The notes under the pieces: generated by a model
What the model was told of the DNA's origin: nothing
Databases searched by the model: none
Seen by the model: only the letters and a program-made list of their open reading frames with translations
In this document: one piece after another, positions 1 to 38,352 of the stretch
How positions within the stretch are numbered: position 1 is the stretch's first letter
How the letters are laid out: every line of letters starts with the position of its first letter
DNA from: a virus
Length of the DNA: 38,352 nt
Reading direction: 5' to 3' (one strand)
IMG/VR virus record: IMGVR_UViG_3300008120_000240
Coordinates: 1-38,352 of that record
Position numbers and translations under genes: made by a program

Positions 1-318
1 TATGTTGCTGGTAGATTTAACTGGAATACCATTAACGTAACTTTCCGTGACCCAATCGGTCCGTCAGCAGCTCAAGCTCTTATGGAGTGGGTTCGTTTAC
101 ACGCCGAATCAGTTACAGGTCGTATGGGTTACGCTGCGGGATATAAGAAAAACATTTTCTTGGAAATGTTAGACCCAACAGGTGTTGCTGTTGAAAAATG
201 GATATTACAAGGTACTTTCCTTACTGATGTCAATTTTGATTCGTTAGGTTACAGTGATGATGGGGTGGCAACTATCACAGCTACACTACGTCCTGACAGA
301 TGTATCTTAGTTTATTAA
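1..318 (+). CDS. Tail tube protein, gp19-like (5' end missing)
   Basis: This is the C-terminal 105 residues of a gene that enters from the left edge in frame 1 and ends at TAA 316-318. The protein polymerises into the inner tube of a contractile tail. The visible part has the gp19 family pattern: an aromatic strand (FNWNTINVTF), an aspartate-proline turn, a helix containing ALMEWVRLH, then alternating strands with LDPTGVAVEKW and a final TATLRPDRC strand. The next genes are a gp26-like chaperone and a tape measure protein, as expected for a tail cluster. Four of the six arginines use CGT, as in gp32 and unlike most of the large tail genes, which fits high expression. A strong terminator follows. 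The family call is from remembered pattern, not a search. Confidence 0.82.
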   Translation, partial: YVAGRFNWNTINVTFRDPIGPSAAQALMEWVRLHAESVTGRMGYAAGYKKNIFLEMLDPTGVAVEKWILQGTFLTDVNFDSLGYSDDGVATITATLRPDRCILVY

Positions 319-352
319 TAGTATTTACGATAAAATCAGTTTAAGTATATTT

Positions 353-383
353 AACCATAGGGGAAACCCTATGGTTTTTTTTT
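353..383 (+). terminator. Rho-independent terminator after the tube gene
   Basis: A perfect 10-bp stem (AACCATAGGG at 353-362 and CCCTATGGTT at 367-376) closes a GAAA tetraloop and runs into an uninterrupted T tract to 383. The T tract ends three bases before the next ATG at 387, so the chaperone gene can be reached only by read-through or by a start inside the hairpin. Confidence 0.9.
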
Positions 384-386
384 GTT

Positions 387-1136
387 ATGAACGACTACTC
401 ACAATATCTACAAGAAGGTTTTAATTTACCTCACGACGTGGTTGAATTGCCATCACGTGGAAAATTTTATAAAAGTAAGAAATCGTCCCTAAAGGTCGGT
501 TACTTAACAGCTGCCGATGAAAATATTCTATTGGCTGATAATCGTAACAATGATATTATTTCAACACTTCTGAGAAATAAAATCTACGAACATGATTTTC
601 ATCCCGATGAAATGTTGGATTGTGATATTGAAGCCATTTTAATATTCTTGAGAAACACTGCGTTCGGTTCTGATTATAAATTAATATTAAGAGACCCAAA
701 AACACTTGAAGAGTTTGAAGTAACAACTCAATTGGATGAACTTAATATTAAAAAACCATTACACGAACCTGATTCTGAAGGTCATTTTACATTTGTATTA
801 CCAGTTGGTGGACAAAAAGTTAAATGTAAATTGTTGAATGGTTATGACCAAAAAGAATTAAAAAAGTTCGAAGACGCTTACCCAAAAGGTATAATGGCGC
901 CCACACAAACAAAAAGGTTGGAGATGCAGATTGTTTCAATAGATGAAACTTCAGACAAAGGAGAAATTGCAAAATACATTCAACAAATGCCAATTGCAGA
1001 CTCAAAATTCATAAGAAATTCGTTAAGAGATTCTGAACCAAGATTGGATTTGGAAAGAGTATTTACAGCCCCGTCAGGAGAAAAAGTGAGCGCAAGAATC
1101 ACTTTCGGGGCAGAATTTTTTCGTCCTTTCTTCTGA
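387..1136 (+). CDS. gp26-like tail/baseplate assembly chaperone
   Basis: The 249-residue protein starts at ATG 387. Its N-terminal half has the pattern of the T4 gp26 baseplate family: ELPSRGKFY near residue 21, GYLTAADENILL near residue 38, then helices ending in LIFLRNTAFGSDYKL. T4 gp26 has 208 residues. The family acts during assembly and is thought to equal the tail-assembly chaperone of other phages, working with the tape measure protein, whose gene follows. The zero frame ends FGAEFFRPFF-stop. A +1 (or -2) shift at the TTTTTT run near 1116-1121 would continue into the short reading frame ending at 1305. There is no Shine-Dalgarno sequence, and a terminator T tract ends three bases before the start. 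Family assignment is fairly sure; the frameshift is inferred. Confidence 0.75.
   Translation: MNDYSQYLQEGFNLPHDVVELPSRGKFYKSKKSSLKVGYLTAADENILLADNRNNDIISTLLRNKIYEHDFHPDEMLDCDIEAILIFLRNTAFGSDYKLILRDPKTLEEFEVTTQLDELNIKKPLHEPDSEGHFTFVLPVGGQKVKCKLLNGYDQKELKKFEDAYPKGIMAPTQTKRLEMQIVSIDETSDKGEIAKYIQQMPIADSKFIRNSLRDSEPRLDLERVFTAPSGEKVSARITFGAEFFRPFF
1113..1124 (+). other. Candidate +1 or -2 ribosomal frameshift site
   Basis: Zero-frame codons are GAA TTT TTT CGT. Skipping one T, or slipping back two, continues as FFVLSSDYRKIMMDEFYYL into the reading frame ending at 1305. That frame is open from 1090, well upstream of its first ATG at 1150. The shift point lies five codons before the zero-frame stop, as in known G/GT tail chaperone pairs. 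Confidence 0.5.
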
Positions 1137-1149
1137 TTATAGAAAGATT

Positions 1150-1305
1150 ATGATGGATGAGTTCTATTACTTATCCAAGTATGTACACTTCTCATATGGA
1201 GACATGATGAGAATGCCAATTTTTGAGAGAAAATACTTTATTAACAAACTTGTTACCGAGTTCGAAAAAAAGAATGAAGCTGCGGAAAAGGCAAGAAATA
1301 AATAA
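1150..1305 (+). CDS. Short tail-assembly chaperone extension (T domain)
   Basis: This 51-residue frame begins MMDEFYYLSKYVHF, contains MMRMPIFERKYFINKL and ends with a charged helix. It lies exactly between the gp26-like chaperone and the tape measure gene. Proteins at this place in many contractile-tail phages are made as a frameshifted extension of the chaperone, with short helical segments and a motif of the type P-x-(F/Y)-x-R-(R/K)-(Y/F)-F. The frame is +1 relative to the upstream gene and open from 1090, so a fused product of about 305 residues is possible. It could also start independently at ATG 1150 or 1153, but no Shine-Dalgarno sequence is present. It was too short for routine gene calling. 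Confidence 0.6.
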   Translation: MMDEFYYLSKYVHFSYGDMMRMPIFERKYFINKLVTEFEKKNEAAEKARNK

Positions 1306-1310
1306 TAATG

Positions 1311-1324
1311 TATTTATAGATAAA
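1311..1324 (+). promoter_or_regulatory. TATTTAT-type late promoter candidate
   Basis: TATTTATAGATAAA lies 22 bases (motif start to ATG) before the tape measure gene. Nearly the same string recurs at 3056, and the TATTTAT core at 14704, 19389, 23940 and 26310. A phage late -10 element is inferred; no -35 box is visible. Confidence 0.45.
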
Positions 1325-1332
1325 GATAATTA

Positions 1333-3036
1333 ATGTTTTTACAAGAAACTACAGGTACAGGTGCGGGTGGTGGTCCATCGATAAGTGATGCTTTAAACGC
1401 AGCTAAAAATTCTTTTACTAAATTACAAGATAGTATTTTTGACTTTGAGGACCAAGTTTCACGAGTAAATCGTCAAGTACTTGGTCAGGGCAGTATTTAC
1501 GCTAAATCAATGAGAGAACAGTTCGCTAAGGCGACCACAGATGTTCTTAGTATTGGTGGTAGTTTGGATGATGTTGCAAACACTTTTGCGGCAATTAACA
1601 AAGTCATGCAAAAAAACACTATGTTATCAAGTCAGGAATTGGCAAATGCGGTGGCTCTTCAAAAATCTGCAGGTATTACCGCTGCCGAATATGCTGATTT
1701 AGTTGAGGCTTTTGATAGTATCGGTGTTGGACTGGAATCAACCGTCGGTTCTATTGATGATTTAGCTGCAAAGGCTAGAAGTCTTGGTTTGAATGTTAAT
1801 ACTTTTTTAGCGGCAACTGCAAAAAATTTAAAGTTAGTAAATTCATACGGATTCAAAGACGGTGTTGATGGGTTGACAAGAATGGTGGCTCGTGCACAAG
1901 CACTTAGAATTGATATGACAAGTGTCAAGGGACTTGCGGCAGATTTATTGAACCCTGAAAAGGCAATTGAGTTAGCTGCAGAATTTCAAAATTTAGGTGG
2001 GGCTATAGGTGCTTTAGGTGACCCATTCCAACTGATGAACATGGCGCAAAACGATATGGAGGGTTTACAAAACTCAATTATCGATGCAACAAAAGCCTCT
2101 GTTCAGTTTAATAGTCAAACAAAAAGATTTGAAATTTCAGCACTTGAGATGAGGAGATTGAGAGCATTTGCGAGTGCTACAGGTCAGGATTACGAACAAC
2201 TGGCCGATAGTGCCGTAAGGGCTGCAAAAGAAACACAAGCATTTGAAGATGTTAAGTTTTTAGATGTTGATAGTGACAAAAAACAATTAATAGCCAATTT
2301 AGCGAGATTAAATAAGGACGGTAAATTAGAAATCCAACTACCTAATATGGATAAGGCTGTTGAGTTAACCGAATTAACAGCAAAACAAGTTGAGGATGCT
2401 TATGGTCAGTTAAAAAAACAAGATGAGGTTAATCAAATGAGTGCTAAAGAAATTGCTGAAAAACAATTATCGGCTCTTGAATCAATAGTAGTTGCACTAT
2501 CAACACCTGCCGGAAGATTGGCAGCAGGTATTGGTGGTAGTGACAAATATATTGGGGCAACTCAAAATGTTAAATCTGTTGCTCAACAAGTACAACAGGG
2601 ATTGGAACAAGTATTTACAGAGCAAAATTATGATAGAATTTCTGATACAATAACTGAAAAACTGAAGCAACAAATTCAAGATGTTGATTTTAGTTCGTTT
2701 GAGAGTTTAGGTGCTGATTTGGTTGATAAGGCAAAAGAGGCAGTAAAAAATATATTTTTAGGTATTGCGGAAGTAATACCAACACCGTTAGATAGTAATC
2801 CTTTACCAATAACGTATACACCAATATCGCCTACACAGACATCTTTACCAACAACCCCAACAGATGCAATGGCGTCATTAAGTGTTGATAACATGGAGAT
2901 TAAACACACAGGTGTTGTAGAAGTAAGGGGAATTACTGAGAATTTGAATATTGCTTCTCTGTCTCAATCACAACTACAAGAGTTGGGAACAAAAATTAAA
3001 TCGGCGATGGGAAGTCAATTCTTAGCCACGGGTTAA
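1333..3036 (+). CDS. Tail tape measure protein, gp29-like
   Basis: The 567-residue protein sets tail length and fills the tube lumen before ejection. T4 gp29 has 590 residues; at roughly 1.5 angstrom per residue this one predicts a tail of about 85 nm. The first 400 residues are almost entirely helical and alanine-rich, with regions such as VANTFAAINKVMQKN, SVKGLAADLLNPEKA and AIELAAEFQNLGGAIGALG that are typical of tape measures. A proline/threonine-rich linker near residues 480-520 (TPISPTQTSLPTTPTD) precedes a small C-terminal domain. It follows the chaperone pair and precedes hub genes, the standard order. A TATTTAT motif sits 22 bases before the ATG, which has an A-rich leader. The function rests on composition, size and position. 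Confidence 0.75.
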   Translation: MFLQETTGTGAGGGPSISDALNAAKNSFTKLQDSIFDFEDQVSRVNRQVLGQGSIYAKSMREQFAKATTDVLSIGGSLDDVANTFAAINKVMQKNTMLSSQELANAVALQKSAGITAAEYADLVEAFDSIGVGLESTVGSIDDLAAKARSLGLNVNTFLAATAKNLKLVNSYGFKDGVDGLTRMVARAQALRIDMTSVKGLAADLLNPEKAIELAAEFQNLGGAIGALGDPFQLMNMAQNDMEGLQNSIIDATKASVQFNSQTKRFEISALEMRRLRAFASATGQDYEQLADSAVRAAKETQAFEDVKFLDVDSDKKQLIANLARLNKDGKLEIQLPNMDKAVELTELTAKQVEDAYGQLKKQDEVNQMSAKEIAEKQLSALESIVVALSTPAGRLAAGIGGSDKYIGATQNVKSVAQQVQQGLEQVFTEQNYDRISDTITEKLKQQIQDVDFSSFESLGADLVDKAKEAVKNIFLGIAEVIPTPLDSNPLPITYTPISPTQTSLPTTPTDAMASLSVDNMEIKHTGVVEVRGITENLNIASLSQSQLQELGTKIKSAMGSQFLATG

Positions 3037-3055
3037 TAAAAAATCCGATTAAATC

Positions 3056-3069
3056 TATTTATTGATAAA
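3056..3069 (+). promoter_or_regulatory. TATTTAT-type late promoter candidate
   Basis: TATTTATTGATAAA begins 23 bases before the ATG at 3079. It differs by one base from the element at 1311 and sits at almost the same distance from the start codon. Confidence 0.45.
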
Positions 3070-3078
3070 TAAGAATAG

Positions 3079-6000
3079 ATGGACAGTCCATTATCGTTTG
3101 GAGCAACAGAAAAATTTAGAAAAGACTTACTTGTAAAGAACCTACCACCTTACAAGAATCAAAACTTTTCTTCAAATGGTAGTGCTGGTGAATCTGAGTT
3201 TAGACTTAGAGAGTTTAGTGTTGCTGATAGTCCAAGTTTGGACCAAGTAGGTGATGTTAAAGAACAAGAATTGTATGCTAAAAATGCATACGGGCCGGGT
3301 AGTAGTAATGGTTACGGTTCTATGGTTGATATTAATAAAGACTATGGAACGAAATCAAATTTAGGTCCGTACAGTAATAGTGGTGGTGAACCAGGTAAAA
3401 CAACAGAACAATCACAAAAAGACGCATATATTCAAAATACTTTTGGTCCTGATAATGGTTATATTTATTCACCAACAATACAAAATGTACATAAAGTAAT
3501 TGCTGAAAAAGACGCCTACTTTAATTATATTTCTTCAGTATACCCATTATCGTCATTATTCCTTAATGAAAATCCAAGAGGTAGTAATGGTTCTTTAGCT
3601 CAGGATAGTCCAATGATGCAAATTGCAGCTCAATCTCTAAGGGCTGAGTTACAATATAGAATAGCACAAGAAACTTACGAAAATACTTTTGGTAGAGTTA
3701 ATTTATTAGATGCCCTTAAAGACCCATTTCAAGCAGCTGAAATACTTTCAGGTAGAGCACCGTTAATTGAAAAAGATTGGCAAATTTCAGTACCAGGTAG
3801 TTTAGCCGGTAAAGGTTTAGATTTTTTAAGTAGAATAACAGGTGTTTATTCACCTTATTCTTGGATACCTGGTGATTATTTTGCAGTTGACGGTAAAAAA
3901 AGTTTTATAAATCAGACTATAAATTTTGTTGGAAGTTTACTTGGTAGACCACAATTATTACCGACAACAAAAAATGGTTCAGATATTTTCTTAGCAAATA
4001 CGGGACAAGGTTCTGTGTCTGCGTTATTTTCGGCTCTTGAGTACAATAACTTTAGACCTGATTACAAAGCCAATTTTATTGGAGATTTAAACTTAGGTGC
4101 TCCAAAAGGAAATTACTATGTTGGTAGTAGAACACAAGACCCTGACAATATGGTCTTTCCTAATGACGAGTTACCTGTTGACCCATTAGGAAGAAGAGTT
4201 AAGGTTGCCGTACGTGGATATAGTGAAGTTGCAAAAATTTACGAAAATAATCAAAATTTTGCATTTGGACCTGGTGAGTCGGAACCTTCTGATGGTGCAG
4301 GACAACAAGGTGGATTCACATGGATATCTCCTAAAACAAAAGGACAAGCCGGTAAAAAAGTTGGTCAGGGTGGTAGAATAGAAGGTGAAGACCCAAACTG
4401 GCCTTCAATAAGTTCTCAGTTCGATAAGAGTGAGTCTACTGATTTTGCATTGAGAGATGGGTCCATTATGGACGATACTCAAAGACTGGTCAACGCAGCT
4501 GATGGTTTACCGGGTAATGCTAGATTAGGTCACGTAGGTAATGCGATTAACCAAACATCAAAAGTGTTTTGGGATGGAACAAGAGAAATTACTAAAGGTT
4601 CAAGAGTAAAAAGATATGTAAATCAAAATGGTGCTGAAGTTGGTAGAGAGTATTGTAGAGTATTCACAAAAGATACTCCATATATGGCGTTTAACGACCT
4701 TCAGAAAACAGATGGTAATATTCGTAAATTCACATATTCAGTTTTAGATAATACCTATAATTTAAACATAGCACCAATTAACGGTGATGAGTCAACAAAT
4801 ATTGTTGATGGACAAGTAAAAAAATATATGTTCTCACTTGAGAACTTGTCGTGGAGAAGTACTGACTTACAACAAGATTTACCTGCATGTGAGAAAGGAC
4901 CTAATGGTGGTAGAATTATGTGGTTCCCCCCATATGATTTAAGTGTTGATGAAAGTGTTTCGGTAAGTTGGAATGATAATGTATTCTTGGGTAGACCTGA
5001 GCCGATATACACATATAATAACACAAGAAGAACTGGTGGATTAAGATTTAAAATAATTGTAGACCATCCTTCAATCCTAAATATGTTAGTAAATTATGAG
5101 TTACAGAATGTGACTCCTGATTCACAGGTGACTAAAATTATTGATTCATTCTTTGCGGGATGTAAAGACTATGATATCTATGAATTGGCTCAAAAATTCA
5201 CAACACTAACATTCAATGAAATTTTTGATGTTGTTGAAAAAACAAAAAACATTGAAGATTTTAAAAAGGCGGTTAAAGAAATTCCTGCAACAAACCCACA
5301 AAAAGCTGACGAGGGGGAAAGTATACCTACCTTCGATATTAGTGATTTAAAATTATACTTTGATAATGATAATCCTGACCCAAAGACTTATTCTATAACA
5401 TCATCGGTAGATTATACCGATACGTTTGATGCTTACACAGGTCAACAAACAAGTTATGTTGCAAACGCATCTGAATCACAAAAACAACCTGTACAGACAT
5501 TCTTTGATACTGAGATTATTCCTAATTATCAAATATTTGAAACATTCTTATCACGATTAAAAGAAGTGACAGACCAAGGATATCCTGTACAATTTACAAT
5601 TGCAGGTTCAGCATCATCACCTAACAGTAGTGAATACAACAAAAACCTTTCGGCAAGAAGGGTTGATTCGGTTATTAAATCAATTAGGGGGTATGAAGGT
5701 TTGGACCAAATGGTTAATAATGGTATGATAAGAATTAACCAAGTGGCTGCGGGTGAGACAAGTGTTGGTCAAACAGGTGTTGATTGTCAAAACACCCCAA
5801 CAACGGACCCTGATGCAACATACTCGGTAGCTGCGATGGGTTGTAGAAGAGTTCAAATCACATCTATTCAAACATTACCTAAAGTTCAAGGTGAGACTCA
5901 AGTACAGAGTGATGAAATCACAAACACCCCAACGACAGGTGACAACAACGCAAATACAAACTCAAGCCCAAGACAACAAACATCACAAGAACTACAAATC

Positions 6001-7788
6001 AAAGAAGGGTTGTCTAAAAAAGTATTGAGAAGATTATTAACAGAGTGTAACTATTTCAATTTGATAAAAGAACAAGACCCGTTCTTGTATGATGGTATTA
6101 AACAACAAATTGCTTTCTTTAATCCTTCTTTCCACTCAATAACACCTGAAGGTTTAAATGCCAGATTAACGTTCTTACAACAATGTTTAAGACCGGGTAA
6201 TACTATACCTGTGATTGGTCCCGATGGTAAACCATTACAGAATGATGCGTTAAACACGTCGTTTGGTGCACCACCTATCTGTATTTTAAGAATCGGTGAC
6301 TTCTTCCATACCAAGATTGCAATAACTCAAATGTCAATTCAATATGAACCTTTATTATTGGATATGAACCCTGAAGGTATTGGAGTTCAACCAATGTTGG
6401 CTGACGTTAATATTTCATTTAATTTTATAGGTGGACATGGGCTTAAAGAACCTGTTGCTCAATTACAAAACGCATTAACGTTCAATTATTATGCTAACAC
6501 TGAAATGTATGATGAAAGAGCGGTTGCAACTGAAGATACAACAACATTTGATTTACAATTAATTGAGGAGGTTTTAAAAACGGTTCCTTTACAAAACGTT
6601 GATTTTGGTCAACAATCGCAAAATGAAGCGGGTACAACAATTGGTGTTACTCAAAGTAAGATATTAAGTAATTCAGGAACAACAATTACCGGTACAACAT
6701 CAATGACTCAAATTATGAATGATTTGATTGATGCAACTAAAGTTTATACCGACACAACATTGTCAGTTCTTGAAAATATTAACACTTCATATTTGGTTGG
6801 TGGATTGAGAATGTTTACCAAAGATAGAAAGTACATTACGGGTGAGTTCGGTCAATATGCTAGTAGTAGTTCTGACAATGTACAAACAAGTTTGTTTGGT
6901 AAATCTGATTCATTACAAAGTAAGATAGACCAAGTGTTTGCTTCAGCATTAAGTGATGTTGATGATGATACATCACCATTACTTGTTGGATTTACAAATA
7001 ATTCAAGAAACGTTAACAACAAAGACTTAAGAATATTCAAAAAGAATTTAAAAGCCTTAATCACCGCTAAGAAAGCTAATTATTCCGCTATTATGGAAAC
7101 CAAGTTAAATGATTTGGTAACCAAGGAACAGTTGTTAATTAGGGTTGTTGATAAAGTAAACTTTGTACAAACTGAAACAGATGGATTCAAAAGAGGGGGT
7201 ACACCAATATTATATGGGTTGACAGCAACAACGCAGGTGAATGAAACATCAACAGGAGCTTCTAACACATTAGAAGAGTTAGTAAACGACTATAAAACAA
7301 TAGCTACGAACATAAACACGTTCTACACTAACTTACAATCATACGGTATTATGACTGCCGATTGGGATAATACACAATCGTTTAGTTTCTTATACCCTTC
7401 AATTAATACTGCGGCACAGAAAAGATGGTGTATTATTTTCTCTGAAGATATTATGAAAAATAAAACACAATTTGTTTTAGATTGTTTGGGTCCTGAACTT
7501 CAAAAAATACCAGTTTGGTTTGATGGAGTGACCGCTGACGTTAATACGTTAAGTGTGGATTACCAAAAGAGTTTGGAAGCATCAACTAAATTATTTACAG
7601 ATTTCAAAAACAACTACTACAATAGTGTATTTAACTTATATCAACCTTACATTAGAACTAAGACAAGGATATTTGATTTCAGTAACATAACAACACCAAG
7701 TCCTGCTCAAACAGAAAACTTTAATTTATTGTATTCTGGTGTGAACAGTAAAGGACCAAATTGGAATAATAAACTAAAACTTGACTAA
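3079..7788 (+). CDS. Large baseplate protein with OmpA-like domain
   Basis: This 1569-residue protein occupies the place where T4 encodes the tube-cap/initiator proteins gp48 and gp54. Around residues 630-676 the run FLGRPEPIYTYNN then RRTGGLRFKIIVD resembles a strand-rich tube-initiator or hub fold. Residues about 806-930 match the OmpA/MotB C-terminal pattern: a strand (VQFTIAGSASSP), then NKNLSARRVDSVIKSI, an IRINQVAAGET strand, and a terminal RRVQITSI. That domain binds peptidoglycan in cellular proteins. A Q/N/T-rich linker separates it from a C-terminal half of about 600 residues that I do not recognise. The N-terminus is rich in glycine, serine and asparagine. The stop overlaps the next ATG (TAATG), indicating translational coupling. 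The baseplate role is inferred from context. Confidence 0.65.
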   Translation: MDSPLSFGATEKFRKDLLVKNLPPYKNQNFSSNGSAGESEFRLREFSVADSPSLDQVGDVKEQELYAKNAYGPGSSNGYGSMVDINKDYGTKSNLGPYSNSGGEPGKTTEQSQKDAYIQNTFGPDNGYIYSPTIQNVHKVIAEKDAYFNYISSVYPLSSLFLNENPRGSNGSLAQDSPMMQIAAQSLRAELQYRIAQETYENTFGRVNLLDALKDPFQAAEILSGRAPLIEKDWQISVPGSLAGKGLDFLSRITGVYSPYSWIPGDYFAVDGKKSFINQTINFVGSLLGRPQLLPTTKNGSDIFLANTGQGSVSALFSALEYNNFRPDYKANFIGDLNLGAPKGNYYVGSRTQDPDNMVFPNDELPVDPLGRRVKVAVRGYSEVAKIYENNQNFAFGPGESEPSDGAGQQGGFTWISPKTKGQAGKKVGQGGRIEGEDPNWPSISSQFDKSESTDFALRDGSIMDDTQRLVNAADGLPGNARLGHVGNAINQTSKVFWDGTREITKGSRVKRYVNQNGAEVGREYCRVFTKDTPYMAFNDLQKTDGNIRKFTYSVLDNTYNLNIAPINGDESTNIVDGQVKKYMFSLENLSWRSTDLQQDLPACEKGPNGGRIMWFPPYDLSVDESVSVSWNDNVFLGRPEPIYTYNNTRRTGGLRFKIIVDHPSILNMLVNYELQNVTPDSQVTKIIDSFFAGCKDYDIYELAQKFTTLTFNEIFDVVEKTKNIEDFKKAVKEIPATNPQKADEGESIPTFDISDLKLYFDNDNPDPKTYSITSSVDYTDTFDAYTGQQTSYVANASESQKQPVQTFFDTEIIPNYQIFETFLSRLKEVTDQGYPVQFTIAGSASSPNSSEYNKNLSARRVDSVIKSIRGYEGLDQMVNNGMIRINQVAAGETSVGQTGVDCQNTPTTDPDATYSVAAMGCRRVQITSIQTLPKVQGETQVQSDEITNTPTTGDNNANTNSSPRQQTSQELQIKEGLSKKVLRRLLTECNYFNLIKEQDPFLYDGIKQQIAFFNPSFHSITPEGLNARLTFLQQCLRPGNTIPVIGPDGKPLQNDALNTSFGAPPICILRIGDFFHTKIAITQMSIQYEPLLLDMNPEGIGVQPMLADVNISFNFIGGHGLKEPVAQLQNALTFNYYANTEMYDERAVATEDTTTFDLQLIEEVLKTVPLQNVDFGQQSQNEAGTTIGVTQSKILSNSGTTITGTTSMTQIMNDLIDATKVYTDTTLSVLENINTSYLVGGLRMFTKDRKYITGEFGQYASSSSDNVQTSLFGKSDSLQSKIDQVFASALSDVDDDTSPLLVGFTNNSRNVNNKDLRIFKKNLKALITAKKANYSAIMETKLNDLVTKEQLLIRVVDKVNFVQTETDGFKRGGTPILYGLTATTQVNETSTGASNTLEELVNDYKTIATNINTFYTNLQSYGIMTADWDNTQSFSFLYPSINTAAQKRWCIIFSEDIMKNKTQFVLDCLGPELQKIPVWFDGVTADVNTLSVDYQKSLEASTKLFTDFKNNYYNSVFNLYQPYIRTKTRIFDFSNITTPSPAQTENFNLLYSGVNSKGPNWNNKLKLD

Positions 7789-8105
7789 TGCAGTACTACA
7801 ATAGATACCAACAGTTTTTGATTAATGGAGAACAAACCATAGTTCCCAATGTTACTATTCCATTCAAGCCAACAGATAAAAGATATATTTACTTCCAAGG
7901 TAAAAGTAGACTTGATAAAATATCGTATGAGTTTTATAAAACACCCTATTTTGGTTGGTTAATACAGATGGCGAATCCACAATATGGAAGTATGGAAACG
8001 AACATCGAAGATGGTGCAGTCTTGATTATTCCGTATCCGTTAGTAGCATCTTTACAGGACTATAAAAATGCGGTAGACAACCAGTTCTTCTATTATGGCA
8101 GATAA
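7788..8105 (+). CDS. LysM-like baseplate protein, gp53-like
   Basis: The 105-residue protein has a core typical of small LysM-fold tail proteins: DKISYEFYKTPYFGWLIQMA followed by NPQ, then an acidic turn and DGAVLIIPYP. In T4, gp53 is a 196-residue baseplate wedge protein with a LysM-like fold that helps join wedges around the hub; this one would be essentially the core domain. In contractile systems such small LysM proteins join tube or hub to the inner baseplate. Its ATG shares the A of the upstream stop (TAATG), and its own stop lies inside the next gene (11-base overlap), so all three genes are probably translated together. Confidence 0.65.
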   Translation: MQYYNRYQQFLINGEQTIVPNVTIPFKPTDKRYIYFQGKSRLDKISYEFYKTPYFGWLIQMANPQYGSMETNIEDGAVLIIPYPLVASLQDYKNAVDNQFFYYGR

Positions 8106-11100
8106 CAAAAAATTTACAGACGGAAATATTGCGTGGGAGGAGAGTTGTGATAATATAATTCTTGTTGACCCAAACAAAATCTATGACAAAAACGGTCAAT
8201 TCCAAGAAAGACTCGTTCAGCATGAGAATTTGATTATGTATGCCAATTTGGAAGCAAGAATTATTCCAAGAACAAAACTTGCTGTTGGTGAAAATTTTGA
8301 TGAATTAGCGAAAAATAAAGTAATTGCTAATTTCGGAGGTACACCTGACGGTAAGATTAATTTTTTAAAACCGCAGGGTGATTCACAATACTTTGACACT
8401 AGTTGGTCAGACCAAATTACAGGACAAGGGGCTTTAGAAGGAAGAGGAATAAATCAACAACAAGAAAATAGAGTTGTTGCTGGTAATGTAGTTAGATTTC
8501 CAAGAACGGTTTTAAATAAATTGGATACCGGTTTACTTGGAATAACAAGTATTAAAATTGCAAATAACACATCATTTATACCTCAGGTGTCAATTGAAAT
8601 GGTTGACGTTCAGGGTAGAACATTATTTGAACAAGGTGAAAATTCACCATACTCAGCCTTCTTACAATTACCATATCCTTTGTTTTATTTAACGGTTAAG
8701 GGGTATTATGGTAAGGCAATTCGATATGAATTGATGTTAAAAAGTTTCAATGCGAGGTTTGACCCAACAAAAGGTGATTACATTGTTAGTGTAGAATTTA
8801 TTGGTAGAACCGCAGCTATTTTGAGTGATGTTCCTATGGCGGCACTTTATGCTCTACCTCACATGTATAACACTACTTTAGAGGTACAAAACGCTGAAGA
8901 TACTTTAACACAATCGACATCACAACAAATTTTACAAAACGCTAATAATCCTGACGAAACTACGGGTGCGTTAGCGAGACAACAACAGTCAGGGTTGAAT
9001 GTGACTCAGCCGGTAACCTCAATATCACTCACAAAAGGATATCAAAAAATTTCACAAGCTTATCAATATTACAAAAGTAGAGGTTTAATTAATCCTGATT
9101 TTCCTGAGTTGACTTTAGCTCAGTTAAAGATGAAACTTGATGGTTTAGAAAAATATATTTCACAAAGTTTTTCAAAACAAGATTTGGGAGTTTTGAATGA
9201 TATTGATGATTATAGGGAATTACTAACATTATATCGTGAAAACATTTATGGACAAAATGCTCGTGCATGGTTTATAAAATACATGGATGCAAAAAATGTA
9301 TTAGTTACCAAAGAGACAGGTGAATTAGTATATAAGTTCCAAAAAAAATACAGTGGTGATTTACAAACAAGAAAAGATGCTTTAGTTGAATTAAATAATT
9401 TAATTCAGAAGTATAATGAAAAATTATTAACAAATGCTACCTTCGGTACTGATGGTACGTATCAAATTAATAGTAAAAAACAAAGTTCTGCGTTGGCGTT
9501 TGATATTGGAATTGATGACTTTACGGTTTCTTTGAACCCTGAAAACATTGAAGAACAAATTGATGTTAACAAATCAGTAATCCTTTCAAAGGGAATTGCT
9601 CAGCCAACATCCGCAGATACTCTTTCATTTTTAGCTGCTTTGAAAATTGATTTGACTACAGCATCCTATAAGTTTGATTGGCAAACAAAACAAATTGTGC
9701 CTGATAGCAATTCAGAATACTATAAGTTTGGTACAATATTTCAAAGTAGTAAGTATGTAAAAAATTCTTTCCTAAATACTCTGTCGGATTTAGAATCTCG
9801 ATTTGGTAAACTACAAGAAAAAATTGAACGTGAATTATCTGAAGCCTTATTAGAAAAAATAGAAAATTCAGAAACTGGTCTTGGATTCAAACCTACAATC
9901 AGAAATGTTATGGCGGTTATCATGGCGAGTGTTGATGGGTTTTATTCTTTAATGGATGATGTACATACTAACGCTTGGTCATTAAGAGCAGACCCTATAA
10001 GATTAGATGCTATTTTAAGTAATAACGAGGCGAATGGTGTCGATACAAAAGATTCGGTACCAGGTACACAAACAGGTGAAGAAAATTTTATATACCCTTG
10101 GCCACAATATTTTGAGTCGGAAGTAGATGAAAATGGGAACTCAAGTTTTGTTTTAAAATACATTGCAGACCCCAACACAACAAATAGAACCAAAGGTTAC
10201 TTATATGATAAATGGCCTGAGGTTGAATTTGTTGAACAGTATATCACGGGAGCGTTATTAAGACAAGCATTACCAGAACCCATTACATCACCAAACCAAA
10301 AACAAAGTGCACCCTTCATACCAAACAATGCTATAGAGTTTCCATATAATGTTACACCATACGGAAACAAGTCTGCAGTTCCTTTTTATTATGAAATTTT
10401 TGAAAGAACATACTTAGCCACAAACTACTCAAAGTTATTTAAATCACCACAATCAAAACAAGATTTATATGCGGTAATTGGTGACTTTGAGGCGTATACT
10501 ATTAAACAACAGATATTATCAGACCCGTTCTTGATGATGCAATTAAAAAGATACGGTTTTAATTTTACTAATTTTGTACCGTTCTTGGAAAATATTTCAA
10601 ACGACGGTAAGGGTGAAAGTTGGGCGTTATATCAAAGAGACTATTTTGTAACACCATATATCAAAACTTATGTTGAAAAAGACTCGGCAATCTATTCATT
10701 AGAGCAATTGAATGCTGATAGTATTACGGTAGATGAATCGCAAGAAAGTGAAAACAATTTGATTGAATACCTCAAAGGTAGTGATTCATCTGCGATGACA
10801 ATTACTGACACATATCCATTTACAAGTCTTTCTTGGTTGAAAACAAATATGGCTTATGGTTCGACAATCGCATCGGTTGAAGATGCTAACGATACTACTA
10901 AATCACTTTATTGGTTGGATAGTAAGAAAACTATATCATCATTTAATCCAAGACAACTGATAAGTCCTATTAATGATGTTCCGTTTACTACTCTAACATG
11001 GAAAAACACATCATTAAATCAAAACATACAAGGTGGAGGAGTACAACCACAAGTTCAAACTAACTTGGAACTTAACACCTACTTCCTTGAAAAGTTCACA

Positions 11101-14100
11101 AACAATGATAAGTTGATAATAACTGAATCAAACATTGACTACGGAAGTGATTACTCGGGTAAGATATCAAGATATCAAACAACTTCATTGTTGAATACAC
11201 CATATTTTGTAAATGCAATAATGGAGGGTGTTGATAACGTGAAAAACGGAAATCAATATCCTTACAAAAATCTTGGTTATCTATTCTTAAATTCATTACC
11301 AATATCAACATTAAGGGAAAAAACTCTTTCAGCTGAATTGACCGACACTATAATTTCTGAAAGACAAAACAGTTATATATCAAGTATATTCAACAAAGTA
11401 TCGGCAATACACAAGTTACCATATGCATTTATATTAAAGTACGGTTCAATTTGGCACAGATACAAAACATACATTGAGAATGGTACCGATATGTTGGATA
11501 GTGTTTGGAAAAATTTTGATTACGATGTGGCGTACGACCCAACAACATCAGCCAGCACCACAACCTACCAAATAACAGATTATCAAGGTTCGGCATATAC
11601 ATACTCATTGAACTATAATAACATGGGTAGTGTGGGGGTTAACGTTGGTATGTACCCAAAGGTAATAAACTCATTATATTACATGTTCAATGATGAAGAT
11701 ATTATTACAGGTTATACTTCATCGGATTGGACTTCAGCGTATGATAACGGTTTGAGAATTGGTAAAACAAATCAATCTTCGATTAATTTAGGATTGGGTT
11801 CTATGCTCGGTGACCCCTTAAATTCAGTCTCAATTAAGAACTGGTATTCATTTATCAATATTACTCAAACAAGTATAAATTCAGAGTTGATACCAAGAAT
11901 TTTGGTTGTACCGTCAACAGGTGGATTAAAGTTCAACCAATACAAATTTGAGAATCAAAATCCTTTACTAACAAATTTTGAAAAAACATCTACTCAAATT
12001 CAATCTGATGAGACTCTTTATGATGGTTCGGTAAGAACACTATGGAACTCATCTAATTTCGGATATTTCAATCATAGCCTGACCAAAAAACCTTCTTACA
12101 ATGAATATCTAAAGATTGTAGACCCGGCAAAAGAATATCAAAATCCTTTTGACATTACATATCAGGGTGAATACTCAAATATTGAAGACATATTTGGTAC
12201 GTTTACTAAACAGATATTAGATGATTTTGAACAAGAGTTTTTAAGATTTGTTCAAAAACCTTCTGATAGTATAATTGCCTTGGCGGGAGAACAACTTGGT
12301 TTAGATTTTTTCACACCAAACATATTAAGTTCTTGGGAAAATAGAAATTTAATATCAGTATTAAGTAGTTTATTTACAATATCAGATGTAACACTTACCG
12401 GTAATGAGGATAAGGACGGTCCGCTTATTGCAGACAAACAATTATCATCATTTGCGTTTGGTATTGATAATTTCCTTTCATACCAAGTCGTATTCAAACG
12501 AGGTAATCCTTCGAATTTTAATAGACGTGTTTGGAATTCATTCTCTACTAATCAAACAGTCAAACCATTAGACCCGGTTGATTTTGGAAAATATGTACCT
12601 GGTTCGTTACCTACATCTGGTGGAACAACACTTAGTGTTTCAAAATCACAAAATGCCGATGCTTGGGAACAATTATACCTCAACGTTGGTGAGTATAAAT
12701 TGAATTCATTAGCGTATAAAGATTCGGGTTCATACATTACCGATTTCTTCATTGATTTTAATATTGAATTTACCGCAGAAAACGTGGTTGTTTTAGCACC
12801 ATTAATTAAAATGTATGCAACCCAAAAGGTTGAAAACGGACCGTCATATAGTTCTACGTCATTCTTGACAAGTTTTAATACTTATCTTTCTGATTTAAAC
12901 AAATACCAATCTAATATTCTAAATCATGTATTTAGATATTTGAATCAAAATTTACCAAACATTACTGAGGTTAAAAATCAAAGAGTAAGTGCTTTGGATG
13001 GTGAAGTTGCAAAAGTAGAAATATGGGAGACATTTAAAGCAATGAATGATAAATGGATTGCTGGTGGAGATTTTAAAAACCGAAGTCTTTTTGAGGATTT
13101 TATGTTCTTGGATAGGGCTAACAGAGACATCGGAAATAAACTTATTGTTGATGTGACAACACTAACAGGGTATCTATCATCGACAAATGATAAGTTATCG
13201 GTTTATAGTTTAATAAGTGAATTGTTAAGTAAAAACAATTTCTTATTTATGGCGTTACCGGCTTATGTAAATTTCTATGGTGTACAAGAAACAGGTAAAG
13301 GGGGAACACCAGTTAATGTTGATATACCTAATAGTGCTTTTGGAACATATTTAGAAGTCGACTATCAACAATCAAAGCCAAAGTTTGTGTGTATCTATAC
13401 AGATAAACTTTCTGAACACACCCAACAGAAAAACAACATAGACTATAGATTTAATTCTGACAGTTTTGATATTGGAAGGTGTGCTGACAATCCATTGAGA
13501 GAATCAAACCCAACTAAAGACGACTTTGGTAGTTCTAATAAAGTTGTTGCATTTAATGTAGATTTTGGAGTAAGAAATCAAAATATTTTCAAATCTATAT
13601 CATTAAATCAATCACAATACAAAAATACATCAGAGACATTCACAGTGCTTGTTGATATTGCTAACCAAGGTAAAGGTCAAAAAGCGGTCCAACAAAGTAC
13701 TTCACTTTATAATTTATATAAAACAAGAAGTTACACTTGTGATGTTGAGTCTATGGGTAATGCCATGGTCCAACCAACAATGTATTTCAACCTAAGATAT
13801 GTTCCAATGTTTACAGGAGCGTATTGGATTACCAATGTTGTTCATAATATATCTCCACAGGATTTCACAACTACTTTTTCCGGAGTAAGAATTTCAAAAT
13901 ATGCGTTCCCGAATTTCAGTAAATTAACAATGGGAGTTAATATTGATTTGTTGAGAAGGTATCAAAAGAAAAAAGAAGTTATACCGGTATCTGTTACTGC
14001 AGAAACACCAACAACTAGTATTATTTCAGTTAGTGGTAAGACTAATGGAAATGTTAGTAAGACACCAATCAAAACTGTTGCTGCAAGTTGTAAAACTGCA

Positions 14101-14685
14101 TACCCATCACTTCCGTTTGTTGATGCAAATTATACGGTTATTGGTAAACAAAATGTTGTAAACTACTTGAATACAAGAACAGATGTGCCTTTGAATATAA
14201 GAAAGTTAGTATTTGCTATGGCAACACAAGAACAAAACAAAAGTCCAAACCAGTTTGGTTGTGTTGGTAATGACTTGTACGGTATACACACGGATGGTAA
14301 ATGGCCACCAAATATGATGTCATTTGTTATTGGACAGGAATGTGTTTCAGTAATTGAGGGAGGAAAACGACCATTGGCAATATTTGATTCATTTGAAGAT
14401 GCTATTAATTTTGTGTTGGCGAGATTCAACACAAGTGCATTCAATAACCTATTCAATGTATATAAATTGAAATATGGAAGTGAAGGAGAGGCTGCCGCTA
14501 GAATATGGTTGGGATGGTGGAATACTGGTGTTGGTATGAAGAGACCGGGTGATGGTCCATTATCAAAAGAGACTCGTTTGAATGAGCAAATAAATGCTAG
14601 AATTTCTAGAGGAACACCTTGGACTGTCACTGTAAGTATATTCCAAAATGCGATAAATAGGGCTAGAGTATTAGGATTACAATAA
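8095..14685 (+). CDS. Giant baseplate hub protein with C-terminal murein hydrolase-like domain
   Basis: The 2196-residue protein appears to combine roles that T4 splits between gp27 (391 residues) and gp5 (575 residues). Residues about 184-243 form a strand-rich domain (LPYPLFYLTVKGYYGK, then FNARFDPTKGDYIVSVEF). Residues about 1879-1933 look like the hub barrel of gp27/gpD families: NAMVQPTMYFNLRYVPMF, GAYWITNVVHNI, then FTTTFSGVRIS. After a Ser/Thr linker, residues about 2015-2196 resemble a lysozyme or glucosaminidase-type domain, with candidate catalytic Glu2046 in FAMATQEQNKSP, a GNDLYGIHTDGKW loop, SFEDAINFVLARF and WLGWWNTG. It would sit at the tail tip and open the cell wall on ejection. 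The middle 1500 residues are unrecognised. It overlaps the upstream gene by 11 bases. Confidence 0.7.
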   Translation: MADNKKFTDGNIAWEESCDNIILVDPNKIYDKNGQFQERLVQHENLIMYANLEARIIPRTKLAVGENFDELAKNKVIANFGGTPDGKINFLKPQGDSQYFDTSWSDQITGQGALEGRGINQQQENRVVAGNVVRFPRTVLNKLDTGLLGITSIKIANNTSFIPQVSIEMVDVQGRTLFEQGENSPYSAFLQLPYPLFYLTVKGYYGKAIRYELMLKSFNARFDPTKGDYIVSVEFIGRTAAILSDVPMAALYALPHMYNTTLEVQNAEDTLTQSTSQQILQNANNPDETTGALARQQQSGLNVTQPVTSISLTKGYQKISQAYQYYKSRGLINPDFPELTLAQLKMKLDGLEKYISQSFSKQDLGVLNDIDDYRELLTLYRENIYGQNARAWFIKYMDAKNVLVTKETGELVYKFQKKYSGDLQTRKDALVELNNLIQKYNEKLLTNATFGTDGTYQINSKKQSSALAFDIGIDDFTVSLNPENIEEQIDVNKSVILSKGIAQPTSADTLSFLAALKIDLTTASYKFDWQTKQIVPDSNSEYYKFGTIFQSSKYVKNSFLNTLSDLESRFGKLQEKIERELSEALLEKIENSETGLGFKPTIRNVMAVIMASVDGFYSLMDDVHTNAWSLRADPIRLDAILSNNEANGVDTKDSVPGTQTGEENFIYPWPQYFESEVDENGNSSFVLKYIADPNTTNRTKGYLYDKWPEVEFVEQYITGALLRQALPEPITSPNQKQSAPFIPNNAIEFPYNVTPYGNKSAVPFYYEIFERTYLATNYSKLFKSPQSKQDLYAVIGDFEAYTIKQQILSDPFLMMQLKRYGFNFTNFVPFLENISNDGKGESWALYQRDYFVTPYIKTYVEKDSAIYSLEQLNADSITVDESQESENNLIEYLKGSDSSAMTITDTYPFTSLSWLKTNMAYGSTIASVEDANDTTKSLYWLDSKKTISSFNPRQLISPINDVPFTTLTWKNTSLNQNIQGGGVQPQVQTNLELNTYFLEKFTNNDKLIITESNIDYGSDYSGKISRYQTTSLLNTPYFVNAIMEGVDNVKNGNQYPYKNLGYLFLNSLPISTLREKTLSAELTDTIISERQNSYISSIFNKVSAIHKLPYAFILKYGSIWHRYKTYIENGTDMLDSVWKNFDYDVAYDPTTSASTTTYQITDYQGSAYTYSLNYNNMGSVGVNVGMYPKVINSLYYMFNDEDIITGYTSSDWTSAYDNGLRIGKTNQSSINLGLGSMLGDPLNSVSIKNWYSFINITQTSINSELIPRILVVPSTGGLKFNQYKFENQNPLLTNFEKTSTQIQSDETLYDGSVRTLWNSSNFGYFNHSLTKKPSYNEYLKIVDPAKEYQNPFDITYQGEYSNIEDIFGTFTKQILDDFEQEFLRFVQKPSDSIIALAGEQLGLDFFTPNILSSWENRNLISVLSSLFTISDVTLTGNEDKDGPLIADKQLSSFAFGIDNFLSYQVVFKRGNPSNFNRRVWNSFSTNQTVKPLDPVDFGKYVPGSLPTSGGTTLSVSKSQNADAWEQLYLNVGEYKLNSLAYKDSGSYITDFFIDFNIEFTAENVVVLAPLIKMYATQKVENGPSYSSTSFLTSFNTYLSDLNKYQSNILNHVFRYLNQNLPNITEVKNQRVSALDGEVAKVEIWETFKAMNDKWIAGGDFKNRSLFEDFMFLDRANRDIGNKLIVDVTTLTGYLSSTNDKLSVYSLISELLSKNNFLFMALPAYVNFYGVQETGKGGTPVNVDIPNSAFGTYLEVDYQQSKPKFVCIYTDKLSEHTQQKNNIDYRFNSDSFDIGRCADNPLRESNPTKDDFGSSNKVVAFNVDFGVRNQNIFKSISLNQSQYKNTSETFTVLVDIANQGKGQKAVQQSTSLYNLYKTRSYTCDVESMGNAMVQPTMYFNLRYVPMFTGAYWITNVVHNISPQDFTTTFSGVRISKYAFPNFSKLTMGVNIDLLRRYQKKKEVIPVSVTAETPTTSIISVSGKTNGNVSKTPIKTVAASCKTAYPSLPFVDANYTVIGKQNVVNYLNTRTDVPLNIRKLVFAMATQEQNKSPNQFGCVGNDLYGIHTDGKWPPNMMSFVIGQECVSVIEGGKRPLAIFDSFEDAINFVLARFNTSAFNNLFNVYKLKYGSEGEAAARIWLGWWNTGVGMKRPGDGPLSKETRLNEQINARISRGTPWTVTVSIFQNAINRARVLGLQ

Positions 14686-14703
14686 AATTAGTAAATATTG
14701 ATA

Positions 14704-14710
14704 TATTTAT
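14704..14710 (+). promoter_or_regulatory. TATTTAT-type late promoter candidate
   Basis: TATTTAT directly abuts an ATG at 14711 but lies 25 bases before the in-frame ATG at 14729, matching the 22-23 base spacing at the other sites. This argues for 14729 as the real start codon. Confidence 0.35.
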
Positions 14711-14728
14711 ATGTTAAAACCATTTGTT

Positions 14729-14953
14729 ATGGATATTAAAAATTTATTAGACAATTATCTTTCTAAAGATACAAGATTATCAGAAAGAGAAACAGGTAAC
14801 GGTTACAAGGAAGTTTGTGACTTGGATACTGGAGACTGCTACACAGTAAGAATGAAAGACGGTCTTATTGAAAGAGTGGACAACACAATGAAAATAAATA
14901 GAACTCTTAAGGTTGAAACTTCACACGGAGTTAAGACTTTATTGAACGGTTAA
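14729..14953 (+). CDS. Small hypothetical protein
   Basis: The 74-residue protein begins MDIKNLLDNYLSKDTRL and is charged, with two cysteines close together in VCDLDTGDCY and a strand-rich C-terminal half. I do not recognise a family. An in-frame ATG at 14711 would add six residues (MLKPFV), but that codon abuts a promoter-like TATTTAT, so 14729 is preferred; the difference does not affect the core. It lies between the hub gene and an acidic coiled-coil protein, 11 bases before the latter, and shares its transcription unit, which ends at the terminator at 15651. A late or virion-associated role is possible from position only. Confidence 0.6.
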   Translation: MDIKNLLDNYLSKDTRLSERETGNGYKEVCDLDTGDCYTVRMKDGLIERVDNTMKINRTLKVETSHGVKTLLNG

Positions 14954-14964
14954 AGAAAAACAAA

Positions 14965-15630
14965 ATGTCATTAGAGAAAAAAATTATCGAAGAAGTTCAA
15001 AGATATAATAAAATTAACAAATATATCGTTGAACAAGAAACAACAACAGACCCGTTAGCTGATTTTACGGGTGCTGGTACAGATGAAACATTACCACCAC
15101 CAACAACGGACACACCACCACCAACAGGTCCTGAAGAAATTGCAGAACCAATTGATACGGCAACTGACCCCGATGTTGAAAAGTTGGATGATGAAGGAAA
15201 ATCTGTAGACGAAAAATCAGAAGATTCTTCAACTGAAGAATTGGACATCACAGACTTAGTATCAGCTCAAAAAGATATTCAATCTAAACAAGATGAGTAT
15301 ATGAGTACTATGTTTGAAAAACTTGAAGACTTAACAAGTAAGTTAGAAGCGATGGATTCTATTTTTGAAAAAATTAATTCATTAGAATCTAAAATTGAAA
15401 AGTATCGTGAAAAAACTCCTGAAGAAAAATTACACTTAAGAAGTTTAGACTCATACCCTTTCAATCAAAAGTTAACTGATTTCTTTGAGGATAAAAAAGA
15501 AGACATGGAAAAATCAGGTAAAAATGAATATGTTTTAACTGATGATGAAGTTGAAAACTTTTCACCCAATGAAATTAAAAAAACATTCAACAAATTTACG
15601 GACCAATATCCTAAAAATTATTATTCTTGA
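14965..15630 (+). CDS. Acidic proline-rich coiled-coil protein, function unknown
   Basis: The 221-residue protein is strongly acidic. A basic helix at the start (MSLEKKIIEEVQRYNKINKY) is followed by a disordered Pro/Thr/Asp/Glu-rich segment at about residues 25-80 (LPPPTTDTPPPTGPEEI), a coiled coil at about 90-145 (YMSTMFEKLEDLTSKLEA, then FEKINSLESKIEKY), and a C-terminal domain beginning LHLRSLDSYPFNQKL. It ends in YPKNYYS. No enzyme motif is visible. It is the last gene before a strong terminator and follows the tail hub genes, so a minor virion or assembly role is plausible but unproven. The leader AAAGAAAAACAAAATG is A-rich with no Shine-Dalgarno sequence. Confidence 0.65.
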   Translation: MSLEKKIIEEVQRYNKINKYIVEQETTTDPLADFTGAGTDETLPPPTTDTPPPTGPEEIAEPIDTATDPDVEKLDDEGKSVDEKSEDSSTEELDITDLVSAQKDIQSKQDEYMSTMFEKLEDLTSKLEAMDSIFEKINSLESKIEKYREKTPEEKLHLRSLDSYPFNQKLTDFFEDKKEDMEKSGKNEYVLTDDEVENFSPNEIKKTFNKFTDQYPKNYYS

Positions 15631-15650
15631 TAAAAATTTTTCTCTAATGA

Positions 15651-15685
15651 AAAGGACATCGAAAGGTGTCCTTTTTTGTTTTTCG
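15651..15685 (+). terminator. Rho-independent terminator ending the hub block
   Basis: A 10-bp stem with one G-T pair (AAAGGACATC at 15651-15660 and GGTGTCCTTT at 15665-15674) closes a GAAA loop and is followed by T-rich sequence. It has the same 10-bp stem and GAAA loop design as the terminator at 353-383. Confidence 0.9.
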
Positions 15686-15687
15686 GG

Positions 15688-15718
15688 TTTGACTTAATGG
15701 ATTGTTCAGTTATACTTA
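15688..15718 (+). promoter_or_regulatory. Host-like (Bacteroidetes-type) promoter candidate for gp32
   Basis: TTTG at 15688-15691 and TATACTTA at 15711-15718 are 19 bases apart, the spacing known for Bacteroidetes promoters (TTTG, 19-21 bases, TAnnTTTG). The downstream box matches four of six fixed positions. It lies directly after a terminator and before the gp32 gene, where a new promoter is needed. Confidence 0.45.
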
Positions 15719-15763
15719 TAGATGAGTAATAAGAGAACTTAAACTTTAAAAAAAACAAAAATT

Positions 15764-16618
15764 ATGTCAAACACAACTTTAGATGCAGTTCTTTCTCAGT
15801 ATGAGAAAAACACCGCACGTTCTCAAGGAACGGGCAACCAAATGTCTCAAGATGAGCGTATGAAGAAGTACTTCACAACTCTTTTGGACAAGAATTCACG
15901 TACAGGTCAAAAGCGTGTACGTATCCTCCCTACCCCTGATGGTTCATCCCCCTTCAAGGAAGTATGGTACCATGAAATTCAAGTGGATGGTAAGTGGGTT
16001 AAACTTTACGACCCAGGAAAAAATGACGGAGAGCGTTCTCCATTGACTGAGGTTTACGAAGAATTGATGTCAACAGGTAAAGAATCTGATAAGAAATTGG
16101 CACCTCAATATCGTTCACGTAAATTCTACATTGTTAAAGTTGTAGACCGTGATGCTGAAGATGATGGTGTTAAGTTTTGGAGATTTAAAGACAATTACAA
16201 ACAAGAAGGTATCTTGGACAAGATTATCCCAATTTGGAAACAAAAGGGTGATATTACAAATCCTGAAAATGGACGTGACCTTATCATCGAAATGGTAAAA
16301 TCTAAGACACCTGCAGGTAAAGAATATACGGTTGTTCAAACTATTATGTATGACGACCCAACACCACTTCACTCAGATGAAGCAATCAAAAAAGAGTGGG
16401 TTGAAGATGAGATGACTTGGAGTGACGTATACTCAAAGAAACCTGTAGAATATTTGGAAGCGGTTTCTCGTGGTGAAGTTCCACGTTGGGATTCTGATTT
16501 GAAAAAATATGTTTATGGTGACTCTGTTGAGGACATGACAATGGGTGGTGGTACACAATCTGAAAAGACTTATGACCCTCAATCTGAAATGGACCCAGAC
16601 GAGGAACTACCATTCTAA
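15764..16618 (+). CDS. Single-stranded DNA-binding protein, gp32-like
   Basis: The 284-residue protein (T4 gp32 has 301) coats single-stranded DNA during replication and recombination. The core has the gp32 pattern: KRVRILPTPDGSSPFKEVWY near residue 50, RKFYIVKVVDRDAEDDGVKF, and aromatic/basic strands; the C-terminus is acidic. It contains no cysteine at all, so the zinc site of T4 gp32 (three Cys and one His) is absent. The final residues DPDEELPF resemble the tip of bacterial SSB (DDDIPF) rather than that of T4. Twelve of 13 arginines use CGT, which fits heavy expression. The gene stands alone between two terminators, and its leader is A-rich and unstructured. The adjacent UvsX gene is its usual partner. 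Confidence 0.85.
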   Translation: MSNTTLDAVLSQYEKNTARSQGTGNQMSQDERMKKYFTTLLDKNSRTGQKRVRILPTPDGSSPFKEVWYHEIQVDGKWVKLYDPGKNDGERSPLTEVYEELMSTGKESDKKLAPQYRSRKFYIVKVVDRDAEDDGVKFWRFKDNYKQEGILDKIIPIWKQKGDITNPENGRDLIIEMVKSKTPAGKEYTVVQTIMYDDPTPLHSDEAIKKEWVEDEMTWSDVYSKKPVEYLEAVSRGEVPRWDSDLKKYVYGDSVEDMTMGGGTQSEKTYDPQSEMDPDEELPF

Positions 16619-16624
16619 TTTAAT

Positions 16625-16668
16625 GAGCATGGACACTTGCATAGACATAGTGTCCATGCTCTTTTTTT
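16625..16668 (+). terminator. Rho-independent terminator after gp32
   Basis: A perfect 12-bp stem (GAGCATGGACAC at 16625-16636 and GTGTCCATGCTC at 16650-16661) with a 13-base loop is followed by seven T residues at 16662-16668. It begins seven bases after the gp32 stop. Confidence 0.92.
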
Positions 16669-16683
16669 AAAAAAATACAGACA

Positions 16684-16905
16684 ATGAAAATAAGAAAATT
16701 AATGTACGAATCGCTCATCAAAAAGTATGAGAGTGAGATTGCTGAGGCTGAGGCAACTTTAATGGTGTACATGGAAAACCCTGTTGGTATTGGGGAACAT
16801 CCACAACACTTGGAAGAGATGGACAAGTTTGTCGAGAAATTGGCAAATGCAAAAGACAAGTTAGAAAATTTAAAAGAATTCTACAAATACAATTATGGCA
16901 ATTAA
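16684..16905 (+). CDS. Small conserved-looking coiled-coil protein
   Basis: The 73-residue protein is a helical hairpin: a first helix (YESLIKKYESEIAEAEATL), a turn with NPVGIGEHPQHLEEMD, and a second helix (KFVEKLANAKDKLENLKEF). I recall similar small proteins in marine T4-like phages, but no function is known to me. It overlaps the start of the UvsX-like gene by 11 bases, so the two are probably translationally coupled; a helper role in recombination or replication is only suggested by this. The gene begins 16 bases after the T tract of the gp32 terminator, leaving no room for its own promoter, so it depends on read-through. Confidence 0.65.
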   Translation: MKIRKLMYESLIKKYESEIAEAEATLMVYMENPVGIGEHPQHLEEMDKFVEKLANAKDKLENLKEFYKYNYGN

Positions 16906-17902
16906 GAAAAAAGATTTTAAAGATATTAAGAAACAGTTCTCTACATCTGCGAAATACAAACCACAACGTTTTTTCGATTTAGGAACTGACTTCTTGGATG
17001 CAGTAGGTTTACCTGGTCCTGCTATTGGACACATCAATATGTTTTTGGGACACTCAGATACGGGTAAGACAACTGCGTTGGTGAAGACTGCGGTGGATGC
17101 ACAAAAGAAAGAAATTCTTCCTGTGTTTATTATTACCGAGCAGAAATGGAGCTTTGAACACGCAAAGTTGATGGGATTCCAATGTGATGAAGTTGTGGAT
17201 GAGGAGACGGGTGAAATCGATTGGGACGGATTCTATATATTCAACAACAACTTTGACTACATCGAACAGATTACAGATTATATCAATAGTTTGTTGGATG
17301 CACAAGAAAAGGGAGAGTTGGACTATAGTCTATGTTTCCTTTGGGATTCAATCGGTTCAATTCCATCTAAGATGACTTTTGAAGGTAAGGGTGGTAAACA
17401 ACACAATGCTGCTACATTGTCAGACAAAATTGGTATGGGTATTAACCAGCGTATCTCAGGTTCACGTAAGGCTGATTCCAAATACGAAAACACTTTGGTT
17501 ATTGTTAACCAACCGTGGGTTGAACTTCCTGACAATCCGTTTGGTCAACCAAAAATTAAGGCAAAAGGTGGTGAGTCTGTTTGGCTTAACTCATCTTTGG
17601 TATTTTTGTTTGGTAACCAAAAAGGTGCTGGAACTACCAAGATTACAGCGACCAAAGACAAGAGAACTGTTAAGTTTGCAACTCGTACCAAAGTTTCCGT
17701 TATGAAAAACCACATTAATGGTTTGGGTTATGAAGATGGTAAAATTATCGTAACACCACACGGGTTCTTGGCGGGTAAAGAAGCTTCAGAAGAAAAAGCA
17801 TCTATTGAAGCTTACAAAAAAGAACATTCCGATTATTGGAAACAAATTATCGGAACAGATGGTGAGTTCACACTTACTGAGGAAAAAGAAGTTATTGAAT
17901 AA
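16895..17902 (+). CDS. uvsX: UvsX/RecA-like recombinase
   Basis: The 335-residue protein (T4 UvsX has 391) is an ATP-dependent strand-exchange protein of the RecA family. Walker A is GHSDTGKT at residues 52-59, more RecA-like than the T4 version. It is followed by FIITEQKWSFEHAKLMGF and by the Walker B strand SLCFLWDSIGSIPS. A DNA-binding loop region follows (GKGGKQHNAATLSDKIG), then LVIVNQPWVELP. The N-terminal region is short and basic (MAIKKKDFKDIKKQF). Four of its five arginines use CGT. It follows gp32 and a small coiled-coil gene, the usual partnership for recombination-dependent replication. No UvsY was recognised, though a 151-residue unknown lies two genes downstream. Confidence 0.88.
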   Translation: MAIKKKDFKDIKKQFSTSAKYKPQRFFDLGTDFLDAVGLPGPAIGHINMFLGHSDTGKTTALVKTAVDAQKKEILPVFIITEQKWSFEHAKLMGFQCDEVVDEETGEIDWDGFYIFNNNFDYIEQITDYINSLLDAQEKGELDYSLCFLWDSIGSIPSKMTFEGKGGKQHNAATLSDKIGMGINQRISGSRKADSKYENTLVIVNQPWVELPDNPFGQPKIKAKGGESVWLNSSLVFLFGNQKGAGTTKITATKDKRTVKFATRTKVSVMKNHINGLGYEDGKIIVTPHGFLAGKEASEEKASIEAYKKEHSDYWKQIIGTDGEFTLTEEKEVIE

Positions 17903-17917
17903 CATAAAACTTAAATT

Positions 17918-18925
17918 GTGACTAAGACACTTTTAATTGACGGAGACAATCTATTCAAAATCGGATTTCATGGGGTAAAAGAATATTACCACAATGGGAA
18001 TCATATTGGGGGTATTTTTCACTTCATCAATACACTTAAAAAGTTCTTACAAGAGCACAATTATGATAAGGTTATAGTCTTTTGGGATGGAGAGAATAAC
18101 TCCTCCCAAAGACGACTTCTATTACCTCAATACAAACAAAATAGACGTTCAGAAACCAATGAGTTGAAGCGTCAATCATATGACTGGCAAAAGTCCCGTA
18201 TACGTCAATATTTGGAGGATATGTTTATTCGTCAGATATGTATTGACAACTCGGAAAGTGATGATTTGATATCTTACTATTGTCAAATTTCTGTTGATGA
18301 GAAAAAAACAATTTTCTCAGCCGACAAAGATTTGACACAACTCATTTCTGAAAACGTCGAAATCTATTCTCCGATTAAAAAAGAATATCACAAATACGGA
18401 GAAAGAATTAATATTGGTAATCTTTGGATACCCCACCAAAATGTTGTAACTTATAAAATATTAACTGGTGATAAATCAGATAATATTGATGGGATACTTT
18501 TGCTTGGTGAAAAAACAATTATTAAATTATTTCCCGACTTACTTGAAAAAACGACTTCTGTTTCCGATATTTTTACAACAATCAATAATTTTAGTGAAGA
18601 TGAAAAGAAACAAAAATCTGTATCAAACATTCTCGAAGGGAAAACAAAACAAGGATTACTCGGTCAAGAATTTTTCAATATCAATAAAAAACTTATTGAT
18701 TTGTCCAACCCACTAATATCTGACGAGGGTAAAGAAGAAGTCAAAGCTTATTATGAAGAAGAGTTGGACCCTGATGGTAGGGGTTACAAAAATCTTATGA
18801 GACTAATGAACGATGATGGAATTTTCAAATACCTTCCAAAAACAGATAATCAGTGGGTTGAATTTTTACAACCATTTATGAAACTATCAAGAAAAGAAAA
18901 AAAACGATTCAATACTAAAAATTAA
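17918..18925 (+). CDS. rnh: FEN-type 5'-3' nuclease, T4 RNase H family
   Basis: The 335-residue protein (T4 Rnh has 305) removes RNA primers and 5' flaps from lagging-strand fragments. Metal-binding acidic residues are in order: LLIDGDN at the start (Asp8, Asp10), VFWDGENNSSQRR, DNSESDDLISYY, and SADKDLTQL. The helix-hairpin-helix clamp follows in LTGDKSDNIDGILLLGEKT. The start is GTG at 17918; no ATG lies between it and the first catalytic aspartates, so GTG is required. It is 15 bases after the UvsX stop. The C-terminal third is lysine-rich with no recognised domain. Phage replication context supports the T4 RNase H role over a polymerase-linked exonuclease; no polymerase is in the window. 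Confidence 0.82.
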   Translation: MTKTLLIDGDNLFKIGFHGVKEYYHNGNHIGGIFHFINTLKKFLQEHNYDKVIVFWDGENNSSQRRLLLPQYKQNRRSETNELKRQSYDWQKSRIRQYLEDMFIRQICIDNSESDDLISYYCQISVDEKKTIFSADKDLTQLISENVEIYSPIKKEYHKYGERINIGNLWIPHQNVVTYKILTGDKSDNIDGILLLGEKTIIKLFPDLLEKTTSVSDIFTTINNFSEDEKKQKSVSNILEGKTKQGLLGQEFFNINKKLIDLSNPLISDEGKEEVKAYYEEELDPDGRGYKNLMRLMNDDGIFKYLPKTDNQWVEFLQPFMKLSRKEKKRFNTKN

Positions 18926-18929
18926 AATT

Positions 18930-19385
18930 ATGAAAGAACAAATGCAAGACACAACAAAGATGGAGTTCTTAATGACTTTGAATGACAACATCATCGTACA
19001 AAGATTCTATAACGTTAAAGGATATAATCCTAAGGCGAGAAGAAGTTTGGAAGTTGGTGCCATTCTTAAAGAAGTTGCCGAACTAGTCGAAAACAACCTT
19101 AGACTAAAATCTTTGATTTACATGGTTGACAATCAAGACCAAATTATTGCCGACCCAGAGATTTTGGAAACATCTAATACGGAAGGTCCAGAATACTTTA
19201 ACTTGTATGTAAAGATTGGGGATGAGACAATTTGTCATAGAATAGTTGACGCCAAATTGTACCCACCAAAGGTAAGATATACCGTAGACATACGACCAGA
19301 GTTGAAAATCATATTGAGGGGTCTGACTGACATTTTTTCAGCTGAAAATTTATCTTACAAATACATGAATTATCAGCTCGCTTAA
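18930..19385 (+). CDS. Unknown protein in the replication module
   Basis: The 151-residue protein has a first segment MEFLMTLNDNIIVQRFYNV, then GYNPKARRSLEV, a helix (AILKEVAELVENNLRLK), strands with VDNQDQIIADPEILE, and a C-terminal region with VRYTVDIRPELKIILRGLTD. It is compact, has one cysteine and no obvious catalytic motif. It begins four bases after the nuclease gene and precedes the helicase gene, so it probably belongs to the replication operon. A mediator such as UvsY or a helicase loader would fit the slot, but the sequence does not show this. An alternative start at Met11 (MEFLMTL) is possible. Confidence 0.65.
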   Translation: MKEQMQDTTKMEFLMTLNDNIIVQRFYNVKGYNPKARRSLEVGAILKEVAELVENNLRLKSLIYMVDNQDQIIADPEILETSNTEGPEYFNLYVKIGDETICHRIVDAKLYPPKVRYTVDIRPELKIILRGLTDIFSAENLSYKYMNYQLA

Positions 19386-19388
19386 GAG

Positions 19389-19399
19389 TATTTATAAAT
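19389..19399 (+). promoter_or_regulatory. TATTTAT-like promoter candidate before the helicase gene
   Basis: TATTTATAAAT starts four bases after the preceding stop codon and 41 bases before the helicase ATG. The core matches the other sites, but the spacing is longer, so support is weaker. Confidence 0.3.
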
Positions 19400-19429
19400 C
19401 CGAGAGGTAGTAAAACGTTATTAAAAATT

Positions 19430-20812
19430 ATGTCAAACGATAAAAATTTTGGTTATTTAGGGAACACATTTCAAATACAATTATTAAACAATATTATACT
19501 TAACAAAGATTTTGCTACATCTATCGTTGACGTTTTAGACCCCAAATATTTTGATAATCAATACTTCAGACTTATCATGCAAATGATAAGGGAGTATTAT
19601 GTAAAGTATGAACATGCACCGACCTTTAATACTTTAGACCAACTAACAAAATCTGAAATTACATCACCAATGGCACAAAAAATGGTGATGGATATGTTGG
19701 AACAAGTAAAAGAGTGTCCAATAGAAGGTTCAGATTTTGTCCAAGAAAAATCTTTGAAATTCTGTAAACAACAAGAACTTCAAAAAGTGATGTCGAAAGC
19801 ACAAAAAATCATCGATAAGGGTGATTTTGAAAGTTATGACCACTTAGAACAAATGGTTCGTGAAGCTCTACAAGTTGGAGAAGTTGAAGTTGGTACATCT
19901 GACGTATTCTCAAACTTGGACGAGGTTTTGGATGATGATTACAGACATCCTATTCCGATGGGAATTCAAGGTATTGATAATCTACTTAAAGGTGGATTGG
20001 CTAAAGGAGAGATTGGTGTAATATTGGCACCGACAGGTGTTGGTAAGACTACAATTTTGTCTAAAATAGCGAACAACGCATTTAATCTTGGGTATAATGT
20101 ACTACAAGTATTTTTTGAGGACAATCCTAAAATTATACAACGTAAACATTTTACTATGTGGACAGGTATTGCTCCTGATGATTTGTCAAACCACAGAGAA
20201 ACTGTATTAGAAAAGGTTAAAGAAATTAAGTCAAATACAAAAAATATCTTAACTTTGAAGAAATTGCCATCAGATACTATGACTATGAATCAAATTAAAA
20301 ATCAAGTTAGAAAAATGATGGCGGAAGGTAATAAAATAGACATGATAGTGATAGACTACATTGACTGTATTGTACCTGACAGAAAACTCGAAGATGAATG
20401 GAAAAGTGAGGGTTCGGTTATGCGAGCGTTTGAGGCTTTATGTCACGAACTACAAATCGTAGGTTGGACTGCAACACAAGGTAACCGTTCATCAATATCA
20501 TCTGAAGTTGTTACTACAGACCAAATGGGTGGTTCAATCAAAAAAGCACAAGTAGGTCACGTTATTATTACTGTGGCTAAAACATTACAACAAAAAGAAA
20601 TGAATTTGGCAACAATTGCGATAACAAAATCACGTCTTGGTAAAGACGGTGTTGTATTTGAAAACTGTAAATTTGATAATGAATTTTTGGTTATTGATAC
20701 TGAACAAAGTGTCACACTACTTGGTCTTGAGGAACAAAAAGAAGAAAGAAATCGAACAAGAATTAATGAGTTGTTAAATCAAAGAAGACAACGAGAAAAT
20801 ACAAATACTTAA
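19430..20812 (+). CDS. Replicative DNA helicase, gp41/DnaB-like
   Basis: The 460-residue protein (T4 gp41 has 475) is the hexameric 5'-3' fork helicase. The N-terminal helical domain spans about residues 1-150. The RecA-like motor follows: MGIQGIDNLLKGGLAKGEIG, Walker A APTGVGKT at residues 200-207, LQVFFEDNPKIIQRKHFTMW with the catalytic glutamate region, Walker B MIVIDYIDCI, then VGWTATQGNR as the glutamine sensor, and ITKSRLGKDG with the likely arginine finger. It lies between the 151-residue unknown and the ribonucleotide reductase genes, with a 12-base gap to nrdB. No primase is visible in the window. The leader before ATG is A/T-rich with no Shine-Dalgarno sequence. Confidence 0.88.
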   Translation: MSNDKNFGYLGNTFQIQLLNNIILNKDFATSIVDVLDPKYFDNQYFRLIMQMIREYYVKYEHAPTFNTLDQLTKSEITSPMAQKMVMDMLEQVKECPIEGSDFVQEKSLKFCKQQELQKVMSKAQKIIDKGDFESYDHLEQMVREALQVGEVEVGTSDVFSNLDEVLDDDYRHPIPMGIQGIDNLLKGGLAKGEIGVILAPTGVGKTTILSKIANNAFNLGYNVLQVFFEDNPKIIQRKHFTMWTGIAPDDLSNHRETVLEKVKEIKSNTKNILTLKKLPSDTMTMNQIKNQVRKMMAEGNKIDMIVIDYIDCIVPDRKLEDEWKSEGSVMRAFEALCHELQIVGWTATQGNRSSISSEVVTTDQMGGSIKKAQVGHVIITVAKTLQQKEMNLATIAITKSRLGKDGVVFENCKFDNEFLVIDTEQSVTLLGLEEQKEERNRTRINELLNQRRQRENTNT

Positions 20813-20824
20813 TATAAAAAAACT

Positions 20825-22108
20825 ATGGATAATTACATTTTTAATATGGCACTAAAAGACCACCGATTCGTCGTAAAGAGAAGCGGTGAAACAGTACTAT
20901 TCGAATCCGAAAAGATAAAAAAAGCGGTTATGAAAGCTATGGCATCTGTTGGTAAAATAGATGAAGATATGGCTGAAAAAATTGCAAGACTAACCACAAA
21001 AGGTATCTTTAAAGGAGATAAAGAAAGAGTTCCTCATGTGGATGAAATCCACGATATGGTGGAAAATAAACTTATGGATAATGGGTTAAATGATGTTGCT
21101 AAAGAATATATCATTTATCGTTCAAAACACCAACCGAATATTTTTTCAAAAAGAATCAATTTAAAACCTTACGAATATCCTGATTTGTATGAGTATGTTG
21201 ATGCAATTAGACATTCATATTGGGTTCATACAGAGTTTAATTTCACTTCGGACATTCAAGATTTTAAAGTACACTTGAGTGAAAAAGAACAAACTGCGGT
21301 CCAAAGAGCTATGTTGGCAATTTCACAAATAGAAATTGCGGTAAAAACATTTTGGGGTGACATTTATAAAAGACTACCAAAACCAGAAATTGGTAGTGTT
21401 GGTGCAACATTCGCAGAATCAGAGGTAAGACATGCGGATGCATATTCACACCTAATTCAATTGTTAGGTCTTAATAGTGAATTTGAAAACATCTTGGAAG
21501 TACCTGCAATTCGTAGAAGAATTAAATATTTGGAAAAAACCATATCAAATTCAAAGGCGGTTGAAAATCAAGAATATTTTGAATCAGTTGTATTGTTCTC
21601 AATGTTTGTTGAAAACGTATCGTTGTTCTCACAATTCTTAGTTATTATGTCATTTAATAAACATAAAAATGTATTAAAAGGTATTAGTAATGCTGTTGAG
21701 GCCACATCTAAAGAAGAAAATATTCATGCTGGTTTTGGATTCGACTTGGTTAATATTATAAAAAAAGAAAATCCATCATGGTGGACTGATGACTTGGTTC
21801 AAGACCTGATTCAAGCAACCAAAGATGCTTACGAAGCTGAACTTGAAATAGTAAATTGGATTTTTGAAAAAGGTGACTTGACTTTCTTGTCAAAAGCACA
21901 AACTTTAGAGTTTATCAAACATAGATTTAATACCTCTTTAAATTCTATCGGTATTGATAATATTTTCGAAATCAACCAACCTCTTTTGGAAACGACTGAA
22001 TGGTTTGATGATGAAATTTTAACAACAAAACACACTGATTTCTTCAATAAAAGAAGTATCAATTATAGCAAAAAAACGAAATCGATAACAATGAACGATT
22101 TATTTTAA
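20825..22108 (+). CDS. nrdB: Ribonucleotide reductase small subunit with N-terminal ATP-cone
   Basis: The 427-residue protein makes the tyrosyl radical that NrdA uses to reduce ribonucleotides. Residues about 14-100 form an ATP-cone (FVVKRSGETVLFESEKIKKA, then HVDEIHDMVENKLMDNG, YIIYRSKHQ), a domain usually at the N-terminus of NrdA. The ferritin-like core follows, with metal ligands in ESEVRHADAY (Glu200, His203; radical Tyr207, aligned with E. coli Tyr122), Glu263 in FVENVSLF, and Glu298/His301 in EENIHAGF; the first ligand is probably Glu170 where E. coli has Asp. ATP-cone-bearing NrdB is known from Leeuwenhoekiella blandensis, where ATP/dATP binding controls activity through the small subunit. 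It lies 19 bases before nrdA. Confidence 0.9.
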   Translation: MDNYIFNMALKDHRFVVKRSGETVLFESEKIKKAVMKAMASVGKIDEDMAEKIARLTTKGIFKGDKERVPHVDEIHDMVENKLMDNGLNDVAKEYIIYRSKHQPNIFSKRINLKPYEYPDLYEYVDAIRHSYWVHTEFNFTSDIQDFKVHLSEKEQTAVQRAMLAISQIEIAVKTFWGDIYKRLPKPEIGSVGATFAESEVRHADAYSHLIQLLGLNSEFENILEVPAIRRRIKYLEKTISNSKAVENQEYFESVVLFSMFVENVSLFSQFLVIMSFNKHKNVLKGISNAVEATSKEENIHAGFGFDLVNIIKKENPSWWTDDLVQDLIQATKDAYEAELEIVNWIFEKGDLTFLSKAQTLEFIKHRFNTSLNSIGIDNIFEINQPLLETTEWFDDEILTTKHTDFFNKRSINYSKKTKSITMNDLF

Positions 22109-22127
22109 TTTAAATTAATATAGAAAC

Positions 22128-23855
22128 ATGGAAAATAGAAAACCTTTTGATTGGATTAATGAAGAATCCATAACATTCCTTCGTAGAGGATACCTCAGCG
22201 AAGGTGAAGAACCACTGGAAAGAATCAGAGTGATTGCAGAGCACGCTGAAAAAATTTTGAGTACAACTGCAGACAATGTAAAACTTAAAGGTTTTGCCGA
22301 TAAGTTTTATGAGTATATGGGTAAAGGATGGTACTCACTTTCATCACCCGTGTGGGCTAATTTTGGTAAGAAAAGGGGTTTACCTGTTAGTTGTTTTGGT
22401 TCTAATATTGGTGACAACATTGAGTCAATTTTATATACACAAGCGGAAGTTGGAGAAATGAGTAAGATGGGTGGAGGTACCTCAGGGTATTTTGGAAATA
22501 TTCGTGGAAGAGGTGCATCAATTACCGATAATGGACACGCACCTGGTTCAGTACACTTTATGAATCTTTTCCAAAGTGTTGTTGATAACATATCACAAGG
22601 TTCAACACGTAGAGGTAGATTTTCACCATACCTACCAGTCGAGCATCCTGATATTATGGAGTTTTTAGAAATCGGTACTGAGGGATTCCCAATTCAAGAT
22701 TTGACACACGCAGTAACAGTTACTGATGAATTCATGGAACAAATGGTAAATGGGGATAAAGAAAAAAGAGCTATTTGGGCTAAAGTAATTCAAAGAAGAG
22801 GTGAGATTGGATATCCATATATTATGTTCACAGATACTATGAATAACAAGGCACCTGAAGTTTACAGAGATAAAGACATGAAAATTTATAATTCAAATCT
22901 TTGTTCTGAAATTGCATTACACAACTCAGAAGAAGAATCTTTTGTTTGTGTTTTGTCTTCTATGAACCTTTTACACTACGACGAGTGGAAAGACACAGAC
23001 GCTGTTGAAGTTATGGTATACTTCTTAGATGCGGTTGTTACTGAATTTATTAGTAAAATTGATGAACTAAGAAATAATGGTACAATCGAGGGTCAAAGAG
23101 CATTCTTCTATCTTGAAAAGGCTTACAACTTCGCTAAAAGACAAAGAGCCCTTGGTTTAGGTGTCTTGGGATGGCATTCACTACTTCAATCTAAAAGTTT
23201 ACCTTTTGACAGTAAAGATAGTGCAAGATTGAATATTGAGGTTTTCAAATTGATAAAAGACAAATCTTATAAAGCATCTGCGGAACTTGCTGAGATGTTT
23301 GGTGAACCAGAAACATTAGTCGGTTATGGTAGAAGAAACGTTACATTAAACGCAATTGCACCTACAACATCATCAGCATTTATCTTGGGTCAGGTTTCAC
23401 AATCTATTGAACCAATTTGGTCTAACTGTTATGTTAAGGATGTTGCTAAATTAAAAGTTACTATCAAAAACCCAGTACTTAAAAAGTTACTTGTTGATAT
23501 CAAAAAAGATACTAAAGCGACTTGGGACAGTATTAAAAAACAAGATGGTTCTGTACAACATTTAGAGTTTTTGACTGATGAACAGAAAGAAATTTTTAGA
23601 ACATTTGCTGAAATTAATCAATCTACAATCATTAACCAAGCGGCTATCAGACAAGATTTTATTGACCAATCACAGTCATTGAACTTAATGATTTCACCTG
23701 ATATGCCGACTAAAGATGTTAATAAACTTCTTATTGACGCATGGCAATTGGGAGTTAAGACCCTTTACTATCAGCATTCAATGAACTCAGCTCAGGCATT
23801 TGCAAGAAAAAAACTTAATCTTAATGACTTGGTTTGCACGAGTTGTGAAGCATAA
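22128..23855 (+). CDS. nrdA: Ribonucleotide reductase large (catalytic) subunit
   Basis: The 575-residue protein is well short of E. coli NrdA (761) because it has no N-terminal ATP-cone; it starts almost directly in the catalytic barrel. Active-site residues are visible: Cys89 in LPVSCFGSN and Cys274 in FVCVLSSMNL (the redox pair), NSNLCSEI with Asn257, Cys259 (thiyl radical) and Glu261, and the radical-transfer tyrosines in KTLYYQHS. The C-terminus ends CTSCEA, a CxxC pair that would be re-reduced by a thioredoxin or glutaredoxin. No such redoxin gene is in the window, so a host protein may serve. Overall activity control must lie in the NrdB ATP-cone. A strong terminator follows the stop. 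Confidence 0.92.
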   Translation: MENRKPFDWINEESITFLRRGYLSEGEEPLERIRVIAEHAEKILSTTADNVKLKGFADKFYEYMGKGWYSLSSPVWANFGKKRGLPVSCFGSNIGDNIESILYTQAEVGEMSKMGGGTSGYFGNIRGRGASITDNGHAPGSVHFMNLFQSVVDNISQGSTRRGRFSPYLPVEHPDIMEFLEIGTEGFPIQDLTHAVTVTDEFMEQMVNGDKEKRAIWAKVIQRRGEIGYPYIMFTDTMNNKAPEVYRDKDMKIYNSNLCSEIALHNSEEESFVCVLSSMNLLHYDEWKDTDAVEVMVYFLDAVVTEFISKIDELRNNGTIEGQRAFFYLEKAYNFAKRQRALGLGVLGWHSLLQSKSLPFDSKDSARLNIEVFKLIKDKSYKASAELAEMFGEPETLVGYGRRNVTLNAIAPTTSSAFILGQVSQSIEPIWSNCYVKDVAKLKVTIKNPVLKKLLVDIKKDTKATWDSIKKQDGSVQHLEFLTDEQKEIFRTFAEINQSTIINQAAIRQDFIDQSQSLNLMISPDMPTKDVNKLLIDAWQLGVKTLYYQHSMNSAQAFARKKLNLNDLVCTSCEA

Positions 23856-23881
23856 TTAATAATTTAAGGTTATAATGTATT

Positions 23882-23914
23882 AAAAACCCGACAAATAGAT
23901 TGTCGGGTTTTTTT
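23882..23914 (+). terminator. Rho-independent terminator ending the replication module
   Basis: AAAAACCCGACAA (23882-23894) pairs perfectly with TTGTCGGGTTTTT (23900-23912) around a five-base loop, and the T tract continues to 23914. It separates nrdA from the gp25/gp6 wedge genes. Confidence 0.93.
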
Positions 23915-23939
23915 ATTTCTAAAAATTATTCTGTGGATA

Positions 23940-23946
23940 TATTTAT
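23940..23946 (+). promoter_or_regulatory. TATTTAT-type late promoter candidate before gp25
   Basis: TATTTAT (within TATATTTAT) starts 12 bases before the ATG at 23952. It follows the terminator, where a new promoter is expected. The short distance would give a leaderless or nearly leaderless mRNA. Confidence 0.4.
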
Positions 23947-23951
23947 GTATA

Positions 23952-24416
23952 ATGGCTGACGGTAAAACATATGGTATTAATTTTCCTTTCGGACAAAGTC
24001 AGGATGGAAAATACCTTTCCTTATCTCAAACACCTGAGGAGGAAATAAGAACTGATTTGTTACATCTTATCTTAACAAGAAAAGGTAGTAGATATTACTT
24101 ACCAAATTTTGGTACAAGAATTTATGAGTTCATTTTTGAACCTATGGATGGATTATCATTTGAAGCTATTAAGGCAGATATCAGACAAGCGGTAGATGAA
24201 TTTTTACCAAATTTGATATTAAATGATATTACAATAACACCATACACCGAAGAACTTGAACTTGTTGGTGATTTAAATATGAGTAACATTGGTGTCGGTG
24301 GTATTTATAGAGTACCTGGTACTGGTGTTGCGGACTATACAGCAAAAATAAGAATTGACTATACTATTACTGATAGCACTTTCGACAATAAGGATTTTGT
24401 TATTATCAATATTTAA
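23952..24416 (+). CDS. Baseplate wedge protein, gp25-like
   Basis: The 154-residue protein (T4 gp25 has 132) belongs to the gp25/lysozyme-like family of inner wedge proteins that nucleate the sheath. The hallmark order is present: INFPFGQSQDGKYLSLSQT, EEEIRTDLLHLILTRKGSR, then YYLPNFGTRIYEFIFEPMDG, followed by a helix (FEAIKADIRQAVDEFLP). This family carries a conserved EPR-like element needed for sheath assembly; here the matching place reads FEPMDG. The C-terminal strands contain TAKIRIDYTIT. It starts the third block and lies six bases before gp6, its direct partner in the wedge. No other Met is available near the start, so ATG 23952 is kept. Confidence 0.85.
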   Translation: MADGKTYGINFPFGQSQDGKYLSLSQTPEEEIRTDLLHLILTRKGSRYYLPNFGTRIYEFIFEPMDGLSFEAIKADIRQAVDEFLPNLILNDITITPYTEELELVGDLNMSNIGVGGIYRVPGTGVADYTAKIRIDYTITDSTFDNKDFVIINI

Positions 24417-24421
24417 TATAA

Positions 24422-26260
24422 ATGGCACAAAGAAGAATTTCATACGCAGACAGAGACTTTGAAGCACTACGTCAGGACCTCATTAATTACACACAACAGT
24501 ATTATCCTGAACTTATTGATAACTTCAATGATGCCTCAGTATATTCAGTTTTTTTAGATTTAAACGCAGCCATTGGTGATAACTTACATTATCACATGGA
24601 CAGAAGTATTCAAGAAACAGTACTTCAATATGCCCAACAACGTTCGTCAATTTTTAACATTGCCAGAACTTATGGTTTAAAAATACCGGGTAATAGACCG
24701 TCAGTTGCTCTTTGTGACTTCTCAATCACAGTGCCGGCATTTGGAGACCAAGAAGATACGAGATATTTGGGTATCCTAAGAGCGGGTTCACAAGTGGTTG
24801 GTGCGGGACAAACATTTGAAAATGTTAACGATATTGATTTTTCATCTCAATATAACAGTGAAGGATTTCCAAACCAAATTAAAATACCAAACTTTGATTC
24901 TAATGGTAAGTTATTGAATTATACGATTACTAAAAGAGAAGTGGTGGTTAATGGAATAACTAAGGTTTATAAAAAAGTTATTACACCGGCAGATGTTAAG
25001 CCATTCTTTGAGTTTTTTCTACCTGAAAAAAATATTATAGGTGTAACATCCGTGATACAAAAAGACGGAACATCATTTCAATCAATCCCCACATATTCTG
25101 AATTTGTTAATTCACCTGATAGATGGTTTGAAGTTGATTCGTTAGCTGAAAGTAGAGTTTTCGTTGAAGACCCAACTAAACCCGCAGATAGACCAGGTAT
25201 AAAGGTTGGTAGATACCTTGAAACTGAATTAAGGTTCATAACAGAATATACACCAGAAGGTTTCTTAAGAGTTCAATTTGGTAATGCTACAGTTACTGCT
25301 GATGACCAATTAGCTCAATTTTCAAGAACGGGTGTACCACTTAGAATTCAAGACTATCAAAACAATATTGGTTTAGGTAAAACAGTTAAAGCAAATACTA
25401 CATTATTTGTTCAGTATAGAATTGGTGGTGGAACCGTTTCTAATATCGGTGTAAATACAATAAACCAAGTTGGTACGGTTAATTTCTTCGTTAATGGACC
25501 TTCGGCTAATATAAATCAACAAGTCGTAAATTCATTAAGGGTTAACAACGTTACTGCCGCAATTGGTGGGGCTAACCAACCTAATATTGAAGAGGTTAGA
25601 AATATGGTAACATTTAACTTTGCTGCTCAAAACAGAGCTGTGACGGTAAATGATTACTATGCTATTATAAGAAAAATGCCAGGTAAGTACGGTGCACCTG
25701 CTAAGGTTGCAATCACGGAAGAAGATAACAAAATTAATATCAATATTGTATCTTATGATTCGACAGGGTCTTTGACTCAAACTGTATCAAACACACTAAA
25801 AACAAACTTAGCAAATTATTTATCAAATTATAGAATGATAAATGATTACATCTCAATTAATGTTGCGCAAGTTATTGATTTAGAATTTGATATTTCTGTT
25901 GTTGTTGATTCTGCACAAAACCAAGGTGAAGTTATAACAAGAGTTATTGATAAAATACAAACATTAATGAGTCCAGTATTCAGAGAAATGGGTGGTAATG
26001 TATTCATATCTGAAATAAGGAGTCAAGTACAAGATGTTGCCGGTGTTATTTCAGTAACCGACTTAAAAGTTTTCAATAAAGTTGGTGGTCAATATTCGTC
26101 ATCTGAAACTTCACAAAGATATGCTAATAGTGCAACAAAAGAAATTTTATTAGTTGATGACACTATTTTTGCTGAGCCATCACAAATTTACCAAGTTAGA
26201 TTCCCTAACAAAGACATTAAGGTAAGAATCAAGAATCTTAAGACTGTAGATTTCTCTTAA
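24422..26260 (+). CDS. Baseplate wedge protein, gp6/BaseplateJ-like
   Basis: The 612-residue protein (T4 gp6 has 660) forms the inner ring of the baseplate with gp25 and gp7. The N-terminus is characteristic: ISYADRDFEALRQDLINYTQ, NFNDASVYSVFLDLNAAIGD and LHYHMDRSIQETVLQYA, then an arm ending GLKIPGNRPSVAL. Later come GFLRVQFGNATVTADDQ and the BaseplateJ core ANQPNIEEVRNMVTFNFAAQ followed by NRAVTVNDYYAIIRKMPG. The C-terminal part has QTLMSPVFREMGGNVFISEI. It begins six bases after gp25, clearly co-translated. The stop is followed by a 71-base gap with a promoter-like motif. Confidence 0.87.
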   Translation: MAQRRISYADRDFEALRQDLINYTQQYYPELIDNFNDASVYSVFLDLNAAIGDNLHYHMDRSIQETVLQYAQQRSSIFNIARTYGLKIPGNRPSVALCDFSITVPAFGDQEDTRYLGILRAGSQVVGAGQTFENVNDIDFSSQYNSEGFPNQIKIPNFDSNGKLLNYTITKREVVVNGITKVYKKVITPADVKPFFEFFLPEKNIIGVTSVIQKDGTSFQSIPTYSEFVNSPDRWFEVDSLAESRVFVEDPTKPADRPGIKVGRYLETELRFITEYTPEGFLRVQFGNATVTADDQLAQFSRTGVPLRIQDYQNNIGLGKTVKANTTLFVQYRIGGGTVSNIGVNTINQVGTVNFFVNGPSANINQQVVNSLRVNNVTAAIGGANQPNIEEVRNMVTFNFAAQNRAVTVNDYYAIIRKMPGKYGAPAKVAITEEDNKININIVSYDSTGSLTQTVSNTLKTNLANYLSNYRMINDYISINVAQVIDLEFDISVVVDSAQNQGEVITRVIDKIQTLMSPVFREMGGNVFISEIRSQVQDVAGVISVTDLKVFNKVGGQYSSSETSQRYANSATKEILLVDDTIFAEPSQIYQVRFPNKDIKVRIKNLKTVDFS

Positions 26261-26309
26261 TTCCTTTACATAGAGTTTTAGTAAGTTATTTTGAAAATAG
26301 ATGAATAAC

Positions 26310-26316
26310 TATTTAT
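26310..26316 (+). promoter_or_regulatory. TATTTAT-type late promoter candidate
   Basis: TATTTAT begins 22 bases before the ATG at 26332, the same distance as at the tape measure gene. The upstream gap (26261-26309) has no terminator; a 7-bp inverted repeat (AGTTATT/AATAACT, 26284-26310) abuts the motif. Confidence 0.42.
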
Positions 26317-26331
26317 CTAAAAAGATATTAT

Positions 26332-27447
26332 ATGCCTAAATCATACAGATTACGTACACAATTAGGAGTTGACCAAAATTTAAAACTGAATGTAGAACAG
26401 GATTTTGACTTTTTGGAAATCCTTTCCATGAAACTTTCACAAGGTGATGTCTATACTCGTTTTTGTGCTGACTATGGTGTGGTTGTTGGTCGTGTTGTTG
26501 CTAACGGTGGATTTGGTGTACCAAATGTAAGAGTATCTGTTTTTGTTCCTGTTGAAGATGAGGATTTATTAAATCCTGTTATCAGTGCCTTGTACCCGTA
26601 TAAAAGTCCTGCGGAAAAAAATGAAGACGGTTATCGTTATAATTTATTACCGTATAATCAGGAATATGGTGGACATACACCTACAGGTACATTTCCAACA
26701 AGAGAAGATATCTTAACAAGAAATGAAGTACTCGAGATATACGAAAAATATTACAAGTATACTGTAAAGACTAACGAGTCAGGTGACTTTATGATTGTTG
26801 GTGTGCCGTTGGGTATTCAAACACTTACAATGGATTTGGACTTATCTAATATTGGTGAGTTTTCTTTAAGACCGGCAGATTTAATCAGAATGGGATTGGC
26901 TACTGCCGAACAATTTGACGGAGTTCAATTCAGAGCATCTGAAGATTTAGACTCACTACCGCAAATTGTTAATGCTAAAAAAGACATTAATGTTACATCA
27001 TTTTGGGGTGACGGTTCACAGTGTAGTATTGGTATAACACGTGCAGATTTTGATTTGAGAGAATTAGGAATTGAAATTCAACCGACTTCGGTGTTCATGG
27101 GTTCAATCATGAGTTCACAAGATTCCCAAATGTTGAAAAAGAATTGTAAACCAAAAACAGAACAAGGTGACTTGTGTGGAATGGTTACGGGACCTGGTGA
27201 AATTTTAGCTATAAGACAGACGGTTAATACCGATGTGAATGGGAATCCAATACTTGAACAGTATAGATTAACTAATGGTGGAAAAGTAATTGACGATGAT
27301 GGAACTTTCTTGGTGGACGTACCTATGAATTTGGATTACGTGGTAACAAATGAATACGGTGAAATAGTATACTCAAAAGACCCAAGAATTGGTATTCCGA
27401 CAAAAGGAAAATATAGTATATGCGTTGAACACAAGTCCTTACTATGA
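26332..27447 (+). CDS. Large baseplate-region protein, N-terminal part (frame 1)
   Basis: This 371-residue part begins MPKSYRLRTQLGVDQNLKL and includes YTRFCADYGVVVGRVVANGG, a strand-rich carboxypeptidase-regulatory-like or Ig-like element (VPNVRVSVFVPVED, and GDFMIVGVPLGIQTLTMDL). It ends at TGA 27445-27447 after KGKYSICVEHKSLL. The last dozen residues look out of frame: the +1 frame across 27410-27447 continues as ALNTSPYYDSNYTGNTNW into protein-like sequence. Two shifts, near 27420 and 27720, restore the original frame, so the intact gene probably spanned 26332-31059 (about 1575 residues). It follows gp6 and has a TATTTAT motif 22 bases before its ATG. A structural baseplate or fibre role is inferred from position. 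I do not know the family name. Confidence 0.6.
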   Translation: MPKSYRLRTQLGVDQNLKLNVEQDFDFLEILSMKLSQGDVYTRFCADYGVVVGRVVANGGFGVPNVRVSVFVPVEDEDLLNPVISALYPYKSPAEKNEDGYRYNLLPYNQEYGGHTPTGTFPTREDILTRNEVLEIYEKYYKYTVKTNESGDFMIVGVPLGIQTLTMDLDLSNIGEFSLRPADLIRMGLATAEQFDGVQFRASEDLDSLPQIVNAKKDINVTSFWGDGSQCSIGITRADFDLRELGIEIQPTSVFMGSIMSSQDSQMLKKNCKPKTEQGDLCGMVTGPGEILAIRQTVNTDVNGNPILEQYRLTNGGKVIDDDGTFLVDVPMNLDYVVTNEYGEIVYSKDPRIGIPTKGKYSICVEHKSLL

Positions 27448-27763
27448 TTCAAATTATACGGGTAACACTAATTGGCAATTATTCCAAAAAAGTTATGCGT
27501 TTTCATTAGATTGGGATGACTATGCAGATAAACAAGCGGCAATAAATTGTCAGGACTTTTTCTACTTGATGAAGTATAATAAAGTTTATACTACATCTCA
27601 GTTTATTGAAGATTATAGAAAGGGTAGTGGACGTGCTAGATTTTTAGGAATTAAAGAAATTTTAAATAGAAGTTGGGAGTCTGAAAACAATAAATTCCCA
27701 GTCAACGACGGGGTAAGAAAATTTTTCTATCTAATATTATTTGTATTTTATGGCCAATTTTAA
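27389..27763 (+). CDS. Large baseplate-region protein, middle part (frame 2)
   Basis: This frame is open across 27389-27763 but has no credible start: the first start-like codon is TTG 27389, inside the preceding reading frame. From about 27430 to 27720 it encodes convincing protein sequence, including QKSYAFSLDWDDYADKQAA, DFFYLMKYNKVYTTSQFIED and GRARFLGIKEILNRSWESEN then NNKFPVNDGVRK. After 27720 the quality drops and it ends at TAA 27763. The preceding and following parts are in frame 1. The simplest reading is that it is the central piece of the 26332-31059 gene displaced by one extra base near 27420 and one missing base in the AAAATTTTT run at 27718-27726. It is unlikely to be a separate gene. 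Confidence 0.5.
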   Translation: MVFRQKENIVYALNTSPYYDSNYTGNTNWQLFQKSYAFSLDWDDYADKQAAINCQDFFYLMKYNKVYTTSQFIEDYRKGSGRARFLGIKEILNRSWESENNKFPVNDGVRKFFYLILFVFYGQF

Positions 27764-27876
27764 GAGTAATCATCAATGTAGTTGGTACGGTATTATTAAG
27801 TGCATTAATTATTTTATGTAATGTAGTTAAGGCATTATCGTTTGGTTTATTAAAATTAAATTGTCCAAAATGGCAA

Positions 27877-30800
27877 TTGGTAAACATTAGTGAGACATGT
27901 CCACTTACATCAATACCATTACCTAACATGTCATATCCCGACTGTGATATGTGTAATTGTGAAAGTAGAGATGTGGTATCTCAAAATGATACAACACCGT
28001 CCGCAAATAATAGTTTATTAGTAAATTCAACTGACTACTTGTTTTTTGAACAGATAATTGGTTTGAATGGTGATGAAGTAGATACGACTTGGCAATCTAA
28101 ATACGTATATGGATTCCAATCTACAATGTCAGGATTTGATAATGGTGTCGACAATTCAGTTTGGACAAAATCACCATTCATGGATGATAATGCTGATGAT
28201 GGTAATCCATATACAAATTACAAAACTTGGTCTTGGGATTTAACACTTTCCGAGAGAATGAACTTGTTTAATGTTAAGGCAAAATACCACGCAGATGGTG
28301 CGCAAAATAAAGTTAAAGTTAGTGTAAACCCATCATCTTCACTTAACACAGGTAAGTTTCACTATGATAATGTTTTAGTTTTATTATGTGACCCAAATAG
28401 TCAGGATGCCTTACAGGCGGGAAGAGTTATTAGTTTTCAAAATACTGCTAATTCTGCAGACCCTAACGTTAGTGGGGGAACTACAGGAACATCAATTACT
28501 AGTACAACATATTTCGCTACGGTGAATTATATGAATCCGTCTAACCTAAGTACAAATAGTGCGACCGTTTATGAGATTACAGGTTCTACAGGAGATTTAA
28601 AAAACAAATACATATACCCTTCAGATGTTGAATATTATCAGGTAATTACAGCATCCACAATACAAGATTATGTTCAAATAGCTGGAATTGCGGGTGTACC
28701 AACAACATATGGATTTGGTAATAACACGTTGATTAATCGTTTTATTTTTGGTTATCAAAGTGTATCTAAAGGTGGTGGAGACAATCCTGATGATTATCCA
28801 GATTCTTCAGGCACTGAAAAATTCAAATACAATGTACCTAACTTCAAGTTAAATACAGAGTATAATGACCACATAGTGGTTTTCTTAGTTAGAGGTGTTG
28901 ATATGTATACCGATAGACAGGATACAATATATGATTTATCACCTTTATATGGTAAAGCTTTTGGTTCAGGCCCAACAGTTAGAGGTAACTACAAAATGAA
29001 TATTCCTATTCAGAAATATAATTCAGTAAATTATACACTAACAAGACACAATTTATTGGCAAATAACGGTTCCAATAATAATGGATATTTGTTCTATGGT
29101 AGTTATACGTTTACGGTTGGTAGTAATTACCAATCATTTGTAACTAAAAATCACTTAGATTATTCATGTTTAGATGCTAGCAATCCAAAAGTTGGTTCAG
29201 GTGTTGTTGGTTCAATAAGTAACTTTAACACTGTAAGTGGCGCTTTGGCAACTAAGAGTAGTGGTAACAAAATGGTTAATTCCACAAATAGTAGTGGATT
29301 TAGAAATGGTTATAAAAACAATGAAATTGTAGAAGGTGGTACGATGATGTTGTGTAATGGGGGTAGTGGAAACCCTAGTAGAAATGATTACTTCTATTAC
29401 TCGCCAACATATTTTACACAATACCCTACTGATACTTTAACAATGTCTAATACCTCAAGAATGATTATGAGGTCTGACAGATTACCTACATCAGATACCC
29501 ACGATAGAAGATTTGTCCTACACCAAAATAAAAGTTTTTCAATATACTCAATATCGGACAGTGGTTTGAGTGGGCAACTTACACCAACATATAATGTTAG
29601 TAGTGATAACACGGGAGGTGCTGCCGATGATTTCTTAGAGGATGCTGGTAGTGTTGCGGCAAATATCATACAGACATTTAGTTGTGAAGGTATGGTTCCT
29701 TTAACGTGTTATACGGGTGACGGTGAGAATTTTGGAGTTGCTATTAATACTGATGATTGTTATTACTTAGATAAAGAAGATGATATCAAAAAAATGTATG
29801 GTGGTTGTTACTATTTGGTACAAAGACCAAGCTTTTCAAATATCGGAAAAGACATAACATCTTTCTTTGAATGGAGGTCAAGATTTAGAATGATGTTTGC
29901 GTTATGTAGAAATGTCATATCACTCACATTTGTTAACAACTGGATTAATGGTTCTCTGTATATGTATACTTTCCAAAAGGATACTTTGTATTTGGCACCA
30001 TTATCCGCAGCAACATTTAACTCAGATACCACATACAGATATTGTACCGATACTATTGTTTTTAAAGAAACAAACAACTCATTCTTCTATCGTAGTTCGC
30101 CGTATAATGGTACTAAATTCATAGGTAAGGTTCCACCATTAAATTCTAACGATGAACTTTACGATGCTAGTAATAAAAGATTATTGGGTAGTCCAACAAC
30201 TATTATTGATTTAGGACCAAGAGACCAATTTGTTCGTGAAATTACATTCAACCCTGATTATGAAGGATTTATTATTGATAAAATACCAACAAGTTCATAC
30301 AACGATACTTCTGATATACTTCAGTTATTTGTAATCAGTAGATTGGCAGATGCTAGTTTTTGGGAACAAGTATTAAGTGCAGGTGATTCATCAATAAATT
30401 CTTTATTTTCAAGAACAAAACAAAGGTTGGATGGTGATATTACACAACTATTGAGTATTAATTCAGAGTTTGGTGTTACACCGTATTTGGGTGACAACTA
30501 CTCTCAAAGTCAAATCAAATATTATCAAACGGGTGATGGTCCTGTGTTAGGCGTTTTCTTTTCTGCTAATACACAAAACAGGGATTTAATAACACCTGGT
30601 AGAACTACATTTGAAGATAATACAATTATTTATCTTACAAATTATTACGGTTTTGAAGACCAAGAAGTTCCATATTGGCCGTGGCAAATAAAGAATAATG
30701 GAAATCTTATTTTTGGTTCACAAACAAACGATTGGCAGGTTAAAGAAACTGTTCCGTCACAAATTTACACCTACAAATACCAATCAGTTGACAGATTATT

Positions 30801-31059
30801 AGGTGGTAATATAGCATCGGGTCAACCAACTTTTCCATCAAATGTGGTAACACCTACATTTGAAAAACCAGGTTTCATTTATAATTCATCATCGACAGGT
30901 GGATTAAGTCCTACAATTACACCAAACTCATATATGTATCCACCACCACCCGTTGTTGGTGTTGGTTCACCTTATCATTTTTATTTTGGATTAAAAGTGG
31001 GAAAATCCGCAATGAATAAGTACATAAACAAATATATATTCAATGAGGAAATACTATGA
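27877..31059 (+). CDS. Large baseplate-region protein, C-terminal part (frame 1)
   Basis: The annotated start is a TTG at 27877, but the frame is open upstream to 27694 and the real N-terminal continuation is probably the frame-2 segment. Upstream codons 27730-27860 encode a very hydrophobic stretch (IICILWPILRVIINVVG, then VLLSALIILCNVVKAL). A cysteine cluster follows (Cys at 27862, 27898, 27943, 27952 and 27958, the last three as CDMCNC). The remaining 1000 residues are strand-rich, low in charge and high in Ser, Thr, Asn and Tyr, like tail fibre or baseplate decoration proteins; DYYLFFEQIIGLNG-like and WPWQIKNNGNLIFGSQT segments are seen. No enzyme motif is recognised. It overlaps the next ATG by four bases (ATGA). 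Confidence 0.6.
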   Translation: MVNISETCPLTSIPLPNMSYPDCDMCNCESRDVVSQNDTTPSANNSLLVNSTDYLFFEQIIGLNGDEVDTTWQSKYVYGFQSTMSGFDNGVDNSVWTKSPFMDDNADDGNPYTNYKTWSWDLTLSERMNLFNVKAKYHADGAQNKVKVSVNPSSSLNTGKFHYDNVLVLLCDPNSQDALQAGRVISFQNTANSADPNVSGGTTGTSITSTTYFATVNYMNPSNLSTNSATVYEITGSTGDLKNKYIYPSDVEYYQVITASTIQDYVQIAGIAGVPTTYGFGNNTLINRFIFGYQSVSKGGGDNPDDYPDSSGTEKFKYNVPNFKLNTEYNDHIVVFLVRGVDMYTDRQDTIYDLSPLYGKAFGSGPTVRGNYKMNIPIQKYNSVNYTLTRHNLLANNGSNNNGYLFYGSYTFTVGSNYQSFVTKNHLDYSCLDASNPKVGSGVVGSISNFNTVSGALATKSSGNKMVNSTNSSGFRNGYKNNEIVEGGTMMLCNGGSGNPSRNDYFYYSPTYFTQYPTDTLTMSNTSRMIMRSDRLPTSDTHDRRFVLHQNKSFSIYSISDSGLSGQLTPTYNVSSDNTGGAADDFLEDAGSVAANIIQTFSCEGMVPLTCYTGDGENFGVAINTDDCYYLDKEDDIKKMYGGCYYLVQRPSFSNIGKDITSFFEWRSRFRMMFALCRNVISLTFVNNWINGSLYMYTFQKDTLYLAPLSAATFNSDTTYRYCTDTIVFKETNNSFFYRSSPYNGTKFIGKVPPLNSNDELYDASNKRLLGSPTTIIDLGPRDQFVREITFNPDYEGFIIDKIPTSSYNDTSDILQLFVISRLADASFWEQVLSAGDSSINSLFSRTKQRLDGDITQLLSINSEFGVTPYLGDNYSQSQIKYYQTGDGPVLGVFFSANTQNRDLITPGRTTFEDNTIIYLTNYYGFEDQEVPYWPWQIKNNGNLIFGSQTNDWQVKETVPSQIYTYKYQSVDRLLGGNIASGQPTFPSNVVTPTFEKPGFIYNSSSTGGLSPTITPNSYMYPPPPVVGVGSPYHFYFGLKVGKSAMNKYINKYIFNEEIL

Positions 31060-32783
31060 GTTTAGGTGATGTAAAAATATTAAGAAACCAAAATAGGTTC
31101 AAAGGAGCACCCGAACAAGATTACCTTATTCAAGTACCTTTGGAATCTCAAGAAAGAGAGATTATTGAAGGTGATAGAAATGTGTACTTGTCACAGACAT
31201 CTCAATTTGAGGAGGAAAGACAATCAAGTAACGTGTTTAGAATTGGTGGTAAAATTGTAAACATTTTTGATAATGGTGTAAGTGGATATACTTCTTATAC
31301 TCCTTTCGGAAATAACTTATTTTACATTAATGGTGTAGAAGCAAAAACGATAAATGCTAATCAAAACCCACCACAAATAAATGCGTGGAAAGGATATGTT
31401 CAATTTGATGAATTTACGTTCTACAGAACTTCAGGTATATCAGGTCACATTCCTTTTTATAATAAAAGTGCATCAACATATAATTGGAATATATACGTTT
31501 CGTATCCCGTAAGTGGTGATACAGAACAACAAATGAGATATGAAAATACCCAATTTTCTGCTGTTACATATTTTCAAGCTAGTGATGGTGTACCATTTGT
31601 TTTACAAAACACAAATCCCGATGGTAAGTCTTTAGTTACTTTTTATTGTGGAGTTTCACATAATTTACAAATTGGTGAATTTGTTGAACTATCCATATCA
31701 TCAAATGGTACAAACTACTTTCAAGTAGAATCTTTAGGAGACCAATACTTTGGTTCTGAAGATAAAATATTCTCAATATATAATATTGGGTATACTGCCT
31801 TTACTAATAATTCAACAGGGACTTTCAAAAGAGTATTAGATATAAACAATACTGGTGAAACAACTTCTCAATATTATGTAAGAAGACATAAAATATTGAC
31901 ATCGGAATCCGATTATGATTTAACGAAACTTGGGTTTGAAAATAATGCTTTTAGTAATAAAAAACAATTAGAATATTCTGCATTAACACCGAATGGAGTC
32001 TCAAGAGTGTCTGTTAAAGATGGTAGTCAAACGTGTGGTTTTACATTCACAAAAGACATTGATACGTCAGAGTTATTAGATAATCAAGGAAGACCTTTAT
32101 CTGAACTATTTGTCACTATAATGCAAAAAGGTTATATGGGTTATTTTAATAAACCATATTCAAATGGATACCCCGGTTTATTAATAGGATGGGACTTTAA
32201 CTTTTTGGATGGTCAGGACGATATTTGGTGGAACGCTGCTAGTCCAACAAATAAAGACTTAGGTTTGAGTACATCATCTTATAATTTTTCAGGAAAAACT
32301 TTCTATTATAATAATCCCTTAGAGGTTGGTGATATTATTTCTGGTGATTTTTGTGAGTGGAATGACTTTGTAATGACTGAGACTGTTTTATCTAAAATGA
32401 TGCACAAGTTCTCATACAATCCTTTAATTTTTAGTAATTCATCACCTTTGAATTATGAATCAGGATATTTTTATCAACCACATTTTTCGGTACCTATCAG
32501 AGCATTTTCAACTTACATAGAGGTAGGTGCAAAAGAGACTGTTGATTTTATCCCTGACTGGTCATTTTATTCTGAGACAGAAAGACAATGGAGATGGAGA
32601 GATTTATATCCATATGGTTACATTGACACCGATGGTGTTGGTGTTGATTCGCCTTTTCTAAATGATGCTCACTATCCTTTTAGTGATATATTGTTTTTAC
32701 AAGTTCCAACATCGTTCTATAGAAACATAAACAGACCTTTGGTTGACTACATTGTTGACCCGTATATCGATGGATGTGAATAA
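31056..32783 (+). CDS. Probable baseplate/tail structural protein
   Basis: The 575-residue protein begins MSLGDVKILRNQNRFKGAP and is strand-rich, with FRIGGKIVNIFDNGVSGYT, FGNNLFYINGVEAK and VSHNLQIGEFVELSIS; a later part contains SGDFCEWNDFVMTETVLSKM and ends VDYIVDPYIDGCE. I do not recognise a family or an enzymatic motif. The ATG overlaps the stop of the preceding gene (ATGA). A chance-like GAGGA lies eight bases upstream, the only Shine-Dalgarno-like sequence I noticed in this block. It belongs to a run of five probable virion genes between gp6 and a gp7-like gene, so a peripheral baseplate or adhesin-support role is likely but unproven. Confidence 0.6.
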   Translation: MSLGDVKILRNQNRFKGAPEQDYLIQVPLESQEREIIEGDRNVYLSQTSQFEEERQSSNVFRIGGKIVNIFDNGVSGYTSYTPFGNNLFYINGVEAKTINANQNPPQINAWKGYVQFDEFTFYRTSGISGHIPFYNKSASTYNWNIYVSYPVSGDTEQQMRYENTQFSAVTYFQASDGVPFVLQNTNPDGKSLVTFYCGVSHNLQIGEFVELSISSNGTNYFQVESLGDQYFGSEDKIFSIYNIGYTAFTNNSTGTFKRVLDINNTGETTSQYYVRRHKILTSESDYDLTKLGFENNAFSNKKQLEYSALTPNGVSRVSVKDGSQTCGFTFTKDIDTSELLDNQGRPLSELFVTIMQKGYMGYFNKPYSNGYPGLLIGWDFNFLDGQDDIWWNAASPTNKDLGLSTSSYNFSGKTFYYNNPLEVGDIISGDFCEWNDFVMTETVLSKMMHKFSYNPLIFSNSSPLNYESGYFYQPHFSVPIRAFSTYIEVGAKETVDFIPDWSFYSETERQWRWRDLYPYGYIDTDGVGVDSPFLNDAHYPFSDILFLQVPTSFYRNINRPLVDYIVDPYIDGCE

Positions 32784-33573
32784 ATTCAGATTACCGAACA
32801 TTATTAAAGACAAACAAGTTAATATACCCATTGAACTTACATGGGATAATGCTGGTAGAACAGATGGTCTTGATGAGTATGAGGCTGACGTATTAGAGAA
32901 AATTGTTAACCCTACTGAAGATTTTGAGGTAACACGTTATGCTCACGTTCCGTACAGTGGTGGATTAACATCTACAAACTACGAGTTTTATTTTTTACCA
33001 CCGATTTATCAAGTAACCGCATCCACATCAACCGATTGGGTTTGTAGTTATACTGCTGAAACATTTACGGTATCCGAGATATATTATTTTTCCGCAGCAT
33101 TTCAAAGAAGTTTCTTTAAAGTGGATTTGTATAACACGCCACGTTCTGAAGACCAAAAAATTATGGCAACAATCATAATACCAACCCAACAAGGTAATGA
33201 ACAAGGGGCATTATTAGGGACAGGTCTTACAGTACAAAACATCAATATTAATAAACCTTCATTTACCTTAGATTATGTTGGGGATAAAGAAGGGTATTTC
33301 TTTTATTGGTTAAAAAATCCAACATACGTTGACACCACAAGATTTTATATGTCGGTTAAATTCTTTAATGCCAAGACTGGTGACTTCACAAGGATGATGA
33401 TTGAACCTCAAAGTTCAATACCACAACCGTTTAACTTTGATAAGTCAAAATATTTTTATTACGTAGTGGATATAGATTATGCTAATTATGAATATATAAT
33501 AACAACACAAAATGGTGTAAGAATAGGAACTCAGGGTAACCCCATAAAATGGTATGAATACGTAAATCCATAA
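32770..33573 (+). CDS. Probable virion protein, function unknown
   Basis: The 267-residue protein starts at ATG 32770 (MDVNKFRLPNIIKDKQVNI), overlapping the preceding gene by 14 bases; a TTG at 32743 would add nine residues but is a poorer choice. It contains IPIELTWDNAGRTDGLDEYE, then YEFYFLPPIYQVTAS, FQRSFFKVDLYNTPRSEDQK, MATIIIPTQQGNEQGA and a strand-rich C-terminus ending GNPIKWYEYVNP. The composition (Tyr, Asn, Thr and beta strands) matches its neighbours. Its stop shares a base with the next ATG (TAATG). The surrounding operon suggests a baseplate or fibre-attachment component. No family is recognised. Confidence 0.6.
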   Translation: MDVNKFRLPNIIKDKQVNIPIELTWDNAGRTDGLDEYEADVLEKIVNPTEDFEVTRYAHVPYSGGLTSTNYEFYFLPPIYQVTASTSTDWVCSYTAETFTVSEIYYFSAAFQRSFFKVDLYNTPRSEDQKIMATIIIPTQQGNEQGALLGTGLTVQNININKPSFTLDYVGDKEGYFFYWLKNPTYVDTTRFYMSVKFFNAKTGDFTRMMIEPQSSIPQPFNFDKSKYFYYVVDIDYANYEYIITTQNGVRIGTQGNPIKWYEYVNP

Positions 33574-34658
33574 TGAATAGTGAAATCTATAAAATAAGAA
33601 TATCACCTGAGGTGTTGAGTACAGATATCGTTAGTGAAACATATCAGTCAAATACTTTTGGTGTTTATTCGGGTATGTCATATATTCTTTCAGGGGGTAC
33701 AGGAGGTACTAGTTTATTAACTGGACTAACTGTTGATGTTGTATTTCAAAATAGTTTTAATGATTTAGGTTTTTATACTCCATTTGATGGTTTATTACTA
33801 CAGAAAGAAGTTGTTAATAATTTCGTTTTCACCGCATCCACATTAACACCATACACTGTTCTTGTTTATAATACATCAGATATTGAATTCAGAAAATTCT
33901 TATCACTTTCTAATTACATATTAGATTGGGGTGATGGTTCACCTGTACAGGTATTAAATGAAACCGCACCTCAATATTTGTCACACACATACACATATGA
34001 TGGTGATTTTCAAATATCCTTAACTCAAAACAATCCGTGGGGTACCACACAAGTAACTAAAACAGTTCCTGTTCCTGTTACAGGGGCAACAATACCAAAC
34101 CCACAAGGAACATGTACGTTTACACAGAATCAAGGAAATTGGTCGGGAATACCAATTAATGCGAATTTTATTTTTACTGGTGATTCTGCAAATACGGTGG
34201 AGGCACAAGTATCAAGTACTTGGACTACGGTACCATTTACAGTATCAGGATTTACTAAATCTCAAATAACTGATTTGAAAAACTATGGTACTATAAAGTA
34301 TGCGACGAATGTCCCAATATTCAAAAATGGACAAGTGTATGGGGTTATAAATGAAATGAGTACATCATATACGGCATACACAATTAACGGTGTTGACTAC
34401 TACGATTACCCTGATGGGTCAACAATATTCTTTAGCCAATCCTCGGGATTAACATCAAATGATATAGTTGCAAATGCAATTACAAAGCAAGAAGTTTTAC
34501 TTGATATAGTTTCTTCTCCAGAAATTCAATCTGAAATATTTATTGATAGGGGTAAGATTTCGGCTTTCGAAGGATTACAACGACTTGGAGAGGTCGATAA
34601 CTTAGGAGACTTAGCTCGATACGGATATGGCTTCTTCAAGATTAATACAACAATATAA
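33573..34658 (+). CDS. Virion protein with PKD/Ig-like domain
   Basis: The 361-residue protein contains a PKD-type Ig-like domain at about residues 112-170. The signature WGDGS is at residues 119-123 (NYILDWGDGSPVQV), followed by SHTY at 137-140 and a closing strand TQVTKTVPVPV. PKD domains mediate protein-protein or carbohydrate contacts on surfaces and appear in many phage tail proteins. The first 100 residues are strand-rich (SGMSYILSGGTGGTSLLTG). The C-terminus has a distinct motif, SEIFIDRGKISAFEGLQRL followed by GEVDNLGDLARYGYGFFKI. Upstream and downstream genes are tightly packed (1-base overlap, then 5 bases), so it is part of the baseplate operon. A surface-binding or scaffolding role is inferred. 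Confidence 0.68.
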   Translation: MNSEIYKIRISPEVLSTDIVSETYQSNTFGVYSGMSYILSGGTGGTSLLTGLTVDVVFQNSFNDLGFYTPFDGLLLQKEVVNNFVFTASTLTPYTVLVYNTSDIEFRKFLSLSNYILDWGDGSPVQVLNETAPQYLSHTYTYDGDFQISLTQNNPWGTTQVTKTVPVPVTGATIPNPQGTCTFTQNQGNWSGIPINANFIFTGDSANTVEAQVSSTWTTVPFTVSGFTKSQITDLKNYGTIKYATNVPIFKNGQVYGVINEMSTSYTAYTINGVDYYDYPDGSTIFFSQSSGLTSNDIVANAITKQEVLLDIVSSPEIQSEIFIDRGKISAFEGLQRLGEVDNLGDLARYGYGFFKINTTI

Positions 34659-34663
34659 AAAAA

Positions 34664-35569
34664 ATGGCACTCGGAACCTACGGAATTACAAGACCCGCTG
34701 ACATGTCTCCCGAAGATGTGGAGATAATCATGAATTACACACCAAGTAGAGATGTGACACAAAATTTTGTCTTAAAAAAATTAGACGCAGCCTCACTATT
34801 AACACCTTATTTCAATAACAATGATACTGGTGGGAATACGAATGAAATTTTGGGTGGACTCTATAATCTAAAATTACCAGCATCTGAATTCAATGCGTTG
34901 GGAATATATACATTGTATATTCGTCCTGCTGAAATCAGAACAAATATAACGGATTGTGGTATATTGTCAGCATTACCTAACGTTAAGGGTATCATTATTG
35001 ATTTGAATAATGTAGACCCACAGTATAGAAACAAATTTGTAAACCAAGGTCTTGTTGGTTTTAGAGTTGAATATTTGAATGAAGATGGTTCAAAGATTCC
35101 TAATTTTTTCAGAATTATAACTTCTTCATTTTACTGCGAACCAGTAACTACAAATTTGGTTAACACTCAACAAAAACAAATTAGATATAGATATGTAGAG
35201 GCTGGTAGTGATTTATTGTTTTGTACGTTATCACCATCAAGTGTACCGTCTAACAAACCATCGGCAACACCGTTCATCGGACAACCAAATCAAAATATCA
35301 TTATAACTAACACATATTTCAATCCTGTTACGGTTGAAATTGAAATGGCTCAATATGACATTGATACATTGGCTATCGCTCTTTACGGTAATCAGACTAA
35401 GAGTATTGAAGACGGAATTTACACTCTTTACGACACAAATAATAACATTTACCAACAGTACAACTTGTTTGAGGTTCGTGATGAGTTCAACAACCTTCTT
35501 TATGAAGTTCGTCAAAATAGAGGTGATAACATCGACTTTAGTAAAAATTTCAATAGTATTATTCAATAA
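34664..35569 (+). CDS. Probable virion protein, function unknown
   Basis: The 301-residue protein begins MALGTYGITRPADMSPEDVE and has NFVLKKLDAASLLTPYF, then SEFNALGIYTLYIRPAEI, GIIIDLNNVDPQYRNKFVNQ, and a C-terminal half rich in strands (IIITNTYFNPVTVEIEMAQY, GIYTLYDTNNNIYQQYN). It has no recognised family or active-site motif. The start follows a poly-A leader (AAAAAAATGG) without a Shine-Dalgarno sequence. Its stop overlaps the next ATG (TAATG). Gene order suggests that it works with the gp7-like protein encoded next, perhaps as a wedge-bound accessory or a fibre base, but this is position only. Confidence 0.6.
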   Translation: MALGTYGITRPADMSPEDVEIIMNYTPSRDVTQNFVLKKLDAASLLTPYFNNNDTGGNTNEILGGLYNLKLPASEFNALGIYTLYIRPAEIRTNITDCGILSALPNVKGIIIDLNNVDPQYRNKFVNQGLVGFRVEYLNEDGSKIPNFFRIITSSFYCEPVTTNLVNTQQKQIRYRYVEAGSDLLFCTLSPSSVPSNKPSATPFIGQPNQNIIITNTYFNPVTVEIEMAQYDIDTLAIALYGNQTKSIEDGIYTLYDTNNNIYQQYNLFEVRDEFNNLLYEVRQNRGDNIDFSKNFNSIIQ

Positions 35570-38352
35570 TGGCGAGTTCTCTAAAATATAGATATCCACC
35601 AGCACCAAACTCAGGTGACCAAACATTCTCTCCCGACTTAGTTGGATTCCAATTAGTTAATGGTGGAGGATTAACTCAAGCAAACTTTGAGTTCACTACT
35701 TCTGTTGTCGAAAAAGTTAACAGAAGATTTGATATTGGTGTTTTTTCGGACCCTTTTACTTTAGACACACTCAATATAGATAATATTGAACAATCGAGAG
35801 CAATCTTAGCAAAACAGTATTCTGTTTATCCAAACTACGATATATCTAATGTCACCAACTTTTCATTATATGGTTCATTAGCTAAAAGACTTGAAGTTTC
35901 TATTATTAAAATTATCAATTACTTTCCTGCGGGTTTAGTGGTTGACCAAATTTATTACGACTATACGACAGCTAACACTGCGACAAATATTTCTTTTGAT
36001 GTTGTTGAAAATGAAACAACTTTTGATATTGATGTTACAAGAATAAAAAATCCTTTTGATATTGATTACTCAACAAATGCAGATAGAAACTTATCTGTTA
36101 GACCTTTTGAATTTTCACCCTTAAGAAATTTTACAAGAGAATATCTAAAGTATGCTTTGTTCATCAGTGGTGATTATGAAACAGAATTCAAAATTGTTGA
36201 TTTTACACCATCGTCATCATTAAGTGCCGGTACTATACAAATAGTAGTTGAAGGTAACCCTTTTTCTGGTAGTTCATCAACAAACTTACCGATAGTATTG
36301 AGACCAAATTTATTTGAAACCGAGGTTGCGTTTGATGAACCTTTTGATGAGGTTGAGAAATTCCTTCTCAATAGAATGGTGACTCCGAGATATACTGCAT
36401 ATTTCAAATACCCAAGAGAAAATGATAATGGTCAAACTTATATTGCAAATCAAACAGTTACGTGGCCTTTAGATGGTACATGGAATTTAGATATCAGAAC
36501 AAGAGCGTTTGATAGTTATCTTGAACAAATCAATGAAGTTGCGGTTGCTTTAGATAGTTTTAAAACAAACTTAATTAGTAGATTTTTGATTACTGGTTCT
36601 TTCAAAGAGTTTGATACTGAGGACCAAAGAGTTGAAAAGGTAATTCAAATTTACGGTAGAGCGTACGATGAAACTAAAAAGTTTATAGATGCCTTGGCTT
36701 ACATTACTTCTGTAAATTATGTACCTAAAGATGATATTCCGTCACAACTTCTTGTAAACTTAGCATACACTTTAGGTTACCAAGTTAATATCTCACCAAT
36801 AACCAATGATGATTTTTTAAGTTCAGTTTTTGGAACTAAAAACCAATCTATCTACCCTGGTATGACAAGAGATTTAACTCCAAGTGAGTTAAACTATGAA
36901 TACTACAGAAAACTTATTATTAATTCAGGTTGGTTATTCAGAGCAAAAGGAACAAGAAAGTCAGTTGAATTTATTATGAGAATGGTTGGAGCTCCACAAG
37001 CATTAGTGGAATTCAACGAGACCATTTATTTAGCCGATTCAAAAATCAACATGAGTCAGTTTACGGAACAATTTGTTCAGTTGACTGGTGGTACATACTC
37101 ACAAGTAGTTCCTGTATTAGACCCTGAAAATACTTACAAGATTCAAGGTGTTACCTACACAGGATTTACGGTTGACTACGAAATTGAAGATGTTGATTTT
37201 GAAAGAGAAAATTATCCTGTAGATGAACAAGGTTATCCTAAAGCTCCAATCGACACCGATAATTATTTTTTTGAAAGAGGTTCGGGTTGGTTTGAACAAA
37301 CACCAAAACACAGAGCTGAACAAGATACTATAGTTACTGAAGCAACATTCACAGGACAAAATCCAAATGTTCAGACAGTTTTACAACCATACACATACGG
37401 ACAAAAATATTTTGACAGATTCAGAAGTTTCCCGTATATGACACTTGGTTTTGACTTGACTCAAACTAGTGATAACCAAAAGTCTTGGACAGATGACCAA
37501 GTTGGGTTGAGAAAAACACAAGGAGGATTCAATGCATATTACTACGTCTCAAATGAGAAGTTGGTTTTAAACGCCAAGAATGTTGACCTGTTTATGAATA
37601 TGGGTCAGGGTTTGGAATATGATGTTTGGGATATGAGTAGAAAGTATAACTACCCAATACCAGCATCTGGATTAACAACAGGTACCGGAGGTATTGATAA
37701 TACGGTGATACAACCAAACCCAAAACAAAAGACATTCTTTGAATTTGCTCAGACGTTTTGGAAAAATATGATTAACGTTAGAAATAGACAAACTATTACT
37801 GACGGTAAAGGTGGAGGTTATCCTACACTACAACAAATCTATTGGAATTACTTACAATCCGAACAAACTGTAAACATACCTTCAAATCAGTACACGTACC
37901 AAAAAATGATTGACTTCACGTTGGGTCTTGGTAACTATTGGGTTCGTTTAGTTGAACAGATGATACCGGCCTCAACTATATGGAACACAGGTACAAGATT
38001 TGAAAACTCACAATTTCACAGACAGAAAGTTGTTTGGAGAAGACAACGTGGTTGTGAAATCGTACCAATACCTTGTATTCCATGTACAGTCGAAGGACAA
38101 CTGTATGGATATGACTGTATAGGCCAAACGGTTCAATGTGGGATATATCCATGGAATGAATCAAGTGCTGTAGAATCTGGAACAACATTCCAACAAGTTT
38201 TGTATAATCAAATTAATAGTTTGATTCTATTGAGTGGTCATACAACAAGTGAGTGTGATTTAAATACGGTAACTTCTATTTGGTATACAGATTTAAGATT
38301 AGACAACGATATTTTAGTACAAGAGCCTTTCTTCACAGGATATACTGCAACA
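35569..38352 (+). CDS. Baseplate wedge protein, gp7/tail protein I-like (3' end missing)
   Basis: This frame runs open from ATG 35569 to the window edge, 928 codons, with no stop. The central part has the tail-protein-I/gp7 pattern: LVNLAYTLGYQVNISPITND, RDLTPSELNYEYYRKLIINS, then WLFRAKGTRKSVEFIMRMVG and an acidic strand VEFNETIYLAD. T4 gp7 has 1032 residues and joins gp6 and gp53 in the wedge. The N-terminus (MASSLKYRYPPAPNSGDQTF) is followed by strand-rich domains typical of wedge arms. Near the visible end is a cysteine cluster (GCEIVPIPCIPC, then YDCIGQ and VQCGIYP, 38053-38139), unusual in this cysteine-poor set. It overlaps the upstream stop by one base. The family call is moderate and from pattern. 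Confidence 0.68.
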   Translation, partial: MASSLKYRYPPAPNSGDQTFSPDLVGFQLVNGGGLTQANFEFTTSVVEKVNRRFDIGVFSDPFTLDTLNIDNIEQSRAILAKQYSVYPNYDISNVTNFSLYGSLAKRLEVSIIKIINYFPAGLVVDQIYYDYTTANTATNISFDVVENETTFDIDVTRIKNPFDIDYSTNADRNLSVRPFEFSPLRNFTREYLKYALFISGDYETEFKIVDFTPSSSLSAGTIQIVVEGNPFSGSSSTNLPIVLRPNLFETEVAFDEPFDEVEKFLLNRMVTPRYTAYFKYPRENDNGQTYIANQTVTWPLDGTWNLDIRTRAFDSYLEQINEVAVALDSFKTNLISRFLITGSFKEFDTEDQRVEKVIQIYGRAYDETKKFIDALAYITSVNYVPKDDIPSQLLVNLAYTLGYQVNISPITNDDFLSSVFGTKNQSIYPGMTRDLTPSELNYEYYRKLIINSGWLFRAKGTRKSVEFIMRMVGAPQALVEFNETIYLADSKINMSQFTEQFVQLTGGTYSQVVPVLDPENTYKIQGVTYTGFTVDYEIEDVDFERENYPVDEQGYPKAPIDTDNYFFERGSGWFEQTPKHRAEQDTIVTEATFTGQNPNVQTVLQPYTYGQKYFDRFRSFPYMTLGFDLTQTSDNQKSWTDDQVGLRKTQGGFNAYYYVSNEKLVLNAKNVDLFMNMGQGLEYDVWDMSRKYNYPIPASGLTTGTGGIDNTVIQPNPKQKTFFEFAQTFWKNMINVRNRQTITDGKGGGYPTLQQIYWNYLQSEQTVNIPSNQYTYQKMIDFTLGLGNYWVRLVEQMIPASTIWNTGTRFENSQFHRQKVVWRRQRGCEIVPIPCIPCTVEGQLYGYDCIGQTVQCGIYPWNESSAVESGTTFQQVLYNQINSLILLSGHTTSECDLNTVTSIWYTDLRLDNDILVQEPFFTGYTAT

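Follow-up and report, generated by a model that had tools for sequence, protein, structure and literature searches.

A probable programmed +1 ribosomal frameshift joining a gp26-like tail chaperone to a short C-terminal domain

In the DNA analyzed here, a virus record of 38,352 bases (referred to below as the window), a gene for a gp26-like tail assembly chaperone is followed in the +1 frame by a short open reading frame that is conserved with it. Comparison of related sequences indicates, with a probability that we put at about 0.88, that a programmed +1 ribosomal frameshift makes two proteins from this one gene, i.e., the chaperone itself (G, 249 aa) and a fusion with the additional domain (G-T, 305 aa). 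The zero-frame ORF spans positions 387-1136 and ends ...GAEFFRPFF followed by a TGA stop codon at 1134-1136. In the +1 frame, a TGA at 1087-1089 precedes an open stretch (1090-1305) whose first ATG is at 1150, and a run of six T (T6) is found at 1116-1121. The coordinates given in an earlier sequence-only reading of the window all proved exact on recheck. The candidate frameshift fusion proposed there is supported by the conserved frame relation and by selection on the +1 frame. That reading did not mention the hairpin 5' of the site, the rarity of the A-site codon, the -1 shifts proposed below for other T4-like phages or the likely reason for the T4 exception. The features discussed below are the following:

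1..318, + strand: C-terminal part of the tail tube gene (gp19-like), the upstream neighbor (phrog_4542 tail tube, E 1e-21)
387..1136, + strand: zero-frame G protein, a gp26-like hub/tail assembly chaperone of 249 aa (PF12322, phrog_150)
1068..1111, + strand: hairpin 5' of the slip site, with covariation and an invariant CCCC/GGGG pairing
1074..1082, + strand: bulge UCAGGAGAA within the hairpin (GGA in 94/94 and GAA in 89/89 at codons 231 and 232)
1119..1122, + strand: most likely slip site, UUU_C, where the P-site UUU would re-pair to UUC (TTT in 94/94 at the slip codon)
1122..1124, + strand: A-site arginine codon CGT (CGN in 94/94 near representatives)
1134..1136, + strand: zero-frame stop codon TGA, four codons past the slip codon (distance kept in 81/94)
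1123..1305, + strand: T domain after the predicted +1 shift, 60 residues, stop codon at 1303-1305 (pN/pS 0.065; three predicted helices)
1333..3036, + strand: probable tape measure gene, 567 aa (position; annotation of relatives)

The G protein matches the family PF12322 (T4_baseplate, gp26/gp51) with 29.7 bits, above the curated cut-off of 24.5, and phrog_150 (“baseplate hub”) with E 3e-11. A Pfam gp19 match of the upstream neighbor (E 4e-4) falls under the cut-off. The 567-aa ORF downstream of the T domain has no family match of its own in Pfam or phrog, and its probable identity as the tape measure gene is based on its position and on its relatives, a tape measure gene being annotated at the equivalent place in phages immuto and LIS04. 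The chaperone gene is therefore located between the tail tube gene and the probable tape measure gene, i.e., at the position of the G/GT genes of tailed phages. Further downstream, a 1569-aa ORF (window positions 3079-7788) has weak OmpA-like similarity at 818-893, short of the cut-off (E 0.025).

The frame relation was followed in two groups of homologues. A search of viral contigs yielded 80 close homologues and a profile search 80 more (the near clade), while a second profile search yielded 80 homologues of a distant clade. The near set comprises 160 loci including the window, represented by 94 sequences under 90% nucleotide identity. In all 160 loci the zero-frame stop codon is found a few codons past TTY TTT CGN, and the +1 frame encodes the same short domain, within which a few of the contigs end. 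Among the 94 representatives, the distance from the slip codon to the stop codon is four codons in 81, five in 1 and six in 12. None of the 160 near loci has both parts in one uninterrupted frame, the arrangement that the sequence-only reading had named as the mark of a sequencing indel; the comparison that it suggested thus speaks against such an error. The +1 relation is also kept in 86 distant loci, which gives 246 loci in total with a second ORF behind a conserved shift site, and it is seen in the named phages immuto, Mel-JY01, LR756508, RM378, SP-15, GXN1, LIS04 and QdP_Psa3. In the distant loci the site reads TTT TTT followed by TGG, TAC, TAT or TTC, with one case of CTT_TGG. A pattern scan for the complete element returned at least 120 stretches, with the +1 arrangement in all 80 among the matches listed, many of these loci being contigs already present in the homologue sets. 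The window has one copy of the extended motif, as compared to 0.01 expected by chance.

A number of loci display other arrangements. A distant member (L247, 2711-2971) reads TTC TTC TGG with the T ORF in the -1 frame, which may stem from a sequencing indel or from a real switch of direction. In phage QdP_Psa3 (L270, 1223-2663), two ORFs separate the tail tube from the next large ORF; a +1 ORF follows the second of them, which ends TTC TTT_CCC_TAA. In five MAG contigs, mostly from rumen or gut (L166, L168, L169, L173 and L175), the G-protein relative is not followed by a T ORF; L173 carries a T-like ORF (E 1e-6) at the edge of the contig, upstream of G.

Purifying selection on the +1 frame is strong. 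In pairs that are 75-93% identical, pN/pS is 0.065 in this frame as compared to about 1.5 in the other two, and third positions hold 1083 of the 1809 differences. The fold predicted for the T domain consists of three helices (residues 2-21, 25-30 and 33-59; pLDDT 93), and PDB fold searches with the T domain and with gp51 returned no match. In the annotated relatives examined, the T ORF is either unannotated or listed as a separate hypothetical protein, except in Cygsa01, where it is annotated as “putative baseplate hub assembly catalyst”.

The position of the shift is narrowed by the reading frames themselves. In L100 and similar members, a +1-frame stop codon is located immediately 5' of GAATTTTTT, which confines the shift to a few codons. 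Within these codons, re-pairing one base ahead (to UUC or UUU) is good only for UUU, and TTT is found at 1119-1121 in all 94 near representatives. Two members (L139 and L141) read TTC TTT_CGC, which speaks for the second Phe codon as the slip codon. The sequence comparison thereby points to the second TTT (1119-1121) as the most likely slip codon, rather than to the T6 run as such. In LIS04, which reads TTT TTT_AGT, the slip would have to occur on the first UUU. All 94 near representatives combine UUU_CGN in the zero frame with an open +1 ORF, as do the PA-X and amalgavirus types of site: the +1 shift of influenza PA-X, established by mass spectrometry, was mapped to UUU_CGU (PMC3498833), and UUU_CGN is the amalgavirus +1 motif (PMC5052127). 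The window lacks a canonical -1 site (X_XXY_YYZ), reading A_UUU_UUU before CGT, and an early stop codon closes the -1 frame in almost all near members. It also differs from the prfB type (CUU_UGA with a Shine-Dalgarno (SD)-like stimulator 3 nt upstream) in having a sense codon in the A site and its AGGAG 38 nt away.

The A-site codon is CGT in 39, CGG in 37, CGC in 15 and CGA in 3 of the 94 representatives. Arginine codons elsewhere in the same genes are CGN in 16% of cases, as compared to 94/94 at the A site, and CGG or CGC in 1.1%, as compared to 52/94, although this conservation is partly due to double coding, i.e., the first base is also needed for re-pairing to UUC and the next two bases start the +1 codon. 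In the main ORFs of the window, CGG and CGC are used 0 times among 371.

Upstream of the slip site, a hairpin is formed by an outer stem (1068-1073 with 1106-1111) and an inner stem (1083-1089 with 1099-1105) closed by a loop (1090-1098), such that the stem ends 7 nt 5' of the P-site codon. Two blocks of synonymous sites are frozen here, GCC-CCN-TCN-GGA-GAA (codons 228-232) and GGG (codon 241), and the CCCC/GGGG pairing is invariant in 94/94. The sequence of the inner stem varies while its pairing is mostly kept (91.7% of cells paired). Cells changed on both sides of the stem number 59 as compared to 24 in shuffles, none of 500 of which reached the observed value, and the covariation score is 0.275 in register as compared to a maximum of 0.116 when slid. 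At one pair, with third codon positions on both sides, 44 distinct sequences have A-U and 30 have G-C. In a tree-based test, the independent correlated changes were few and nearly all in the expected direction, with no single pair significant. No Rfam family matched above the cut-offs. Members of the distant clade form short hairpins of their own at this place (mean MFE -4.7 as compared to -1.4 in windows elsewhere in the gene), and RNAalifold found no common structure in the upstream region of that clade. A refolding hairpin 5' of the site has been found to stimulate +1 shifting in a 70S system, reaching ~60% of the stimulation given by an internal SD sequence (PMC6321510). A pseudoknot between GGAGAA of the bulge and UUCUUC 3' of the shift site was considered and rejected, as the downstream strand would sit within the ribosome; both strands are invariant or doubly coding.

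From these elements we infer how the slip, the hairpin and the two chaperones might operate. The ribosome would hold tRNA-Phe on UUU (1119-1121) while the A site awaits a rare arginine codon, CGU in the window and often CGG or CGC in relatives, and a slow A site would promote a +1 slip. At the mRNA exit side, refolding of the hairpin (1068-1111) may hinder backward movement and favor slipping forward. The tRNA-Phe would then re-pair on UUC one base ahead, and reading would go on through GUC-CUU-UCU-UCU into the T domain. A minority of ribosomes would make the 305-aa G-T fusion in this way, the rest making the 249-aa G protein. If the roles follow those of lambda gpG/gpGT, the tape measure protein would be bound by G, and G-T would bring in subunits of the tail tube.

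Other explanations differ in what they assume about the stimulator, the direction and the nature of the event. A +1 shift could be stimulated not by the hairpin but by SD-like pairing of AGGAG (1076-1080) with 16S rRNA. This motif is part of the near-invariant bulge UCAGGAGAA of the near clade, and in the distant clade an SD-like motif is found ~31-37 nt upstream in 33 of 59 representatives as compared to about 3 in control windows. However, the 38 nt between AGGAG and the slip codon are far beyond the short prfB spacing, the stems of the hairpin covary, and 17 of the 18 window gene starts checked are devoid of an SD sequence, suggesting that the host may not use SD pairing; we consider this stimulator rather unlikely. 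The tail-chaperone frameshift of phage Mu is a -2 shift, and a -2 shift on the T6 run, which in the window allows re-pairing two bases back, would lead to the same frame with one extra Phe. The sequence-only reading had left the choice between +1 and -2 open. Four members favor the former, since in L139 and L141 (TTC TTT), L081 (TTT CTT_TGG) and L082 (AAC TTT_CTA) re-pairing remains good at +1 and not at -2; with the PA-X shift at the same motif being +1 by mass spectrometry (PMC3498833), a -2 event has a small probability.

The same four members keep the +1 relation with runs of only three T, which argues against transcriptional slippage, where RNA polymerase would drop one U in the T run present at the site; we regard that process as extremely improbable. 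The T domain could also be a separate 51-residue protein, made by re-initiation at ATG 1150, which in the window is located 14 nt past the zero-frame stop codon. Yet ATG is absent up to 14 codons past the shift in 39/94 representatives, ATG, GTG and TTG are all absent there in 6/94, two members (L015 and L146) have no start codon in the stretch checked, and the conserved residues LSS.Y are N-terminal to the ATG position. Independent initiation is very unlikely in view of these poorly conserved starts and of the conservation before them, and it would leave the fixed shift codons and the hairpin unexplained. Finally, a single base would join both frames in the window, as expected from a sequencing indel or a decayed gene, but the same arrangement recurs in hundreds of contigs from different samples with both frames under selection, and the probability of such an artifact is practically negligible.

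While the programmed +1 shift is the preferred reading for the window, other T4-like lineages appear to shift in the opposite direction. In Atu_ph07, PA5oct, RAS14, XacN1, cyanophage DSL-LC02 and Aeromonas phage Ah1, the T domain is in the -1 frame, and the putative shift falls on the homologous Phe-Phe codons. These phages share with the window a homologous gene, the Phe-Phe codons and the kind of T domain, but they have U_UUU_UUY with the T domain in the -1 frame. In all six, the run is preceded by the U that completes this motif, as compared to just 2/94 near and 1/86 distant members of the +1 clades, and the direction therefore appears to be tied to that base together with flanking signals. 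In the +1 lineages, UUU_Y would act together with a hairpin 5' of it, and an effect described for test constructs would thus be put to use in nature. In the record annotations of the -1 loci (L266, L267, L268, L269, L285 and L286), the frameshift is missing.

Phage T4 has been named as the exception to G/GT frameshifting (PMC5009743), and its gp51 is essential with a function called unknown (PMC3004832). Both gp26 (208 aa) and gp51 (249 aa) of T4 match PF12322, the family of the window G protein, along its length, and gp51 carries about 48 additional C-terminal residues beyond the match. The family phrog_634 (“baseplate hub assembly catalyst”) matches T4 gp51 at 147-246, the end of the DSL-LC02 hub gene plus the T ORF in its -1 frame (E 5e-29), and the Cygsa01 T ORF (E 9e-13). 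With a T profile based mostly on +1 phages, the DSL-LC02 T ORF is recovered (E 3e-5), and comparison of the T profile with windows of gp51 singles out the C-terminus at a P of about 2e-4, which is suggestive only. Full-length profile comparison of the G-T fusion with the gp51 family yielded nothing useful. The helices predicted for a gp51 homologue (207-221, 226-231 and 234-248) match the pattern of the T domain. Together, the phrog_634, T-profile and helix matches suggest that gp51 is probably a paralogue of gp26 that carries the T domain in frame, i.e., the G-T form, and the gp26/gp51 pair, two separate genes with no frameshift where the window has one gene with a predicted +1 shift, would explain why T4 is the exception. 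It is reasonably likely that the T4-like G and G-T proteins derive from one ancestral gene with a Phe-Phe shift site used at +1 or -1, which was duplicated in T4 such that gp26 corresponds to G and gp51 to G-T.

Frameshifted tail chaperones are already known. In the lambda-type gpG/gpGT systems the shift is -1 almost throughout (-2 in Mu), whereas in the window it would be +1 and in the T4 gp26 family. As proposed for the window, a frameshift close to the 3' end adds a short helical T domain to a gene located between those for the tail tube and the tape measure protein (Xu, Hendrix and Duda 2004, reviewed in PMC5009743). In influenza A PA-X and the amalgaviruses, as proposed here, CGN occupies the A site while the P-site UUU gives way to UUC, and the window has the exact UUU_CGU, but here the ribosome is bacterial, the gene is different and not homologous, and a 5' hairpin is conserved. 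For the tail chaperones of HF1-like haloarchaeal myoviruses, a +1 TTT-CGC site was proposed earlier, without a test (PMC7230728), and HSTV-2 is also thought to use +1 (PMC5009743). The HF1-like case resembles the window in frame relation, motif and gene position, the motif being close to the end of the gene that precedes the one for the tape measure protein, while those are archaeal viruses for which no hairpin was described (PMC7230728). In the open-access literature searched, we found no report of a +1 chaperone shift in T4-like phages, of a covarying 5' hairpin or of the gp26/gp51 explanation. The window would provide a natural example of a bacterial +1 site stimulated by a hairpin 5' of it, and comparison of lineages that shift +1 or -1 at the same codons would show how the direction is set. 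If gp51 is the G-T form of gp26, the gaps concerning the T4 exception and the function of gp51 would both close, in a manner testable in a laboratory phage. A precedent for such a two-gene form is found in a different phage lineage, where gp143 and gp144 of phage 0305phi8-36 constitute a G and G-T pair that arose by duplication (PMC2147016).
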